64,000 bases of DNA from Arthrobacter zhaoxinii (lineage in GTDB: Bacteria > Actinomycetota > Actinomycetes > Actinomycetales > Micrococcaceae): contig NZ_JANFLT010000008.1 in assembly GCF_024385505.1 (NCBI RefSeq), forward strand, positions 1 through 64,000, read 5' to 3'. Numbering within the stretch: position 1 is the first letter of the stretch; every line of letters begins with the position of its first letter. Below, piece by piece: positions 1-64,000 of the stretch. The notes under the pieces are model-generated. The model did no database searches. It saw only the letters and a program-made list of their open reading frames with translations, and was not told the origin of the DNA. Both the position numbers and the translations under genes were made by a program.

Positions 1-110
1 ACCTGACCCTGGCCAGCCGCTATTTCGAGCGCTTTGCGGACCACGGCGTCTCCGAGCCGGCGCCCCCGCAGCAGCACCCTTCAGTCTTGAAAGATCCCAA
101 GGAGAGCGCC
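1..110 (+). other. Left window edge, upstream of malate synthase
   Basis: The frame of the malate synthase gene is open leftwards to the window edge, so these bases could be the tail of an upstream gene, a fusion or plain leader. I do not recognise the translated residues. A strong AAGGAG Shine-Dalgarno at about 99-104 marks the ATG at 111 as the real start of aceB, which makes this stretch most likely leader DNA or the last codons of a neighbour. Confidence 0.3.
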
Positions 111-1742
<1,632 letters not shown>

Positions 1743-1756
1743 CCCCTGAGGGGTGA

Positions 1757-1796
1757 GGCGGATACCGCTTCAGTATCCGCCCCGGCAAGGGCCGGG
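1757..1796 (+). terminator. Hairpins after aceB
   Basis: A perfect 9-bp inverted repeat (1757-1765 with 1773-1781, 7-nt loop) is followed by a 6-bp one (1781-1786 with 1791-1796, 4-nt loop). There is no T tract, so factor-independent termination would be weak. The position, 15 nt after the aceB stop and before the promoter of the next gene, suits a terminator or mRNA-stabilising stem. Confidence 0.5.
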
Positions 1797-1817
1797 AGTC
1801 ATTACCGTATCCCCCGC

Positions 1818-1845
1818 GGGAATGGCTCCCGGCCCTTTCTGCGTT
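1818..1845 (+). promoter_or_regulatory. SigR/SigH-type promoter of the DsbA-family gene
   Basis: GGGAAT at 1818-1823 and GTT at 1843-1845 are separated by 19 nt. This matches the thiol-stress ECF sigma consensus of actinobacteria (GGAAT-N18/19-GTT; SigR in Streptomyces, SigH in mycobacteria and corynebacteria). Nine nt separate GTT from the ATG at 1855, the same spacing as at 15868-15880, so both transcripts would be nearly leaderless. The thiol-redox product of the gene fits this regulon. The motif match is seen; sigma factor identity is inferred. Confidence 0.55.
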
Positions 1846-1854
1846 GCACCGGAT

Positions 1855-2562
1855 ATGAAGATTGATATCTGGTCCGACATTGCCTGCCCGTGGTGCTACA
1901 TCGGCAAGCGCCGCTTCGAGACCGCACTGGCCCGCTTTCCGCACCGGGACGAAGTGGAGGTCCGCTGGCACAGCTTCCAGCTGGACCCGTCCCTGCCCGA
2001 ACACTTTGACGGCACCGAGGTCGAATACCTCAGCGAGCGCAAGGGCATCGACCCCGCGCAGCTCGCCGGCATGCTGGACCAGGTCACCGCCCAGGCCGCC
2101 GGCGAGGGACTGTCCTACGACTACGATTCCCTCGTCGTGGCCAACAGCTTCTCCGCCCACCGGCTGATCCACCTCGCCGGCGCGGAAGCCGGACTGGAGG
2201 GTGCCGACGCCGCCAAGGAAGCGCTGCTTTCGGCCCACTTCGAAAAGGGCATGGACATCGGCGCAGCTGAAGACCTGGTGCAGATCGGCACCGGTATCGG
2301 CCTCTCTGCTGACCGGGTGAAGGCAATGCTGGCCACGGATGAATACGCCGACGCCGTTCGCGCGGACATCGCGCAGGCCCGGTCCCTCGGAATCAGCGGC
2401 GTTCCGTTCTTTGTGCTCGATGACAAGTACGGCATTTCCGGCGCGCAGCCGGCCGACTTGTTCTCCTCGGCCCTGGAACAGGCCTGGCAGGAATCCCACC
2501 CGCTGGTGAACCTGACACCGGCGTCAGTAGACGGGCCGGCCTGCGGCCCGGACGGCTGCTAG
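1855..2562 (+). CDS. FrnE-like DsbA-family oxidoreductase
   Basis: A 235-aa protein of the DSBA-like thioredoxin-fold family (2-hydroxychromene-2-carboxylate isomerase/FrnE branch). The active-site C-P-W-C is at residues 11-14 after a short first beta strand, and the cis-Pro region G-V-P-F-F lies near residue 180. There is no signal peptide, so it acts in the cytoplasm on protein or low-molecular-weight thiols. Reading frames open further upstream (GTG 1753) run through the hairpins after aceB. The start at 1855 is preferred because it begins at the conserved strand and sits 9 nt behind a SigR/SigH-like promoter. Substrate is unknown. Confidence 0.85.
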   Translation: MKIDIWSDIACPWCYIGKRRFETALARFPHRDEVEVRWHSFQLDPSLPEHFDGTEVEYLSERKGIDPAQLAGMLDQVTAQAAGEGLSYDYDSLVVANSFSAHRLIHLAGAEAGLEGADAAKEALLSAHFEKGMDIGAAEDLVQIGTGIGLSADRVKAMLATDEYADAVRADIAQARSLGISGVPFFVLDDKYGISGAQPADLFSSALEQAWQESHPLVNLTPASVDGPACGPDGC

Positions 2563-2622
2563 GGAGCCAGGGCAGCCCCTTCCCGCTCGACGCCGGCCGG
2601 ATACAGCCGGACGACGGCACCC

Positions 2623-3297
2623 TTACTCGTCCGGCGTCGCGGACCCCGGGCAGCTCAGCGCACCCGGGCCGGCGGCAACCGCCTGCTCCGGCGGGGTGAG
2701 GCCCTCATAAGCGGAACCGATGACCACGTCCACGGAGGCATCCGTCCGCTCATCCAGGACGTAGTCGGTGCCGGGAAGATGCTGCTGCACCGTGTAGGCG
2801 GCGGCGAGGCCGGAACTCCCCGACACCACCAGCGCCGTCATGCCGGCACGGTTCACACTGCTGTTGCCCACGTTCTCCACCCGGAAACCGCGCTCACTCA
2901 GGGCGCTTCCCGCGATTCCGCCCAGGCCCGGCGACGCGGTCGCGTTGTAGACGTTGAGCGTGACGGTACCGGGGTCCAGATACGGAAAAGGCCCGGCCGG
3001 ACATTCGTCCACCGGACCTGCCGGGGTATCGGGTGCTGCGCTCGGCAGCCGTACCCACCCCGAAATCAATCCCTGTGCCAGGACCGCCGCCAGCAGCACG
3101 AGGACCGCGAGGAACCCGACCACCGAGTTGTGCAGCCGCCTGCGCCGCTTCGCACGCCGTACCAGCTCCGGCTCGTCGGTGGGTGCGAACACCTCTCCCA
3201 GCTCGCCGCCGGTGATGATCCGGTGCCCGTGCCATTCCCGCGGATCGTTCTTCGCGGAGTTGCCGCGGTGACGCCCCTCGGGGGGTTCCTTAGTCAT
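2623..3297 (-). CDS. LytR_C-domain membrane protein
   Basis: A 224-aa protein with a charged cytoplasmic N-terminus (basic stretch R-R-A-K-R-R-R-R), one transmembrane helix at about residues 57-79, and an extracytoplasmic LytR C-terminal-type domain (V-N-V-Y-N-A-T-like start, G-x-A at about 120-130). In actinobacteria this domain accompanies cell-envelope proteins, but its ligand is not settled. The ATG overlaps the stop of the upstream gene by 8 nt, which implies translational coupling. It converges on the FrnE-like gene across a 60-bp gap. Confidence 0.75.
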   Translation of the reverse strand: MTKEPPEGRHRGNSAKNDPREWHGHRIITGGELGEVFAPTDEPELVRRAKRRRRLHNSVVGFLAVLVLLAAVLAQGLISGWVRLPSAAPDTPAGPVDECPAGPFPYLDPGTVTLNVYNATASPGLGGIAGSALSERGFRVENVGNSSVNRAGMTALVVSGSSGLAAAYTVQQHLPGTDYVLDERTDASVDVVIGSAYEGLTPPEQAVAAGPGALSCPGSATPDE

Positions 3298-3589
3298 CGA
3301 GGACCAGCACGCGTGCGTGCAGGATGGTCCGCTGGTGCAATGCCGTCCTTACGGCCCGGTGCAGTCCGTCTTCGAGGTACATAGTGCCCTTCCATTGGAC
3401 AACGTGCGGAAACAGGTCTCCGAAAAAGGTGGAGTCCTCGGCCAGCAGTGCGCCGAGGTCCAGTGTGGCCTTCGTGGTCACCAGGTCATCCAGGCGAACC
3501 TGCCGGGGAGGTACCGCTGCCCAGTCCTTCGGGGTCACGTATCCATGGTCAGGGTAGGGGCGTATGTCGCCAACAGCTTTGAAGATCAC
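3290..3589 (-). CDS. Conserved actinobacterial protein with D-G-x-H-R motif
   Basis: A 99-aa cytoplasmic protein that I recognise as a conserved actinobacterial family found beside LytR_C genes; its function is not known to me. Near the C-terminus it has L-E-D-G-L-H-R-A-V-R, resembling the D-G-x-H-R element of ParB/sulfiredoxin-fold proteins. Some databases label relatives VapB-type antitoxins, but no toxin gene is adjacent. The GTG start at 3589 begins the conserved M-I-F-K-A-V block. No ribosome site precedes it, and TACTCT lies 6 nt upstream, so the transcript may be leaderless. It is translationally coupled to the LytR_C gene. Confidence 0.7.
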   Translation of the reverse strand: MIFKAVGDIRPYPDHGYVTPKDWAAVPPRQVRLDDLVTTKATLDLGALLAEDSTFFGDLFPHVVQWKGTMYLEDGLHRAVRTALHQRTILHARVLVLDD

Positions 3590-3730
3590 TAATACAGAGT
3601 AGAGAACATCCGCAACCAAAGAAACAGAGCTGCTCGGGCGCGCCGCGCTCAAAACCTCCGAATATCCCCTTATTTCCGTGTCCGTGACCTCAAAATGCGG
3701 TCCGGCCTCAGGACACGGGATACTGGGGAG

Positions 3731-4630
3731 GTGAACACCTCTGCTGCCCGAATCGGTCTCCTGCTCGACGTCGACGGCCCCGTGGCCAGCCCCGTCTCCC
3801 GGAGCGTCCGTCCCTCCATCATCCGGAACCTGGTGACCCTGGCGAACGCTGGCTGGCCGGTCATCTTCAACACGGGCCGGTCCGATGCCTTTATCCGCGA
3901 GCAGGTCATGCAGCCGATGATGGCTGCCGGGCTGCCGGAGGGGGTTCGGCTGCACGCGGTCTGCGAAAAGGGCGCCGTCTGGTTCTCCTTCGACGGAGCC
4001 GGTCCGCAGCAGTCCCAGGTGGATCCTGAGCTGAAGGTACCCGGTGACTACGCCGAAGCCATCCGCGACCTGGTGGCCGCCAAGTACTCCGGAACCATGT
4101 TCTTCGACGAAACGAAGCTGGCCATGGTGTCCGTGGAGCAGCACGTGGAGGTGGACAACGCCGACTACCTCACCGACCAGCGCCGCTTCGACGCCGACGC
4201 CCTGGAGCAGATGTCCCTGGCGGGGATGGGCGGCCGGCGGCTGGAGCACGCGATCCCGGACGCCTCCGGTGCGGTGGCCTTCCGGATTGATCCGACCATC
4301 ATCTCCACGGACATTGAAGCCATGGGCGTGGGCAAGGACCTGGGTGCCCGCCGTGCACTGTCCCTGCTGGAAGCCGACGGAACACCGGTTCCGCAGATCT
4401 GGCGGACGGTCGGCGATTCCCGGACCGATTACGCCATGGCGGATGAACTGCACGCGCTGGGGTACAACGTCGCGCACGTTGATGTACGGCCGGCCGACGG
4501 CGTCCCGGTGAGGCCCTATCCGGTGCTGACCGCCGGATCGCTGATCCACGACGACGCCGGCGCGGCCTTCTTTGAACGCTGGGTGGCCATGGCGGCCGGG
4601 GAAGCGGCGGACGACGCCGTCGTCGTCTAG
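3731..4630 (+). CDS. HAD-superfamily hydrolase
   Basis: A 299-aa haloacid-dehalogenase phosphatase of the Cof/sugar-phosphatase type. Motif I is D-V-D-G-P (Asp13 nucleophile, Asp15 acid/base; Pro replaces the usual Thr). The middle cap has F-N-T-G-R-S, and motif III/IV is G-D-S-R-T-D. The GTG start places motif I at the usual distance from the N-terminus; an ATG at 3695 would add 12 unconserved residues and has no ribosome site. The gene is divergent from the D-G-x-H-R gene. The substrate cannot be told. Its last codons form the stem of the hairpin at 4604-4635. Confidence 0.8.
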   Translation: MNTSAARIGLLLDVDGPVASPVSRSVRPSIIRNLVTLANAGWPVIFNTGRSDAFIREQVMQPMMAAGLPEGVRLHAVCEKGAVWFSFDGAGPQQSQVDPELKVPGDYAEAIRDLVAAKYSGTMFFDETKLAMVSVEQHVEVDNADYLTDQRRFDADALEQMSLAGMGGRRLEHAIPDASGAVAFRIDPTIISTDIEAMGVGKDLGARRALSLLEADGTPVPQIWRTVGDSRTDYAMADELHALGYNVAHVDVRPADGVPVRPYPVLTAGSLIHDDAGAAFFERWVAMAAGEAADDAVVV

Positions 4631-4635
4631 GCCGC
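4604..4635 (+). terminator. Hairpin spanning the HAD stop codon
   Basis: The inner stem of 7 bp (4610-4616 with 4621-4627, loop CCGT) and outer stem of 5 bp (4604-4608 with 4631-4635) enclose the stop codon in an internal loop. A 19-nt stretch, 4609-4627, is repeated exactly at 5642-5660 in the hairpin after the next gene. No T tract follows. Confidence 0.45.
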
Positions 4636-4640
4636 TCCCG

Positions 4641-4683
4641 GCAGGTGGCCCAGATGCACCACCCGGAGCTTGTGGGGAAATAA
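4641..4683 (+). pseudogene. Remnant: 3' end of a 2OG-Fe(II) oxygenase gene
   Basis: These 43 bases match the 3' end of the oxygenase gene at 7344-7386 with only 3 differences, and still encode the same C-terminus (Q-V-A-Q-M-H-H-P-E-L-V-G-K then stop). No other part of the gene is present. It is therefore a leftover tail of a second oxygenase copy, or a duplicated segment carried with the SDR gene that starts 62 nt further on. What is seen is the repeat; how it arose is inferred. Confidence 0.8.
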
Positions 4684-4744
4684 AGGCAATGCCCGGCCGT
4701 AGTTGGCGGTATTGTCGGCATCCTCAGCAACCCCAGGAGAATCC

Positions 4745-5629
4745 ATGAAAGTCCTCATTACCGGCGCTCACGGAAAAGTAGGCCGCGCCGTCACTCAAGC
4801 CATGCTGGACGCCGGGCACGAGGTCATGACCACCGACCTCTCGCAGCCCGGTTTCGAACGCAAGCTGCCGGGAGCCCCTCAGTACATGAAGGCCGATCTC
4901 ACCGACGCGGGCCAGGCCTTCGCCGTCGTCCGCGGTGCGGAGGCCGTGGTGCACGTGGCCGCGATTCCGGAACCCACCGGCCACCCCGCCCATGTCGTTT
5001 TCCAGAACAACCTCATGGGCACGTTCAACATCCTGGAAGCCGCTGTCCGCTTCGGAGTGAAGCGCTTCGTCTACATTTCCAGTGAAACCGTGCCCGGGTT
5101 CTTCTTCCCCGAACGTGATTTCCTCCCGGACTACGCGCCGGTGGACGAAGAGCATCCGGTGCACCCCCAGGACCCGTATGCGCTCTCGAAGCACTTCGGC
5201 GAACAGCTGATGGACGCCGCGGTTGCCCGCTCCGACATCCAGTGCATCTCCATCCGGCCCAGCTGGGTGCAGTTCGAGGGTAATTACGAACTGAACCTTG
5301 GGCCCCAGGTCCGGGACAGTTCGGTACTGAGCCCCGGCTTGTGGAGCTATGTGGATGTGTACGATCTGGCCGACGCCATTGTGCTCGCCACCGAATCGGA
5401 CCTGCCCGGCCACGAGCTTTTCTACATCGCCTCGCCCGACAACGTCGGCGGCCACGACTTTGCGCAGATCCTGTCGGAGAACTACGGCGACCAGATTCAG
5501 CTGCGCGGCCTCGACCGCCCGGATGCCTCCGGGATTTCCAGCGCCAAAGCCCGCAAACTGCTCGGCTGGCAGCCGAAGCGGTCCTGGCGGGATTATCTGG
5601 ACGCCGAAGGCAACGCGCTCCGGAACTAA
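4745..5629 (+). CDS. NAD-dependent epimerase/dehydratase-type extended SDR
   Basis: A 294-aa cytoplasmic extended short-chain dehydrogenase. The Rossmann motif G-A-H-G-K-V-G is at residues 7-13, and the catalytic Y-A-L-S-K is at 145-149. AGGAG lies 6 nt before the ATG. The length and small C-terminal domain resemble uronate dehydrogenases and other sugar-acting SDRs, but the substrate is not determined. The gene stands alone, framed by two hairpins that share a 19-nt core, with an oxygenase-gene tail just upstream. Confidence 0.8.
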   Translation: MKVLITGAHGKVGRAVTQAMLDAGHEVMTTDLSQPGFERKLPGAPQYMKADLTDAGQAFAVVRGAEAVVHVAAIPEPTGHPAHVVFQNNLMGTFNILEAAVRFGVKRFVYISSETVPGFFFPERDFLPDYAPVDEEHPVHPQDPYALSKHFGEQLMDAAVARSDIQCISIRPSWVQFEGNYELNLGPQVRDSSVLSPGLWSYVDVYDLADAIVLATESDLPGHELFYIASPDNVGGHDFAQILSENYGDQIQLRGLDRPDASGISSAKARKLLGWQPKRSWRDYLDAEGNALRN

Positions 5630-5635
5630 GCGGCC

Positions 5636-5667
5636 CGGCCTGGACGACGCCGTCGTCGTCCAGGCCG
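5636..5667. terminator. Bidirectional terminator between convergent genes
   Basis: A perfect 14-bp stem (5636-5649 with 5654-5667, loop CCGT) lies 7 nt after the SDR stop and 16 nt after the stop of the convergent peroxidase gene. Its core 5642-5660 is identical to 4609-4627. Confidence 0.8.
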
Positions 5668-5683
5668 TTCCGCCCGACCCCAC

Positions 5684-6196
5684 CTACTCCAGGCGCAGGA
5701 CCGCTTCGATTGATTCCTGCATTTCCGGCGCCCCGGGTGCAACCTTGGACGCGAAGCGGCCGACAACCTCGCCGCTGTCGGTGATCAGGAATTTCTCGAA
5801 GTTCCAGCCGATGTCATCGCCCAGTTCCCCGTCATGGAACCGGGTCAGGAGGGCGTAGAGCGGGTGCCGGTGTGGTCCGTTGACGTCGGTCTTGGCGGTC
5901 AGCGGGAAGGTGACGCCGAAGTTCCGCGAGCAGAACTCGGCAATGTCCTCGTTCGTGCCCGGCTCCTGTCCGGCGAAGGAGTTGCTGGGCACGCCGAGGA
6001 TGCTGAAGTTCCGTTCCTCGTACGTTTCGTAGAGCGCCTGCAGCCCCTCGTACTGGGAAGTGAATCCGCAGCGCGAGGCCACGTTGACCACCAGCACGGC
6101 CTTGCCGCGGAACAGCTCTCCAAAGGTGGTCTCGGTGCCGTCCAGCATGGTGAGGGGAATGTCGTACAAGTTGTCGTTCACGGCGTCGTTCTCCAC
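5684..6196 (-). CDS. Glutathione peroxidase-family thiol peroxidase
   Basis: A 170-aa Gpx-like peroxidase that reduces hydroperoxides. The peroxidatic residue is cysteine (Cys43 in N-V-A-S-R-C-G-F-T). The Gln of G-Q-E-P-G and the Trp of G-W-N-F complete the active-site tetrad. As is usual for bacterial Gpx with Cys, the reductant is probably thioredoxin or mycoredoxin, not glutathione, which actinobacteria lack. The GTG start has AAAGGGA 6 nt upstream. It is divergent from the 2OG oxygenase gene. Confidence 0.9.
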   Translation of the reverse strand: MENDAVNDNLYDIPLTMLDGTETTFGELFRGKAVLVVNVASRCGFTSQYEGLQALYETYEERNFSILGVPSNSFAGQEPGTNEDIAEFCSRNFGVTFPLTAKTDVNGPHRHPLYALLTRFHDGELGDDIGWNFEKFLITDSGEVVGRFASKVAPGAPEMQESIEAVLRLE

Positions 6197-6357
6197 GGGT
6201 GTCCCTTTCGATAGACCTGTTTTCTATTGCATCCCATCCCGGGCGGAACACCCAATTGCCGGCAGTCCGGTCGGCTGGGATGAAACGCCGGGACGTGATT
6301 CATAGCACTTCGTAACATTTGGTTTCGACTTGACAGGCCCGGTGATAACTTGCCGCT

Positions 6358-7386
6358 ATGAACGCTATTCCAGAGTCAATCCCCGTCCTCGACCTGAGCA
6401 CGGCACGCAGTGCCGACGGCTCCTTCAATCCCGAGTTCATCGACCAACTGCGTGATGCCACGCACCGGATCGGCTTCTTCCAGCTGGTCGGCTACGGTGC
6501 CGCCCAGGCACGGGTGGACGAACTGTTCGACATCACCAAGCGGTTCTTCGGCCTGCCGCTCGAGGAACGACTGGCTCTGGATAACCGCAATTCCCCGCAC
6601 TTCCGCGGCTACACCCGGCTCGGCACCGAAATCACCAAGGGCCGTCCGGACGCCCGGGAGCAGGTCGACTTCGGTCCCGAGCGCACCCCCGTGGCGGACT
6701 ACCCCGCGGACCAGCCGTACTGGCTGGTTCAGGGGCCCAACCAGTTCCCGGACCAGGTACTCCCCGAACTTCGGGCCACCGCCATGGACTGGGCCGAGGC
6801 CATGAGCTGGGTGGGAGCGGAACTGCTCAGTGCCATCGCAGTGTCCCTGGAAATGCCCGAGGACCACTTCACCGAGCCCTTCGAGGACACCCCGGCCTGG
6901 ATGGCCAAGCTCATCCACTACGTGGGCGGCGTGGTGAAGGAAGCCGGCACCCAGGGTGTCGGCGCGCATGCCGACTACGGTTTCATCACCCTGCTCCTGC
7001 AGGATTCGGTGGGCGGCCTGGAAGTAAAGCCGCATGAGTCGGACGTCTGGCTTCCGGTGGAACCGATTCCCGGCGCGCTGGTGGTGAACCTGGGCGAAAT
7101 GCTTGAGGTAGCCACGCAGGGCTACCTCTCCGCCACCATCCACCGCGTGCTGGCTCCGGCGCCGGGCGTGGACCGGTACGCCATCCCGTTCTTCTGGTCC
7201 CCGCGGCTGGACTCCGTGATTGACCCCGTGCAGCTTCCCGCCGAGCTGGCTGCACAGTCCCGCGGCATCTCCGATGATCCGGACAACCCCATGCTGGCCT
7301 CCTACGGCGCCAATGTCCTGAAGGGCTGGCTGCGGGCGCATCCGCAGGTGGCTCAGCTGCACCACCCGGAGCTTGTGGGGAAGTAA
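6358..7386 (+). CDS. 2-oxoglutarate/Fe(II) oxygenase, isopenicillin N synthase family
   Basis: A 342-aa non-haem iron oxygenase with a DIOX-N region followed by the jelly-roll core. The iron triad is His204, Asp206 (H-A-D) and His262. Arg273 in R-Y-A-I-P-F-F is the expected 2-oxoglutarate anchor; Ala stands where Ser is usual. The substrate is unknown. There is no Shine-Dalgarno before the ATG; GATAAC lies 8 nt upstream, so a leaderless transcript is likely. The 3' end is duplicated at 4641-4683. It ends in a strong hairpin shared with the convergent BCCT gene. Confidence 0.85.
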   Translation: MNAIPESIPVLDLSTARSADGSFNPEFIDQLRDATHRIGFFQLVGYGAAQARVDELFDITKRFFGLPLEERLALDNRNSPHFRGYTRLGTEITKGRPDAREQVDFGPERTPVADYPADQPYWLVQGPNQFPDQVLPELRATAMDWAEAMSWVGAELLSAIAVSLEMPEDHFTEPFEDTPAWMAKLIHYVGGVVKEAGTQGVGAHADYGFITLLLQDSVGGLEVKPHESDVWLPVEPIPGALVVNLGEMLEVATQGYLSATIHRVLAPAPGVDRYAIPFFWSPRLDSVIDPVQLPAELAAQSRGISDDPDNPMLASYGANVLKGWLRAHPQVAQLHHPELVGK

Positions 7387-7418
7387 GCCGGCTCAGCCCG
7401 ACGGCATTCTCGACGGCT

Positions 7419-7455
7419 GCGGAAGCGGGAACCCTGCGGTTCCCGCTTCCGCTTT
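7419..7455. terminator. Strong terminator between oxygenase and BCCT genes
   Basis: A perfect 15-bp stem (7419-7433 with 7438-7452, loop CTGC) is followed by TTT. It lies between two convergent genes and can serve both. Confidence 0.85.
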
Positions 7456-7471
7456 CAGTTCGGCAAGAGCG

Positions 7472-9406
7472 TTATTCGACGGTGCCGGCTTTCACCTTGC
7501 CCGAATGCTCCTCCTCCGGGCCCTCCACGATGTCCGGGGTCTGCACGTTGTCCGTGTACCAATCGGTGAGGGCGGGGTCGTCGCTCTCAAAGTCGGCACC
7601 GGCGCCTTCAGCCTCCGGCACGTGCGCGGTGCCGAAGACGAAGTCGTCGCCGTGCTCGTCGATGCCGCGGCGCACGCCGCCGTTGATGGCCTCCAGCGCG
7701 TACCGGCGCCGGATCATCAGTGGGTCGTTGCGCAGGTCCTTGGCCCAGGACACCATCACGCCGACGAGGATGATGGTGAACGGCAGGGCACAGGTCACCA
7801 TGATGGCCTGGAGTCCCGAGAGGGCGTTGTGACCCCCCGCCAGCAGCAGGAACAAGGCGATCAGCCCGAGTGCAGCCGACCAGATGATGGTCACCGATTT
7901 CGAGGGCACGGGCCGGCCCGACTGGGACATCGAGCCCATGACGTTGGCGGCCGAGTCCGCGGCGGTGACGAAGAAGACCATAATCGCGAGCATGCACACG
8001 ATGGGCGTCAGGGAGCTGAGCGGCAGGTTGGCCAGCAGATCGAACATGACGTTCTCGCCGTTGTCCTTCACGGTCAGGTCCACCCCGTTCTGGTTCATCC
8101 AGATGGCGGTGCCGCCGAAGACCGTGTACCAGGCGATGGAGATTGCCGAGGGAACGAAGACGACGACGGTGACGAACTGGCGCAGGGTGCGGCCCTTGGA
8201 GATCTTGGCGATGAACATTCCCACAAACGGCGACCAGGAGATCCACCAGGCCCAGTACAGGGTGGTCCAGCCGGTCAGGAAGTCCTCCTGCTCGGCACCC
8301 TGGCCGGCGAAGACGGTCAGCATGTCCGGCATGTTGCCGACAAACGCGATGAGCGAGGCCGGCAGCAGATCGAGCAGGAAGAACGTCGGCCCGGTCAGAA
8401 GGACAAAGAGCGTCAGCAGAATGACCAGGGTCATGTTGAGGTTGGAGAGCAGTCGGATGCCCTTCTTGATGCCGGCGACGGCGGAGATGGTGAAGACAAC
8501 CGTCAGGAGGCTGATGGCGACGACGACGAAGCCGTTGCCCAGCTCCTGGCCCGTGATGATCGAGACTCCGGTACGGATCTGGAGCGCGCCGATGCCCAGC
8601 GAGGTCGCGGTGCCGAACAGTGTCACCAGCACGGCGGAAACGTCAATGATCTTTCCCAGCACCCGGTTGTTGCCGTCGGGGAAGACCGGTTCGAACAGCG
8701 ACGAAATCAGCGGCAGCCGGCCGCGCCGGAACGAGGCGTAGGCCAGGGCGCCGCCCACCAGGGCGTAGATGATCCAGGCGAGACTGGCCTGGTGCAGGAA
8801 GGTGGTCGACATGGCCGGCAGGATGGCGGCGGAGCTACCGGCCTCGGCATCGGTCGAGGGCGGCGGGGAAAGGAAATGGCTGAGCGGTTCCATCGGCCCG
8901 TAGAAGATCAGCGCGATGCCCAGACCAGCTGCGAACAGCATGGAGACCCAGGACGTGGTGGAGTACTCCGGCGTGCTGTCGTCGGCCCCCAGCCGGATCT
9001 TGCCGGTCGGCCCGAAGCCAACCACCAGCATGAAGATCGCGGCGGCAACCATGGTGGCGTTAAACAGCCAGCCGAAATGCACAACCACCCAGCCCTGTAT
9101 GCCGGTGCCCACGGAACTGAGGTTGCTGGGCGCAAAAATCGCCCACGCCAGAACGGCCAGAGAGATGGCCATGGCAAAAATGAACACACCGCGCCGGGTC
9201 GGATAGTTGACCCCGGTGTCCTCAACGCTGATGCCCGGGACCAGCCCGGGATGGAGGCTGAGCGCTGGGGCGGAAGCAGCAGTACGCAGCGCTTTTTTGA
9301 CACGCTCGACAGGGCGGTCGGCAGCCCTGCGCACCGGAGACCCGGACACGCTGGACCCGTCGGTACTGCCTGAGACGTGCTCTGGAGGTGAAGACTCGGA
9401 ATTCAT
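7472..9406 (-). CDS. BCCT-family betaine/choline/carnitine transporter
   Basis: A 644-aa sodium-coupled secondary carrier with about 12 membrane helices, probably importing glycine betaine or a related osmolyte. The family Trp-rich signature is clear (W-T-T-L-Y-W-A-W-W-I-S-W-S-P-F-V-G, then F-I-A-K-I-S-K-G-R-T). A basic N-terminal tail of about 70 residues and an acidic C-terminal tail of about 60 residues flank the core, as in osmoregulated BetP-type carriers. The ATG at 9406 is chosen over one 30 nt upstream; neither has a clear ribosome site. Confidence 0.9.
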   Translation of the reverse strand: MNSESSPPEHVSGSTDGSSVSGSPVRRAADRPVERVKKALRTAASAPALSLHPGLVPGISVEDTGVNYPTRRGVFIFAMAISLAVLAWAIFAPSNLSSVGTGIQGWVVVHFGWLFNATMVAAAIFMLVVGFGPTGKIRLGADDSTPEYSTTSWVSMLFAAGLGIALIFYGPMEPLSHFLSPPPSTDAEAGSSAAILPAMSTTFLHQASLAWIIYALVGGALAYASFRRGRLPLISSLFEPVFPDGNNRVLGKIIDVSAVLVTLFGTATSLGIGALQIRTGVSIITGQELGNGFVVVAISLLTVVFTISAVAGIKKGIRLLSNLNMTLVILLTLFVLLTGPTFFLLDLLPASLIAFVGNMPDMLTVFAGQGAEQEDFLTGWTTLYWAWWISWSPFVGMFIAKISKGRTLRQFVTVVVFVPSAISIAWYTVFGGTAIWMNQNGVDLTVKDNGENVMFDLLANLPLSSLTPIVCMLAIMVFFVTAADSAANVMGSMSQSGRPVPSKSVTIIWSAALGLIALFLLLAGGHNALSGLQAIMVTCALPFTIILVGVMVSWAKDLRNDPLMIRRRYALEAINGGVRRGIDEHGDDFVFGTAHVPEAEGAGADFESDDPALTDWYTDNVQTPDIVEGPEEEHSGKVKAGTVE

Positions 9407-9705
9407 AACGCTAAACTTTAGTGCACAAAGCGCCAATTACTGTAAATCATGGATTGCAGCGGTGCCCTCTCGATCAATCGCAGAAGCGGCCGCATAGCAC
9501 TGATACCGCGGCAGGACCAATCGAGCGAAAGCGCTCGAACCATGCTCCATTCATAGCCCTGCGCCGCGAAAGTATTGCACTTTACTCACCGATGAAATCG
9601 GTAGGAATAGCGAAAAGTCCTGATACTAATATCCCTTTATGATTTCTTTTCATAATTTTCGGAAACAATTCCGGCCAGCCGGATATCGCCATCGCGCACC
9701 TACCG
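9407..9705. other. Divergent intergenic region, AT-rich, with dyads
   Basis: I see no gene here. The base composition falls well below that of neighbouring genes around 9590-9660. Three dyads are visible: 9521-9538 (7-bp arms around AAAG, containing an AGCGCT core like LacI-family operators), 9588-9602 (6-bp arms, 3-nt loop) and 9637-9655 (6-bp arms, 7-nt loop). It must hold the promoter of the BCCT gene and possibly its osmotic or regulator control. Confidence 0.5.
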
Positions 9706-9734
9706 TTGACTCGCTCCGGCCCCGTCCCTAGGCT
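9706..9734 (+). promoter_or_regulatory. Vegetative promoter of fmdB-fmdA
   Basis: TTGACT (9706-9711), a 17-nt spacer and TAGGCT (9729-9734) form a good SigA-type promoter. The expected start near 9741 gives fmdB a leader of about 65 nt. Confidence 0.6.
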
Positions 9735-9805
9735 GTCGGGCAAGCCGGAGCGGCACCGCTGTTTCCAGTCCATGGCGCTCCCGCGGTGATCGAAAGGCTT
9801 TCGAC

Positions 9806-10120
9806 ATGCCGCTCTACGCCTATCGCTGCGCTGCCAGCGGTTCAGCCGGGTTCACCTGCGCCGATTTCGAGGTGCAGCTCGCCATGGGCTCCGCCCCCGC
9901 TTCCCTCCCCTGCCCCGTCTGCGGGGCGCCCTCCGGTCGTCGCTTCACCGCACCCAACCTCTCGCGCGCCTCCTCCAGTGCGTACCGGCTGATCGAGTCC
10001 ACCCGGCGCTCGGCGGCGGAACCCGACGTCGTCCGCTCCCCCGGCCCGCTGTCCGGCACCCGTCCGGCCGGCAACATCACCACCAATCCGCTCCACCGAA
10101 AGCTGCCCCGCCCCGACTAG
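9806..10120 (+). CDS. fmdB: FmdB-family zinc-ribbon protein
   Basis: A 104-aa small protein. The N-terminal M-P-L-Y-A-Y-R-C is the FmdB start, and C-P-V-C-G-A-P-S-G-R-R at about residues 36-46 is the second zinc knuckle. The remaining 55 residues are low-complexity. FmdB proteins accompany formamidase genes and were named as regulators; the mechanism is not established. The gene lies 33 nt upstream of fmdA and is probably co-transcribed with it. Confidence 0.85.
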   Translation: MPLYAYRCAASGSAGFTCADFEVQLAMGSAPASLPCPVCGAPSGRRFTAPNLSRASSSAYRLIESTRRSAAEPDVVRSPGPLSGTRPAGNITTNPLHRKLPRPD

Positions 10121-10153
10121 TTCCCCGGTTGTTCCTACTCCAAAGGAGAAGCC

Positions 10154-11410
10154 ATGCCCAAGACCGTCTTTCCCCTTGATTCGTCCCGGAAGTTCGAGGA
10201 CCAGGAAAAGCTGGGGCACAACCGGTGGCATCCCGAAATACCGCCCGTTGCAGTGCTGCGCCCAGGTGAGTCCTTCCGCGTGGACTGCCGCGAATGGTTC
10301 GACGGCGCAATCGTCAACGACGATTCCGCCGAGGACATCCTCAACGCTCCGCTGCTGACCGTGCACAAGCTCAGCGGTCCGTTTGCCGTAGAAGGGGCGC
10401 GTCCCGGCGACCTGCTCGTGGTGGACATCCTCAACGTCGGCCCCATTCCGCAGGAGGACTCCGGACCGCTGGCGGGACAGGGCTGGGGCTATACCGGGAT
10501 CTTCGCCCGGGAGAACGGCGGCGGCTTCCTTACCGAACAGTTCCCCGACGCCTACAAGGCCGTCTGGGACTTCACGGGCCAGACTGCCACGTCCCGGCAC
10601 ATCCCCGGCGTCTCCTTTACCGGCCTGATCCATCCCGGACTGATGGGAACCGCGCCGTCGTCGGCCCTGCTGGCGAAGTGGAACCGGCGGGAAGGCGACC
10701 TGATCGCCACCGACCCGCACCGGGTGCCGCCGCTGGCGCTGCCCCCGGAGGCCGAACACGCCGTACTTGGGGGCCTGCCCCGGAACCAGTGGGAGCGGGT
10801 GGGTGCGGAGGCCGCCCGCACCGCACCGCCCCGGGAGAACGGCGGAAACCAGGACATCAAGAACCTCTCCAAGGGCAGCCGGGTTTTCTATCCCGTGTTT
10901 GTGGACGGCGCGAACCTCTCGGTGGGTGACCTGCATTTCTCCCAGGGCGACGGCGAAATCACCTTCTGCGGCGCCATTGAAATGGGCGGGTTCATCGACC
11001 TGAGGGTGGACCTCATCAAGGGCGGCATGGAGACCTACGGCGTCTCCGAAAACGCAGTCTTTATGCCCGGCAACGTTGATCCGCAGTTCAGCGAGTGGAT
11101 CGCCTTTTCGGGCACGTCGGTGACGCTCGACGGCGAGCAACGCTACCTCGACTCGCACCTGTCCTACCAGCGGGCCTGCCTGCACGCGATCGACTACCTG
11201 ACGAAGTTCGGCTACAGCCCCGAACAGGCCTACCTGCTGCTGGGTGCCGCGCCCATCGAGGGGCGCCTGTCCGGAGTGGTGGACATCCCCAATTCGTGTT
11301 CCACCGTGTACATTCCGACGTCCATTTTCGACTTCGATGTCCGCCCATCGGCTGCCGGACCCTTCCAGATCGACCCGGGTATCGGGGCGCCCCGGGCAAG
11401 CCGCACCTGA
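10154..11410 (+). CDS. fmdA: Formamidase
   Basis: A 418-aa acetamidase/formamidase-family amidohydrolase that hydrolyses formamide to formate and ammonia in the cytoplasm, providing nitrogen. Full-length match to the FmdA pattern: the N-terminal H-N-R-W-H-P block, V-D-I-L-N-V-G-P, the central G-N-Q-D-I-K-N-L region, and F-S-Q-G-D-G-E-I. AAAGGAG lies 6 nt before the ATG. It follows fmdB. A second, shorter member of the same superfamily is encoded at 52992-53921. Confidence 0.93.
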   Translation: MPKTVFPLDSSRKFEDQEKLGHNRWHPEIPPVAVLRPGESFRVDCREWFDGAIVNDDSAEDILNAPLLTVHKLSGPFAVEGARPGDLLVVDILNVGPIPQEDSGPLAGQGWGYTGIFARENGGGFLTEQFPDAYKAVWDFTGQTATSRHIPGVSFTGLIHPGLMGTAPSSALLAKWNRREGDLIATDPHRVPPLALPPEAEHAVLGGLPRNQWERVGAEAARTAPPRENGGNQDIKNLSKGSRVFYPVFVDGANLSVGDLHFSQGDGEITFCGAIEMGGFIDLRVDLIKGGMETYGVSENAVFMPGNVDPQFSEWIAFSGTSVTLDGEQRYLDSHLSYQRACLHAIDYLTKFGYSPEQAYLLLGAAPIEGRLSGVVDIPNSCSTVYIPTSIFDFDVRPSAAGPFQIDPGIGAPRASRT

Positions 11411-11416
11411 GCCGCA

Positions 11417-11444
11417 GCGGCCGGGCGGGATGCGGGCCGGCCGC
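11417..11444 (+). terminator. Possible terminator after fmdA
   Basis: 8-bp GC-rich arms (11417-11424 with 11437-11444) with a 12-nt loop, immediately after the fmdA stop. There is no T tract. Confidence 0.35.
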
Positions 11445-11452
11445 GCCCCGCG

Positions 11453-11480
11453 TTTACGGTGTACACAACGGCGCTAAAAT
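11453..11480 (+). promoter_or_regulatory. Promoter and TGTACA dyad of the OYE-family gene
   Basis: TTTACG (11453-11458), a 16-nt spacer and TAAAAT (11475-11480) precede the GTG start at 11487 by 6 nt, so the mRNA should be leaderless. An 8-bp palindrome GTGTACAC at 11459-11466 sits between the -35 and -10 boxes and is a candidate repressor site. Confidence 0.6.
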
Positions 11481-11486
11481 ACCCCT

Positions 11487-13598
11487 GTGAATACCAAAAC
11501 TTTCCCGCACCTCATGGCCCCGGGCCGCATGGGCCCCATGGAAACGCACAACCGAATCGTCCTGCCGGCCATGGACATGAACGTCTCCGAGCACGGCGAG
11601 ATTGAACAGCCCGAAATCGATCACTACGTGGCCCGTGCCGCGGGAGGCGCCGGGCTGATCATCACCGGTGCCTGCGCCATCGCGTTCCCGCACGGCGCGG
11701 CGTCCATGAAGGAACCGGGATTGTCGGATGACAAGTACATTCCCGGCCTCAAGGCGCTGGCCGACGCCGTCCACGCCGCGGGCAGCAAGCTCTGCATCCA
11801 GTCCACGCACCACGGCAAGGTAGCCCGGGTGGACGTGGCCAATGATCGGCCCGTGCTCGCACCCAACCAGCCGGACTACACCTACGACATGTCCGCACTG
11901 GCGGACAGCACCCGCGAAGAGCTCGGCAGGATGGGCGCCGCGACCGCCGGCAAGCAGACCGCCTATCACGAGATGACGGCCGAGGACATTTCCTGGCTGG
12001 TCTCCACCTGGGCCGATGCGGCTGAACGCGTGGCCATGGCCGACGCCGACGCCATCGAAATCCACGTAGCGCACGGGTACATCCTCGGGGTTTTCCTCAA
12101 CCAGCGGGACAACCTGCGCACGGATGAATACGGCGGCTCCCTGGAAAACCGGGCACGGCTCGCCTGCGAGGTCATCAGCGCTGTGAAGAAGCGGGTGGGT
12201 GACCGCCTGGCCGTCCTGGTCCGCGTTGCCGGCGAGGAATACGGACAGGAGGGCGGCCTGACCCTCGACGAGGCGATCGAGGCATCGAAGCTGTTCGAAA
12301 AGTCCGGTGCCGACGCCATCCATGTCACCGGCTGGGGCCGCAACCCGTTCGACAACTTCACCGACGGGCCGCTGCCCAACAAGGTCGGCGCCTACCTTGA
12401 GAACGCCGCCGAGATCAAGAAGCACGTCAGCGTCCCGGTGATCGCTGTCGGCCGGATGCTGCCGGAGGTTTCCGAGAAGGCCCTGGCCGCGGGCCAGATC
12501 GACTTCGCCGCCATGGGACGCCAGCTGCTGGCCGACCCGGAGCTGCCGAACAAACTCCGGGACGGCAAGTTCGACCAGGTCCGCCCCTGCATCAACTGCT
12601 ACCTCTGCGTCGCGGAAAACTTCTTCGACGACACTCCCTTCTGCGCGGTCAACCCGGCGCTGGGCAACGAGACGCTGCTGCCGCTGAAGCCCGCCTCCGC
12701 CACCAAGCACGTAGTGGTTGTCGGCGCCGGCCCGGCAGGTCTGGAAAGCGCCCGGGTCCTGACCGAACGCGGCCACCGGGTCACCGTGGTGGACAAGTCG
12801 GACCGTCTCGGCGGCACCATGTGGTTCTCCACCATGACCACTCCGGACAACGAACGCCTGCTGAAGTGGTTCAAGGCCGAAATTAAGCGCCTGAACATCG
12901 CGGTAAAGCTGAACACGAAGGCCACCGTGGAGTCCATCCGCGCCCTGCATCCGGACCACGTGATCGTGGCCACCGGCGCGGTCCGGCCCAAGCCGGACTT
13001 CCCGGGCGGCGACCTGCCGATTGTGCAGACCGGCGACACGCTGCGGGCCATGATGCTCGGCACGGCGACCGCCGAGGAGGCCGGCGCGGTGCTGAGCACC
13101 CTGGGCAAGCTCGGCCGCCTCTCCGGCGTGACCAAGAGCCCGGAGTTCGTCCGCCAGTTCACCAAGGTCTGGCTGCCGATGGGTAAGGACGTTGTGGTGA
13201 TCGGCGGTTCACTCGTGGGCCTGGAGCTGTCCGAGTTCCTCGCCGAGCGCGGACGCCGGGTCACGCTGCTGCATGAAAAGCAGCAGCTCGGCCTGCCGCT
13301 GGCCATGCCGCGCCGCTGGACTGCGGTGAAGGAATCCGAAAAGCACGGCGTGAAGATCCACCGCAATGCCTCGATCACCCGCATCACCGAGAAGAGCGTC
13401 GAGTGGACCGTGGGCGGGGAAAGCTTCTCCGCCCCCGCAGACATGGTGGTCTACGCGGACGGCACGACGTCGGCCTCACCGCTGGCGGACGAGCTGCGGG
13501 CCGCGGACATCACCTGCGACGTCGTCGGCGACGCCGGTGAGGTCAACTACATCCACGGCGCCATCCACTCATCCTGGAAGGTGAGCACCGACCTCTAG
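11487..13598 (+). CDS. Old-yellow-enzyme/2,4-dienoyl-CoA reductase-type flavoprotein
   Basis: A 703-aa multidomain reductase. An N-terminal FMN TIM barrel occupies about 1-365, with H-G as the substrate-binding region. A cysteine cluster (C-x2-C-x2-C then C about 14 residues on, R-P-C-I-N-C to F-C-A-V-N-P) should hold a 4Fe-4S centre. A C-terminal FAD/NAD(P) part follows (G-A-G-P-A-G-L-E near residue 416, G-G-S-L-V-G-L-E near 574). Relatives reduce enoyl-CoAs, cyclic enones or amine N-methyl groups; the substrate here is unknown. It overlaps the convergent TetR gene by 4 bp. Confidence 0.88.
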   Translation: MNTKTFPHLMAPGRMGPMETHNRIVLPAMDMNVSEHGEIEQPEIDHYVARAAGGAGLIITGACAIAFPHGAASMKEPGLSDDKYIPGLKALADAVHAAGSKLCIQSTHHGKVARVDVANDRPVLAPNQPDYTYDMSALADSTREELGRMGAATAGKQTAYHEMTAEDISWLVSTWADAAERVAMADADAIEIHVAHGYILGVFLNQRDNLRTDEYGGSLENRARLACEVISAVKKRVGDRLAVLVRVAGEEYGQEGGLTLDEAIEASKLFEKSGADAIHVTGWGRNPFDNFTDGPLPNKVGAYLENAAEIKKHVSVPVIAVGRMLPEVSEKALAAGQIDFAAMGRQLLADPELPNKLRDGKFDQVRPCINCYLCVAENFFDDTPFCAVNPALGNETLLPLKPASATKHVVVVGAGPAGLESARVLTERGHRVTVVDKSDRLGGTMWFSTMTTPDNERLLKWFKAEIKRLNIAVKLNTKATVESIRALHPDHVIVATGAVRPKPDFPGGDLPIVQTGDTLRAMMLGTATAEEAGAVLSTLGKLGRLSGVTKSPEFVRQFTKVWLPMGKDVVVIGGSLVGLELSEFLAERGRRVTLLHEKQQLGLPLAMPRRWTAVKESEKHGVKIHRNASITRITEKSVEWTVGGESFSAPADMVVYADGTTSASPLADELRAADITCDVVGDAGEVNYIHGAIHSSWKVSTDL

Positions 13599-14185
13599 AT
13601 AGGCAGCGCTTCGCCCTTCGCGGGTGCGAGAAGCCGGCAGGCCGCAGCAATGGCGGCCTGCCGGCGTCGTCCGCGGGCAGCAGCGGAATCCTCGGTCCTG
13701 CCGGTGTAGAGCAGGTCCGGGGACTGCGCCCAGGCTGTGGCCAGCGAGAAAAGCAGGGTCATCAGGTCATCCGGATCCCAGGCTGCATCGATGATCCCCT
13801 GCGCCTGGGCGGCGGCAATATCGGCCGGTGCCGGCCCCGGGCGGCCGCAGGGCGCGGGCGTTTCCGGCGCACCCTCGAGCCGGGCCCAGTCCAGCATGCG
13901 CAGATGCGCGGGGTGCTCCACCGCATGGTCGTACAGGGCGCCCACAAACCCGGGAAGGTCCAGCGCGTCCCGGGGAAGCTGGTCCGTGGTCTCCTGGAGA
14001 TTTGCGGCCAGCACTGCAGCGAACAGCGCACTCTTCCCGCCGAAGTACGCGTAAAGCCGTTCCTTGCTGGCCCGTGCCTCTTCGGCAATGCGGTCCACCC
14101 GGGCTCCGGCCAGTCCGTAACGGGCAAATTCTTCTCGTGCTGCGGCCAGGATCCTGGCCCGCGTGGCTTCGCCGTCGGTTCTCAT
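13595..14185 (-). CDS. TetR-family regulator
   Basis: A 196-aa dimeric repressor. The N-terminal HTH runs from about residue 10 to 55 (I-L-A-A-A-R-E-E-F-A-R-Y-G, with recognition helix S-K-E-R-L-Y-A-Y-F). The ligand-binding C-terminal half ends at 196. It is divergent from an MFS exporter 55 bp away, the usual arrangement for a repressor of drug efflux. The ATG has TAGACT 6 nt upstream and no Shine-Dalgarno, so it may be leaderless. Confidence 0.9.
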   Translation of the reverse strand: MRTDGEATRARILAAAREEFARYGLAGARVDRIAEEARASKERLYAYFGGKSALFAAVLAANLQETTDQLPRDALDLPGFVGALYDHAVEHPAHLRMLDWARLEGAPETPAPCGRPGPAPADIAAAQAQGIIDAAWDPDDLMTLLFSLATAWAQSPDLLYTGRTEDSAAARGRRRQAAIAAACRLLAPAKGEALPI

Positions 14186-14240
14186 ACCTGTAGTCTAGCT
14201 AAGCCAACCAACCAGTTCGTTTGATGAGGATTTCCCCTTT
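14186..14240. promoter_or_regulatory. TetR/MFS divergent promoter region
   Basis: A 55-bp gap between divergent genes. On the minus strand TAGACT near 14190 serves as a -10 for the regulator. The middle carries CCAACCAACC followed by GTTCGTTT, an imperfect dyad that is the best operator candidate. GATGAGGA is the ribosome site of the exporter gene. Confidence 0.45.
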
Positions 14241-15728
14241 ATGGACCGCACCACCCCCTCCGGCCTGCCCCGGCCTGCAGCCGTCGACCACTCGGCACAT
14301 CCGCACCGCTGGCTGCTGCTGGCCGTCCTGGCGCTGGCCCAGCTGATGGTGGTCCTGGACGGCACCATCGTCAACATCGCACTGCCGGACGCGCAGCGCG
14401 AACTGGGTATGTCCGACGGCGACCGCACCTGGGTGGTCACCATCTATGCACTGGCCTTCGGCTCGCTCCTGCTGCTCGGCGGCCGGATCGCCGACTACTG
14501 GGGCCGCAAGCGCACCTTCATGGTTGGCATGGCCGGGTTTGCCGTGGCCTCCGCCATCGGCGGTTTTGCGACAAGCACGGAAATGCTCCTGGCGGCCCGC
14601 GGCCTGCAGGGTGCCTTCGCCGCGCTGCTCGCACCGGCGTCGCTCGCCATCCTGACCATCACCTTCCCCTCCGGCAAGGACCGCATCAAGGCCTTCGCCG
14701 TGTACGGTGCCATCGGCGGCGGCGGCGCTGCCATCGGCCTGCTGCTTGGCGGCGTCCTCACGCAGTACGCCAGCTGGAACTGGTGCCTGCTGGTCAACGT
14801 TCCCATCGCGATCGTCGCCATGGCCGCCGGCCTGCCGCTGATCCGCGAGAGCAAGGCCCACGGCAACACCCGCTACGACCTGCCCGGAGCCATCCTGGTG
14901 GTCGCCGGCCTTGCCTCGCTCGTGTACGGCTTCTCCGAGGCCGAAAACGGCTGGGCACGCTTCGAAACCATTGCCTTCCTCGCCGCCGGCGTACTGATCC
15001 TCGCGCTGTTCGTGTTTGTGGAAAGCCGCGTCTCCAACCCGCTGCTGCCCCTGCGCGTGCTGACCAACAAGGTCCGCGGCGGCGCGTTCCTGACCTCCAC
15101 GCTGACCGGCGCCGCACTGCTGGGCGGCATCCTGTTCCTGATCTTCTACTTCCAGATTGTCCTGGGCTACTCGCCGCTGAAGTCCGGCCTCGCATCGCTG
15201 CCCATGACCATCGCCATCACCGTCGGTGCAGGCGTCCTGTCCAAGTTCCTGCCCCGCACCGGCGTCCGCCTGCCCATGACCGTGGGCCCGGTGGTCGGCG
15301 CTGCCGGCCTGATCTGGCTGTCCTTCATCACGGTGGAGGGCAACTACGCCCTGCAGGTCCTGCCCGGGCTGGCGCTGCTGGGCTTCGGCCTCGCCATGAT
15401 CTTCGTACCGCTGCAGAACGTGGCTCTGGCCGGCATTGACGAGCACGACGCCGGCGTGGCCAGCGCCGCCGTCTCGGCCACCCAGCAGATCGGCGGCTCC
15501 ATCGGCACCGCCCTGTTCACGGCCGTTTACACGGCGGGCATCACGTCCTACCTGAGCAGCAACGGCGGACAGCCCGCTGCGGAACTCGAGGCGCTCGTGA
15601 ACGGCTACTCCACCGCGTTCATCTGGGCCGGCGTCGCACTGTTCCTGGCCGCCCCGATCGGCTACTTCATGATCCGCCCCTCCAAGGAGGACCTGCTGAA
15701 GGTCCCCGAGGTAGCCCCCGTCGGCTAA
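14241..15728 (+). CDS. MFS drug exporter, DHA2 (EmrB/QacA) type
   Basis: A 495-aa proton antiporter with about 14 membrane helices. The motif A region is G-R-I-A-D-Y-W-G-R-K-R, and the first helix carries the DHA2-type L-D-G-T-I-V-N-I-A-L-P. It probably exports a lipophilic drug or dye. It is controlled by the divergent TetR gene and ends in a strong T-tailed terminator. Confidence 0.92.
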   Translation: MDRTTPSGLPRPAAVDHSAHPHRWLLLAVLALAQLMVVLDGTIVNIALPDAQRELGMSDGDRTWVVTIYALAFGSLLLLGGRIADYWGRKRTFMVGMAGFAVASAIGGFATSTEMLLAARGLQGAFAALLAPASLAILTITFPSGKDRIKAFAVYGAIGGGGAAIGLLLGGVLTQYASWNWCLLVNVPIAIVAMAAGLPLIRESKAHGNTRYDLPGAILVVAGLASLVYGFSEAENGWARFETIAFLAAGVLILALFVFVESRVSNPLLPLRVLTNKVRGGAFLTSTLTGAALLGGILFLIFYFQIVLGYSPLKSGLASLPMTIAITVGAGVLSKFLPRTGVRLPMTVGPVVGAAGLIWLSFITVEGNYALQVLPGLALLGFGLAMIFVPLQNVALAGIDEHDAGVASAAVSATQQIGGSIGTALFTAVYTAGITSYLSSNGGQPAAELEALVNGYSTAFIWAGVALFLAAPIGYFMIRPSKEDLLKVPEVAPVG

Positions 15729-15756
15729 AAGCGGTTTCCGGCCCAATGCCGAACGA

Positions 15757-15795
15757 AAGGAACCGGCGCCCCGAAACGGGGCCGGTTCCTTTTTT
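15757..15795 (+). terminator. Intrinsic terminator of the MFS gene
   Basis: A long GC-rich stem of about 15 bp with one 2-nt bulge and an AAA loop is followed directly by a run of six T. It is the most canonical intrinsic terminator in the window. Confidence 0.93.
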
Positions 15796-15844
15796 CTGCC
15801 CCGGCCCGCCTGTACGCCGGCGACATCGCCGGGAACGAAACTCC

Positions 15845-15870
15845 GGAATTATTCGGCGACCTAAGCAGTT
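15845..15870 (+). promoter_or_regulatory. SigR/SigH-type promoter of the SDR-hxlB-hxlA operon
   Basis: GGAAT (15845-15849), 18 nt, then GTT (15868-15870): an exact match to the actinobacterial thiol-stress sigma consensus. GTT lies 9 nt before the ATG at 15880, as in the promoter at 1818-1845. A near-perfect dyad with 7-bp arms (15817-15832) lies just upstream and could be a second control site. Formaldehyde depletes thiols, so control by the thiol-stress sigma would make sense; that is inference. Confidence 0.6.
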
Positions 15871-15879
15871 ACCTCCCCC

Positions 15880-16545
15880 ATGACTACAATCGCGATCATT
15901 GGTGCAGGACGCGGCCTCGGTGCCGCCGTCGCTCGACGATTCGGCGCGGAGGGATTCTCCGTTGCGCTGATCTCCCGAAGCCAGGCCAAGGTGGACGCCC
16001 TCGCCGAAGACCTCGGCAAGGCCGGCATCCCGGCCCGGGGTTTCGCTGCCGACGTCCGCAACCCGGAATCGATTGCCGCGGCCCTCGAGGCTGCGGCCGA
16101 AAGCCTCGGCCCCGTCGAGGTGCTGCAGTACAGCCCCCTTCCGCAGAAGGACTTCATGCGGCCCGTGCTCGAGACGACGGCGGCTGACCTCAGGGGTCCT
16201 GTTGAGTTCTCCATCTACGGGCCGGTCGCCGCAGTCCACCAGGTGCTGCCCGGCATGCGGTTCCTTGACGGGAACCGAGGCACCATCCTCTTCGTCAACG
16301 GCGGATCGGCCGTGAAGCCCGGACGCGGCGTCACCGGAACCTCGGTGGCGTTCGCCGGCCAGGCCGCCTACGCGCAGCTCCTCAACGAGGTCCTCGCCGA
16401 GGAAGGCATCCACGTGTCTCAGCTGATCATCGGCGGCCGCATCATCGAGGGTGATCCGGAAAAGGATCCCGACGTTCTTGCCGGCGTCCTCTGGGACCTC
16501 CACACCCGCCGGGACACCTTCCGCCACCAGATCAGCACGGACTGA
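15880..16545 (+). CDS. Atypical SDR without catalytic Tyr-Lys
   Basis: A 221-aa short-chain dehydrogenase fold. The cofactor motif G-A-G-R-G-L-G is at residues 8-14. The usual Ser is in G-G-S-A-V, but Val lies at the Tyr position 13 residues on, and no Y-x3-K follows; A-F-A-G-Q-A-A-Y replaces it. It may bind NAD(P) without standard SDR catalysis. It is the first gene of the operon with hxlB (gap 5 nt) and hxlA, so a formaldehyde-related, redox-sensing or accessory role is possible. No Shine-Dalgarno is seen. Confidence 0.8.
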   Translation: MTTIAIIGAGRGLGAAVARRFGAEGFSVALISRSQAKVDALAEDLGKAGIPARGFAADVRNPESIAAALEAAAESLGPVEVLQYSPLPQKDFMRPVLETTAADLRGPVEFSIYGPVAAVHQVLPGMRFLDGNRGTILFVNGGSAVKPGRGVTGTSVAFAGQAAYAQLLNEVLAEEGIHVSQLIIGGRIIEGDPEKDPDVLAGVLWDLHTRRDTFRHQISTD

Positions 16546-16550
16546 TCCGC

Positions 16551-17126
16551 GTGAGTGAACCATCGCAACAGCCCTCCGTTCCGGCCAGCCTGCGCCTGAT
16601 CCAGGACGAGCTCGCCGCGGCGGCGGACGGCCTGCAGGAAGACCAGCTCGCCGGCCTGGTGAAGGAGATCCAGCAGGCCCGGCGCGTCTTCGTCACCGGC
16701 GGCGGGCGCAGCGGGCTCGCGCTGCGCATGCATGCCATGCGCCTTATGCACCTCGGGCTCACCGTGCACGTCGTGGGCGAAACAACGACGCCGGCCATTG
16801 GCTCCGGTGACCTGCTGATCGTCGCATCGGGCTCCGGAACCACGTCCGGTGCCGTCGCTGCTGCGGAGGCTGCTGTCTCCGCGGACGCCCGTGTGGCCGT
16901 TTTGACCACCGACGGCGAATCGACGCTGGCCGGGATGGCCCACTCTGTGGTGCTCATCCCCGCGGCGCAAAAGACCGACCACCGCGGCACCGCATCGCGC
17001 CAGTATTCCGGCAGCCTCTTTGAGCAGGCACTTCTTCTGGTGCTCGACGCCGTCTTCCACACCCTCTGGAAGGCCGACGGCACCTCGGCCGAGGACCTCT
17101 GGCCCCGACACGCGAACCTCGAATAG
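16551..17126 (+). CDS. hxlB: 6-phospho-3-hexuloisomerase
   Basis: A 191-aa SIS-domain isomerase that converts D-arabino-3-hexulose-6-phosphate to fructose-6-phosphate, the second RuMP-pathway step. G-G-G-R-S-G-L-A-L-R-M at about residues 50-60 is the SIS phosphate-binding start. The helix with S-G-S-L-F-E-Q carries the conserved catalytic Glu region near the end. It starts with GTG 5 nt after the SDR stop, and hxlA follows 43 nt later. Confidence 0.92.
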   Translation: MSEPSQQPSVPASLRLIQDELAAAADGLQEDQLAGLVKEIQQARRVFVTGGGRSGLALRMHAMRLMHLGLTVHVVGETTTPAIGSGDLLIVASGSGTTSGAVAAAEAAVSADARVAVLTTDGESTLAGMAHSVVLIPAAQKTDHRGTASRQYSGSLFEQALLLVLDAVFHTLWKADGTSAEDLWPRHANLE

Positions 17127-17169
17127 CGCGTGCCCTGAAACTTCATTCCCCGCTAGCAAAGGAAACACC

Positions 17170-17793
17170 ATGAAACTGCAACTCGCCATGGACGTACTGA
17201 CCGTCGAAGACGCCCTCGAGCTGGCCGGCAAGGCCGCGGAATACGTCGACATCATTGAACTCGGCACCCCGCTGGTCAAGAACGCCGGACTCTCCGCCGT
17301 CACCGCCATCAAGGAAGCCCACCCGGACAAGATCGTCTTCGCCGACCTCAAGACCATGGATGCCGGCGAGCTCGAAGCCGATATTGCCTTCAAGGCCGGC
17401 GCTGACCTCGTGACGGTCCTCGGCGTCGCCGACGATTCCACCATCTCCGGAGCCATCAAGGCCGGTAAGGCCCACGGCAAGGGCGTTGTAGTGGACCTCA
17501 TCGGCGTGGATGACAAGGCAACCCGCGCCAAGGAAGTCACCGACCTCGGTGCCGAGTTTGTCGAGTTCCACGCCGGACTCGACGAGCAGGCCCAGGACGG
17601 CTATGACCTCAACACCCTGCTGACTGCGGGCAAGGAAGCAGGCGTCGCCTTCTCCGTCGCCGGCGGCGTAAAGCTGGCCACCCTCGCTGACGTGCAGGCG
17701 TCCGGTGCGGACGTTGCCGTCGTCGGCGGCGGCATCTACAGCGCCGATGACCCCGCTCTGGCTGCCAAGGAACTGCGCGCCGCGATCAGCTAA
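17170..17793 (+). CDS. hxlA: 3-hexulose-6-phosphate synthase
   Basis: A 207-aa TIM-barrel aldolase of the OMP-decarboxylase-like family that adds formaldehyde to ribulose-5-phosphate, in the cytoplasm. The catalytic motif A-D-L-K-T-M-D-A-G at about residues 58-66 is intact. The phosphate site is S-V-A-G-G-V near 156-161 and V-V-G-G-G-I near 179. AAAGGA lies 7 nt before the ATG. With hxlB it makes a complete formaldehyde-fixing module, used for detoxification or C1 assimilation. It ends in a 19-bp terminator. Confidence 0.94.
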   Translation: MKLQLAMDVLTVEDALELAGKAAEYVDIIELGTPLVKNAGLSAVTAIKEAHPDKIVFADLKTMDAGELEADIAFKAGADLVTVLGVADDSTISGAIKAGKAHGKGVVVDLIGVDDKATRAKEVTDLGAEFVEFHAGLDEQAQDGYDLNTLLTAGKEAGVAFSVAGGVKLATLADVQASGADVAVVGGGIYSADDPALAAKELRAAIS

Positions 17794-17819
17794 CAACCCT
17801 GCCGGTTAACTCCAGCAGC

Positions 17820-17861
17820 ACCACGAAAAGAGGCCCGGGCAACCGGGCCTCTTTTCGTGGT
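17820..17861. terminator. Terminator after hxlA
   Basis: A perfect 19-bp stem (17820-17838 with 17843-17861) with a GCAA tetraloop. The stem carries AAAA on one side and TTTT on the other, so it can act for both convergent genes. Confidence 0.93.
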
Positions 17862-17922
17862 TCATAGGCCCCGCCGGGCCGCCCGAGGCGTGCGTAAGGA
17901 GTAGGCCTGCGAAGTCGTCGGG

Positions 17923-18747
17923 TCAGAAAGACGGCTGCGGTTGCGCGTGGCCGAGGCTCCAGTCCAGGGCATAATCGGCCACCTCTTCCCACCCCGGTTC
18001 GGCACAGGTCCAATGTGCCCGGCCGTCAAACTCGTGATACTCCGTGAGGGCGGGTGATTTGCCCCAGTGCCGGGCGTTGGATTTATTCACCGCCGGGGGC
18101 ATGATGTGGTCTTCACTGCCTCCGATAAACAGCAGCGGTGCCCTGTCCGTGGAGTAGTCCACCCAGGTCTCCTGATGCCCCGGCTGGAAATTCGCGAGCA
18201 GTCCGTACGCCCACACCCAGTTCCCGGGGGCGGCAATGGCGTACCGTTCGTAGGCGGCGTCGGAGTCCTCCCGGTTGAGGGTATTCGTGAAGGCATAGTG
18301 CCATTCATCCGGGGTGAACCCGACCGCTTTATGGAAGTTGGCAGGGTTCTTCAGGGCGGGAAAGAGTGAGCGGGCCTGGGACAGCGGGGTAACCCTCACC
18401 CCTTCGGTTGGTGCCGAATTGATGGCAGCACCGGCAGCCCCCAGACCGCGGGCGAGAAGCATCTGGGTCAGGAGCCCTCCGAAGGAGTGGCCCATGATGA
18501 TGGGCGGACGGGGCAAGGCCTCGATGACGCCCGCAAGGTGATCGAGGGTTTCCGGCACGGTAAGCGCGGCGATCACGTCCGGGTTTTCGCGCAGTGCCTC
18601 AACCTCTATTTCGAAGCCCGGATAAGCGGGCGTCAGGACGGTAAAGCCCTTCGCCTCATAATGGGCTTTCCATCCTTCCCAGCTGCGGGGCGTCACCCAG
18701 AGCCCGTGGACCAGCACGATCGTATCCGGGGTGTTGGAACCGTTCAT
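17923..18747 (-). CDS. Alpha/beta hydrolase
   Basis: A 274-aa alpha/beta-hydrolase-fold protein. The oxyanion region is V-H-G-L-W near residue 13. The nucleophile elbow is G-H-S-F-G-G near residue 96. The acid is likely the Asp in G-S-E-D-H-I, and the general base His is in F-D-G-R-A-H-W near residue 244. AAGGGA precedes the ATG by 6 nt. The substrate is unknown. It is convergent with hxlA. Confidence 0.85.
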   Translation of the reverse strand: MNGSNTPDTIVLVHGLWVTPRSWEGWKAHYEAKGFTVLTPAYPGFEIEVEALRENPDVIAALTVPETLDHLAGVIEALPRPPIIMGHSFGGLLTQMLLARGLGAAGAAINSAPTEGVRVTPLSQARSLFPALKNPANFHKAVGFTPDEWHYAFTNTLNREDSDAAYERYAIAAPGNWVWAYGLLANFQPGHQETWVDYSTDRAPLLFIGGSEDHIMPPAVNKSNARHWGKSPALTEYHEFDGRAHWTCAEPGWEEVADYALDWSLGHAQPQPSF

Positions 18748-18878
18748 GGTGTTCCCTTCGGTGCTCCGTGGGATCAAGAGGAAATGAACGTTAGCGGGAG
18801 AGTACCCAGCCCTGCGGGGAGGAACAATCCTGGAAGTCAGTTTTCGTTGCGGAACCTGCCACTTCCGCGCAGCCCGGC

Positions 18879-18916
18879 GCCGTGGGACACCCTGTAGCCG
18901 TGGGACACACCCTGTA
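18879..18916. repeat. Tandem duplication of an 18-20 nt unit
   Basis: 18879-18896 and 18897-18916 are adjacent copies of the same unit (G-C-C-G-T-G-G-G-A-C-A-C ... C-C-T-G-T-A), the second longer by one AC dinucleotide. The unit lies downstream of a DUF222-HNH gene and upstream of the hydrolase gene. No transposase is nearby. It could be a fragment of an element end or a regulator-binding repeat. Confidence 0.6.
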
Positions 18917-18945
18917 GTGGTCACGACATCTGGACACCGGTCGGT

Positions 18946-20733
18946 TTAGAACGGCGGCGCCGGTTCTTGCCGGGACTCGTGCTGCACTGAATTCTTGGGC
19001 CTTGAATCCGCCGGCTTAAAATTCTGCTGCCGGGGATCCGTACTCCGATTTACTGCCGGACCTGGCAGGTCCAGTTCCAAAAAGGGCTCGGTCCGATAGA
19101 CCCGGCCGGTCGGTGAAGTCCACTCGATTACTCCGGGGGTGGATTGGCACGCGTTCCAGAAACCCAGAGTCTTGAACCGGTGATGCCGACGGCAGAGGTG
19201 TTCCAGGTTTCCATGATCGGTCGGGCCGCCGCGGGCCCAGTCGGTCGTATGGTCGATGTCCGAACTCGCGGTGCTGACCCGGCAGCCGGGGAACCTACAG
19301 GTTCCGTCCCGTGCCCGGAGCCAGCGCCTTAGCCCCGCCGGGACCTTTCGCCGCCGACCTACGCCCAGGATCTCCCCTGTCTTCGGGTCCTGAGCCAGCC
19401 CGGTCCATCCGGCTGCGTTCCAGGCCAGCCGCCGGGCTTCTTCGGCACTTATGGGCCCGTAGCCGTGCAGTTCTGCCGGCAGGTCATCGGCGCCGAAGAG
19501 GGTTTCGGCGCTGATCAGCACCATGATTTCGGCCCGCGGGACGATCCCCTCAATCGGTCCGGATCCCACGTCTGCTCTGGCCTCCGGATCGGGGCTGCCT
19601 TCCCGGCCGCAGTCGTTCTCCGGTCCGCCGTCGAAACTGACGCCTCCCTCGTTCTGCCTGGTTCTGTCAGTGTCGTCGCCGGTATGCACGGTCCTGCTGT
19701 TGTTTCCGGCCTCGGCTCGGGTTCCGGGGGCCGCGAAAAGTCCCCGACTGCTACCCATCAGCAACTGCGCCAGGATGTCCGCACGCAGCTGATCCGTGGA
19801 CCGGGAATCCCCTCCCGCCTGTTCACCCCGCGCCGCAGTGCTGAGAGCGGTATAGATCTGCTGCGCTTCCGCGGCCCGCAGGTAAGCGGACAGACAGGAC
19901 ATGCCGTCCTCTTCCCGGTCCAGAGTGACCCTGCGTTGCTCGAAAGCGCTCAAATGCCTTTTGCTGACGGTCTCCGGAAACTTCTTTTCACGCAGCCGCC
20001 GGGCCTTGGCCGAGAACTGCGCCCGCGTTTGACCCTCCGCGGCCTTCAACAGATCGGCCTCAATTCCGGGGAGCTTCTCCGCGGAAACATTCCGGCACTG
20101 CTCCAGCACCACCTGAGCATGCTGATACGAAAACCGTCCCTCTTCCAGACCGGCCAGGGTCGCGGTCTGGGTGCCGCAGAGCTGGCCGGCCTCACTCAGC
20201 AGCCGCTCACCGGTCACCTGCGGAACGTTCAGAATGGCGGCGCATTCGGACGCTGCCAGGCTAAAGGCGATCCCGGGTTTATCCCGCTCCGACGGGTCGA
20301 AGAAGTTATGCCGGAAGATTTGCTCCATCCGGTTCAATAGGCGGGCCCGCTGCGCTTCTCCCCAGGAAATCAGATGCGCGACCCGGACCAAGGCATCACC
20401 GGCCATATCCTCGTCGAACGATTCAAGGTTCTGCAGCGCAAGGGTCCCGGTGAAACCGTCCGGGTAATCGGCGGCACGGCTTCCGGCCGGAGTGGCATCA
20501 TCGGCGGCGGCAGGCGTTGCGGGTGCGGCCTCGGCGTCGTTCTCGGGGGCGGCAGCGGCAGCGGTGGCACTTTCGTCAGCCGTCCCGGCAGGTTGGGCGG
20601 CCAGTTCCGCCCGGAACACAGCCAGAGTGACTGAAGAACAGCGCGGCTCGGCACCACTTGCCCGCCCTTCCGGCTGCTGGTTTTCACCGCTCTGCTCTTC
20701 GGCTGTCGGTTCAGTATTTCCGAGCTGATCCAT
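18946..20733 (-). CDS. DUF222 / HNH endonuclease-domain protein
   Basis: A 595-aa protein of the actinobacterial 13E12-repeat type. A low-complexity acidic/alanine-rich N-terminus (about 1-100) is followed by a long helical DUF222 region (about 100-330), a variable linker, and a C-terminal HNH nuclease at about 465-530: C-R-F-P-G-C, D-I-D-H-T, and H-L-C-R-R-H-H-R-F-K supply the zinc and catalytic residues. Families of these genes are scattered in many copies in actinobacterial genomes and are suspected of mobility. The biological target is unknown. Confidence 0.85.
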   Translation of the reverse strand: MDQLGNTEPTAEEQSGENQQPEGRASGAEPRCSSVTLAVFRAELAAQPAGTADESATAAAAAPENDAEAAPATPAAADDATPAGSRAADYPDGFTGTLALQNLESFDEDMAGDALVRVAHLISWGEAQRARLLNRMEQIFRHNFFDPSERDKPGIAFSLAASECAAILNVPQVTGERLLSEAGQLCGTQTATLAGLEEGRFSYQHAQVVLEQCRNVSAEKLPGIEADLLKAAEGQTRAQFSAKARRLREKKFPETVSKRHLSAFEQRRVTLDREEDGMSCLSAYLRAAEAQQIYTALSTAARGEQAGGDSRSTDQLRADILAQLLMGSSRGLFAAPGTRAEAGNNSRTVHTGDDTDRTRQNEGGVSFDGGPENDCGREGSPDPEARADVGSGPIEGIVPRAEIMVLISAETLFGADDLPAELHGYGPISAEEARRLAWNAAGWTGLAQDPKTGEILGVGRRRKVPAGLRRWLRARDGTCRFPGCRVSTASSDIDHTTDWARGGPTDHGNLEHLCRRHHRFKTLGFWNACQSTPGVIEWTSPTGRVYRTEPFLELDLPGPAVNRSTDPRQQNFKPADSRPKNSVQHESRQEPAPPF

Positions 20734-21048
20734 ACCTCAGGATTTCATCCGGCACTGACATTCCAGGCCTCAAAACAGGCCGAAAACGGACCTCGGGAAA
20801 ACCTCAGATACCCGTCTTTTCGGCCTGACTACTTGCCTTCAATGCAGGGATTTTTGCGCGCACCCGGGAGGTCCGCTCGAGCCAACAACGAGCGCCTTCG
20901 AAGTCAGCCCCGCACCGACTCTGAACCGGCTCCGCCTCGGCCATGTGGTCGGTACCCAAGACAAAATCGTCACGTCCGGGACTTCTGATTTACGTCAAGT
21001 GCGGGCACGGGGGCTTTGCCTTCGCTCCAGACTTTCCGTCAACCCCTC
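20734..21048. other. Intergenic region between DUF222-HNH and HTH genes
   Basis: About 315 bp without a convincing gene. It contains short dyads, for example 6-bp arms CGCTCG/CGAGCG near 20875-20895, and a lone CCGTCAA half-site at 21036-21042 that matches the operator of the next gene. It must also hold the promoter of the leftward HNH gene, which I could not place. Confidence 0.4.
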
Positions 21049-21084
21049 TTGACTCACCCGGACCGTCAACCTAGATTGACGGTC
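21049..21084 (+). promoter_or_regulatory. Promoter with overlapping 9-bp inverted-repeat operator
   Basis: TTGACT (21049-21054), a 17-nt spacer and TAGATT (21072-21077) form a near-ideal SigA promoter. A perfect dyad GACCGTCAA (21061-21069) and TTGACGGTC (21076-21084), with a 6-nt centre, covers the -10 box and touches the ATG. An additional half-site CCGTCAA is at 21036-21042. The transcript would be leaderless. A factor bound to the dyad would block transcription, and the HTH protein encoded directly downstream is the obvious candidate. Confidence 0.8.
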
Positions 21085-21300
21085 ATGGAAGACCAATCCC
21101 CCCTGGCCGCCGCGGCGGCGAGTCCCGATCCGGCCACCGGGCTGCGCGCCGTCGTCGCCCTCGGCCGGCTGCGCGACCAGCTCGAGGCAGTGCAGGTCGC
21201 CAACGCCCGGGCGCAGGGCTGGTCCTGGCAGGCGATCGCGGACCAGCTCGGCATCAGCAAGCAGGCAGTGCACCAGAAATACAACCGGAAAGCGAAGTAG
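21085..21300 (+). CDS. Small helix-turn-helix protein
   Basis: A 71-aa protein that is almost only a DNA-binding unit. A helical N-terminal part (about 15-40, probably dimerising) leads into an HTH at about residues 46-67 (G-W-S-W-Q-A-I-A-D-Q-L-G-I-S-K-Q-A-V-H). The ATG abuts the operator dyad, with no ribosome site, so translation is leaderless. The stop is 4 nt from the next ATG, so it is co-transcribed with the Clp-N protein, and autorepression is likely. Confidence 0.85.
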   Translation: MEDQSPLAAAAASPDPATGLRAVVALGRLRDQLEAVQVANARAQGWSWQAIADQLGISKQAVHQKYNRKAK

Positions 21301-21304
21301 AGCC

Positions 21305-21886
21305 ATGTTTGAACGGTTTACACAGCAAGCCCGTCAAAGCGTCATCTCCGCACAGGAAGAAGCCCACACCCTGGAGGCGACGCAGATCCTTCCGGTGCAT
21401 CTACTCCTCAGCACCGTGTCCACCGCTGAAGCCACCACTCCCCTGCTGGCATCCGTGCTGGCCGAGTCCGGACTGACCTCGGCGCAGCTGCGCGCGGACC
21501 TTCGCGCCATGGGCGCGGACTCCGGGTACGACGACGCCGCCGCCTTGGAATCCGTCGGTATCGACCTGGACGAAGTGCGACGCGCCATCGACGCACAATT
21601 CGGCGAAGGTGCCCTGGACGCGGCGGCCGGTTCCGCCCCGCGGCGCCGTCGCCTGTTCGACTCCCTCAAAGGCGGGCACCGGCCCTTCAGCAGCGGTGCG
21701 AAAGCCGTGCTGACCAACAGCCTGCGCGAATCAACGGCCCGGAAGGACGGTTACATCGGGACCGAACATCTCCTGCTCGGGATCCTGCGCGGCGCCGACC
21801 CTGCCGCTCTGTCTCTGGTCAGCCAGCATGTCGGGCCGGACGAACTGCGGGCACGCATTCTCCGCACGATGGACGCCGCGGCCTAA
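21305..21886 (+). CDS. Stand-alone Clp N-terminal domain protein
   Basis: A 193-aa protein with two Clp-N (ClpA/ClpC N-domain) repeats at about residues 1-75 and 125-190 (F-T-Q-Q-A-R-Q-S-V, L-P-V-H-L-L-L; F-S-S-G-A-K-A-V-L, G-T-E-H-L-L-L-G-I). No AAA+ ATPase module follows. In ClpC this domain receives adaptors and substrates, so this protein could be an adaptor, a decoy or a sensor of misfolded or arginine-phosphorylated protein. The partner HTH gene is immediately upstream. It converges on a methyltransferase gene with a 3-nt gap. Confidence 0.85.
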   Translation: MFERFTQQARQSVISAQEEAHTLEATQILPVHLLLSTVSTAEATTPLLASVLAESGLTSAQLRADLRAMGADSGYDDAAALESVGIDLDEVRRAIDAQFGEGALDAAAGSAPRRRRLFDSLKGGHRPFSSGAKAVLTNSLRESTARKDGYIGTEHLLLGILRGADPAALSLVSQHVGPDELRARILRTMDAAA

Positions 21887-21889
21887 GTC

Positions 21890-22495
21890 TTAGGCTCGGC
21901 CCAGCACCGCCACGAGGAAGTCCGACTCGGGCGTAAACGGCCGCAGGTCCCATGTGGAGAACCGCTGCTGCACCTCAAGCCCGGCCGCGGCGGCGTCGTC
22001 AAAGAAGGACTCGAAGGCGTACCCGCGGTTTCCGCCGAACCCGATAACCACGCGGCCGTCGGCTGCCAGGTGCTCGCGCGTCCGGGTCAGGACGTCGACG
22101 GCGGTGCCCGGTGCCAGGAAGGTCATCACGTTGCCGGCGCAGACAATCAGGTCGAACGGTTCGGGAACGCCTGCAGCGGGCAGGTCCAGCTCGGCCAGGT
22201 CCCCCACGAACCACTGCAGGTCCGGGAAGTCCCGCCGGGCGGCGTCGATCAGTTCGGGATCGACGTCGACGCCGACGACGGCGTGGCTGCGGCGCGCGAG
22301 TTCCCCGCCCACCCGGCCGGGACCGCAGCCGGCGTCGAGAATCCGGGCTCCGCGCGGCAGCATCGCGTCGATCAGCCGGGCTTCGCCGTCGAGGTCCTGG
22401 CCCTGCTCCCGCATCGCTTCAAACCGCGAGATGTACCAGGCGGAATGTCCGGGATTCTGCCGCTTTTTCGCTTCCCAGAGGGTTTCGTTTCGCAT
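21890..22495 (-). CDS. SAM-dependent methyltransferase
   Basis: A 201-aa class I methyltransferase. Motif I, L-D-A-G-C-G-P-G-R-V-G, is at about residues 53-63. The acidic residue of motif II is in G-V-D-V-D near 74-78. L-I-V-C-A-G-N-V serves as motif IV. The substrate is unknown. Its stop and that of the convergent Clp-N gene are 3 nt apart inside a small palindrome. Confidence 0.88.
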   Translation of the reverse strand: MRNETLWEAKKRQNPGHSAWYISRFEAMREQGQDLDGEARLIDAMLPRGARILDAGCGPGRVGGELARRSHAVVGVDVDPELIDAARRDFPDLQWFVGDLAELDLPAAGVPEPFDLIVCAGNVMTFLAPGTAVDVLTRTREHLAADGRVVIGFGGNRGYAFESFFDDAAAAGLEVQQRFSTWDLRPFTPESDFLVAVLGRA

Positions 22496-22515
22496 GTTTC
22501 CAGCCTACGTCGCGA

Positions 22516-22557
22516 AACCGGCGGCCGGTCAGCCGCTAGGGCTGCCGGCCGCCGGTT
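22516..22557 (-). terminator. Hairpin after the 188-aa membrane protein gene
   Basis: A 13-bp perfect outer stem plus a 4-bp inner stem separated by a one-base bulge, in the gap between two leftward genes. There is no T tract, but the stem is very stable. Confidence 0.6.
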
Positions 22558-22570
22558 GCGGATGTGGAGA

Positions 22571-23137
22571 CTAGGCCTTGCTGAGCTGCTTCTTGCCCTT
22601 GCGGTACTGCCCCATCGACTTGAAGTAGTGGTTCGACGGCGTCAGGAACAGCAGCACCGTTGCGGCCAGCGACAGCAGGACGGACACCAAAGTCACCCAG
22701 GCTGCCGGGTAGACCGTGATGACGCTGGCGAAGAACTGCACGCGCGTGTTCATCGCGGTGAGAATCACGACGACGATAAGGACTATCCGGGGCCAGCTAA
22801 AGCCCATCCGGGACAGCAGTGCAATTCCCGCGAGAATAATGCCGGTAAAGATACCCGCTGACACATAGCCGGAGATTTCCTCGGAGGACCACCAGGGAAT
22901 GTTGGCTTCACCGAAGATCGACGCAATTTCCTCCTTGTGCTTCTCGGACTTCACGGCCATGATTCCCACCGGAATCCGGATAAGCACCAACGCAACTGCT
23001 GCGATCAGCAGCCAGAAGGCCATCTCCACCGTCTTCGGACGGGCCGGAGCTGCTCCCGGCGTCGCCGGAGTCTGTGCTGCCGGCTGTGCTCCGGCGTAAG
23101 GATTCTGGTTGGCGTCCTGCGCCACGTTCTCGGTCAT
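22571..23137 (-). CDS. Four-helix membrane protein of unknown function
   Basis: A 188-aa protein. A Pro/Ala/Gln-rich cytoplasmic N-terminus (1-35) is followed by four predicted membrane helices at about 38-60, 90-110, 115-135 and 145-168, then a basic C-terminal tail (K-G-K-K-Q-L-S-K). I do not recognise the family beyond its resemblance to conserved Arthrobacter membrane proteins. It is flanked by hairpins, so it is probably monocistronic. Confidence 0.7.
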   Translation of the reverse strand: MTENVAQDANQNPYAGAQPAAQTPATPGAAPARPKTVEMAFWLLIAAVALVLIRIPVGIMAVKSEKHKEEIASIFGEANIPWWSSEEISGYVSAGIFTGIILAGIALLSRMGFSWPRIVLIVVVILTAMNTRVQFFASVITVYPAAWVTLVSVLLSLAATVLLFLTPSNHYFKSMGQYRKGKKQLSKA

Positions 23138-23249
23138 GCTGCTTCCCCCATAAAGCTGGCTGGTTCCGCGGCGGATTTGCCGGGTCGGTAGGTAGCCTAT
23201 CCGACCGCAGGCTGACTTTTAGTACCGGCGGACCGCCAAGGTGCGGACC

Positions 23250-24479
23250 TTATATCTCCGCGGGCGAAAGCCATCGGCCCCGCCGCATGACGCGGCGGAG
23301 CTCCAGCTCCGGGCCGAGAACCAGCAGGTCCGCAGCAGCACCCTGTACCAGCTGGCCGACCTGCTGTTCGATCCCGAGAACCCGGGCCGGCACCAGCGCA
23401 GCCGCAGTCACTGCCTCTACCAGGCTGACACCGGCCCGGACACTGTTCCGCACCAGATCCAGCATGGATGCGGTGCCGCCCGCAATCGCACCAGTGGCAG
23501 TCACCCGTGCGGTGCCTTGCCGCACCGTGACGGCCGCAGGACCAAGCCGGTACTCCCCGTCCTGCAGCCCCGCAGCAGCCATGGAATCCGTCACCAGCGC
23601 TATGTTCTCCGCACCCAGGAGCTCGAACATGGTGGCCACCAGCACGGGGTCCAGATGGACGTTGTCGCCAATGAGCTCGACGACGGCGGCGCCCGCCTTC
23701 GCTGCCCGGAGGCAGGAGGCGAGCGCGCCCGGCGCCCGGTGATGCAGCGGGTCCATGGCGTTGAACATGTGGGTGACCGTCGGGCGGGCCGCAGACGCTG
23801 CAGCGCCTGCCAGCATCCGCCGGGAACGGGCGAGGGACTGTTCGGCCTGAATCGGCGAGCAGGCGGTGTGGCCCAGTGACGGAATCACGCCGTGGGCGAC
23901 CAGCAGGTCCACGAGCTGATCAGCGCCGGCCAGCTCGGGGGCATAAGTCATGGTGCGCAGGTGGCCGCGGGCGGCGGAGATAAACCTGCCCGCCAGCAAC
24001 ACGTCCGGATCCTGCAGCGACTGGGGGTCCTGTGCGCCGCAGCGGGCTGCGGCAAGGAAAGGCCCTTCCAGATGCAGTCCTGCCAGCAGTCCCTCCTCTG
24101 CCAGGCCCGCGAGTACTCCGAGCTGCCGGAGCAGCGCGTCCGGTGCGGCAGTGACAAGGCTGGCCAGCAGGGTGGTGGTGCCGCCGGCATAAAGCGCCGT
24201 GATTCCCGCGCGGACGTCCTCCGCCTCGGCGCTGGAGAAATCCACCCCGTGGGCTCCGTGGCAGTGCAGGTCGATCAGGCCCGGCACGAGCACCTCCCCC
24301 GCCGCGAGGTCAATAAAGCGGTCACCGGGACGGGGCTGGAATCCGGTGCCCGGCCTCGAATAGGCGAGTACCGTGCCCTCCACTGCAACCGTGGCATCCG
24401 CCAGGGTTTCCGTGCCGAGGACCGCCCGCCCGCGCAGGACGGTACGGGGAGTTCCGGGCGTCAGGGCGTATTTGGTCAT
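23250..24479 (-). CDS. nagA: N-acetylglucosamine-6-phosphate deacetylase
   Basis: A 409-aa amidohydrolase that removes acetate from GlcNAc-6-P to give glucosamine-6-P. Metal and catalytic residues are visible in order: D-L-H-C-H near residue 71, L-E-G-P-F (Glu ligand) near 137, L-G-H-T near 202, T-H-M-F-N-A-M near 235, and V-T-D-S-M (catalytic Asp) near 296. It is the last gene of the leftward nanR-nagB-nagA operon, starting 10 nt after nagB. Confidence 0.94.
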   Translation of the reverse strand: MTKYALTPGTPRTVLRGRAVLGTETLADATVAVEGTVLAYSRPGTGFQPRPGDRFIDLAAGEVLVPGLIDLHCHGAHGVDFSSAEAEDVRAGITALYAGGTTTLLASLVTAAPDALLRQLGVLAGLAEEGLLAGLHLEGPFLAAARCGAQDPQSLQDPDVLLAGRFISAARGHLRTMTYAPELAGADQLVDLLVAHGVIPSLGHTACSPIQAEQSLARSRRMLAGAAASAARPTVTHMFNAMDPLHHRAPGALASCLRAAKAGAAVVELIGDNVHLDPVLVATMFELLGAENIALVTDSMAAAGLQDGEYRLGPAAVTVRQGTARVTATGAIAGGTASMLDLVRNSVRAGVSLVEAVTAAALVPARVLGIEQQVGQLVQGAAADLLVLGPELELRRVMRRGRWLSPAEI

Positions 24480-24489
24480 TGGCTGTCCG

Positions 24490-25236
24490 TCAGGCCAGCA
24501 GGGAGGCCGCGGCGTCGTCCGCCAGGACGGTGACGTTGCCGTGCAGCTGCAGCACCGACGCCGGGCATTCCGGTGTCACCGGGCCGGTCAGGGCGCGTGC
24601 CAGGGCCTCGGCCTTTTCCCGTCCCCGGGCAATCAGGAGCAGCTGCCGGGCTTCCAGGATGGTGCCGAGCCCCTGGGTGAGGCAGTGCGTGGGTACGTCC
24701 TCGAGGGAATCGAAGAACCGCTGATTGGCCCGGCGGGTGTCCTCGGTGAGAGTCTCCAGTCGGGTGCGCGAGTCCAGCGCTGCACCCGGCTCGTTGAAGG
24801 CCAGATGGCCGTTGCGGCCGATGCCCAGGATCTGCAGGTCAATGCCGCCTGCTGCTGCGATGCGCTGCTCGTAGCGGGCGCCGGCCTCGTCCAGCTTCTC
24901 CGCATGCGGGTCGGGGACATGCATGGTCGCGGGGTCCAGCCCCAGCGGTTCAATGATTTCCCGGCGGAGCACTTCGACGTAGCTCTGCGCGTGGCCCGGA
25001 GCCAGTCCCACATATTCGTCCAGGGCAAACCAGGTAGCGCTGCTGAAATCGGTGCCCCCGGCGGCGAGCTCCCTGTAGAGGGGCGACGGCGACGAACCGG
25101 TGGCGACGCCGATCACCGGGGCCGGCCTCCCGGCGAGGGTTTCGAGCACAAGGTCAGCTCCGGCCTGTCCCAGGGTGGCCGCGTCGGCGCGGCGGATCAC
25201 CCGGATCGAAGAGTGCTGCAGGGACCCGGCCCTCAC
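24490..25236 (-). CDS. nagB: Glucosamine-6-phosphate deaminase
   Basis: A 248-aa isomerase/deaminase that converts glucosamine-6-P to fructose-6-P and ammonia, feeding glycolysis. The substrate site is G-V-A-T-G-S-S-P. The catalytic Asp is in F-A-L-D-E-Y, and the His in G-I-G-R-N-G-H-L-A-F-N-E-P is the ring-opening base. The GTG start overlaps the nanR stop in a GTGA junction, so the two are translationally coupled. Confidence 0.93.
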   Translation of the reverse strand: MRAGSLQHSSIRVIRRADAATLGQAGADLVLETLAGRPAPVIGVATGSSPSPLYRELAAGGTDFSSATWFALDEYVGLAPGHAQSYVEVLRREIIEPLGLDPATMHVPDPHAEKLDEAGARYEQRIAAAGGIDLQILGIGRNGHLAFNEPGAALDSRTRLETLTEDTRRANQRFFDSLEDVPTHCLTQGLGTILEARQLLLIARGREKAEALARALTGPVTPECPASVLQLHGNVTVLADDAAASLLA

Positions 25237-25970
25237 GAGGCGTCCTGCAGCTTGGCGAGTTCGCCTCGGATCCCGTCGAAATGCCTGCGCAGGCGTTCCG
25301 CGGCCAGCTCCTTGTCACCGTCTTTGACTGCTTCAAAAATCCCGCGGTGAACCGCCGCCGTTTCCGTCAGGTTGATCAGCGGGTCCCCGCCCAGCTCCGC
25401 ATGGATCTTGCGGTACACCTTCCAGAAAACGGACATCAGATTCGAGAGCAGCTCATTCCCCAGCGGTTCAAACAGCTGGTAGTGGAAAGCTTCGTCAACT
25501 TCGGTGAAGACTTCGCCTTCCGCGGCCAGGGTCTCCATCTGCTGGACAGTGGCCTCGATCTCAGCCAAGTGGTCCGGCGTCGAGAGGTCCATCGCCTCGC
25601 CGATCAGGCCGGATTCCAGCGCCTGCCGGACATCAACCAGCTGCAGCGCCTCCTTGCCTTCGTGGCGCAGGGAAAGCCTCCCGCGGAATGTCAGCCCGTC
25701 CGCCAGGGCATCGAAGTTGGCCGGAGCCACAAACATCCCAAACCCGTGCCGGATTTCAATCACCCCAAGGGCCTGGAGGACCTTCAGCGCCTCCCGCAGG
25801 GTGTTCCTGCCGATACCCAGCGCGAGGGTGAGTTCCCCCTCGGTGGGCAACGCATCGCCGGCCTTCAGGTCACGGTCGAGGATCAACTCCATGATGTCGG
25901 CCTGCAGAGCGCGGGAACGGTTCTGGGCACTGAACCGGGCCGGCGGCAGTGAGGCATCGGGCAGGCTCAT
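25233..25970 (-). CDS. nanR: FadR/FCD-type GntR regulator, probable NanR
   Basis: A 245-aa regulator. The winged HTH is at about 18-85 (A-L-Q-A-D-I-M-E-L-I-L, G-I-G-R-N-T-L-R-E-A-L-K-V-L, and the wing R-H-G-F-G-M-F-V). The FCD effector domain is at about 100-240, with conserved Asp/His metal-site residues. It is first in the nagBA operon and divergent from the sialic-acid uptake operon. By position and family it resembles NanR of Corynebacterium glutamicum, a repressor relieved by sialic-acid intermediates. AGGAGG precedes the ATG. Confidence 0.85.
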   Translation of the reverse strand: MSLPDASLPPARFSAQNRSRALQADIMELILDRDLKAGDALPTEGELTLALGIGRNTLREALKVLQALGVIEIRHGFGMFVAPANFDALADGLTFRGRLSLRHEGKEALQLVDVRQALESGLIGEAMDLSTPDHLAEIEATVQQMETLAAEGEVFTEVDEAFHYQLFEPLGNELLSNLMSVFWKVYRKIHAELGGDPLINLTETAAVHRGIFEAVKDGDKELAAERLRRHFDGIRGELAKLQDAS

Positions 25971-26033
25971 TCAGATCCTCCTGGAACTGTTCGAAAGGTG
26001 GCGCCGGGGCGAAAGATAATTCGATCCTAGGTT

Positions 26034-26047
26034 ATAGGACGTCCCAT
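26034..26047. promoter_or_regulatory. Candidate NanR operator 1
   Basis: A dyad AT-N-GGACGTCC-N-AT. It lies directly upstream of a leftward -10 box TATAAC (26030-26035 read on the minus strand), and would block nanR-nagBA transcription. Its right half, ACGTCCCAT, recurs with one change (ACGTCCGAT) at 26128-26136. Confidence 0.55.
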
Positions 26048-26073
26048 CTACGGAAAAGACACCCAGATCTCGC

Positions 26074-26103
26074 TTGACGGCGTGATGTGATGAACCTTAC
26101 AGT
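26074..26103 (+). promoter_or_regulatory. Candidate promoter of the sialic-acid uptake operon
   Basis: TTGACG (26074-26079), an 18-nt spacer and TACAGT (26098-26103). Transcription would start near 26110, just upstream of the second operator candidate. Confidence 0.45.
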
Positions 26104-26117
26104 TCTGGGACAACCGT

Positions 26118-26136
26118 CGGACATCCTACGTCCGAT
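26118..26136. promoter_or_regulatory. Candidate NanR operator 2
   Basis: CGGAC (26118-26122) and GTCCG (26130-26134) form a dyad with a 7-nt centre. The half-site ACGTCCGAT matches operator 1 in 8 of 9 bases. It lies just downstream of the predicted start of the uptake operon, where a bound repressor would act as a roadblock. Confidence 0.5.
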
Positions 26137-26164
26137 AAGTGACATGGATGGGTGAGGCGCAACG

Positions 26165-27775
26165 ATGAGCAACACTTTTGAAAGCAGCGGGCTCCTGAAG
26201 GATTCAAGCCGGCGAAACTTCCTCAAGCTGGCCGGCGTGATGGGCGCCGCCGCAGCATTTGCAGGGTCCATCTCTGCATGCAGCCCGGGCGGAAGCCCGG
26301 CCACCGGAGGCGGCACGGCAGCCGCAGAAGGGACCGGCTCCATCGAAGCCGGAATTTCCTACCAGCTCTCCACCGGCTTCGACCCGATGCTTTCCACGGG
26401 TGCCACTCCGCAGGCCGCCAACCTGCACATCTTCGAAGGACTGACGGAACTCCATCCGGCCACCCGGGAGCGGTATCTCGCCCTGGCGGCCGCCGAACCG
26501 GTCATGGTGGATGACACCACGTACGAGGTGAAGCTGCGCAGCGGCGCGAAATTCCACAACGGGGAACCGGTGACCACGGCCGACGTCGCCTTCTCCTTCC
26601 AGCGCGTCCTCGATCCGGCCAACACGTCACTCTTCGCCGGGTTCATCCCCTTTATCGACACCGTGACCGCCAAGGACGATTCCACCGTCCAGTTCAAGCT
26701 GAAGTATCCGTTCCCCACCTTCAGCGACCGCATCTCGGTCATCAAGGTCGTCCCGGAAGCAGCAGTCAAGGCAGACCCGGCCGGTTTCGACCTCAAGCCG
26801 ATCGGCTCCGGCCCCTACAGCCTCGTCTCCGCCGTCAAGGAAGACCGCATCGTCTTCAAGAAGTTCGATGACTACAACGGCAAGTACCCGGCCCGGGTGG
26901 CGGACATGACCTGGCTGCTGCTGGCAGATCCGGCCGCCCGCGTCGCCGCAGTGCCCTCCCGCACCCAGGCCATCGAGGACGTCCCCTACCTGGACGTGGA
27001 CCAGCTCGCGAGCAAGGTCGACGTCGAGTCGGTGCAGTCCTTCGGCCTGCTGTTCCTGATGTTCAACTGCGCCAAGTTCCCGGACAAGCGCGTCCGCCAG
27101 GCACTGCACTACGCCATCGACACCGAGGCCGTCATCAGCAAGGCCCTGCTCGGCAACGCCTCTGCTGCCTCGTCCTACTTCCAGGAGGGGCACCCCTCCT
27201 ACAGCGAGGCATCCACTGTCTATGCGTACGACGCCGCCAAAGCCAAGTCCCTGTTGAAGGAGGCGGGGATGGAGAACATCACCATCACCCTCACCTCCAC
27301 GGACACCGGCTGGGTGACCCGTGTGGTGCCCCTGATCAAGGAGTACTGGGACGCCATCGGCGTTAGCACCACCCTGGAAATCCTCCAGTCCGCAGCGGTC
27401 TACGCTCCGGAAAAGGTGGGCGGAAAGAACTTCGATGTGCTTTGTGCGCCGGGTGATCCCTCGGTCTTCGGCAACGACGGCGACATCCTCCTCAGCTGGT
27501 TCTACCGCGGCGCCACCTGGATGGAGGCCCGCGCCGGCTGGAACACCACACCGGAATTCACCACCGTGCAGGACAAGCTGGACCAGGCCGTGAAGGTGGA
27601 TCCGGACAAGGCCAAGGGCATCCACGCCGAGGTCATCAACATCGTCTCCGAGGAAGCCCCGCTGTATCCGCTGTTCCACCGCAAGCTGCCCACCGCCTGG
27701 GACAGCAACGCACTGGACGGCTTCCAGCCGCTGCCCACCACCGGCGTCTCCTTCGTAGGCGTAGGACGCAAGTAG
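26165..27775 (+). CDS. Sialic-acid ABC transporter substrate-binding lipoprotein (SiaE-like)
   Basis: A 536-aa family-5 (peptide/nickel type) solute-binding protein. It has a twin-arginine signal S-R-R-N-F-L-K at residues 15-21 and a lipobox I-S-A-C with Cys39, so it is exported folded by Tat and lipid-anchored outside the membrane. The core carries the family region G-E-P-V-T-T-A-D-V-A-F-S. Its ligand is inferred from the operon: sialic acid, imported by genes in the order found in corynebacterial siaEFGI. A dipeptide ligand cannot be excluded by sequence alone. Confidence 0.82.
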   Translation: MSNTFESSGLLKDSSRRNFLKLAGVMGAAAAFAGSISACSPGGSPATGGGTAAAEGTGSIEAGISYQLSTGFDPMLSTGATPQAANLHIFEGLTELHPATRERYLALAAAEPVMVDDTTYEVKLRSGAKFHNGEPVTTADVAFSFQRVLDPANTSLFAGFIPFIDTVTAKDDSTVQFKLKYPFPTFSDRISVIKVVPEAAVKADPAGFDLKPIGSGPYSLVSAVKEDRIVFKKFDDYNGKYPARVADMTWLLLADPAARVAAVPSRTQAIEDVPYLDVDQLASKVDVESVQSFGLLFLMFNCAKFPDKRVRQALHYAIDTEAVISKALLGNASAASSYFQEGHPSYSEASTVYAYDAAKAKSLLKEAGMENITITLTSTDTGWVTRVVPLIKEYWDAIGVSTTLEILQSAAVYAPEKVGGKNFDVLCAPGDPSVFGNDGDILLSWFYRGATWMEARAGWNTTPEFTTVQDKLDQAVKVDPDKAKGIHAEVINIVSEEAPLYPLFHRKLPTAWDSNALDGFQPLPTTGVSFVGVGRK

Positions 27776-27786
27776 CGAGACAACCG

Positions 27787-27815
27787 CGGCGGGGCGCCTC
27801 CCCGGCGCCCCGCCG
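27787..27815 (+). terminator. Intercistronic hairpin after the binding-protein gene
   Basis: A 12-bp perfect GC stem (27787-27798 with 27804-27815, 5-nt loop), 12 nt after the stop. Such stems behind binding-protein genes commonly stabilise the upstream message or attenuate read-through, giving more binding protein than permease. There is no T tract. Confidence 0.7.
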
Positions 27816-27839
27816 TACCCCCTGCATTGGAGTTTTTGA

Positions 27840-28799
27840 GTGACAATGTTTATCCGCCTGTTAGGGCGCCGGCTTGCTGTCCTGCCGATCATGCTGCTGG
27901 GCGTCACCGTGATGGTGTTCATCGTGCTGTCAGTTGTTCCGGCGGACCGCGCCACCGCCGTCCTCGGTGAAAACGCCAGCGAGGACGCCAAGGAAGCCTG
28001 GCGGGAGGAACGGGGCCTCAACGCTCCCCTGGTAGTCCAGTTCTTCCGGTATCTGGGCGGTGTGATCCGGCTCGATTTCGGCGTCACCAACCCGCCGGAA
28101 GAGTCCGTGGCCAGCAAAATCGCCACGGCCTTCCCGGTGACCCTGCAGTTGACCTTCCTCGGCATCCTGCTGGCCGTTGTCCTCGCCCTCACGCTCGGCA
28201 TCCTCGGCGCGCTCTACCGGGACCGCTGGCCGGACCAGGCCATCCGCATCTTCTCCATCGCGGCAATTGCCACCCCCTCCTTCTGGCTGGCGATCCTGCT
28301 GATCCAGTGGTTCGCCCTGCCCGAAGGATCCATCTTCCCCACGGGCGGCCTGGCCTGGGCGGACCAGTACGGGTTTGTCGGCTGGCTCTATTCCATGGCC
28401 CTGCCGGCCCTCGCCCTCGGCATCCCCGTCTCGGCGTCGCTCATCCGCGTGGTCCGGACCTCGATGGTGGAGGAACTCGACCGCGACTACGTCCGCACCG
28501 CCATCGGCAACGGCGTGCCCTACCGCACCGTCGTCGCCCGCAACGTCCTGCGCAACGCGCTGGTCACCCCCGTCACCGTCCTCGGACTGCGGGTGGGCTA
28601 CCTGCTCGGCGGCGCCGTCGTCATCGAAAAGATCTTCAGCCTCAACGGCATGGGCGACCTGATCGTCGTGGGGCTGACGACGTCGGACACCAACCTCGTG
28701 CAGGGCGCGGTGCTCACCATCGCGGTCGCCTTTGTCCTGGTCAACATCGTGGTTGACCTGCTGTACCTGCTCATCAACCCCCGAATCCGGACGGTGTAA
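27840..28799 (+). CDS. ABC permease, DppB type (SiaF-like)
   Basis: A 319-aa inner-membrane permease with six helices. The DppB-type EAA loop is visible near residues 210-235 (V-R-T-S-M-V-E-E-L-D-R-D-Y-V-R-T-A). GTG at 27840 has GGAG 9 nt upstream; an ATG two codons later is possible. It pairs with the permease half of the next protein. Confidence 0.88.
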   Translation: MTMFIRLLGRRLAVLPIMLLGVTVMVFIVLSVVPADRATAVLGENASEDAKEAWREERGLNAPLVVQFFRYLGGVIRLDFGVTNPPEESVASKIATAFPVTLQLTFLGILLAVVLALTLGILGALYRDRWPDQAIRIFSIAAIATPSFWLAILLIQWFALPEGSIFPTGGLAWADQYGFVGWLYSMALPALALGIPVSASLIRVVRTSMVEELDRDYVRTAIGNGVPYRTVVARNVLRNALVTPVTVLGLRVGYLLGGAVVIEKIFSLNGMGDLIVVGLTTSDTNLVQGAVLTIAVAFVLVNIVVDLLYLLINPRIRTV

Positions 28800-28803
28800 C
28801 CCC

Positions 28804-30930
28804 ATGCGCAATTCACTGGCCGAACGGCTCAGCAGCGGCGGCGCCCGCTTCACCGCCCTGAACCTCAGTTCAAAACTCGCACTGGGCTTCCTCGGATTCA
28901 TTGTCCTCGTGGCAGTCTTCGGACCGCTTCTGGCACCCTACGGGGAGAACGAATCCAGCGTCCCGGTCCTCGCCCCGAACGGCGAGCACCTCTTCGGCAC
29001 CGACGGTTCCAGCTATGACGTGTTCTCCCGGATGCTCTACGGGGCGCGGGTTTCCATCTCGATCGGCCTCGGTGCCGTTGCGCTGGCCCTGATCCTCGGC
29101 TCGGTCCTCGGCGCCGTTGCGGCCACCTCCGGCAAGGCCGTGAGCGAGACCGTGATGCGCATCCTCGACATCATGATGGCCTTCCCCGGCATCGCCCTGG
29201 CAGCAGCGCTGCTGTTTGCCCTGCGGGACCACTCACTGAACCTCTTCGGCTCGACCGTTCCGGTGATCATCCTTGCCATCGCCATTGTCTACACCCCGCA
29301 GCTCGCCCGGGTGGTCCGCGCCAATATCCTGGCCCAGTACGGCGAGGACTACGTCCGGGCCGAACGGGTCATCGGCGCCGGCCGCACCTACATCCTGCTG
29401 AAGCATATTGCCCGCAACTGCGCGGCCCCCATCCTGGTGTTCGCCACCGTGATGGTCGCCGACGCCATCATCCTGGAAGCCTCGCTGTCCTTCCTCGGCG
29501 CCGGCGTGCAGCAGCCCGCCGCCTCCTGGGGCAACGTCATGGCGGACGGCCGCAACGTGGTGTTCAGCGGAGCCTGGTGGCCGACGACGTTCGGCGGCAT
29601 CACCATTCTGCTCACCGTCCTGGCACTGAACATCCTGGCCGAAGGGCTGACCGACGCCATGGTCAACCCCGGCGTCCGAAAAGGCCGCAAGGGCGTGCCC
29701 CCGGCTCCCGCCGCCGTCGAGGCAGTGGCCACGGCCGCCCAGCCCTCCACCCTTGACGCCGCCGGCACCTCGCTGACCCAGGCCGACGGCGGCCGGCACC
29801 TCCCGGAGGAGGACGCCCTGCCCGCAACAGGCGCGGCCGTCAATGCACCCGGTTCCCTGGCAGCACTGGCCAAGGAACTGGAACTGCTGGCCGCCGTCGA
29901 GTCCCGGAGGACGGACCGCCTCCCGCAGGCGGACGAGGACGCCCCGGTGGTCCTGGAAGTGAAGGACCTTTCCATCCGCTTCCCCGGACGCTACGGCGAC
30001 ACCGCCATCGTGGACCGGGTGAGCTTTACGGTCCGCGAGGGCGAAACCATGGGACTCGTGGGCGAATCCGGCTGCGGGAAGTCCATTACCTCGCTGGCGG
30101 TCATGGGCCTGCTCCCGCCGACGGCACGGCTCTCCGGATCCATACGGTTTAACGGCAAGGAACTGCTGACCAATGACCCGAAGGAACGCAGCCAGCTGTA
30201 TCGGGGGCTGCGCGGCGAGCAGATCGCCATGGTGTACCAGGATGCGCTGAGCTCCCTGAACCCGTCCATGCTGATCAAGGACCAGCTCCGGCAGCTCACC
30301 TCCCGGGGCGGGCGCAGAAGTCCGCGGGAACTGCTCGAAATGGTGAAACTGGACCCGGACCGCACGCTGAAGAGCTACCCGCACGAACTGTCCGGCGGGC
30401 AGCGGCAGCGCGTGCTGATTGCCATGGCCCTGTCCCGTTCGCCGAAGATCGTGGTGGCGGACGAGCCGACCACCGCCCTGGATGTCACCGTCCAGAAGCA
30501 GGTGGTGGACCTGCTGAACGAACTGCGGGAACAGCTCGGGTTCGCCATGGTGTTTGTCAGCCACGACCTGGCCCTCGTTGCGTCCCTGGCCCACCGGGTC
30601 ACCGTGATGTACGCCGGGCAGGTAGTGGAATCCGGCGATGTTCCGGATCTGCTGCGGGACCCGCGCCACGAATACACCCGCGGACTGCTGGGAGCGGTGT
30701 TGTCCATCGAAGCCGGCGCCGAGCGTCTGCACCAGATCCAGGGCACCGTTCCCTCCCCCGGTGACTTCGCCGCCGGCGACCGTTTCGCGGAACGCTCGCT
30801 GCGGCCGGATGCGGATCCGGAGCAGGTCCTGGAGTTTGTCCGCATCGGCGGGACGAACCACTACTGGGCCAGCCATGAAACCCCTTCGGACCTGGTCGAA
30901 ACCGGCACAACAGCAAGGCAGCAGGCATGA
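28804..30930 (+). CDS. Fused ABC permease-ATPase (DppC-DppD; SiaG-like)
   Basis: A 708-aa fusion. Residues 1-290 are a DppC-type permease (T-D-G-S-S-Y-D-V-F-S-R start, EAA loop Y-V-R-A-E-R-V-I-G-A). Residues about 292-380 are an Ala/Pro-rich linker. From about 382 comes a complete nucleotide-binding domain: Walker A G-E-S-G-C-G-K-S at 420-427, signature L-S-G-G-Q, Walker B V-V-A-D-E-P, plus an OppD-type C-terminal extension. The fusion is seen in one uninterrupted frame. A similar fusion occurs in corynebacterial sialic-acid transporters. Start ATG 28804 is 4 nt after the permease stop. Confidence 0.9.
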   Translation: MRNSLAERLSSGGARFTALNLSSKLALGFLGFIVLVAVFGPLLAPYGENESSVPVLAPNGEHLFGTDGSSYDVFSRMLYGARVSISIGLGAVALALILGSVLGAVAATSGKAVSETVMRILDIMMAFPGIALAAALLFALRDHSLNLFGSTVPVIILAIAIVYTPQLARVVRANILAQYGEDYVRAERVIGAGRTYILLKHIARNCAAPILVFATVMVADAIILEASLSFLGAGVQQPAASWGNVMADGRNVVFSGAWWPTTFGGITILLTVLALNILAEGLTDAMVNPGVRKGRKGVPPAPAAVEAVATAAQPSTLDAAGTSLTQADGGRHLPEEDALPATGAAVNAPGSLAALAKELELLAAVESRRTDRLPQADEDAPVVLEVKDLSIRFPGRYGDTAIVDRVSFTVREGETMGLVGESGCGKSITSLAVMGLLPPTARLSGSIRFNGKELLTNDPKERSQLYRGLRGEQIAMVYQDALSSLNPSMLIKDQLRQLTSRGGRRSPRELLEMVKLDPDRTLKSYPHELSGGQRQRVLIAMALSRSPKIVVADEPTTALDVTVQKQVVDLLNELREQLGFAMVFVSHDLALVASLAHRVTVMYAGQVVESGDVPDLLRDPRHEYTRGLLGAVLSIEAGAERLHQIQGTVPSPGDFAAGDRFAERSLRPDADPEQVLEFVRIGGTNHYWASHETPSDLVETGTTARQQA

Positions 30931-31745
30931 ACGCGACAGCAACGCCGAACACCACCGGCCCCGTCCTCGAACTGAAGGACATCAAGGTCTACCACCGGGC
31001 ACGCTCGGGCTCCCTGTTCCGCCCGAACATCGTCAAGGCGGTCGACGGCGTGAACTTCACCGTCCGCCGCGGCGAGACCGTGGGGATTGTCGGAGAATCC
31101 GGCTGCGGAAAATCCACCCTGGCCTCCGTGCTGGTGGGACTGCAGGAGCCTACGGCCGGGGAAGTCCTCTTCCATGGAAAGCCGGTCAGCACCAAGGCCT
31201 CCTCCTCCAAGAAGACCTTCGGCCGCGACGTCGGCGTGGTGTTCCAGGATCCGGCCACCGCCCTGAATCCCCGGATGACCATCCATGACATCCTCACCGA
31301 CCCGCTTCAGGTCCACGGGATCGGCACCCAGCAAAGCCGGGACGCCAAGGTGAAGGACCTGCTCTCCCTCGTGGGCCTGCCGCAGTCCGCCGCCGACGTC
31401 ACCCCGCACCAGGTTTCCGGCGGCCAGCGCCAGCGCGTCGCCATTGCCCGGGCGCTGTGCCTGGATCCGTCGGTCATCGTGGCCGATGAGCCGACGTCGG
31501 CCCTGGACGTGTCAGTCCGCGCCCAGGTCCTGAATCTGCTCTCGGACCTGAAACGGGAACTGAACCTCGGCATGGTCTTCATTTCCCATGACATCCAGAC
31601 CGTCCGCTACGTTTCCGACCGCATCTGCGTGATGTATTTCGGCCGGATCGTCGAGGAAGGGCCCGCCCGCGATGTCTTTGACCGGCCCGCCAATGACTAC
31701 ACCAAGAGCCTGCTCGGAGCAGCGCCCAGCCTTTTGCACATCTAG
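30927..31745 (+). CDS. ABC transporter ATPase, DppF type (SiaI-like)
   Basis: A 272-aa nucleotide-binding subunit with Walker A G-E-S-G-C-G-K-S at about 56-63, Q-loop F-Q-D-P, signature V-S-G-G-Q-R-Q-R, Walker B V-I-V-A-D-E-P, and H-loop F-I-S-H-D. It should dimerise with the ATPase domain of the fused protein. ATGA overlap with the upstream gene indicates translational coupling. The OppF-type C-terminal extension is short. Confidence 0.9.
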
Positions 31746-31766
31746 AACCAAGCACTGGAGAACTAC

Positions 31767-32699
31767 TTGTCACACGCAACACAGTCCCGCTTCCACGGTG
31801 TCATCCCCCCGGTGGTTACGCCCCGCACCGCGGACGGCGCCGTCGACACGGCTTCGCTGGAAAAACTGACCAAATACCTGCTCGACGGCGGCGTTTCCGG
31901 ACTGTTCGTCCTGGGTTCCTCCGCCGAGGTGCCCTACCTGACCAATGACGAACGCGACCTGGTGGTACGGACCATTGCCGGCGTCAACGCCGGAGAGGTG
32001 CCTATCCTGGCCGGCGCAGCCGAGCAGACCACCCCCCGCGTGATCGAAGAGGGACGCCGGCTGATCGGCCTCGGCGCGGACGCCATTGTGGCCACCTCGC
32101 AGTTCTACGCCATTTCGGATGCCGCCGAGACGGAAATCCACTTCCGCGCCCTGCACGCCGCCTTCGATGTCCCCCTGTTCGCCTACGACGTTCCCGTCCG
32201 GACGCACTTCAAGCTCCCCCTGCATCTGCTGGTGCGGCTTGCGCAGGACGGCGTCCTCGCCGGCGTCAAGGATTCCTCCGGCGACGACGTCGGGTTCCGG
32301 CAGCTGCTGCTGGCCACCCGGAACGTGCCGGACTTCGCGGTCTTCACCGGACACGAGGTGGTGGTCGACGGCGCACTGCTGGGCGGCGCCCACGGCGTGG
32401 TTCCGGGACTCGGCAACGTGGATCCGGCCGGGTATGCGGCCCTGTACAACGCGGCCCAAAGCGGCGACTTTGCCGAAGCGGCCCGGATGCAGGACCGCCT
32501 GGCTTCCCTCTTCAATATTGTGTATGCCCCCACCCCCGGCCGTGTCTCGCCCGGAGCCGGAGGGCTCGGCGCCTTCAAGACGGCACTGATGCTGCTCGGC
32601 GTCATCGACACCAATGTGATGTCCGCGCCCATGGTGCAGCTGAACGAGGCCGAAACCTCCGCCATCCGGACCATCCTCGAGTCCAACGGGCTGCTCTGA
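31767..32699 (+). CDS. nanA: DHDPS-family aldolase, probable N-acetylneuraminate lyase
   Basis: A 310-aa TIM-barrel class I aldolase. The Schiff-base Lys168 is in G-V-K-D-S-S-G-D and the catalytic Tyr140 in F-A-Y-D-V-P. The neighbours (nanK, nanE, nagA, nagB) define the reaction as sialic acid to ManNAc plus pyruvate. By sequence alone the K-D-S-S-G-D motif is closer to dihydrodipicolinate synthase, so substrate assignment rests on context. TTG start with GGAG 7 nt upstream. Confidence 0.82.
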   Translation: MSHATQSRFHGVIPPVVTPRTADGAVDTASLEKLTKYLLDGGVSGLFVLGSSAEVPYLTNDERDLVVRTIAGVNAGEVPILAGAAEQTTPRVIEEGRRLIGLGADAIVATSQFYAISDAAETEIHFRALHAAFDVPLFAYDVPVRTHFKLPLHLLVRLAQDGVLAGVKDSSGDDVGFRQLLLATRNVPDFAVFTGHEVVVDGALLGGAHGVVPGLGNVDPAGYAALYNAAQSGDFAEAARMQDRLASLFNIVYAPTPGRVSPGAGGLGAFKTALMLLGVIDTNVMSAPMVQLNEAETSAIRTILESNGLL

Positions 32700-32704
32700 T
32701 TTCC

Positions 32705-33670
32705 ATGCGCCACGTGATTGGGCTCGATCTGGGCGGCACCAAGACTTCCGGCGGGGTGGTCGACGGCGAGGGACGGATCCTCTTCTCCTCCACCGTCGCG
32801 ACGCCGGCGCAGGCCGGGCCCGACGCCGTCCTGTCCGCCGCCGCGGACCTCACGGCTTCGCTCCGCGCGGATGCCCGGGACTCCGGTCTGGCCGTTGATG
32901 CGCTGGGCATTGGCGCCGCCGGCGTGATCGATTCCGGGCGCGGCGTCGTCGTCTCGGCGACGGACGCGATCCGCGGCTGGGGCGGAACCAGGCTGACCGC
33001 CGAGCTCACCCGGCGCACGGGGCTGCCCGCCACGGCCATCAATGACGTCCACGCGCATGCCCTCGGAGAAAGCTGGCTCGGCGCCGGTGCCGGGATGCCC
33101 AGCGTCCTGTTTATCGGCGTGGGCACCGGCGTGGGCGGCAGCTACGTCCTGGACGGCGAATGCCTGGAGGGGTCCAGCTTCACGGCCGGGCATGTGGGCC
33201 ACATCGCCTCACCCTTCGCGTATGAGACCGGCACATTTGGAAGCGGGCTGCCCTGCAGCTGCGGCGGCACCGGACATGTGGAAGCGGTGGCGTCCGGGCC
33301 GGGGATCTTCTCGCTCTTCACCCGGCTGGGCGGCGTGCAGGCGGAGGACACCCGCGGGGTGTACCGCCTCGCCGCAGAGGGCCATCCCGTTGCCGCCGAG
33401 GCTCTGCGCCGCGGGGCAGCAGCTGCAGGTTCCGCCGTCGGCGGCCTGGCGAACGTCCTGGACCCGCACGCCGTCATCGTCGGCGGCGGGCTGGCCTTCG
33501 CCGGACCGCTTTGGTGGAACACCATGGAGCAGGCGGCCCGGAACGAACTCCTGCGTCCGCTTGCCGGGCTGCCCATCGTCCCCGCACAGCTCGGGGAGAC
33601 TGCCGCCATCCGCGGTGCCGCCCGCCGCGCGCTGGCACTGAACCCCGTCTCCGAAGGGCAGCATGTTTAA
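32705..33670 (+). CDS. nanK: ROK-family N-acetylmannosamine kinase
   Basis: A 321-aa ROK sugar kinase. The ATP phosphate-binding motif D-L-G-G-T-K-T is at residues 8-14. The catalytic Asp is in A-I-N-D-V-H-A. A zinc site consists of the His of G-H-V-G-H and C-S-C-G-G-T-G-H-V-E near residues 180-192. Product ManNAc-6-P goes to NanE, whose gene overlaps by 8 nt. Glucokinase or allokinase activity is the alternative. Confidence 0.86.
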   Translation: MRHVIGLDLGGTKTSGGVVDGEGRILFSSTVATPAQAGPDAVLSAAADLTASLRADARDSGLAVDALGIGAAGVIDSGRGVVVSATDAIRGWGGTRLTAELTRRTGLPATAINDVHAHALGESWLGAGAGMPSVLFIGVGTGVGGSYVLDGECLEGSSFTAGHVGHIASPFAYETGTFGSGLPCSCGGTGHVEAVASGPGIFSLFTRLGGVQAEDTRGVYRLAAEGHPVAAEALRRGAAAAGSAVGGLANVLDPHAVIVGGGLAFAGPLWWNTMEQAARNELLRPLAGLPIVPAQLGETAAIRGAARRALALNPVSEGQHV

Positions 33671-34337
33671 TCTCGAGAGCCTCCGCTCCTCCCTCATAGT
33701 TTCCTGCCAGGCCTACCCCGGCGAACCAATGCGCGATCCCCGGACCACCGCGCAGGTGGCACAGTCCGCCGTCATTGGCGGGGCTGCCGGAGTACGCGTC
33801 CAGGGGATCAGTGACATCCGGGCCGTCCGTGCCGCCGTGGACGTTCCGGTGATCGGGCTGTGGAAGGACGGGCACGACGGCGTGTTCATTACGCCCACGC
33901 TGCGCCACGCCTTGGCCTGTACGGAAGCCGGTGCAGACATCGTGGCCCTGGACGGCACGCGCCGGGAACGGCCGGACGGACTGACACTGGCCGAGACCGT
34001 CGCTGCGCTGCACGACCAGACGCCGGCGCTGGTGATGGCCGACTGCGGGTCCGCTGCCGACGCCGAAGCTGCCGCGGCGGCAGGAGCGGACATCATCGGC
34101 ACCACGCTGGCCGGCTATACGGACGAGCGGCCGAAAACGACCGGGCCTGATCTGGAGCTTCTGCAGGAGCTGGCTGCACTGAGGCTGGGCGTTCCGGTGA
34201 TTGCCGAAGGCCGCATCCACACCCCGGCGCAGGGCCGTTCGGCGCTGGGCGCGGGGGCGTTCGCCGTCGTCGTCGGCACTGCCATCACCCATCCGGCCAC
34301 GATCACCAGCTGGTTCGCCGCTGCACTCGAGTCATGA
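33663..34337 (+). CDS. nanE: N-acylmannosamine-6-phosphate 2-epimerase
   Basis: A 224-aa TIM-barrel epimerase that turns ManNAc-6-P into GlcNAc-6-P, linking sialic acid to nagA. The N-terminal S-L-I-V-S-C-Q-A block is typical, the central I-G-L-W-K region carries the catalytic Lys, and I-A-E-G-R-I-H-T-P near residue 180 is the conserved end motif. The frame overlaps nanK at its start and the esterase at its end (ATGA). Confidence 0.92.
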   Translation: MFNLESLRSSLIVSCQAYPGEPMRDPRTTAQVAQSAVIGGAAGVRVQGISDIRAVRAAVDVPVIGLWKDGHDGVFITPTLRHALACTEAGADIVALDGTRRERPDGLTLAETVAALHDQTPALVMADCGSAADAEAAAAAGADIIGTTLAGYTDERPKTTGPDLELLQELAALRLGVPVIAEGRIHTPAQGRSALGAGAFAVVVGTAITHPATITSWFAAALES

Positions 34338-35311
34338 CCGGCTTCCTCGACCGGGTGGATCCGGAGCTCCTGCCGGGACTGGAGTATTCGCAGGCCCACC
34401 CGCCGCCCACTTCGGTGGCCGAGCTTTCGGATTTCCGGGCCCGGACTTCCCCGGCCGTCTCCGGCTTGGGCGACATGTCCTTCCGGGACTACCCGGCTGA
34501 CGGAGTTCTCCTGCGTGTTTTCACCCCCGCGGGAGCCGGCCCGCATCCGGCGATTTACTGGATCCACGGCGGCGGCATGATTGCCGGGAGCGTCGACGGC
34601 GATACCTCCTACTGCGCGGATCTGTGTGCCCGGACGGGGGCGGTGGTGGTTGCGGTGGACTACCGGCTCGCTCCGGAGCACCCCTTCCCGGCACCCCTGG
34701 ATGACGTGACCGCGGGACTGCGCTGGCTGTTTGCCTCAGCCGAAGCCCTGTCCGTGGATCCGCGCCGGGTGGCGGTGGCCGGTTCCAGTGCCGGCGGCGG
34801 CCTGGCTGCCGCGCTCACCCTGCGGAACCGGGACTCCGGCGGGCAGGCGGTTGCCTTCCAGTACCTGATGTATCCGATGCTGGATTCCTCGCACTCTTCC
34901 GGTTCTGCGGTCGAGTTCGCCGGCATTCCCACCTGGAACGCTGCGCACAGCCGGTTCGCGTGGGAGTGCTATCTGGGCGGTTTCCCTGCGAGCGCCTATG
35001 CGGTTCCGGCTCTCGCGGACGATCTCCGCGGGCTGCCCCCGACGCTGATCCAGGTAGGCGAGCTGGACCTGTTCCGGGACGAAGACATTTCCTTCGCCGC
35101 CCGCCTGCTGCAGGCCGGCGTACCCACCGAGCTGCACGTGTATCCCGGTGCCTATCACGGGTTCGAACTGACGGACTCACAGGTTGGCGCCCAAAGTCTG
35201 CGCGACCGGGACCGGGCGCTGGTCCGGGCCCTCCATGGTTCCGGCACAACCGCTTCCCATGAATACTGCTCCTCCCCCACGAATACCCCGATGAAAGGTT
35301 CCCCGTTATGA
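34334..35311 (+). CDS. HSL-type alpha/beta-hydrolase esterase in the sialic-acid operon
   Basis: A 325-aa hormone-sensitive-lipase-family carboxylesterase. The oxyanion motif is H-G-G-G near residue 76, the nucleophile is in G-S-S-A-G-G near residue 155, the acid in G-E-L-D, and His in Y-H-G-F-E. No signal peptide, so it acts in the cytoplasm. It is translationally coupled to nanE (ATGA) and to the following tatA (ATGA). Removal of O-acetyl groups from imported sialic acid would suit the context, but no experimental relative is known to me. Confidence 0.82.
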   Translation: MTGFLDRVDPELLPGLEYSQAHPPPTSVAELSDFRARTSPAVSGLGDMSFRDYPADGVLLRVFTPAGAGPHPAIYWIHGGGMIAGSVDGDTSYCADLCARTGAVVVAVDYRLAPEHPFPAPLDDVTAGLRWLFASAEALSVDPRRVAVAGSSAGGGLAAALTLRNRDSGGQAVAFQYLMYPMLDSSHSSGSAVEFAGIPTWNAAHSRFAWECYLGGFPASAYAVPALADDLRGLPPTLIQVGELDLFRDEDISFAARLLQAGVPTELHVYPGAYHGFELTDSQVGAQSLRDRDRALVRALHGSGTTASHEYCSSPTNTPMKGSPL

Positions 35312-35550
35312 GGCTTGAAGGCTGGCAAATCATCATCGTCGTCGTTCTGGCGATTGTCCTGTTCGGTGCTCCAAAACTGCCGGGAATGGCACGCAGCGTC
35401 GGCCAGTCCCTGCGGATCTTCAAATCGGAGGTGCGGCAGATGAAGGAAGAGGACGGCACTCCGGATACCACGCAGCCCGTGCCGGGAACCATACCCGTGC
35501 CGATGCCAGTGACAGTACCGAAGGACAGTTCCCCCTCCGCCCGCCAATAA
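35308..35550 (+). CDS. tatA: TatA-family Tat translocase subunit paralogue
   Basis: An 80-aa protein with the TatA layout: a short N-terminus, one membrane helix at about 7-22, the F-G-A-P-K-L-P hinge, a charged amphipathic helix to about 45, then a Pro-rich tail. TatA forms the protein-conducting assembly of twin-arginine export. No tatB or tatC is adjacent, so this is an orphan copy. Its ATG overlaps the esterase stop, placing it in the operon whose first gene encodes a Tat-exported binding protein. AAAGG lies upstream. Confidence 0.85.
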   Translation: MRLEGWQIIIVVVLAIVLFGAPKLPGMARSVGQSLRIFKSEVRQMKEEDGTPDTTQPVPGTIPVPMPVTVPKDSSPSARQ

Positions 35551-35653
35551 AAAACACCTGTACCCGGGTTCCAAACTGCCCTTGTGAGGCAGGATGGATG
35601 TACCCAGCCGGGACGCACGATCCCCGGACCGCACAGAGGAAAGGCATTATCCA

Positions 35654-35779
35654 ATGGCAGATCTAGGCGGCATGGCAGACAAGGCGAAGGACGCAGCCAA
35701 GGACAACCCGGAGAAGGTTGACCAGGCTAAAGACAAAGCGAAGGACGCCGTCGACGGAAACAAGGACGACAACAAGTAG
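35654..35779 (+). CDS. Small charged helical protein, possible Rv0909-type antitoxin family
   Basis: A 41-aa protein made of K-D/A-K repeats (A-D-K-A-K-D-A-A-K-D-N, D-Q-A-K-D-K-A-K-D-A). It resembles CsbD-like stress proteins and the short Rv0909/MT0933-type family annotated as antitoxins. No toxin gene is next to it, so a stress-protein role is as likely. GAGGAAAGG precedes the ATG. A stable hairpin follows. Confidence 0.6.
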   Translation: MADLGGMADKAKDAAKDNPEKVDQAKDKAKDAVDGNKDDNK

Positions 35780-35795
35780 TAACCGTCAGGCGCAG

Positions 35796-35831
35796 AGAGC
35801 CGGGCCGTCCCTGCGGGGGCGGCCCGGCTCT
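35796..35831 (+). terminator. Terminator after the 41-aa gene
   Basis: A 12-bp perfect GC stem (35796-35807 with 35820-35831) with a 12-nt loop, extendable past a 2-nt bulge. There is no T run. Confidence 0.65.
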
Positions 35832-35897
35832 GCCGGTTCCGGGCCCGTTTTGTCCGCACCGGGGAATAGAAGTCCGCCCGGGTTTCTTGTACCGCCC

Positions 35898-36926
35898 ATG
35901 AAAGCAATCGTGTACTCCGCCACAGGCCCCTCGTCCGTCCTCTCCCTCGTAGACCGCGACGCCCCCGCCCCCGGCCCCGGCGAAGTGCGGGTCCGGGTTA
36001 CCGTTTCGGGCGTGAACCCCACCGACTGGAAGGCCCGCGCCGGCAGCAGCCTCGCCTTCCCCGAAGTGGTGCCGAACCAGGACGGAGCCGGGGTGGTCGA
36101 CGCCGTAGGCGAGGGCGTAACCGATCTTCAGGTGGGCGACCGGGTATGGATCTACCTCGCCGCCCACGGCCGTCCGACCGGGACCGCCTCCGAATTCACC
36201 GTCCTCCCCGCCGACCGGGCCGTACGGCTTCCGGAAGACATTGGTTTTGACGTCGCCGCCAGCCTCGGCGTCCCTGCAATGACGGCGCACCGCGCCCTCA
36301 CCGTCCACGAGCACGGCCCGTCCCGGCTCGCCCCTGGAGCCCTGGCAGGACGCACCGTCCTGGTTCAGGGCGGCGCCGGAGCCGTAGGCCACGCGGCCAT
36401 CCAGTTCGCGGTCTGGGCCGGCGCCACCGTGATCGCCACGGTCAGCAGCGACGCGAAGGCCGAACTCGCCACCGCTGCCGGAGCGCACCACATCGTCCGT
36501 TACCCGGATGACGCCGAGGCCGAGCGCATCCGCGAGATCGCCCCGGACGGCGTCGACCACATTGTCGAGGTGTCCCCCGCCCAGAACGCCGCACTCGACG
36601 TCGACGTGATCGCCAACCACGGCAGCATCGCCTACTACGCCAATAACAACGGCGAGGAGTTCACCGCGCCGATCGTTGCCAGCTTCGCCAAGAACGTCCG
36701 CTGGCAGGGCGTGCTCATCTACACGGTGGGAACCGAGGCCCAACACGCCGCAGCAGAAGACATCACCGCCGCACTGCGGGACGGTGTCCTGCCCGTCGGC
36801 GAGTCCGCCGGACTTCCCCTCACCTGGTTCCCGCTCGAGGAAACCGCAGCCGCGCATGACGCCGTCGAAAGCGGCACCACCGGCAAGATCCTCATCCGCG
36901 TTGCCGGGGACAGCACCGACGCCTAG
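35898..36926 (+). CDS. NADPH:quinone reductase-type MDR oxidoreductase
   Basis: A 342-aa medium-chain dehydrogenase/reductase of the zinc-free quinone-oxidoreductase branch. The N-terminal catalytic domain has V-N-P-T-D-W-K, and the Rossmann domain starts at V-Q-G-G-A-G-A-V-G near residue 156. The cysteines and glutamate that bind structural zinc in alcohol dehydrogenases are absent. It probably reduces quinones or enals. The start at ATG 35898 begins at the family N-terminus; there is no clear ribosome site. Confidence 0.86.
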   Translation: MKAIVYSATGPSSVLSLVDRDAPAPGPGEVRVRVTVSGVNPTDWKARAGSSLAFPEVVPNQDGAGVVDAVGEGVTDLQVGDRVWIYLAAHGRPTGTASEFTVLPADRAVRLPEDIGFDVAASLGVPAMTAHRALTVHEHGPSRLAPGALAGRTVLVQGGAGAVGHAAIQFAVWAGATVIATVSSDAKAELATAAGAHHIVRYPDDAEAERIREIAPDGVDHIVEVSPAQNAALDVDVIANHGSIAYYANNNGEEFTAPIVASFAKNVRWQGVLIYTVGTEAQHAAAEDITAALRDGVLPVGESAGLPLTWFPLEETAAAHDAVESGTTGKILIRVAGDSTDA

Positions 36927-36940
36927 CTGAGGCCGATGCT

Positions 36941-36975
36941 GCGGAAGGGCCTTGCTCCGAGCGGGGCCCTTCCGC
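36941..36975 (+). terminator. Terminator after the quinone reductase gene
   Basis: 11-bp perfect arms (36941-36951 with 36965-36975) and a 13-nt loop, 14 nt after the stop. Confidence 0.65.
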
Positions 36976-37031
36976 GTCCGGTACCGGACGGCGCTGCAAT
37001 GAACAGCTCGTTCCTCCGGGATGAACCAAGG

Positions 37032-37060
37032 TTGAACAGGTAGCATGACGGTACTATTTC
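37032..37060 (+). promoter_or_regulatory. Promoter of OpgB-like gene 1
   Basis: TTGAAC (37032-37037), 17 nt, TATTTC (37055-37060). The stretch from TTGAAC to the -10 box is 22 of 25 positions identical or nearly so to that upstream of the second paralogue (44487-44515), so this control element was duplicated with the gene or is under selection. Confidence 0.65.
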
Positions 37061-37138
37061 TTCTTTGGCCCCGAGAGCGGGTTGGATGTCAAGGGTGTTC
37101 GGCGGAAACCGCTGGCATCTGGAACGCGAGGTATCTCC

Positions 37139-38674
37139 ATGTCTGGCCAGATTCTTGACGTGACCCGACGGGTCGGCGTCGTAGTGGGGCGTGTCCTGGT
37201 CTACGTCCTGATCTGGCTTGGGCTCGCGCTGCTCATCGCCGCCGCGGGCATCCGGTTCTTCTGGGGCGAAATCTCCGTGGGCCAGATGCTCCTGAACCTC
37301 GTCTCGGTGGAGACCGACGGCGGCGGCGGCGGCATTGTCTGGCTCGGCATTATCGGAGTCGGCGTCCTGCCGCTGCTCATCACTGCGGGGATTGCCCTGT
37401 GGCAGTACTTCCGCCGCCGCAAACTCCGCCGCAGCGCCGAGGAACCCCGCCGCTCCCCCTGGATCCGGCGCACCGTCGCTGCGGTCCTCGTGGGCGCAGT
37501 GGTCATCGGCGGCACCACGGCCTTCGCCTCCACCGTGGGCATGGCCGATTACATCAAGGCCGCGAACTCCAAATACAACATCGGCGACTACTACGTGGAG
37601 CCGGCTGTCACCGGCGACGAGCAGAAGCGCAACCTGGTGCTGATTTACCTGGAGTCCGGCGAGGCCACCCTCGCGGACGACCAGCTCTTTGAAAAGGACG
37701 CGTTCCTCCCGTTGAAGGAGGCCACGGCCGCCTCAGAGGGCTGGCAAAGCGTGGAGAACTTCCAGCAGTACGAGGGGGGAGGCTGGACCATGGCCGGCCT
37801 CGTCTCGACGCAGTGCGGCGTGCCGCTGAAGGGCGTCGGCTCCGCTGAGGATAGTTCAGACGCCGCCGCCCTCGACGACGACGGCGAAACGTACCTGGGC
37901 GGGGCCACCTGCCTCGGCGATGTCCTCGACGAGCACGGGTACACCAACGTCTTCCTGGGCGGAGCCAACGCCGCCTTCGCCGCGAAGGACACCTTCCTGG
38001 GCACCCACGGCTACTCCGAGGTCAAGGACCTCTCCGACTGGCGTGCCGCCGGGGAACCGGAGGAGAGCTTCCGCAGTGACTGGGGCCTGAGCGACGAACG
38101 CCTCATGGCCAACGCCAAGGACGAGATCGACAGGCTGCACGCCGAGGCGGAGACCGGCCAGCCGTTCAACCTGTCCATGCTGACGCTGGACACCCACGAG
38201 CCGGTCCATGTCTACGACTACTGCGATGTGGACACGGAGAACAACGTGACCTCCGTGTTCGCCTGCTCCATGACCCAGGTGGCCGGCTTCGTTGACCACA
38301 TGAAGGAAAAGGGCTATCTCGAGGACACCGCCGTGGTGATCATGGGCGACCACCTCAAGCACATGAGCGCCGGCGACGCGTTCCATGAGCAGCTCGACCA
38401 CCACGCCAACCGCACGGTCTTCAACCGGATCTGGATTCCGGGCCAGGACGCTAGCAGCACGCTGCGCCCCGGTGCGGACCAGCTGAACATGTACCCGACC
38501 ATCCTGGAAGCCGCAGGCCTGACCCTCAAGGATCGTCAGGCCGGGCTGGGCGTATCCGCCTTCACCTCGGAGATTCCTGCCAAATCGGCGCAGGCCATGG
38601 AGCGCGATGCCTATGCCGAACTGCTGGAATCGCTTTCCCCGCAGTTCTACGCGGAGGCCTGGGCCGGGCGGTAG
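37139..38674 (+). CDS. OpgB/LtaS-like phosphoglycerol transferase, paralogue 1
   Basis: A 511-aa membrane-anchored sulfatase-fold enzyme. Three N-terminal helices (about 12-35, 58-80, 110-130) anchor a large extracellular domain. Catalytic residues match the phosphoglycerol-transferase pattern: Glu172 (Y-L-E-S-G-E), Thr217 nucleophile in W-T-M-A-G, and Asp404/His405 in M-G-D-H. It likely transfers phosphoglycerol from phosphatidylglycerol to an envelope glycan or glycolipid. ATG 37139 has GAGG 8 nt upstream; an in-frame TTG at 37082 would add 19 residues. Closely related to 44599-46146. Confidence 0.82.
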   Translation: MSGQILDVTRRVGVVVGRVLVYVLIWLGLALLIAAAGIRFFWGEISVGQMLLNLVSVETDGGGGGIVWLGIIGVGVLPLLITAGIALWQYFRRRKLRRSAEEPRRSPWIRRTVAAVLVGAVVIGGTTAFASTVGMADYIKAANSKYNIGDYYVEPAVTGDEQKRNLVLIYLESGEATLADDQLFEKDAFLPLKEATAASEGWQSVENFQQYEGGGWTMAGLVSTQCGVPLKGVGSAEDSSDAAALDDDGETYLGGATCLGDVLDEHGYTNVFLGGANAAFAAKDTFLGTHGYSEVKDLSDWRAAGEPEESFRSDWGLSDERLMANAKDEIDRLHAEAETGQPFNLSMLTLDTHEPVHVYDYCDVDTENNVTSVFACSMTQVAGFVDHMKEKGYLEDTAVVIMGDHLKHMSAGDAFHEQLDHHANRTVFNRIWIPGQDASSTLRPGADQLNMYPTILEAAGLTLKDRQAGLGVSAFTSEIPAKSAQAMERDAYAELLESLSPQFYAEAWAGR

Positions 38675-38776
38675 TTCGGAAGGCAGGCCCTGCCCGCTTC
38701 GCCTGCCCAGTGCCCGGGGACGGTGCATGTATGGTTCAGAGTCAGGAACCGCTTCGGTTCCGCTACAGGAGCGAAC

Positions 38777-38923
38777 ATGTCTGACAAGTCCCCGCGCCAA
38801 GCAGCATCCAAGAAGTCCGGCAAGTCCATCAAGGAAAAGCGTGCCGATAAGAAGGCCGCCGCGGCTCCGCCCGCCCTCGACAAGGCCGCCGGCGCCAAAC
38901 CCGCATCGCCGAAAAAGAAGTGA
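38777..38923 (+). CDS. Small lysine-rich conserved protein
   Basis: A 48-aa very basic protein (M-S-D-K-S-P-R-Q-A-A-S-K-K-S-G-K-S-I-K-E-K-R start), a short family I recognise as widespread in actinobacteria but without assigned function. AGGAG lies 6 nt before the ATG. Its tail is a Lys/Ala/Pro-rich extension. The stop overlaps the GTG of the next gene. Confidence 0.7.
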   Translation: MSDKSPRQAASKKSGKSIKEKRADKKAAAAPPALDKAAGAKPASPKKK

Positions 38924-40080
38924 ACGGCCCCGTGGAGCGTCTCACCCTCGGAGTCCTTTCCAACACACGCAAGCCCGATGAGCGGCGTCTTGCCATCCAC
39001 CCGCTTCATCTGGAACGCATCGCCCCGGAGGTTCGGGCGCAGATACTCCTCGAAGAAGGCTACGGAACCAGCTTCGGCGTTTCGGACGCCGAGCTGAAGC
39101 CGCTGGTGGGCGCAGTGCTCCCGCGGGCACAGATTGTGGCGGAGGCCGACGTCGTCCTCCTGCCCAAGCCGCAGCCCGAGGACCTGGCCGAACTGCGGGA
39201 CGGGCAGACCCTCTGGGGCTGGCCGCACTGCGTCCAGGGCCGCGCCGTCACCCAGCTCGCCATCGACAAAAAGCTCACGCTGATCGCCTTCGAAGCGATG
39301 AACCATTGGGCCGCCGACGGCGGTTTCGGCCTGCATGTCTTCCACAAGAACAACGAACTGGCCGGCTACTGCTCCGTGCTGCATTCTCTCAGCCTGACCG
39401 GATCCACCGGCGCCTACGGCCGGCGGCTCAGCGCCGTCGTCATCGGCTTCGGCGCGACGGCACGCGGCGCCGTCACTGCCCTGAACGCCCACGGCATCCA
39501 CGACGTCCAGGTCCTGACCAGCCGCGGCGTCGCGGCGGTCGGCGCCCCGATCCACTCGGCGCGGATTGTTCAGTTCGACCGTGACGACAGCACTCCGTTC
39601 CTCAGCGAGGTCATCACTGACGACGGACGGGTGCCGCTGGCCCCGTTCCTTGCCGAAAGCGACATCGTGGTCAACTGCACTTTGCAGGATCCCAACGCCC
39701 CGCTGACCTACCTGCGCACCGATGATCTGGAGGCTTTCCGGCCCGGCAGCCTGATCGTGGACGTTTCCTGCGACGAGGGCATGGGCTTTGAGTGGGCGAA
39801 AAGCACCACGTTCGCCGACCCGATGTTCGAGGTGGGCGAACACATCAACTACTACGCCGTCGACCACAGCCCGTCCTACCTCTGGAATTCCGCCAGCTGG
39901 GAAATCAGCGAGGCGCTCCTGCCCTTCCTGGAAACGGTCATTGCCGGCCCCGACGCGTGGACGGGGAACGAAACCATTGCCCGTGCAATCGAAATCCGCG
40001 ACGGCGTCATCCGGAACAAGGACGTGCTGCAGTTCCAGCAGCGGGAGCCGGCCTACCCGCATGCGGCGCTGAGCTCCTAA
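38920..40080 (+). CDS. N5-(carboxyethyl)ornithine synthase / alanine dehydrogenase-like enzyme
   Basis: A 386-aa protein of the alanine dehydrogenase/PNT superfamily. The N-terminal substrate domain has E-R-R-L-A-I-H-P, and the nucleotide domain starts at V-V-I-G-F-G-A-T-A-R-G near residue 175. Overall pattern and length fit N5-(carboxyethyl)ornithine synthase, which couples pyruvate and ornithine using NADPH, more than classical alanine dehydrogenase. GTG 38920 overlaps the preceding stop (GTGA); a second GTG four codons later is possible. Confidence 0.72.
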   Translation: MNGPVERLTLGVLSNTRKPDERRLAIHPLHLERIAPEVRAQILLEEGYGTSFGVSDAELKPLVGAVLPRAQIVAEADVVLLPKPQPEDLAELRDGQTLWGWPHCVQGRAVTQLAIDKKLTLIAFEAMNHWAADGGFGLHVFHKNNELAGYCSVLHSLSLTGSTGAYGRRLSAVVIGFGATARGAVTALNAHGIHDVQVLTSRGVAAVGAPIHSARIVQFDRDDSTPFLSEVITDDGRVPLAPFLAESDIVVNCTLQDPNAPLTYLRTDDLEAFRPGSLIVDVSCDEGMGFEWAKSTTFADPMFEVGEHINYYAVDHSPSYLWNSASWEISEALLPFLETVIAGPDAWTGNETIARAIEIRDGVIRNKDVLQFQQREPAYPHAALSS

Positions 40081-40103
40081 ACGTGAGGTCCTAAACGGGG
40101 GGG

Positions 40104-40529
40104 TCAGGCCCCGCGGGAGTCGTAGGCGGCACGCCCGGCGAAGACCTCATCCATGTGCTGTTCCGCCCAGCCCTTGATGCCGCGGGTCAGTTGATGCAGG
40201 GACAGCCCCATGTCGGTCAGTTCGTACGTGACGGTCACGGGCACCGTGGGCGTGACCGTCCGGGTGAGCAGACCGTCCCGCTCCAGCGAGCGCAGTGTCT
40301 GGGTGAGCATCTTCTGGCTTACACCGGCAAGCACCCGGGACAGTTCGGAGAAACGCAGCGGGCGGGGATCCCCGTCGCAGTCCGGCCCGCTGCCGAGGGC
40401 CGCCAGGACCAGCATGACCCATTTATCAGAGATCCGGTCCAGCAACTGCCGGCTGGGACATACATCCAGGAACGCGTTGTACTTCGCCTTTTCCTGCGCT
40501 CGTTTTTCTGCCGCCGTCATGGTTGGCAT
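40104..40529 (-). CDS. HxlR-family winged-helix regulator
   Basis: A 141-aa regulator. A Cys in the N-terminal D-V-C-P-S precedes the wHTH ([13 protein letters not shown], with [11 protein letters not shown] recognition helix and wing). HxlR/YodB-type regulators often sense electrophiles through this Cys. It is divergent from the aldo/keto reductase gene. ATG 40529 is chosen because GAGG lies 8 nt upstream. Despite the family name it is far from hxlAB here. Confidence 0.88.
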
Positions 40530-40557
40530 TTCCTGCACCTCGTCACTGTGGGTTACC

Positions 40558-40577
40558 TAGGCACTTCCAGGTGCCTA
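40558..40577. promoter_or_regulatory. Dyad operator between HxlR and AKR genes
   Basis: A perfect inverted repeat TAGGCAC (40558-40564) and GTGCCTA (40571-40577) around a 6-nt centre, in the divergent promoter region. It is the likely site of the HxlR-family protein. Confidence 0.65.
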
Positions 40578-40648
40578 CTTCCTGCAGGGAAGCTGCGTCA
40601 CCATAGTGGACTGCATCGGTAAGGAACACCACCCCTGAAAGGCAGAAC

Positions 40649-41521
40649 ATGAGCACATTTACCGCCTCCCTTCCCGGCGCCACCTGGACCCTGGGCGGCC
40701 TTGAGGTGTCCCGCTTCGGCTACGGGGCCATGCAGCTCGCCGGGCCCGGGGTGATGGGGCCTCCGCCGGATTACGACGGCGCCCTCGCCGTCCTGCGCGA
40801 GGCCGTCGAGCTGGGCATCACCCACATCGACACCGCCGAGGCGTACGGCCCGCACATCACCAACTCGCTCATCCGCGAGGCACTGCACCCCTACCCCGGG
40901 ACGCTGCACGTGGTGACCAAGGTGGGCTCGGTCCGCGACGACCAGGGCGGATGGCCGCCGGCGCGGAAGCCCGACCAGCTGCGCCGTGCGGTCGAGGAGA
41001 ACCTGGAAACGCTCGGCCTTGATGCGCTGGACCTGGTGAACCTGCGCATGGGCGACGGCCAGGGAACGGTGCCGGGTTCCCTGGCCGACGCGATGGAGAC
41101 ACTCGCCGAGCTCCAGCAGCAGGGGGTGATCCGGCACCTCGGCGTGAGCAATGTGCTGCCGGAGCAGGTGGCCGAAGCCCGTAGCATCGTCCCCATCGTC
41201 TCGGTGCAGAACATGTACAACCTCGCCTTCCGCCGGGATGACGAGCTAATCGGTTCCCTCGCGCAGGACGGCATTGCCTATGTGCCGTTCTTCCCGCTGG
41301 GCGGTTTCAGTCCGCTGCAGTCCCAGGCGCTCTCCGCCGTCGCCGCACGGAGAGGTTCAACGCCCATGTCCGTGGCCCTGGCATGGCTGCTGCAGCGTTC
41401 GCCGAACATCCTGCTCATCCCCGGCACTTCTTCGGTGGCGCATCTGCGCGAAAACGTGGCCGGGGCCGGGCTGGTGCTTTCCGCGGAGGATGTGGCCGAG
41501 CTGGACGCTATCGGCGGGTAA
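40649..41521 (+). CDS. Aldo/keto reductase
   Basis: A 290-aa NADPH-dependent TIM-barrel reductase. The catalytic Asp/Tyr are in D-T-A-E-A-Y and the Lys in V-V-T-K-V-G. The usual catalytic His position (Q-I-H-R in family members) reads V-N-L-R-M, so Arg occupies it. GAAAGG precedes the ATG. It is probably induced through the divergent HxlR-family regulator by an electrophile or quinone. Confidence 0.88.
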   Translation: MSTFTASLPGATWTLGGLEVSRFGYGAMQLAGPGVMGPPPDYDGALAVLREAVELGITHIDTAEAYGPHITNSLIREALHPYPGTLHVVTKVGSVRDDQGGWPPARKPDQLRRAVEENLETLGLDALDLVNLRMGDGQGTVPGSLADAMETLAELQQQGVIRHLGVSNVLPEQVAEARSIVPIVSVQNMYNLAFRRDDELIGSLAQDGIAYVPFFPLGGFSPLQSQALSAVAARRGSTPMSVALAWLLQRSPNILLIPGTSSVAHLRENVAGAGLVLSAEDVAELDAIGG

Positions 41522-41558
41522 CCGGTTCCGTCGGGAACCGGTGATTGTCGTGGACGTT
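41521..41558 (+). promoter_or_regulatory. AKR terminator hairpin overlapping an ECF-like promoter of dinB2
   Basis: 41521-41542 is a perfect hairpin of 9-bp arms right at the reductase stop. Its right arm contains GGGAAC (41533-41538), followed 17 nt later by GTT preceded by C (41555-41558): a match to GGAAC-N16-CGTT promoters of SigE-type ECF factors. The start of transcription would be about 11 nt before the dinB2 GTG. The hairpin may be the true signal and the promoter match fortuitous. Confidence 0.4.
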
Positions 41559-41575
41559 TAGGGCACACTGGTCGC

Positions 41576-42649
41576 GTGAACGCTATCCCCTGGGTGCTGC
41601 ACGTCGACCTCGACCAGTTCATCGCCGCCGTCGAAGTGCTCCGGCGCCCGGAGCTGGCCGGCAAGCCGGTCATTGTCGGCGGCCGCGGCGACCCAACGGA
41701 ACGCGCCGTGGTCTCCACCGCCTCCTACGAGGCCCGGGCCTTCGGCGTCGGGTCGGGGATGCCGCTGCGGATCGCAGCCCGGAAGGTGCCCGACGCCGTC
41801 ATCCTGCCGGTCGACGCCGAGGCCTACCTCGAAGCTTCGGACACGGTGATGGCCACCCTGCGAGCCCAGCCCGGCGCCGTCGTACAGGTCCTGGGCTGGG
41901 ATGAGGCCTTCGTCGGTACGGTGACCGAGGATCCGGATGCCTACGCCCGGCAGCTGCAGGCCGCCGTCCTGGAGCAGACGCAGCTGCACTGCAGTGTGGG
42001 CATCGGCGACACACTGGTCCGCGCCAAGAATGCCACCGACCTCGGCAAACCGGCCGGCGTCTTCAGCCTCACCGCCGGAAACTGGCTCGACGTTATGGGT
42101 ACACGGCCCACCAAGGAGCTGTGGGGTGTCGGGAGCAAGATCTCGGGACGGCTGGCCAAGCTGGGCATCAATACCGTTGCCGAGCTCGCCGCGGTGGACC
42201 CCTCGGCCCTGGTACCTGAGTTCGGCCCCAAGATGGGCCCCTGGTATGCCGAACTGGGCCGCGGCGACGGCTCCAGCGTTGTGGATGACACCCCGTGGGT
42301 GGCCCGCGGGCACAGCCGTGAAACCACCTTCCAGACCGACCTCACCGAGCCGGCGCAGGTGGACGACGCCGTGCGGCAGCTTGCCGCGCAGGTCCTGGCC
42401 GATGTGGCAGCGGAAGGGCGGCCGGTGATCGGGCTGACCCTCAAGGTCCGGTACGCGCCGTTCACCACCAAGACGCATGCGAGGAAGATTCCGGAGACCT
42501 TCGACCGGGACGATGTCCTCGCCCGGGCCCTAGACCTCGCCGGTGCCATCGAGCCCGGCCGTCCAATCCGGCTTTTGGGCCTCCGCGCCGAAATGGCCAT
42601 GCCCGACGACGCCCGGAAGGGACACACGCCCGCGCGCGGCGGGTGGTGA
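41576..42649 (+). CDS. dinB2: Y-family DNA polymerase, DinB2 type
   Basis: A 357-aa translesion polymerase. The palm metal residues are Asp11 in H-V-D-L-D and the Asp-Glu of G-W-D-E-A-F; finger, thumb (helix-hairpin-helix near 175-200) and little-finger domains follow. No C-terminal clamp motif is obvious. The steric-gate position, normally Phe or Tyr, is Ile16 in D-L-D-Q-F-I-A-A-V-E. This resembles mycobacterial DinB2, whose Leu gate lets it insert ribonucleotides. GTG start; the ribosome site is weak. Confidence 0.88.
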   Translation: MNAIPWVLHVDLDQFIAAVEVLRRPELAGKPVIVGGRGDPTERAVVSTASYEARAFGVGSGMPLRIAARKVPDAVILPVDAEAYLEASDTVMATLRAQPGAVVQVLGWDEAFVGTVTEDPDAYARQLQAAVLEQTQLHCSVGIGDTLVRAKNATDLGKPAGVFSLTAGNWLDVMGTRPTKELWGVGSKISGRLAKLGINTVAELAAVDPSALVPEFGPKMGPWYAELGRGDGSSVVDDTPWVARGHSRETTFQTDLTEPAQVDDAVRQLAAQVLADVAAEGRPVIGLTLKVRYAPFTTKTHARKIPETFDRDDVLARALDLAGAIEPGRPIRLLGLRAEMAMPDDARKGHTPARGGW

Positions 42650-42962
42650 ACCGGCAACTCCCCGTTTTGACGCTCCCGTGTGACTACTGCCATAGTCTTC
42701 GGGTGAACTTGTCAGGGTGCCGAACTATCGGACAGCATGAGTTAGCTCCTGCGAGCGCTTCTCAATGCCCTCCGCGGCTGCATAGAAGCTGAGTAGGACC
42801 TGACGGAACACACCCAAAAACTCCTTGTCTCTCCCTGCCCCGGGGCCACCACGCCCTGATCCGGCACGGGGAACCCTACCGCAAGCTGCCCGCCGGCGAG
42901 CAGCACCCCCGAACCCTCGACCCCGCAGCACCCCCGCGAGGCCGAGCAAGCAAAGGACCCCC
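42650..42962. other. Intergenic region upstream of amino-acid permease
   Basis: 313 bp without a clear gene. TTGACG (42667-42672) and CATAGT (42691-42696) with an 18-nt spacer could start a leader of about 260 nt, long enough to hold a regulatory RNA; GTCAGG near 42712 and CCTGAC near 42798 could pair. On the minus strand an open frame ending at 42725 reads plausible protein ([20 protein letters not shown]), which may be a gene remnant. Confidence 0.35.
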
Positions 42963-44477
42963 ATGACACAGCCACCACCGGTCGCCCAGCGGCCGGCGAT
43001 TCCGGACGCCGCCAGTGCGGCGAACGCCTCCGGTCCCACCTTCCACCATGAGGAGGAGGGCTACCACAAGGGGCTCAAGCCCCGCCAGGTCCAGATGATC
43101 GCCATCGGCGGCGCCATCGGCACCGGGCTGTTTATGGGTGCCGGCGGCCGCCTCGCCACGGCAGGTCCGTCGCTGGTCATCAGCTACGCCGTCTGCGGCT
43201 TCTTTGCCTTCATGATTCTCCGGGCCCTCGGCGAACTGGTGATGCACCGGCCCTCCTCAGGATCCTTCGTCTCCTACGCCCGTGAATTCTTCGGCGAGAA
43301 GGCAGCCTTCGTCACCGGATGGCTGTACTGGCTGAACTGGGCGATGACGGCGATCGTGGACATCACCGCCGTCGCGCTGTACATGAACTTCTTCCGGAAG
43401 TACTGGCCGCCGATCGCCGATGTACCGCAGTGGACCTGGGCGCTGGCCGCCCTGATCCTGGTGCTGGGCCTGAACCTCATCAGCGTCAAGGTGTTCGGAG
43501 AACTCGAGTTCTGGTTCGCGCTGATCAAGGTGGTGGCCCTGGTTGCGTTCCTGATTGTCGGCATCTGCTTCGTCATCTTCGGCACCCCCGTGGACGGCCA
43601 GCAGGTCGGCTTCAGCCTCATCTCGGACAACGGCGGCTTGTTCCCCAACGGCCTGCTGCCCGCCGTCGTCGTTATGCAGGGCGTGGTGTTCGCCTACGCC
43701 TCGATCGAACTCATCGGCACCGCCGCCGGCGAGACCGAGCACCCGGAAAAGATCATGCCCAAGGCCATCAACACGGTGATCGTGCGCATCGCCGTGTTCT
43801 ACGTCGGCACGCTCGTCCTGCTCTCGCTGCTGCTGCCCTACAGCTCCTACCACGCCGGCGAAAGCCCGTTCGTCACGTTCTTCGGATCCATCGGGGTGGA
43901 CGGCGTGGACGCGATCATGAACCTGGTGGTCCTGACCGCCGCGCTGTCCTCGCTGAACGCGGGCCTGTATTCCACGGGCCGCACCATGCGCTCCATGTCG
44001 TTGGCGGGCTCGGCCCCGAAGTTCGCCGGGCGGATGAACAAAGCCGGTGTCCCCTACGGCGGCATCGCCCTGACCGCCGCCGTTGCCCTGCTCGGCGTCG
44101 TCCTCAACGCCGTCGTTCCCGCGCAGGCCTTCGAGATCGTCCTGAACGTCGCGTCGCTGGGCATCATCAGCACCTGGGGCATGATCGTCCTGTGCCAGAT
44201 GGAGCTGGCGCGGCGGGCTAAGCGCGGCGAACTTTCGCGCCCGTCCTTCCGGATGCCCGGCGCTCCCGTGACCGGCTGGATTACGCTCGCTTTCCTTCTC
44301 GCCGTGCTGATCCTCATGGCGTTCGACTCCCCCGTGGGCACCTGGACCATCGCGTCCCTGGTGGTCATCATCCCCGCACTGATGATCGGCTGGCGGCTCT
44401 GCCGCGACCGCGTCCTGGAACTCGCGGCAGCCCGCGGCGACGACGCCGGTGCGCATTCCCGAGTTCACCACGCCTGA
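42963..44477 (+). CDS. APC-family amino-acid permease (AnsP/GABA-permease-like)
   Basis: A 504-aa proton-coupled importer with 12 helices. The first helix motif [12 protein letters not shown] is typical of the amino-acid transporter (AAT) group. The downstream [12 protein letters not shown] and A-G-E-T-E-H-P-E-K blocks are also diagnostic. L-asparagine, GABA or aromatic amino acids are possible substrates. AAAGGA precedes the ATG. Confidence 0.9.
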
Positions 44478-44486
44478 AACCAGACA

Positions 44487-44515
44487 TTGAACCGGTAGCC
44501 TGACGGCACTAGTGT
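44487..44515 (+). promoter_or_regulatory. Promoter of OpgB-like gene 2
   Basis: TTGAAC (44487-44492), 17 nt, TAGTGT (44510-44515), near-identical in the spacer to the promoter at 37032-37060. It lies 10 nt after the permease stop. Confidence 0.65.
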
Positions 44516-44598
44516 TCCCGCAGAGAACTATTCCCTGTCAAAAGAACGGTTTGGATATCAAGATGTTTGGCGAAACGCGGCCAACGCGGGGTGTTGCC

Positions 44599-46146
44599 GT
44601 GTCTGGCCCGGCTGTCCGCACGGCCCGAAAGGCCGGGGTGGTCCTGGGCCGGATTCTGTTATACGTCCTGATCTGGGCCAGTCTTGCCCTGCTCATCGCC
44701 GCCGCGGGTATCCAATTCTACTGGGGCGAAATCTCCGTGAGCCAGATGATGCTCAATCTCGTTTCCGTGGAAACGGAAGGCGGAGGTGGACCCGTTGTAT
44801 GGGCGGGCATCCTGGGCATCGGTGTTGCACCTGTAGTCATCACCGCCCTGATTGCCCTGTGGCAGTTCTTCCGACGCCGCAAGCGGCGGAAGAACTGCAG
44901 GCAGCCCCGCCGTCCGCAGTGGATCCCGCGCACCATCTCCGCCGTCTTGGTGGCCGCACTGGCCGTTGGCAGCGTTACGGCCTTTTCCACCACGGTTGGC
45001 GTGGGGGATTACATTAAGGCGGCCAACTCCGACTACGACCTCGCAGACTACTACGTGGAGCCCACCGTCACTGACGGCGAGGACAAGCGCAACCTGGTGG
45101 TCATCTATCTGGAGTCCGGTGAGGCAACGCTGGGGGACGACCAGCTTTTCGAAAAGGACGCGTTCGCCCCCCTCAAGGAAGCCACGCCGGCCTCGGACGG
45201 CTGGCAGAGCACGGATGGGCTCCAACAGTTTCAGGGCGGAGGCTGGACCATGGCCGGCGTCGTCTCCACGCAGTGCGGCGTACCGCTGAAGGGCACCGGA
45301 CCCGAGCCGAACGACGGTTCCGGTGAGGTAGGTGAAGGCGTCAGCACCTATCTGGGCGGGTCCACCTGCCTTGGCGATGTTCTGGCTGAGCACGGCTACA
45401 CCAGTGTCTTCCTGGGCGGCGCCAATTCCTCCTTCGCTGCGAAGGACGTCTTCCTGCGCAACCACGGCTACTCCGAGCAGAAGGGCCTCGCCGACTGGCG
45501 CTCCGCCGGTGAACCGGAGAAGAACTTCCGCAGCGACTGGGGCCTGAGCGACGAACGGCTGATGGCCCATGCCAAGGATCGGATCGACCAGCTGCACGCC
45601 GAGTCGGAGAAAACGGGCCAGCCGTTCAACCTCTCCCTGCTGACGCTGGACACCCACAAGCCGGCGCACGTCTTCGACTACTGCAATGTGGATACGCAGA
45701 ACACGGACATCTCGGTGTTTTCCTGCTCCATGGCCCAGGTGGCCGGTTTCGTGGACCATATGAAGGAAAAGGGATACCTCGATGACACTGCCGTGGTGAT
45801 CATGGGTGATCACCTCAAACAGCTGAGTGCCGGTGACTCTTTCCACGAGCAGCTGGACGGCCAGACCCCCCGCTCCATCTTCAATCGGATCTGGGTCCCC
45901 GGCAACGACAAGAACACCACTCTGCGCTCAGGCATCGACCAGCTGAACATGTACGCCACGATCCTGGAAGCAGCCGGCCTCACCCTGAAGGATCATGAGG
46001 CGGGGCTGGGCGTGTCCGCCTTCGCCGCGAAGGTTCCGGGAAGCTCGGCGCAGGCAATGGATCCAAATAGCTATAAGGAACTGTTGAACTCGCATTCCCC
46101 GAAGTTCTATACGAGAGCCTGGGCCGGTGAGAAAGCCGTCCAGTAG
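44599..46146 (+). CDS. OpgB/LtaS-like phosphoglycerol transferase, paralogue 2
   Basis: A 515-aa paralogue of 37139-38674 with the same three-helix anchor and sulfatase fold. The catalytic residues have the same numbers: Glu172, Thr217 and Asp404/His405. GTG 44599 aligns with the ATG of paralogue 1 and has GGGG 7 nt upstream; in-frame TTG 44551 and ATG 44563 are alternatives. Differences lie mainly in the loop near 230-250 and in the C-terminal tail. The gene pair probably modifies envelope polymers under the same control but with different acceptors. Confidence 0.82.
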   Translation: MSGPAVRTARKAGVVLGRILLYVLIWASLALLIAAAGIQFYWGEISVSQMMLNLVSVETEGGGGPVVWAGILGIGVAPVVITALIALWQFFRRRKRRKNCRQPRRPQWIPRTISAVLVAALAVGSVTAFSTTVGVGDYIKAANSDYDLADYYVEPTVTDGEDKRNLVVIYLESGEATLGDDQLFEKDAFAPLKEATPASDGWQSTDGLQQFQGGGWTMAGVVSTQCGVPLKGTGPEPNDGSGEVGEGVSTYLGGSTCLGDVLAEHGYTSVFLGGANSSFAAKDVFLRNHGYSEQKGLADWRSAGEPEKNFRSDWGLSDERLMAHAKDRIDQLHAESEKTGQPFNLSLLTLDTHKPAHVFDYCNVDTQNTDISVFSCSMAQVAGFVDHMKEKGYLDDTAVVIMGDHLKQLSAGDSFHEQLDGQTPRSIFNRIWVPGNDKNTTLRSGIDQLNMYATILEAAGLTLKDHEAGLGVSAFAAKVPGSSAQAMDPNSYKELLNSHSPKFYTRAWAGEKAVQ

Positions 46147-46277
46147 TCCCCCTTCCCGGCGGGCCGGTCCATTCCGCCGTTCAATCAGGTAATCTCGCTG
46201 CATCCTCAATCACCGCCCCAGTTTCGCGCTGCAAGCCGATTTCTCCGGATGAGCGCCATCTCTGCGGAAGGATCAAC

Positions 46278-47930
46278 ATGACGGATGTCAGTGAGCACGC
46301 CGCCAAGCGGCTTTCCGACTCGCAATGGGAAAGACTCCTCGGGATGGCCGCGCCAACCGACGTCACCGCCGGCGACTATGTCTTTCGTGCAGGGGATCTG
46401 AACTATCCAATGATCCTCGTGGAATCAGGATCCATTGAAATGGTTCGTGACCCGTTGTGGTGGGATGAAGAAACGGTTCTCAGCACTTTGGGGCCGCGCT
46501 CGTTCGGCGGGGAACTCGGGCTGCTCAACGGCCAGGGCGCACTCCTGTCGGCGCGGGTGAAAGAGTCCGGACGCATCCGGCGGCTGGCCCGCGAGGATCT
46601 GCGGTTGGTTATGAACCAGGACGACGACCTTGGCGGAATTGTTCTCCATACTCTGTGGGAACGCCGCGAAGCGCTTCGCCGGGGTCCTGCCGCCATGACG
46701 CTGAAGTTAATCGGGACGGAAGCGTCGAGTGAATTGCTGGCTCTTCGACGCTTCGCTGAACGTCTGGATCTCATTCATACCGTCTTCGCCGTCCCGTCGG
46801 ACGGGATGGGTGCCCTCGACGGCCACGGCATCGCACCCGATGACCTGCCGGCAGCGCTGATCCAGGGCAAGCTGATCAGGCGTGCGACGCCGGGGACTAT
46901 CGCTGAGCGCCTCGGGCTGAGTTACCAGCCCCATCAGGAGGGCGCGACGGACCTGCTCGTCGTTGGCGGCGGACCGGCCGGGCTCGCGGCGGCCATCTAC
47001 GCAGCCTCCGAAGGGCTGAGCACAGTGGTGCTCGACGCCGTCGCGCCGGGAGGCCAGGCGGCGTCGACCTCCCGAATCGAAAACTTCCTTGGTTTTCCCT
47101 TTGGAGTTGCCGGCGGAGATCTCATCCGGCAAGCGACGCTCCAGGCGATCAAGTTCGGGGTAAGGATCTGGGCGCCCTGCGATGCGGTCTCTCTCGAGAC
47201 GATGAATGATGGCCTAACGCTCACGCTGGGTGACGGCGCTACCCTCCATACCCGCACCGCCCTGATTACGTCGGGGGCCGCATACCGCAGTCTCGGAGTT
47301 CAGGGGTGGGAGGACTTCGAGGGACGCGGAATCTACTACGCCGCTACCAGCCTCGAGGTGCGCCAAGTCGCAGGGCACCCCGTGGTTGTTGTTGGCGGGG
47401 CAAACTCCGCCGGCCAGGCCGCGCTCTATCTCGCATCCCATGGATGCCCGGTCCATCTGGTGGTGCGCGGAAGGGACGTTGGGGCGAGGATGTCCTCCTA
47501 CCTCGTGGAACGTCTACGGGAGGATTCCCGGATCTCCATTCATACCGAGTCGAACATCATCGGCTTGGACGGAGACTCCGCCCTGGATTCAGTCCGCATC
47601 GACACCGCCGGCGCGGTGGATGCACGCGGGCTGTTCTGCTTCATCGGAGCCGACCCTGCCAGCGCCTGGCTGCCCGCCCTGGACAGAGACACTGCGGGCT
47701 TCATCCGCACAGGAACCGACATCGCCATTCAGTCCCTGGATCAGTGGCAGCCGCTGGGCCGCGAACCCATGCCCTTTGAAACCTCCACCCCGCGCGTCTT
47801 TGCAGCAGGCGACGTGCGGCACGGCTCGATGAAGCGCATCGCGGCTGCGGTCGGGGAAGGGTCCAGCGCCGTCGCGTCCGTGCACCGGGCCCTTAGCGAC
47901 CCCGCCAGTCCCCTCGCCCGCCCGCTATAG
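46278..47930 (+). CDS. Cyclic-nucleotide-binding/TrxR-like flavoprotein fusion
   Basis: A 550-aa fusion. Residues 1-130 are a cNMP-binding (CRP-type) beta barrel with G-E-L-G-L-L. Residues about 135-220 are a thioredoxin/glutaredoxin-like linker domain without Cys pairs. From 229 comes a thioredoxin-reductase-like core: G-G-G-P-A-G at 230-235, NADPH motif G-G-A-N-S-A-G near 374, and the final G-D-V-R-H-G. The CxxC redox pair of thioredoxin reductase is missing; the site reads Y-Y-A-A-T near 352-356. It therefore cannot reduce thioredoxin and may be a ferredoxin/NADP-type reductase or a signal-gated diaphorase. Confidence 0.85.
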   Translation: MTDVSEHAAKRLSDSQWERLLGMAAPTDVTAGDYVFRAGDLNYPMILVESGSIEMVRDPLWWDEETVLSTLGPRSFGGELGLLNGQGALLSARVKESGRIRRLAREDLRLVMNQDDDLGGIVLHTLWERREALRRGPAAMTLKLIGTEASSELLALRRFAERLDLIHTVFAVPSDGMGALDGHGIAPDDLPAALIQGKLIRRATPGTIAERLGLSYQPHQEGATDLLVVGGGPAGLAAAIYAASEGLSTVVLDAVAPGGQAASTSRIENFLGFPFGVAGGDLIRQATLQAIKFGVRIWAPCDAVSLETMNDGLTLTLGDGATLHTRTALITSGAAYRSLGVQGWEDFEGRGIYYAATSLEVRQVAGHPVVVVGGANSAGQAALYLASHGCPVHLVVRGRDVGARMSSYLVERLREDSRISIHTESNIIGLDGDSALDSVRIDTAGAVDARGLFCFIGADPASAWLPALDRDTAGFIRTGTDIAIQSLDQWQPLGREPMPFETSTPRVFAAGDVRHGSMKRIAAAVGEGSSAVASVHRALSDPASPLARPL

Positions 47931-48782
47931 CCGGACCGACCCCTCGATACAGCTCGTAACGTGTCCGCCCACCCAGATTTTCCCGTCGCGGAGACTGATG
48001 TGCACACGGCCCTGGCGTCCCAGGACAGTTCCCTGTGACGCCGTGTAGGGCGCGGCAGCCAGCCCTGCGTCGGTCAGCCAGCGTGCCAGGGCCGCGTTTA
48101 AACTGCCGGTCACGGGGTCTTCCCAGACGGGGTCTCCTCCGACGAAGGCCCGCACCTCGAACCGGGATTCCTCCGTGGACTCGTGCGGTCCGACAACACC
48201 GATTTCCAGATCACCCGCCTTCCCGGGGTCGGGCTGCAGGCTCAGGACTTCCCGCGCCGAGGAAAGCCGGACGCCGATCCACTGCGGACCGTTAACCAGC
48301 CACGACGCCTCGAGGATGTCCTCCCGCGGGATCCCCAGGATGTCCGCTATCCGACTTGTAAGAGGCTCGTCGGCGGGTTCGTAGCGGATGAGCGGCGGCG
48401 CCTCGAAGGCCAGCTGCCCCTCCTCCACCCGGACCGGAATCAGCCCTGCCGCGCATTCCTGGACGAGAGTCCCGCCGGGCCGGATCACTCCCCCGGCGTC
48501 CAGCCAGGCCTTGGCCGAGCCAAGCGTCGGATGTCCGGCGAAAGGCAGTTCTTCCTTCGCAGTGAAGATCCTTACCCGGTAGTCAGCCGCCGGACTGTTT
48601 GGCGGCAGGAGGAACGTTGTCTCCGAGAGGTTGGTCCAGGCGGCGAACCGCTGCATCTCATCGGCACTCAGCCCGTCGGCATCATGAACCACCGCCAACG
48701 CGTTGCCCCGATACGGCTCCCGGGAGAAGACATCCACTTCGCTGTATCGACGGACTTTCCTGCTGGACGATTGCGGTGACAT
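47925..48782 (-). CDS. PhzF-family isomerase-fold protein
   Basis: A 285-aa protein of the PhzF/diaminopimelate-epimerase-fold family. The N-terminal half has N-A-L-A-V-V and the conserved Glu in N-L-S-E-T-T-F. F-A-G-H-P-T-L-G is the family signature, and D-P-V-T-G-S is repeated in the second half. Real substrates of such stand-alone proteins are mostly unknown. The ATG overlaps the EAL-gene stop (TGATG), so the two are translationally coupled. Its 3' end overlaps the convergent flavoprotein gene by 6 bp. Confidence 0.86.
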   Translation of the reverse strand: MSPQSSSRKVRRYSEVDVFSREPYRGNALAVVHDADGLSADEMQRFAAWTNLSETTFLLPPNSPAADYRVRIFTAKEELPFAGHPTLGSAKAWLDAGGVIRPGGTLVQECAAGLIPVRVEEGQLAFEAPPLIRYEPADEPLTSRIADILGIPREDILEASWLVNGPQWIGVRLSSAREVLSLQPDPGKAGDLEIGVVGPHESTEESRFEVRAFVGGDPVWEDPVTGSLNAALARWLTDAGLAAAPYTASQGTVLGRQGRVHISLRDGKIWVGGHVTSCIEGSVRL

Positions 48783-49531
48783 CACGAACAGGCCCCGGAC
48801 CGCACCGGCGGAAGTTCCTCGAAGGCGGGTTTTGCGAACCAATATCCCTGGAACAGGCGGATGCCGGCTGCCTTGAGAACCAGGAACTCCGCCTCGGTCT
48901 CGATACCTTCCGCGAGCAACGTGATGCCGAGTTCCTTGGCGATGCCGACGATTCCCGCCACGACGGCCCGGCGGGCCGGGCTGGTGTCGATTCCCCGGAT
49001 AAGCAACATGTCGATTTTGATCAGGTCGGGCTGGAAATCGACCAGCAGGCCCAGCCCCGCGTGCCCGGCACCAAAATCGTCGACGGCGGTGGTGAAGCCA
49101 TGCCTGCGGTATTCGGTGATGATGTCCGTGAGGTGAGCGGTGTCGGGCACCTCCTCATTTTCAGTGAACTCGAACATGATGGACGACGTCGGAAAGCCGT
49201 ATCGTCTGGCTGCGTGCAGCGTCGCACGGAGACAGGCAGCCGGTTCGTAGACCGCCTTCGGCATGAAGTTGATGGACAGCATCAGATCCTCGCCGGCGGG
49301 GAACAGGCGCGATGCCAGCTCGACTGCCTTGACGCGGCAATCCTGGTCGAAGCGGTACTTCTGCTCCGGCGAGACCTTTGAAAGGACCTCGAAGGCACTC
49401 TCCCCCGACAATCCCCGAACCAGCGCCTCGTAGCCCCACACGCGGCCGGCGTCGGCGTCGTAGATCGGCTGGAAGGCCATGCTGAAATCGAAGTCGAGTT
49501 GTGATGCTGTCGTGCAGCCCTCGCATGCCAT
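48782..49531 (-). CDS. Stand-alone EAL-domain c-di-GMP phosphodiesterase
   Basis: A 249-aa protein consisting of one EAL domain (about 15-245). Catalytic and metal residues are intact: E-A-L-V-R, N in I-N-F-M-P, E in F-E-F-T-E, D-D-F-G-A-G, K in L-I-K-I-D, E-G-I-E and the terminal Q-G-Y. It should linearise c-di-GMP. The N-terminus has Cys3 and Cys6 (C-E-G-C), a possible redox or metal switch. A GGGGG-rich ribosome site precedes the ATG. It is followed by a coupled PhzF gene, an unusual partner. Confidence 0.88.
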   Translation of the reverse strand: MACEGCTTASQLDFDFSMAFQPIYDADAGRVWGYEALVRGLSGESAFEVLSKVSPEQKYRFDQDCRVKAVELASRLFPAGEDLMLSINFMPKAVYEPAACLRATLHAARRYGFPTSSIMFEFTENEEVPDTAHLTDIITEYRRHGFTTAVDDFGAGHAGLGLLVDFQPDLIKIDMLLIRGIDTSPARRAVVAGIVGIAKELGITLLAEGIETEAEFLVLKAAGIRLFQGYWFAKPAFEELPPVRSGACS

Positions 49532-49740
49532 GCGGCGTCCCCCTCATTGAATAAGTCCACCGAGTGTACGGCCCTTTCGGCGAACGCTGTGACCCGCTTG
49601 CATGGCGCGCCTCCGGCACCCTCTCGAACCGGCCGACGCCGCTGCGGCCACACCGCGCAACGAACCGGATGTAGTTGTAATCTGGAATTATGGGCCTGCC
49701 GTTTGGTGGGCACCGGTGAAGATTCCACGAGAGGATAACG

Positions 49741-50529
49741 ATGTCTCGCCTTACTCTGGGGAACATCTTCAAAGTCTCCGTCGCCCTCTTCTTCTTTCCT
49801 TTTGTGCCTCTCCTGGTCCTGATGATCGGAGTGCGCAGAAAAAACGGGAAGGTGATCCTTGAGGGCGCGGGTTACGTCGCGCTCGTGCTGGCTGCAGCCG
49901 CCGTCGCCGGGTACAGCAGCGGGCTGGCCGTTCTCTCGTTCTTTGTGATGCTCGGGGTCGTGGCCGTGTCAGCCATGCGTTCCTACATGCTTCGGGACCT
50001 TTGGCTGCACCCGAGAGGTAGGGGTCCGCAGATGATGACCCAGTCCCCAACACAGGTCCGGCAGGCCGGCGACCCGGCGTCGACAGGGGCAACCACGGAG
50101 GACCTGCCCTCCGCTTTGGCATGGTCAGCCGCCCTCGCCAGGAAGAACAAGAACCGGCTTCCCTCGGAGGCGTATGTCAGCATCCTGGAAACCTGCCAGA
50201 CGCTGGACGCGGTGATCGACGCGGAAACGCGGCAGCCGCTTGGGGATCCGCAGTTTGAGTACGAGCTGGCAGCCACCGTGCGTGAATACCTGCCCAGCGT
50301 GCTGCGGAGCTACGTGGCCATTCCGCCCAAGATGCTGGAGACCAAACAGGCGAGCGGAAGGACCCCCAACGAGGAACTGGTCGAGCAGCTGCAGCTCCTT
50401 GCCGGACAGGCCGAGACGCTGTATGCCAGCCGCCACCGCCGCACCTCCGCGGAGCTGACCAACACGGGCAACTTCCTTCGGGAGCGGTTCGGGCACCGCC
50501 AGGGCGGCTTCGACTTCGGGATTAAGTAG
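49741..50529 (+). CDS. Membrane protein of unknown function
   Basis: A 262-aa protein with two or three hydrophobic segments (about 9-28, 40-58, 62-80), then a soluble, helix-rich C-terminal region from about 95 to 262 that looks cytoplasmic. I do not recognise the family. A GAGAGGATAACG ribosome site precedes the ATG. It is monocistronic between the divergent EAL gene and the FMO gene. Confidence 0.7.
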   Translation: MSRLTLGNIFKVSVALFFFPFVPLLVLMIGVRRKNGKVILEGAGYVALVLAAAAVAGYSSGLAVLSFFVMLGVVAVSAMRSYMLRDLWLHPRGRGPQMMTQSPTQVRQAGDPASTGATTEDLPSALAWSAALARKNKNRLPSEAYVSILETCQTLDAVIDAETRQPLGDPQFEYELAATVREYLPSVLRSYVAIPPKMLETKQASGRTPNEELVEQLQLLAGQAETLYASRHRRTSAELTNTGNFLRERFGHRQGGFDFGIK

Positions 50530-50589
50530 CCAGACGCGATGCAGCTGCCGGGGTGTTGATGACGCCGGGCGCGACCGGGTGAGCCTACA

Positions 50590-50603
50590 GTGACGTACGT
50601 CAC
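50590..50603. promoter_or_regulatory. 14-bp palindrome upstream of the FMO gene
   Basis: GTGACGTACGTCAC is perfectly palindromic and lies 36 nt before the FMO start, in the likely promoter region. It is the best candidate operator for the FMO-SDR pair. Confidence 0.55.
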
Positions 50604-50638
50604 GTAGTCCCGAACATAGCCACCTGCTTGGAGCCCTA

Positions 50639-52024
50639 ATGACGACAGTCCACAGCACACCGCCCACTGACGAACTCGGCAGCAGCGAGCGCGAGCGCGT
50701 ATGCGTCATCGGCGCAGGCTGCTCCGGAATCGCGGCGGCCAAAGTTCTCCATGAACGGGGACTTGCCTTCGACTGCTTTGAACTCTCGGACCGGGTCGGC
50801 GGCAACTGGGTATGGGGCAACAGCAACGGGGTGTCCGCGGCCTACAAGTCTCTGCACATCAACACCTCGCGCAGCCGGATGGAATTCAGCGACTTTCCCA
50901 TGCCCGCGAACCTGCCCAATTTCGCACGCCATGACCATGTCGCGGCGTACTTCGACGCCTACGTCGACCACTTCGGGTTCCGGGACAGGATCACCTTCAA
51001 CACCGACGTGGAGCATGTGCGCCCCCTACCCGGCGGCGGCTTCGAGGTTCGGCTGAGCACCGCGGAGACCCGGCGCTACGGCTCGGTCATCGTGGCCAAC
51101 GGCCACCACTGGGATCCCCGCATGCCGGAGCCGGCCTTCCCCGGCACCGAAAGCTTCACCGGCGAACAGATGCACTCCCACGACTACAAGGACGAGCAAC
51201 AGCTCACCGGCAAGCGGATCGTGGTGCTCGGCATGGGCAACTCGGCCATGGACATCTGCACAGATGCCAGCTACCACGCGGCCGAGACCTACCTCTCCCA
51301 TCGGCGGGGCGTGCACATCATTCCCAAGTACGTCTTCGGCAAGCCCTTCGACGAAATCGGAGCGCACGAGAAGATCCCGTCCCGGGTCCGCTGGGGCGTA
51401 GCCCGCGTGATCATGCGCGCCGCCACTGGCCCGATGTCGCGTTACGGCCTCCAGGAACCCGACCACAAGTTCGCTCAGGCCCATCCGACCGTCTCCGGCC
51501 GGATACTCGACCGGCTGGCCCACGGTGACGTGGTCCCGAAGCCCAACATCCAGCGTTTCGACGGCGACAGCGTCGTCTTCACCGACGGCACCCGCGTCGC
51601 GGCCGACCTGGTGATTTACTGCACCGGCTACAAGATCTCGTTCCCGTTCTTTGACGCTGACTTCCTCGACCCCTCCGGAGATAACGAGATCCGGCTCTAC
51701 CATCGGATGTTCCACCCGACGGTGCCAGGGCTGTACTTCGTCGGACTGGTCCAGCCGCTCGGCGCGGTTATGCCGATCGCCGAGCGGCAGTCCGAGCTCG
51801 CCGCCGATCATCTCCAGGGCCTCTATGCCCTGCCCGAGCGGGCCCCGATGGACGCCGAGATCGACCGCCACCGCAAGGCGATCACCAAAAGGTACGTCGC
51901 CAGCAAGCGGCACACCATCCAGGTGGATTTCGTCGATTACATGCGTGCCCTGCGCCGCGAGCACGATGCCGGAGTGCGGCGCAGAACCGCTGCGCAGGCC
52001 GCAACCGACCGTGTGGGGGCCTGA
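50639..52024 (+). CDS. Flavin-containing monooxygenase
   Basis: A 461-aa FAD/NADPH monooxygenase. The FAD motif G-A-G-C-S-G is near residue 25, the FMO fingerprint F-T-G-E-Q-M-H-S-H-D-Y (F-x-G-x3-H-x3-Y) near 177-187, and the NADPH motif G-M-G-N-S-A near 199. It oxygenates soft nucleophiles or performs Baeyer-Villiger reactions. The SDR gene follows after 1 nt, as in the mycobacterial mymA operon, which pairs an FMO with an SDR. GGAG lies 6 nt before the ATG. Confidence 0.88.
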   Translation: MTTVHSTPPTDELGSSERERVCVIGAGCSGIAAAKVLHERGLAFDCFELSDRVGGNWVWGNSNGVSAAYKSLHINTSRSRMEFSDFPMPANLPNFARHDHVAAYFDAYVDHFGFRDRITFNTDVEHVRPLPGGGFEVRLSTAETRRYGSVIVANGHHWDPRMPEPAFPGTESFTGEQMHSHDYKDEQQLTGKRIVVLGMGNSAMDICTDASYHAAETYLSHRRGVHIIPKYVFGKPFDEIGAHEKIPSRVRWGVARVIMRAATGPMSRYGLQEPDHKFAQAHPTVSGRILDRLAHGDVVPKPNIQRFDGDSVVFTDGTRVAADLVIYCTGYKISFPFFDADFLDPSGDNEIRLYHRMFHPTVPGLYFVGLVQPLGAVMPIAERQSELAADHLQGLYALPERAPMDAEIDRHRKAITKRYVASKRHTIQVDFVDYMRALRREHDAGVRRRTAAQAATDRVGA

Positions 52025-52025
52025 C

Positions 52026-52859
52026 ATGGCCGGGAACACTGAGCAGCGCTCACGGCCCATCGCCGTCGTCACCGGCGCGGCCCGCGGCATCGGGCACGCC
52101 ACCGCCGCCCGGCTGCTGCGCAATGGGTGGATAGTCGGCGCCTTCGACATCGAAAGCCACGGCTTGGCCGAACTCAAGGACATTGCTGCCGCACACGGCA
52201 CCACGGTCGTCACGGGGCTCCTCGATGTCCGTGATGCCCAGCAGTGGCGCGAAGCCCTGGCCTCCGTTTGCGAGGACCACTTGGACCTTCTGGTCAACAA
52301 CGCCGGGCTGCTGGCCGCCGGCCCGTTCGTTGATACGGATCTTGAACGGCACCGGGCGCTGGTGGACGTCAACGTTCTTGGGACGATCAATGGTGCGCAT
52401 ACCGCGTTCCCGTACCTGAAGAACGCTGCCAGGCCGGTGCTGCTCAACCTGGGATCCGCCTCAGCCATTTACGGGCAGCCCGATCTTGCCACCTACGGCG
52501 CCACGAAGTTCGCGGTCCGCGGCCTGACCGAGGCACTGGAGCTGGAATGGGCGGAGCATGGCATTGCCGTGCTCGATCTGTGGCCGCTGTTCGTCAACAC
52601 CGGGATGGTCAAGGGCGTCAATATCGGAGCAATCAAGTCGTTCGGCGTGCGGCTGAACGAAACCGATGTTGCCGCAGCCGCTGTCGCCGCTGTGGAACGC
52701 AGAATCAGGTCCCGTCGCAACCCGAAGTGGCCCCGCAACGTCCACCACGCTGTCGGATCGCAGGCACGCTTCCTGGCCGCGCTCTCCCAGGTGACTCCGA
52801 ACTGGGCGAACCGGCTCCTCACCGAGCGTCTCACCCGACGGCCGGGCTCCGGTTCGTAA
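52026..52859 (+). CDS. Classical short-chain dehydrogenase
   Basis: A 277-aa SDR with the complete set: T-G-A-A-R-G-I-G near 16-23, N-N-A-G near 90, Ser in L-G-S-A-S, and Y-G-A-T-K near 158-162. It likely interconverts the alcohol and ketone that pair with the FMO reaction. It starts 1 nt after the FMO stop, so it is co-transcribed and coupled. Confidence 0.88.
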   Translation: MAGNTEQRSRPIAVVTGAARGIGHATAARLLRNGWIVGAFDIESHGLAELKDIAAAHGTTVVTGLLDVRDAQQWREALASVCEDHLDLLVNNAGLLAAGPFVDTDLERHRALVDVNVLGTINGAHTAFPYLKNAARPVLLNLGSASAIYGQPDLATYGATKFAVRGLTEALELEWAEHGIAVLDLWPLFVNTGMVKGVNIGAIKSFGVRLNETDVAAAAVAAVERRIRSRRNPKWPRNVHHAVGSQARFLAALSQVTPNWANRLLTERLTRRPGSGS

Positions 52860-52991
52860 CGCTCCGGCAGGGGACCGAGCCGCGTCATGAATGACTCCGC
52901 AGGACAGCCCTGGCCGTACGCTGCTGGAAACAGCTCGCTGCCGGGCACGCGCCTCGGCCGCCGGAGCCCGCACCACGAAAGAGACACATCC

Positions 52992-53921
52992 ATGGCGCAC
53001 CATGAAGTACCGGATATCTATAACCGTCTGTGGACGCCGCAGCACGAGCCGGTGCTGGCGGTCAGCAGCGGTGACACCATCAGTTTTGACGTCAGGGATG
53101 CCGGCGACGGGCAGCTGGAGGACTATCAAAACGGGACGCCCGTCCCCGCCAGCGATCCTGCCCGGAGCTATCCGCTGCGGGGACCGGTGATGGTGCACGG
53201 CGCGGAACCGGGCGACGTGCTGGAAATCGAACCGCTGGAGTTCGCCCCGCTGGGCTGGGGGTTTACCGCCAGCCGTCCCGGCGCCGGCCTCCTCCCGGAG
53301 GACTTCTCCGAACCCTTCGCCTATAAATGGGATCTTTCAACGGGTCCCACCACCGCCTTCCTGGACGTAGCAACCGTTCCCGTGCGCCCCTTCCTGGGCG
53401 TACTGGCCTGCACCCCGGCGACTGTGGACCCTCTGCCCGTGATGCCGCCTGGAAACTTCGGCGGCAACATGGACATCCGCGACCTGGTGGTGGGCACCAA
53501 AATCTTCCTGCCGGTCAGCCTGCCCGGAGCTCGACTGATGTTCGGTGACCCGCACGCCGCCCAGGGGGACGGGGAAGTCTGCGTCACTGCCATCGAGGCT
53601 CCTATGAGCGGAGCGCTCAAGGTCACCCTGCACAAGGGACGGTCCATCCCCTCACCGCAGTTCCAAACCGCTGGACCGCTCCGCCCCGGCATCGAGGATC
53701 AGGGATACTACGCCACCACCGGCGTGGGGCCCGATCTGCACGAGGCCGCCCGAAATGCACTCCGGCACATGATCGAGCACATGTGCTTCACCTACCGCAT
53801 CGAACCCCAGGAGGCGTATCTGCTGTCCTCGGTCATTGTGGACCTGAAGATCAGTGAGGTTGTGGATACGCCCAACTGGATCGTCAGCGCGTATCTTCCG
53901 CTCTCGATGATGAACCTCTGA
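52992..53921 (+). CDS. Acetamidase/formamidase-family protein
   Basis: A 309-aa member of the acetamidase/formamidase superfamily, about 100 residues shorter than the FmdA at 10154. It keeps the core blocks (G-D-V-L-E-I, N-F-G-G-N-M-D, D-P-H-A-A-Q-G-D-G-E-V). It probably hydrolyses a small amide. ATG 52992 begins the conserved region with AAAGAGA upstream. The next stop is on a convergent exporter gene 15 nt away. Confidence 0.86.
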   Translation: MAHHEVPDIYNRLWTPQHEPVLAVSSGDTISFDVRDAGDGQLEDYQNGTPVPASDPARSYPLRGPVMVHGAEPGDVLEIEPLEFAPLGWGFTASRPGAGLLPEDFSEPFAYKWDLSTGPTTAFLDVATVPVRPFLGVLACTPATVDPLPVMPPGNFGGNMDIRDLVVGTKIFLPVSLPGARLMFGDPHAAQGDGEVCVTAIEAPMSGALKVTLHKGRSIPSPQFQTAGPLRPGIEDQGYYATTGVGPDLHEAARNALRHMIEHMCFTYRIEPQEAYLLSSVIVDLKISEVVDTPNWIVSAYLPLSMMNL

Positions 53922-53936
53922 CCGGCCGACGGATCG

Positions 53937-55523
53937 CTACCCGTCGAGGTCCCGGCGGCGAAAGCCCGTGAACCCGATCAGCAGGAACACTGCGGTCACG
54001 GCGGAGATCCCCGCCAGCCCGGTCCACCCGGCGTCGTCGGCGGCAACGCTGGGAACGTGCCAGAACGGGCTGATCGCCAGCACCCAGTCCCAGAGCCGGA
54101 ACGTCGGACCCAGCAACGTCAGCACGAAGGAAATGAACACGCCCGCCCAGGACGCGATCACCAGCCGGGGGCGTGCACCGACGACGGCTGCCGCGACGGC
54201 GGTGGCCGTCCACACGGCCGGAACGGCCGCCACGGCCTGCAGCAGAACCTTGCCGGCGTCGATGCCCAGCTCGCCGGAGGCCAGCACCGTGATGATGGTT
54301 CCGGCGACAAGCAGGTAGACCGTTGGTGCGGCCAGTGCCAGCACAACGTTCGCCGTGAAGTAGCGCGGACGGCTTACGTCGGCGGCCAGAACCGGCTCCA
54401 GCCTGCCCTCCAGCTCCTCGGTCCGCACCTTCTGCAGGATCTGCACCCCGGGGATGGCGGCGATGATCCCGGCCAGGCTCAGAATCGTCACCAGGAACGC
54501 CGGCGCAAGGGCCTCGGGGGTGGTGGCGCCGGAGGCGAGAACCGAGGCGGCAGCACTGTCGCCGCTGAGGATGTCCTTGAACGAGCGGGCAAAAAACCCG
54601 AAGACCGTTCCGACAACCAGGAACACAATGGTCCAGGTGAGGAGCGGGGCGCGGTTCAGCCGGACCGCCAGGCCCCACGGAGTTCGGATCCTCCCCCGGG
54701 CCGGTCCGGGCCGGGGAGCGATCGCCCCCTGCCCGAAGTCGCGGCGCGACTGCAGCAGGAAGGCAACACCGAGCAGGGCTCCGGTGAGGGCCGCCGCGGG
54801 GAGCAGCGGCCACCAGTGGTTGCCGCTGGCCGGCCGGGTTTCCGTCATCCAGCTCAGCGGATTGATCCAGGATGTCCACTCCGGCGCCTCGATCGAATAC
54901 AGGAAGCCCCGCAGCAGGAACAGCGCGCCGAAGGTGCCCACAGCCAGCGAGTTCGCCGTCCGTGCATCAGTTCCCAGCTGCGCGGCCACGGCGGCGACCG
55001 CAGCGAACATCCACCCGGTGGCGGTGAACGTTGCGGCCAGCAGCAGGGAGGCAGTCCAGGTGCCGCCGCACCAGAGCGTGACCGTGCCGGCGACGACGCC
55101 GAGGGCCGTTGAGCCGATCAGGGCCAGGCTGACTCCCGCCAGCAGGCGACTGCCCCGGCCCAGTACGCCGGAGGCCAGGAGTTCTGCCTGTCCCGAGTCT
55201 TCCTGGCCGCGGCTGGACCGGGTGACGGTGAAAATCGATCCGAGGGCGGCAAGGAAACCGCCCAGGGCGAGGCTGCGCCAGGCATTGAATCCGTCGTCTG
55301 TGCTGAGATTGTAGGCCGGCCCGAAGATCAGGCCCAGAGGGTTGGAGCCAACGGCCAGGGCCAGCCCGAGGCGGTCCTGCTGGGTGGGGAAGACCCAGGG
55401 GTAGACCAGCACGGAAGACGCGGAGAGCGCCGTCGTGATCAGGATCCAAGGCACGAACCGGCGCCCGTCGAACCGGACGGTTGCACGCAGCAGGGGTGCG
55501 CTCCCCGTCAGGGCGCTGCTCAT
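53937..55523 (-). CDS. ABC-2-type exporter permease (tetronasin-exporter-like)
   Basis: A 528-aa integral membrane protein with about 12 helices in two similar halves, the pattern of polyketide-antibiotic exporter permeases. It works with the ATPase encoded just upstream; the ATG overlaps the ATPase stop (ATGA). The substrate is unknown: a lipophilic drug, antibiotic or lipid. Confidence 0.85.
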   Translation of the reverse strand: MSSALTGSAPLLRATVRFDGRRFVPWILITTALSASSVLVYPWVFPTQQDRLGLALAVGSNPLGLIFGPAYNLSTDDGFNAWRSLALGGFLAALGSIFTVTRSSRGQEDSGQAELLASGVLGRGSRLLAGVSLALIGSTALGVVAGTVTLWCGGTWTASLLLAATFTATGWMFAAVAAVAAQLGTDARTANSLAVGTFGALFLLRGFLYSIEAPEWTSWINPLSWMTETRPASGNHWWPLLPAAALTGALLGVAFLLQSRRDFGQGAIAPRPGPARGRIRTPWGLAVRLNRAPLLTWTIVFLVVGTVFGFFARSFKDILSGDSAAASVLASGATTPEALAPAFLVTILSLAGIIAAIPGVQILQKVRTEELEGRLEPVLAADVSRPRYFTANVVLALAAPTVYLLVAGTIITVLASGELGIDAGKVLLQAVAAVPAVWTATAVAAAVVGARPRLVIASWAGVFISFVLTLLGPTFRLWDWVLAISPFWHVPSVAADDAGWTGLAGISAVTAVFLLIGFTGFRRRDLDG

Positions 55524-56431
55524 GGGCGCGCCCCCGGGGAGGGGCCGCCGTCGTCGTACAGCCGCAGGAACAGGCTCTCCAGCGAGGGCGGTTCAACGGT
55601 CAGTGAGGTAATACCGAAGGGGATGAGGGCTGTCATTGCCTCACCCACCCGCGCGGAGTCCACCACGGCCGTCAGCCTGTCGCCGTCGAGGTTCACATCC
55701 TCGAACACGGCCGGCTGGCCGGGCTGCGGGGCACGTTTCAGCGTGGCATGGACGGAGGTGGTGGTATGCCCGCGCAGCTGGGCCAGCGTGCCTTCCTCCA
55801 CGATCCGGCCGTCCCGGATGATGCTGACCCGGTCCGCGAGGGTTTCAACTTCCGCGAGGACATGGCTGCTGAGCAGCACTGTCGTGCCGCGGTGCTTGGC
55901 CTCACCGATCACTTCCTGGAAGACGTTCTGCATCAGCGGGTCCAGGCCGCTGGTTGGCTCATCCAGGACCAGGAGTTCGACGTCGGAGGCCAGAGCCGCC
56001 ACTATGGCCACTTTTTGCCGGTTTCCCTTGGAGTACTGCCGGCCGCGTTTCGCCGGGTCCAACTCAAACCGCTCCAGCAGTTCCGCCCGCCGCCGCTCGT
56101 CCAGCCCGCCGCGGAGCGAGCCCAGCAGGTCGATGGCCTGCCCGCCGGTCATCCCCGGCCACAACGCCACATCACCCGGCACGTAGGCCAGCCGCCGGTG
56201 CAGCGGCACGGCTTCCCGCCACGGATCCTGTCCCAGGACCTGCAGGGTTCCGGCGTCGGCTTTCAACAATCCCAGCAGCACGCGGATGGTTGTTGACTTC
56301 CCGGCACCGTTTGGTCCCAGGAAGCCGTGCACCTGCCCGCGCTGAACCTGCAGGTCCAGCCCGTTCAATGCCGGGAATTTCCCGAAAGACTTCTCCAACC
56401 CCTGAACACTGATGACCACTTCCGCGCTCAT
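55520..56431 (-). CDS. ABC exporter ATPase
   Basis: A 303-aa nucleotide-binding subunit of a drug-export ABC system. Walker A is G-P-N-G-A-G-K-S-T near 38-46. The signature position reads Y-S-K-G-N-R-Q-K rather than L-S-G-G-Q, a variant common in this subgroup. Walker B is L-L-V-L-D-E-P, followed by a DUF4162-type C-terminal region. The ATG is preceded by GGGGAGG with only 2 nt spacing. Confidence 0.9.
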   Translation of the reverse strand: MSAEVVISVQGLEKSFGKFPALNGLDLQVQRGQVHGFLGPNGAGKSTTIRVLLGLLKADAGTLQVLGQDPWREAVPLHRRLAYVPGDVALWPGMTGGQAIDLLGSLRGGLDERRRAELLERFELDPAKRGRQYSKGNRQKVAIVAALASDVELLVLDEPTSGLDPLMQNVFQEVIGEAKHRGTTVLLSSHVLAEVETLADRVSIIRDGRIVEEGTLAQLRGHTTTSVHATLKRAPQPGQPAVFEDVNLDGDRLTAVVDSARVGEAMTALIPFGITSLTVEPPSLESLFLRLYDDGGPSPGARP

Positions 56432-56767
56432 GGCCTCCCCGTTCTCTAGCCCCTTACAGCCAGTCTGCTGGCAATCCGGCACGACGGCGATGGCAGCGGG
56501 GAGTTCCGGCGGCTCAAACGCCCGGATCAAGTACTAGCTGACGGGCTCGTAGGGCTCGCATCGGTCCTGGAGTTCCGCGGCGGCCCCCCAGCATGAGCGG
56601 GACCTATCCGCCCGGCATTTCCGCGGAGATGCGTGGCCGTCCTGCCCGAGATGCAGGAGAATGGAACGGAAAGCGGAAGGGCCCCCGGATGAGGAACTGC
56701 TGCAGCAGTTGCGGTTCCCGCCGGGCAGGCCAACCAACACCCAGCCCGCTAGCTGAGGAGAACCCGC
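56432..56767. other. Divergent intergenic region, exporter/lipoprotein
   Basis: 336 bp with no convincing gene. At 56695-56710 there is a perfect 16-bp palindrome (AACTGCTGCAGCAGTT) between the divergent genes, the best operator candidate. A good GAGGAGAAC ribosome site for the lipoprotein gene is at the right end. Confidence 0.5.
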
Positions 56768-57352
56768 ATGTACCGAAGCCGCATCTCCGCACCCGTGCTG
56801 ACCGCCGTCGCGGGCTTGGCACTCATCACCGGATGCACCGCTGACCCGGCGCCGACACCCGAGGAAACCGGAACCGCATCATCAACTGCCGTCGGAACAC
56901 CGGACAACACCGCCACGGCCTCCCCGACAGATTTAGGCGCCTCATCCGCGCCCACTGGATCCGGTGCAACGATCACCCTCAGCCGCGGGCAAGAACACAA
57001 AATCACGGAAGCGAACACCAGCGTCAGCATTACCTGCTCAGACGGTGGGGACATCGACGTCGAGACAAGTGGCGCCAGCGTACAGGCGACTGGTCAATGT
57101 GAAGACATCGACGTCGACGGCAATGCCAACTCAGTCACCGGGGAGGACTCGGAAAGCCTCGACATTGAGGGCAGCAATAATGAAGTCACCCTCCGCAATG
57201 TGCCTGACATCGACGTGGACGGAACCGCGAACACCGTCGGCGTCGAGCAGACCGGTGACATCGACGTCGAAGGCGAGAACAACAGCGTCACCTACACCTC
57301 CGGGGACCCCGTGATCGAAACCGAGGGTACAAACTCCGTCGCAGTCCGATGA
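56768..57352 (+). CDS. DUF3060 lipoprotein with repeated D-I-D-V segments
   Basis: A 194-aa secreted lipoprotein. Signal peptide with lipobox L-I-T-G-C (Cys23), then a Thr/Ala/Ser-rich spacer to about 70, then a DUF3060 domain built from short repeats (D-I-D-V-D/E-x repeated at least four times, alternating with N-x-V-T), which should fold as a small beta-solenoid. Exposed on the cell surface; the binding partner is unknown. AGGAG lies 8 nt before the ATG. Confidence 0.8.
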   Translation: MYRSRISAPVLTAVAGLALITGCTADPAPTPEETGTASSTAVGTPDNTATASPTDLGASSAPTGSGATITLSRGQEHKITEANTSVSITCSDGGDIDVETSGASVQATGQCEDIDVDGNANSVTGEDSESLDIEGSNNEVTLRNVPDIDVDGTANTVGVEQTGDIDVEGENNSVTYTSGDPVIETEGTNSVAVR

Positions 57353-57451
57353 CGACGGGCGTGGGCAGATAACACTCACCGCGCCATTACGGCAGGACCT
57401 CGAATACCGTCGTAACGTTGTGCCCTACAGCTTCGAAAAAGAGAGGGCGTT

Positions 57452-57928
57452 GTGAACGTAGACGAGGTGACCCTGGGAAGTTATCCGCGTGATGATGTTG
57501 CATGGGCGAAAGACGGCAAGGTTCGGGAAGGTCGCGCGACGATACTGGTCCGCCAGTCTGACGGAACACTGAAACCCGCCGGCGAAGTCGCCTTGGGGGA
57601 CGGGAGTGTTCTGCATCCTGACGTGGAAGTCGGTGGCGAGTTCATCGTTGAGCTGCGCGCCCGCTTCGAATCGCAGATATTCGAGCGCCGGGTGACCTTC
57701 ATTGCCAGCGGTGACGAGGCCAGCGATATCTTTGTATCGGCAATCGGGCCCGGCGGGCACGCTGAACCGAAGGCCGGCCTGTTTAAGCGGGCGCGGTATT
57801 CAGGCTTCGAGTTTGGTGTGCTGGTAATGGCCGCCATGACCGAGCAGGGCACCCGCCTCACCGGCACGTCAGACCCGCTCGTCAAGCATGGACCCGGCGA
57901 TGGCGTAGCTGCCGTTTCTGCCACCTAG
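57452..57928 (+). CDS. Hypothetical protein, 158 aa
   Basis: A cytoplasmic protein that I do not recognise. It begins M-N-V-D-E-V-T-L-G-S, has alternating hydrophobic and charged strands up to about residue 95 (beta-rich), and a Gly-rich C-terminus. GTG start with AGAGAGGG upstream. It converges on the MerR gene with a 16-bp gap. Confidence 0.55.
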   Translation: MNVDEVTLGSYPRDDVAWAKDGKVREGRATILVRQSDGTLKPAGEVALGDGSVLHPDVEVGGEFIVELRARFESQIFERRVTFIASGDEASDIFVSAIGPGGHAEPKAGLFKRARYSGFEFGVLVMAAMTEQGTRLTGTSDPLVKHGPGDGVAAVSAT

Positions 57929-57944
57929 CCGCCGCGGGTCCTGT

Positions 57945-58787
57945 CTAGGAAGCGGGTGACTCCCGGGCGGCGAGTTCTCCGGTCAATTCCATGCAGCGCA
58001 GGCGTGCCGGTGAGTAGTCGTAGGGCATCATTCCAATGGCCTCGATGAGGCTCACCCGCTTTTCCCCGCCGCCAGCGCCGTGGCCGGGGGCATTCTCACC
58101 TTCAGCGGCAGCAGGGTGCTGAGCATCCCAGGAATCGATAAGTGCTTTGTCGCTCTGCGCCTGGCCGGATTTGTTGATGACGGCGTCCAGCTTCAGTTCG
58201 AAGGCGTGCCGTTCGGCAGCGGCCTGCGCCACGCGGGGGTCGTCTACGGCGACCGTGTCATCGAGTGCCTCCTCGGCAGCCTCCGCGCGGTCGGATTCCT
58301 CCCGCAGACCCGGATGAGCGGCCAGGGCGATGTAACGGCCCGCATTGACGGCCGCCCCTAGTGGCCCGAAGATCCGCTCGATGACCAGCAGGCTGTCCAG
58401 GTCCGCCTGGCGCAGCAAGCCCTCCGGCAGTCCCTTGAGACGGCCGGTGACGACGTCGGAGAGTAGACCCATCCGGCCCCCCACCGTGCGCATGCGCTGC
58501 ACGACGGCGGCGTCGCGGCCGCTGTCGACACCAGCAGGAGCCGCGGCAGCAAAGACTTCACGTATGTCGTCCACGGCCATCCCGGCGTCGAGCATCTTGT
58601 GGATCCACAGCAGCCGGATCATATCCTCATAGCCGTATCGGCGGTGGCCTTCTCCGTCCCGTGCGGTCTCGGGAAGCAGACCCGACTCGTGGCAGCGGCG
58701 AATCGCTTCCGGAGTGGTGCCGGCAAGCCGTGCCGCGTCACCGATCTCAACCTGACGCGGCGGGAGCGGGATAAGGGACGAGTGCAT
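57945..58787 (-). CDS. MerR-family regulator
   Basis: A 280-aa regulator. The MerR wHTH is at about residues 11-75 (V-E-I-G-D-A-A-R-L-A-G, R-R-C-H-E-S-G-L-L-P, R-R-Y-G-Y-E-D), then a coiled helix and a long effector-binding region. The C-terminal part is about 200 residues, longer than in metal sensors, so the ligand is probably organic. ATG 58787 has AAGG upstream; an ATG at 58841 would add 18 unconserved residues. Confidence 0.82.
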   Translation of the reverse strand: MHSSLIPLPPRQVEIGDAARLAGTTPEAIRRCHESGLLPETARDGEGHRRYGYEDMIRLLWIHKMLDAGMAVDDIREVFAAAAPAGVDSGRDAAVVQRMRTVGGRMGLLSDVVTGRLKGLPEGLLRQADLDSLLVIERIFGPLGAAVNAGRYIALAAHPGLREESDRAEAAEEALDDTVAVDDPRVAQAAAERHAFELKLDAVINKSGQAQSDKALIDSWDAQHPAAAEGENAPGHGAGGGEKRVSLIEAIGMMPYDYSPARLRCMELTGELAARESPAS

Positions 58788-58918
58788 GTGCAGGGCCTTC
58801 CTTAACGGGCGGGACGACGTCGTGCCTCGATCGGACTCCATCACGCTGCGGACGGGGCAACTTTCGCACTACCCTACCCCCGCGCTTCACCCGGCGCGGC
58901 TGTGTGGGCTCTCAGGCG

Positions 58919-60259
58919 TCAGCTGGCGCTCGTGCGTTCCTCGTGTTTGCGTCCGGCCCGGGCAGCGAGGAACAACAAGGATCCGACCACTACGTAGGCG
59001 GCGGCGCCGAGCCAGATGATCCCGGCTTGTTGTGTGAGGAGTGCGATGCTCGCAATGATCGCGAGGACCGGCAGGATCCGGGGGGCGCTGAAGTGGTCGT
59101 GGTCGACTTTGTCCTTTTTGAGGACAAGGACGCTGACGTTGGCAGAAAGGAACACCAGGAGTAGGAGCAGCACGGTGGTTTCGGCCAATGTGGCGACATT
59201 TCCAAGGAGGGTAAGGACGATCGTCAATCCGGCAACCACAACAATGGAGACCCAGGGAGTGCGACGGCCTGGCAGCACGCGGGCGAAGGCGCGAGGGAGC
59301 AGCTCCGCTTCCGCTAATCCGTAGCCGACACGGCTGGCCATAACCATAAACAGCAGTGCTCCGTTGGCAATGGCGATCAGGGCGATGATGCTGAACAGTC
59401 CGGGCGGGATTCCGACGCCGCTGGCGGCAACGACGTCGAGCAGGGGTCCGGTGGAGTCGGCCAGTTCCGCCGGGGGCATAACAATGACCGCTCCGAGAGC
59501 GATGAGGAGGTAGACGACCCCGGCGGTGCAGATCGCACCGAACAGTGCGCGAGGGTAGGCCCTGGAGGGGTTACGTACTTCCTCGGCCATGTTTGCTGCC
59601 GCCTCGAAGCCCAGGAAAGAGAAAAACGCGACGATCGATGCGGCGAAGGCGCCTTGGAACGGCGGTACGTCGGGTGCGAACTCAAGGAGCCGGGAGGGGT
59701 CCCCGTTGCCGGAGGCGAGGACGATGGCGGCGACGACGATGACGATGACGAGACCGGTTACCTCGATGACGGAAGCTACGAGGTTGGCGCCGAGGGACTC
59801 CCGGACGCCGCGGAGGTTGATCAGGGTCAGCAGGATGATGAATACGATCGCTGCGGGGGCGGCTGGCACGTCGATGAGCGCGGTGAGGTAATCGCCTGCG
59901 AAGGCGTTCGCGAGGGCAGCGGCTGTGGTGATCCCTGAGGCCATCATCAGGAAGCCGACGAGGAATGACACGTAGGGGATGCCAAAAGCCCGGTCGGCGT
60001 AGCGAGCGGCTCCGCCAGCGTGCGGGTACTTGGTGATCAGTTCCGCGTAGGTCGCGGCGGTGAGTAGCGCGACGACCAGTGCGATCAGCAGGGGTATCCA
60101 GATCGCACCGCCGACGTCGGCCGCCATGGTACCCACGAGGGTGTAGATGCCGGCGCCGAGGGTGTCGCCCACGATAAACCCGAACAGCAGCGGCGTACCA
60201 ATTGCCCGCTTCAGTCCGGTTGGTGTTTTTGATGTGGCGGTGCCGGAATCCTTCGTCAT
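58919..60259 (-). CDS. APC-superfamily amino-acid permease
   Basis: A 446-aa importer with about 12 helices and the first-helix motif G-F-I-V-G-D-T-L-G-A-G-I-Y typical of cationic/other amino-acid transporters. ATG 60259 is chosen; a GTG at 60298 would add 13 residues and neither has a clear ribosome site. It stands alone between the MerR gene and a truncated GrpB gene. The substrate is unknown. Confidence 0.84.
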   Translation of the reverse strand: MTKDSGTATSKTPTGLKRAIGTPLLFGFIVGDTLGAGIYTLVGTMAADVGGAIWIPLLIALVVALLTAATYAELITKYPHAGGAARYADRAFGIPYVSFLVGFLMMASGITTAAALANAFAGDYLTALIDVPAAPAAIVFIILLTLINLRGVRESLGANLVASVIEVTGLVIVIVVAAIVLASGNGDPSRLLEFAPDVPPFQGAFAASIVAFFSFLGFEAAANMAEEVRNPSRAYPRALFGAICTAGVVYLLIALGAVIVMPPAELADSTGPLLDVVAASGVGIPPGLFSIIALIAIANGALLFMVMASRVGYGLAEAELLPRAFARVLPGRRTPWVSIVVVAGLTIVLTLLGNVATLAETTVLLLLLVFLSANVSVLVLKKDKVDHDHFSAPRILPVLAIIASIALLTQQAGIIWLGAAAYVVVGSLLFLAARAGRKHEERTSAS

Positions 60260-60366
60260 TGGGCTATTGGATTCCGTTTGCCGTCCCTGCGCAACCACTT
60301 GGGCGAAATCCAGTGCACCAAAAGCGTTGAGGCAAGTAGTCGAGCACTATTTACCGGCTCGCAGGC

Positions 60367-60570
60367 CTATCGTCGTTCACCCGTCGAGCCGATGTGCTCG
60401 ATCTCGAAGTACGATGTCCCGATGGCGCCAGCAATCCGATGACGGTAAATGAGATACATCCCCGGCCACCGATCGTCGTAGCTGTGGAGGGGAAGTTCGA
60501 GTCTCTCGGGACCCCCGATCAGCTCCAGCGTCGTCACGTCCGGTCGTCGCGGTTTGTGGCTCTTTTTCAC
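60367..60570 (-). pseudogene. Truncated GrpB-family gene (5' part only)
   Basis: The 67-aa frame matches the N-terminal third of the GrpB (UPF0157, nucleotidyltransferase-like) family: I-G-G-P-E-R-L-E-L-P-L-H-S-Y-D-D-R-W-P, then a break right in the conserved E-H-I-G-S-T motif, which continues G-E-R-R-stop instead of the expected S-V-P-G-L-A. A full GrpB has about 170 residues. GTG 60570 has GAGGA 7 nt upstream, so the fragment may still be translated. The rest of the family sequence is not downstream. Confidence 0.75.
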
Positions 60571-60631
60571 ATCCGTATCCTCGCAGAGGAAGCCCACTGC
60601 AAACGGCTTTGTACCCCCGGAAGCCGGTCAC

Positions 60632-61099
60632 TCACTGCCGCAGAACCGGGTCAGACCGAGACAACGGGCGCTTCGCGATCATAGCCAGAAGATCGTCTAG
60701 AGTTCCGTGGCACTTTTCCAACTCAGGTAGGTGGTAAAACGTGCTGGCGGTCTCAGGGTTATTGAGGTCCTCGTCCGTCGCATGCAGGATGGTTCTTCTG
60801 CGTTGAGCGATGGCGATGCCAAGCTCAACATGCGTGCCCTTCCCGCCAGGCAGCAGGATAACGACGACGTCGGCCCCCATCACTGCATCTCTCTCCCGCT
60901 GCCCGATAGAGCGCAGATCATCGAGGGTGACTGTTCCCGCGTCACGCGCTGGCGCGTTCCGGGTCCAGTCGTACGCGTTGACATAGCCCTTGCTTTCCAG
61001 GGCCTGCGCGACGTACCGGACATTGGCGATATTTCTGAAGCTCGACGCGACATAGAACCTTTTCAAAGCTTCTCCCTCGTGATTGGAACTGCGGGCCAT
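60632..61099 (-). CDS. Nucleoside 2-deoxyribosyltransferase-like protein
   Basis: A 155-aa Rossmann-like protein. R-F-Y-V-A-S-S-F-R-N at the start and the A-D-V-V-V-I-L-L-P-G-G-K-G-T-H-V-E-L-G motif near 75-93 are typical of the nucleoside 2-deoxyribosyltransferase-like superfamily, which also includes phage and defence-associated effectors. The real substrate is unknown. AAGGAAC is close to the ATG. Confidence 0.75.
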   Translation of the reverse strand: MARSSNHEGEALKRFYVASSFRNIANVRYVAQALESKGYVNAYDWTRNAPARDAGTVTLDDLRSIGQRERDAVMGADVVVILLPGGKGTHVELGIAIAQRRRTILHATDEDLNNPETASTFYHLPELEKCHGTLDDLLAMIAKRPLSRSDPVLRQ

Positions 61100-61195
61100 T
61101 GTTCCTTACTAAGCCGGCCCGGCGCCCATGTGGAGCACACCCTGCACCGTTCTCGTCCGCACCGGGCGGTTTCACGCCGGTACTACTCTGGGGAG

Positions 61196-61897
61196 ATGGC
61201 AACAGTAATCCTCGTACGGCACGGCCGCACCACAGCGAACGCCACCGGAGTGCTGGCCGGCCGGACCCCCGGCGTCGAACTCGACCAGGTGGGCCGCGAG
61301 CAGGCCGCCGCGACCGGCGACCGGCTCGCCGTCGTGCCCCTCGCCGGAGTGGTATCCAGTCCCCTGGACCGCTGCCGGCAGACCGCGCAGTTCATCCTCG
61401 ACCGCCAGACCGGCACCCCGCATGCACCGGTCGACGTCGACCTCACCGAGTGCGACTACGGCTCCTGGCAGGGCCGCACGCTCGAGGAGCTCGCGAAGGA
61501 GAAGCTGTGGGCGACGGTGCAGTCACAGCCCTCCGCCGTCACCTTTCCCGGCGGCGAGTCCATGGCCGCGATGCAGGCCCGCTCGGTAGCGGCAATCCGG
61601 CGCCACGATGCAGCCTTCGAAGCCGAGCACGGGCCGGGGGCCGCGTGGGTGGCGGTGAGCCACGGGGACATCATCAAGTCGGTCCTTGCCGACGCGCTCG
61701 GCATGCACCTGGACATGTTCCAACGCATCAACGTGGGCCCGGCCTCCGTGTCGATCGTGCACTACGGCGCGGGACGTCCCACCGTCCTGGCGACCAACAC
61801 CGACGCCGGGGACCTGTCCTGGCTGGCGGCCAGGCCGACGTCGGACGATGCGCCGGTCGGCGGTGGTGCAGGTCACGCGGCACCGCCGGCCCGATGA
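61196..61897 (+). CDS. Histidine phosphatase (MSMEG_4193-type)
   Basis: A 233-aa phosphoglycerate-mutase-like phosphatase. The catalytic L-V-R-H-G-R-T has His9, and the second His is in V-S-H-G-D near residue 153. It is the first gene of a conserved actinobacterial trio with DUF3090 and SCO1664-type proteins. TACTCT lies 6 nt before the ATG, and GGGGAG directly abuts it, so a leaderless start is likely, as for the gene at 3589. Confidence 0.9.
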   Translation: MATVILVRHGRTTANATGVLAGRTPGVELDQVGREQAAATGDRLAVVPLAGVVSSPLDRCRQTAQFILDRQTGTPHAPVDVDLTECDYGSWQGRTLEELAKEKLWATVQSQPSAVTFPGGESMAAMQARSVAAIRRHDAAFEAEHGPGAAWVAVSHGDIIKSVLADALGMHLDMFQRINVGPASVSIVHYGAGRPTVLATNTDAGDLSWLAARPTSDDAPVGGGAGHAAPPAR

Positions 61898-61912
61898 GCC
61901 TAGAGTAGTTCC

Positions 61913-62473
61913 ATGCCTACAACCGTTCACGATTTCGACTGGCCGGACCGCGTCGTCGTCGGCACTGTCGGCGTCCCGGGCCAGCGCACGTTCTACCTGC
62001 AGGTGCGCGCCGGGAAGCAGATTGTCAGCATCGCCCTGGAGAAGCTGCAGTCGGCGCAGCTCGCCGAGAAGATCGACGAGATCCTCGACCAGCTCATGAC
62101 CGTCGACGGCAACCCCTTCCATGTTCCCGCGAGCACTCCCCTGGAGCTCGTGGACAATGACGATCTCGAGGCCGTTCAGGAACAGTTCCGCGCCGGGGTG
62201 ATGAGCCTGGGCTGGGATCCGACGACGGCGCAGGTCGTCATCGAGGCCTACCCTCTCGAAGAGGTGGATGAGGACGACGACGGCTTCCTCGAGGATGACG
62301 ACGACGCGACCGACGACGCCGAAGAGGTCCTGCGGGTGCGGATGCCGGTCGGCACGGCCCGGGCCTTCGCGAAGCGCACGCGGGAAGTGGTGGGCGCCGG
62401 GCGTCCGATCTGCGTGATCTGCGGTCAGCCGATCGACGCCGACGGGCACACCTGCACCTTCCCCGAGGCCTGA
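61913..62473 (+). CDS. DUF3090 family protein
   Basis: A 186-aa conserved actinobacterial protein of unknown function. The C-terminal region has C-V-I-C-G-Q-P-I-D-A-D-G-H-T-C, likely a small zinc site, after a very acidic stretch (D/E-rich, about 118-140). It sits between the histidine phosphatase and the SCO1664-type gene and overlaps the latter by 1 nt (TGATG), so the three act together. Confidence 0.88.
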   Translation: MPTTVHDFDWPDRVVVGTVGVPGQRTFYLQVRAGKQIVSIALEKLQSAQLAEKIDEILDQLMTVDGNPFHVPASTPLELVDNDDLEAVQEQFRAGVMSLGWDPTTAQVVIEAYPLEEVDEDDDGFLEDDDDATDDAEEVLRVRMPVGTARAFAKRTREVVGAGRPICVICGQPIDADGHTCTFPEA

Positions 62474-63240
62474 TGCCCGCGCCCGACCTGGTGACCGCGG
62501 AGCTGACGCTCACCGGCCGCCTGACGACGGCGTCCAACGCCACCTTCCTGGCCAGCATCGGCGACGCGGCGGTCGTGTACAAACCGATCGCCGGCGAGAA
62601 ACCGCTCTGGGACTTCCCCGACGGCTGCCTCGCGCACCGGGAGGTCGCCGCCTACCTGGTGTCAGAGGTTCTCGGCTGGAACATCGTGCCGCGCACCTGG
62701 CTGCGGGACGGCCGGTTCGGCGAGGGCATGGTGCAGCTCTGGCAGGAGACCGACCCCGAGCAGACTGCGGTCGACCTGGTGTCGGCGGACGACGTGCCTG
62801 GCACCGGATGGAAAGAGGTCCTCCAGGGTCAGGACGAAACCGGGCGGATCGTCTTCCTCATTCACGAAGACACTTCGGCGCTGCGGCGGATGGCGGTGTT
62901 CGACGTTCTCGTCAACAATGCCGATCGCAAGGGCGACCATGTCCTGGCCATGTCCGACGGGCACCGGTACGGCGTGGACCACGGGCTGACCTTCCACAGC
63001 GAGCACAAGCTGCGGACGGTGCTGTGGGGGTGGATCGGGGATGCGTTGAGCGTCGAGGAACTTGCGGGTGTTGACCGGGTTCTCTCGGGGCTCGAGGGCG
63101 AGTTGGGCCGGGACCTGGCGAAGCTGCTTACCGCTGAGGAAGTCGCGTCGTTTGCTGCTCGTTGCGCCCGGTTGCGTTCGGCTGGCCGGTTTCCGGCTCC
63201 GAGCGGTGACATGCCCGCGGTGCCCTGGCCGTTGTTTTAG
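62473..63240 (+). CDS. SCO1664-family kinase-fold protein
   Basis: A 255-aa protein with a phosphatidylinositol-3/4-kinase-like fold. V-Y-K-P near residues 35-38 carries the nucleotide-binding Lys. N-N-A-D-R-K-G-D-H near 148-156 is the catalytic loop, and G-V-D-H-G-L-T-F near 169 supplies the metal-binding Asp. The phosphate acceptor is unknown. The gene is translationally coupled to DUF3090. Confidence 0.88.
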   Translation: MPAPDLVTAELTLTGRLTTASNATFLASIGDAAVVYKPIAGEKPLWDFPDGCLAHREVAAYLVSEVLGWNIVPRTWLRDGRFGEGMVQLWQETDPEQTAVDLVSADDVPGTGWKEVLQGQDETGRIVFLIHEDTSALRRMAVFDVLVNNADRKGDHVLAMSDGHRYGVDHGLTFHSEHKLRTVLWGWIGDALSVEELAGVDRVLSGLEGELGRDLAKLLTAEEVASFAARCARLRSAGRFPAPSGDMPAVPWPLF

Positions 63241-63339
63241 GTCAGCGACACTTGGGCACTACCGGTTGAGGGCGATTTCTTTGCCTGTTTCCCTAACCGG
63301 ACGACCGTTTCCGTACCAACCCCAAGCTCTCCACACACG

Positions 63340-63585
63340 TCACCGAACGGTGCGCACCAGATAGTCCAGAGCCCGGCAGGCCCGCCAACCAGTCCATATG
63401 GCAAAGATGCCCGCTCCTACGGCGGCAACAGCGGCAAAGACTGCCAGCAGCGACGGCTGCCCCGCGAGTCCGGCGGCCGGGTCGATCCCAACCGTGAACG
63501 CGGCAAATAGTGTGCAGCCGACAGATACAAGCCACAGCACCAGCGTGGCGGTGAACATTCCGGCGACCGGGTGCGGACGGTTCAT
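63340..63585 (-). CDS. Small two-helix membrane protein
   Basis: An 81-aa protein with two membrane helices (about 8-30 and 40-60), possibly an extended amphipathic end. I do not recognise the family. A good AGGGGGG ribosome site precedes the ATG at 63585. Confidence 0.6.
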   Translation of the reverse strand: MNRPHPVAGMFTATLVLWLVSVGCTLFAAFTVGIDPAAGLAGQPSLLAVFAAVAAVGAGIFAIWTGWRACRALDYLVRTVR

Positions 63586-63710
63586 CAGTTTCCCCCCTGA
63601 AGATGACAACCGGCTCAGCGTATCCCACCGTCCAAGTGGAGCCGTCGTGCCATGACGGTTATTCGGGGTCGCCTTGGCGTGACGGCAACACACCGGCTGC
63701 TAAATCCGTC

Positions 63711-64000
63711 CTACTGGGAGTTCAGATACAGTTCGTAGTCGGCCGCCGCTGCCATGATGTCGTCATAGGTGACGAAATCGTATCCCTCCAGAAGATAGGG
63801 GCGGTGTGATTCCATCCCGTTGCTACAAACGACGTCGTCGTGCCAGTCGTAGTTGAACGTTTCACTGTACCGACAAGTCCATCCGGGGGCTTCAGGGAAT
63901 GCGTCATTCATCAGCCTGCGGATCTCATCTTGGTCCGGTTCCCAGTACGAATCGGGTACGTCATCGCTGGGGGTATTGTCGTCAAGCTCTTGATATCCAG
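63711..64000 (-). CDS. Hypothetical protein, 5' end beyond the window
   Basis: The minus-strand frame from the right edge to a stop at 63711 reads a continuous acidic, aromatic-rich protein (G-Y-Q-E-L-D-D-N-T-P at the edge; D-Y-E-L-Y-L-N-S-Q at the end). There is no visible start before 64000, though an internal ATG is at 63911. I do not recognise it. The codon use is slightly less GC-rich than its neighbours. Confidence 0.55.
   Translation of the reverse strand, partial: GYQELDDNTPSDDVPDSYWEPDQDEIRRLMNDAFPEAPGWTCRYSETFNYDWHDDVVCSNGMESHRPYLLEGYDFVTYDDIMAAAADYELYLNSQ

Follow-up and report, generated by a model that had tools for sequence, protein, structure and literature searches.

An HSL-family esterase gene and a second tatA gene at the end of a sialic-acid operon in Arthrobacter zhaoxinii and its relatives

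Gene organisation of the nan locus

The DNA analysed here, referred to as the window, comprises the 64,000 nucleotides at positions 1 to 64,000 of contig NZ_JANFLT010000008.1 of Arthrobacter zhaoxinii. Within it, nanE, the gene of an HSL-family esterase and a tatA gene, designated nan-tatA, form the 3' end of a nine-gene sialic-acid operon and are joined by two ATGA overlaps (Table 1), as a sequence-only reading of this DNA had claimed. The genes nanK and nanE overlap by 8 nt. A GAAAGG ribosome-binding site within the esterase gene lies nine bases 5' of the tatA start, and no ribosome site was evident at the esterase start when the sequence was read by eye. Scanning of positions 33500-36000 for terminators and sigma-70-type promoters revealed none.

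Table 1. Features of the nan locus, with positions in the window
Feature	Position	Strand	Evidence
nagA-like gene, divergent arm	23250..24479	-	PF01979 Amidohydro_1 73.2 bits (cut-off 25)
nagB-like gene, divergent arm	24490..25236	-	PF01182 Glucosamine_iso 74.6 bits (cut-off 27)
GntR/FCD-family regulator (NanR-like), divergent	25233..25970	-	PF00392 and PF07729
Palindrome GGACATCCTACGTCC, candidate regulator site upstream of the operon	26119..26133	.	Motif in relatives
SBP_bac_5 binding protein, Tat lipoprotein signal SSRRNFLKL...SAC	26165..27775	+	PF00496 E 6.9e-73; PF10518; TIGR01409
ABC permease 1	27840..28799	+	ORF; 68-97% identical matches in named nan loci having one
Fused ABC permease 2 and ATPase, 708 aa	28804..30930	+	PF00528 and PF00005 in a single protein
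ABC ATPase 2	30927..31745	+	PF00005 127.9 bits
nanA, DHDPS-family lyase	31767..32699	+	PF00701 E 3.3e-44
nanK, ROK kinase	32705..33670	+	PF00480 E 3.2e-51
nanE, ManNAc-6-P epimerase	33663..34337	+	PF04131 E 4.6e-55; NF002231 above cut-off
ATGA overlap nanE/esterase	34334..34337	+	Sequence
HSL-family (Abhydrolase_3) esterase	34334..35311	+	PF07859 E 7.7e-64
GAAAGG ribosome-binding site of tatA, within esterase gene	35293..35298	+	Sequence
ATGA overlap esterase/tatA	35308..35311	+	-4 nt in 12/12 est-tatA operons of the genus
nan-tatA, second TatA, 80 aa	35308..35550	+	PF02416 E 4.7e-15; NF001854 above cut-off

The names nanA and nanK were taken from the operon context, because the NCBIfam models for both stayed under their cut-offs. 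Permease 1 was named from its open reading frame and its matches in the nan loci of relatives instead of a family model. The fusion of permease 2 with the first ATPase was also present in the relatives measured. For the divergent regulator, the closest NCBIfam match was NanR, with a score under the cut-off of that model. The order of the nagB-like and nagA-like genes is retained in the nan loci of relatives, where nagA adjoins nagB. A small open reading frame and an alcohol dehydrogenase gene were considered as further operon members and rejected, since of the tatA loci scanned only the window, L168 and L169 have them behind tatA, the others lacking them or carrying them kilobases away or on the opposite strand. 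This open reading frame (35654-35779) encodes 41 lysine-rich amino acids resembling an MT0933-like antitoxin (24.8 bits, Pfam cut-off 27).

The palindrome GGACATCCTACGTCC is located 31 bases 5' of the binding-protein gene and represents a candidate operator. The motif was found in 17 of 18 sources with tatA and in 10 of 76 without, figures uncorrected for the close kinship of the tatA operons. It is missing in L172, and in G351 it precedes the sialidase gene instead. With one mismatch allowed, a match also occurred in 53 of 100 shuffled versions of the window.

Occurrence in related bacteria

The order nanE-est-tatA, which the sequence-only reading had proposed to look for in other actinobacteria, recurs in 12 of the 29 genomes of the genus; A. 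citreus DSM 20133 and A. koreensis are soil strains with this order. Full-length NanE was detected in 19 of these 29 (two weak matches with E values of 1e-4 and 9e-4 were left out), comprising the 12 with nanE-est-tatA, one (G004) with nanE-tatA and six in which neither gene adjoins nanE. Chance adjacency of the three genes was ruled out by this recurrence together with the identical overlap in all 12 operons. Of 38 genomes from the sister genus to which A. bussei belongs, 8 contain NanE. Among these eight, A. bussei (L035) and G361 (L212) show the order nanE-est-tatB-like-tatA-tatC, and G351 shows nanE-est-sialidase-tatA; A. echini and one metagenome-assembled genome (MAG) have nanE-tatA and lack the esterase, the order in A. 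echini being nanE-tatA-sialidase. G258 carries the esterase and a sialidase gene and lacks a second TatA, and the remaining two, with a 59% identical NanE, have neither esterase nor tatA. Both genes are thus separable, as tatA occurs without the esterase in three operons and the esterase without tatA in three. Five genomes of the genus (L034, L036, L039, L040 and L171) have a BNR-type sialidase-like gene in convergent orientation behind tatA, starting some 0.1-0.2 kb from it.

In the GTDB collection, tatA was present in 10 of 80 named loci, which were the best 80 of 383 relatives; in L045 and L088 there is a distant esterase gene and no tatA. Of the 130 loci scanned, some of which come from genomes fetched twice, 17 had a TatA match at any position of the retrieved DNA, or 18 with the window included. 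The esterase is linked to nanE in 18 operons; matches of less than 38% identity were excluded, for example one in L111 (33%, about 0.8 kb past nanE). The nan-linked tatA was absent from the loci sampled in other Micrococcaceae genera. Across the family, nanE was present in 150 of 395 genomes, of which a chosen part was examined. A class-wide draw contained nanE in 38 of 394 genomes, and none of its 29 inspected neighbourhoods (1.5 kb on each side, one from the same family) held a TatA near nanE. Two records assigned to Sporosarcina (L078) and to an Acidobacteria MAG (L059) contain Arthrobacter-type nan operons and probably reflect contamination or misnaming.

An operon tree was calculated from permease 1, ATPase 2, NanA and NanE of 91 operons (8 of 99 were incomplete and dropped) in a quick search with SH-aLRT as its sole support measure. 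All 18 tatA operons, originating from two genera, fall within a single clade of 24 rows (SH-aLRT 100), and the minimum number of changes on this tree is three for tatA and five for the esterase. The simplest story, in a direction that we infer, is that tatA and the esterase were gained once at the base of this clade and later lost in some lines, with the esterases of L045 and L088 being separate.

Esterase, binding protein and second TatA

The esterase contains an Abhydrolase_3 domain and the motifs HGGG (78), GSSAG (150-154), DLFRDED (245) and YHGFE (274), and it shows the marks of the HSL family (family IV), namely Abhydrolase_3, HGGG, G-x-S-x-G, Asp and His. The presumptive catalytic triad was assigned by the rules of this family. 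The best match among solved structures was 7wol (E 1.8e-69). No NCBIfam model scored above its cut-off, the best being LipP1 with 231.5 bits against 350, and an SGNH/SASA domain was not among the Pfam matches at E 0.001. As no signal peptide was evident by eye, the protein is probably cytoplasmic. The motifs are complete in all 16 esterase genes of the clade; the esterases of L045 and L088 differ by having GASAG, and the YHG motif was not found in their matched part. In the esterase tree, the 16 operon esterases cluster together (SH-aLRT 87), and 15 further HSL esterases of the genus (18 fetched, three dropped because of stops in the match) lie outside this cluster; the esterases of L045 and L088 have no supported place.

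The sequence-only reading had also named the binding protein as a Tat substrate. Its signal agrees with this prediction, scoring 23.3 bits with Pfam TAT_signal (cut-off 22.7) and above the cut-off of NCBIfam TIGR01409, and it is combined with a lipobox. A tat gene and a likely Tat substrate lie in a single gene run headed by the binding protein. The same kind of Tat lipoprotein signal occurs in all 18 operons with tatA, each with RR-x-F-L, and in 69 of 70 without tatA; the lone miss (L100) is broken by frame changes, and six further loci without tatA had no binding-protein match and stand outside the 70. The role of nan-TatA is consequently limited to that of a helper at most, not a requirement, and the distribution of this signal indicates that the housekeeping Tat system is evidently able to handle the binding protein. 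The assumption that the tat genes serve their own binding protein gained strength from the presence of tatB-like, tatA and tatC genes at the nan operon of two relatives, whereas the 69 operons, and the six genomes of the genus that keep the nan genes with no tatA next to them, speak against a strict need.

The nan-TatA protein scored 55 bits with PF02416 TatA_B_E (cut-off 21) and 76.9 bits with the TatA-specific model NF001854 (cut-off 72); with TIGR01411 tatAE it reached 53.3, slightly under the cut-off of 53.9. PF02416 has three matches in the genome, namely the housekeeping TatA adjoining the sole TatC, one TatB and nan-TatA. No tatC lies beside the nan operon in A. zhaoxinii; at the sensitivity of the search used, the genome has one tatC, on another contig and adjoining the other tatA, so that the description of nan-tatA as an orphan proved correct. 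The FG hinge is an essential element of TatA. The nan-TatA of the window contains WQ at positions 6-7, LFGAPKLP, and IF at positions 37-38, and WQ and IF may correspond to Gln8, a position calling for a polar residue, and to Phe39 of E. coli TatA. Both Gln8 and Phe39 are named as essential residues of TatA (PMC4148689). The core (GW-Q/H, LFGAPKLP, S-L/M-RIF) is undamaged in all 18 nan TatAs. Over 50 core residues, nan-TatA is 84% identical to the housekeeping TatA of the same genome (8 of 50 differ), and the sequence thus gives no sign of a special role. The core site that differs most between the lineages reads QLK in the nan TatAs of 10 of 11 genomes and QMK in the housekeeping TatAs (QLK in 0 of 11); the exception is the nan-TatA of the window, which is housekeeping-like at this site. 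The tail motif VEGRVV of housekeeping TatAs is missing from many nan TatAs and kept in A. bussei and G361.

A TatA tree (IQ-TREE, 53 sequences, 192 columns) split 14 nan TatAs, comprising those of the 12 est-tatA operons of the genus, G004 and G351, from all 35 sampled housekeeping TatAs by a branch supported with 98/94. According to this tree, the nan TatAs of this genus are a lineage separate from housekeeping TatA. The nan TatAs of A. echini, the MAG and A. bussei were placed beside the housekeeping TatA of A. bussei, and the core of the G361 nan TatA is identical to the housekeeping copy of G058. Individual placements are unsure because of long branches in G351, G004 and G002. A single clade of all 18 nan TatAs was not recovered by IQ-TREE, which needs three changes, and it was not rejected either (AU p 0.38); FastTree gave a nan TatA clade of 16 rows at 0.91, without A. 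bussei and G361. The median dN/dS of nan-tatA was 0.115 (55 pairs from 11 genomes, 49 codons) compared to 0.049 for housekeeping tatA, which indicates purifying selection looser than that on housekeeping TatA. A recent duplication of the resident tatA was ruled out, as the core DNA of both genes is 70.3% identical and 23 other rows are nearer. Isolated second tatA genes were also observed away from nan in G007 (L180) and NtRootA1 (L197), where the stretches of 16 kb and 3.1 kb, respectively, had no matches to nanE, the esterase or tatC.

In A. bussei, the tat cluster is located behind the esterase gene (L035:11703-13294): the stop codon of the esterase overlaps the start of the tatB-like gene, which in turn overlaps tatA, and tatC follows 15 bases further. 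G361 has the same order, with about 25-73 bases between the esterase and the tatB-like gene, and both genomes possess housekeeping tat copies elsewhere. The nan TatC proteins scored above the Pfam and NCBIfam cut-offs (TIGR00945, 169.1 in A. bussei and 175.6 in G361; cut-off 132.7). TatB models matched the remaining protein best, yet none reached its cut-off: NF002377 gave 59.2 and 78.1 bits (cut-off 96), TIGR01410 tatB 29.9 and 36.2 (cut-off 56.5) and PF02416 15.9 and 17.5 (cut-off 21, unmatched at E 0.001). Owing to these scores and an identity of 45-60% to housekeeping TatBs, the gene was termed tatB-like; the two proteins share 49% identity. The nan TatC of A. bussei is 97.3% identical to its own housekeeping TatC, and that of G361 is, as a protein, 100% identical to the housekeeping TatC of G058. 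At the DNA level, the G361 nan tatC shows 98.2% identity with the housekeeping tatC of G058 (L259) and 89.9% with that of G361 itself, which suggests a recent exchange between genomes. Near-housekeeping tatA and tatC next to a diverged tatB-like gene indicate mixed ages within the module and point to recombination. By sequence comparison, the nan TatA and TatC of A. bussei and G361 thus appear to be recent copies or to have been refreshed by recombination, and the TatB-like protein appears to be old or fast-evolving. Either the full tatB-like/tatA/tatC set was ancestral and most lines retained nothing of it but tatA, or two lines acquired the other genes later.

A putative Tat unit, its alternatives and known systems

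With somewhat more confidence than doubt, we regard the locus as a regulated sialic-acid unit with an accessory esterase and a second TatA, the latter of which would work with the resident TatC for the benefit of the operon's own binding lipoprotein. The operon would provide regulated uptake and breakdown of sialic acid, with its last two genes being accessory. Sialic acid would co-induce nan-TatA along with the transporter, presumably by co-transcription, and nan-TatA would be a working second TatA that joins the single TatC receptor of the cell and its separate TatB. Tat capacity would rise when the binding lipoprotein is made in bulk, matching TatA supply to demand. More tentatively, the nan operons of the clade may hold a sialic-acid-induced Tat unit (tatB-like, tatA and tatC in A. 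bussei and G361, tatA in the others) tuned to their own binding lipoprotein, meaning that the nutrient would switch on the transporter plus the translocase exporting the transporter's receptor; we consider this one claim as possible rather than probable.

Other roles of the tat genes have to be weighed against this reading. As a general, TatE-like spare, nan-TatA would aid any Tat substrate, and its location in the operon would be incidental to the binding protein. The nearly unchanged TatA core, the Tat-type binding proteins of operons lacking tatA and the isolated second TatAs of G007 and NtRootA1 would fit such a spare; we judge it rather unlikely, because linkage to nan is kept across four arrangements in two genera (est-tatA, est-tatBAC, est-sialidase-tatA and tatA alone) and because two relatives also hold tatB-like and tatC genes at the nan operon. 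That the Tat genes serve a secreted sialidase instead of the binding protein appears improbable. This sialidase-like protein (BNR_2, PF13088) is encoded between esterase and tatA in G351, after tatA in A. echini and convergently past tatA in the five further genomes, and most of the 12 signals read contain an RR pair, which in L036, L039 and L171 is part of RRPFK. On the other hand, RR-x-F-L-K occurs in none of the 12 signals compared to RR-x-F-L in every binding protein of the tatA operons. Moreover, one query detected the sialidase in 7 of 18 tatA genomes, and in G258 without a nan-tatA, and did not find it in the A. zhaoxinii genome, for which reason a sialidase was set aside as the constant Tat substrate.

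It is equally hard to believe that tatA merely hitchhikes as a duplicate which recombination has exchanged time and again and which plays no part in sialic-acid use. The near identity of the G361 genes to those of G058, the 92.5% identity between the nan and housekeeping tatC genes of A. bussei, and the loss or absence of tatA in several operons speak for such a duplicate; the low dN/dS, the exact overlap in 12 of 12 operons and the retention of a diverged tatB-like gene beside fresh tatA and tatC in A. bussei and G361 speak against it. Should the reading of a Tat unit for the binding lipoprotein be true, nature would here provide a catabolic operon that contributes some or all of the apparatus exporting its own surface receptor. 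Two questions of Tat biology could then be addressed genetically: whether the supply of TatA is limiting when an abundant substrate is exported, and whether paralogues of TatA or TatB are adapted to certain substrates. The clusters of A. bussei and G361, in which a diverged TatB-like protein is combined with TatA and TatC close to the housekeeping forms, lend themselves directly to such tests.

The putative role of the esterase is probably the removal of ester groups from imported sialic acids. It would act most likely in the cytoplasm on ester-modified, e.g. O-acetylated, sialic acid before NanA. That its gene is linked to nanE in 18 operons, and in some also to sialidase-like genes, speaks for the substrate being a sialic-acid ester. 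There is a lesser but appreciable chance that the operon carries a general acyl-ester or lactone hydrolase instead of a sialate esterase. The HSL family has broad substrates and no NCBIfam model fits the protein above cut-off, both in line with a general hydrolase, which is opposed by the grouping of the 16 operon esterases apart from the other HSL esterases of the genus. An esterase linked to sialic-acid use resembles NanS, EstA and PvSAE with regard to this proposed role (PMC10017367). In E. coli, NanS is required since the transporter apparently does not accept acetylated sialic acid (PMC10017367), and in Streptomyces, nan clusters include nanS as an accessory gene (PMC8754123). NanS and the P. 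vulgatus enzyme are described as SGNH proteins (PMC10017367), in contrast to the HSL-type Abhydrolase_3 protein with GSSAG and HGGG described here. As the described sialate O-acetylesterases are SGNH where the consulted portion of PMC10017367 names a fold, an HSL enzyme would, if shown, be a different family for this job.

The transporter type, the consecutive nanA, nanK and nanE genes and a FadR-type regulator are shared with actinobacterial nan clusters containing SBP_bac_5 (ST3; PMC8754123). A term search of the main text of this 2022 survey gave no hit for 'tat', 'twin-arginine' or 'esterase', and no open-access report of tat genes in sialic-acid operons was found among the matches listed. 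The suggestion of a wholly new type of operon design is nevertheless not supported, since linkage of Tat genes to substrate genes and TatA-type paralogues with different roles are already known. Additional TatA-type proteins besides the main TatA are represented by E. coli TatE (PMC5777986) and Campylobacter TatA2 (PMC4148689), which the portions of these papers used here do not describe as part of a catabolic operon with its own substrate. The two Campylobacter TatA paralogues differ in substrate need (PMC4148689), and for E. coli TatA substrate binding was reported to enhance transport (PMC4361764). In Listeria, tatAC lies near fepCAB and both are under Fur (PMC4481299), which likewise joins nutrient uptake genes including a Tat substrate with co-regulated tat genes nearby. 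There, tatAC forms a separate operon, the substrate FepB belongs to the peroxidase family, and Tat consists of TatA and TatC, so that tatAC is not an extra copy. A further likeness is phoD-tatAdCd of Bacillus subtilis, in which Tat translocase genes are joined to the gene of their own Tat substrate (PMC3827258). That system comprises a two-part TatA and TatC serving a phosphodiesterase. In the nan operon, by contrast, an ABC binding lipoprotein is the probable substrate, and a sugar-uptake operon ends in tatA alone, without its own TatC in the A. zhaoxinii cluster, or in tatB-like, tatA and tatC in A. bussei and G361.
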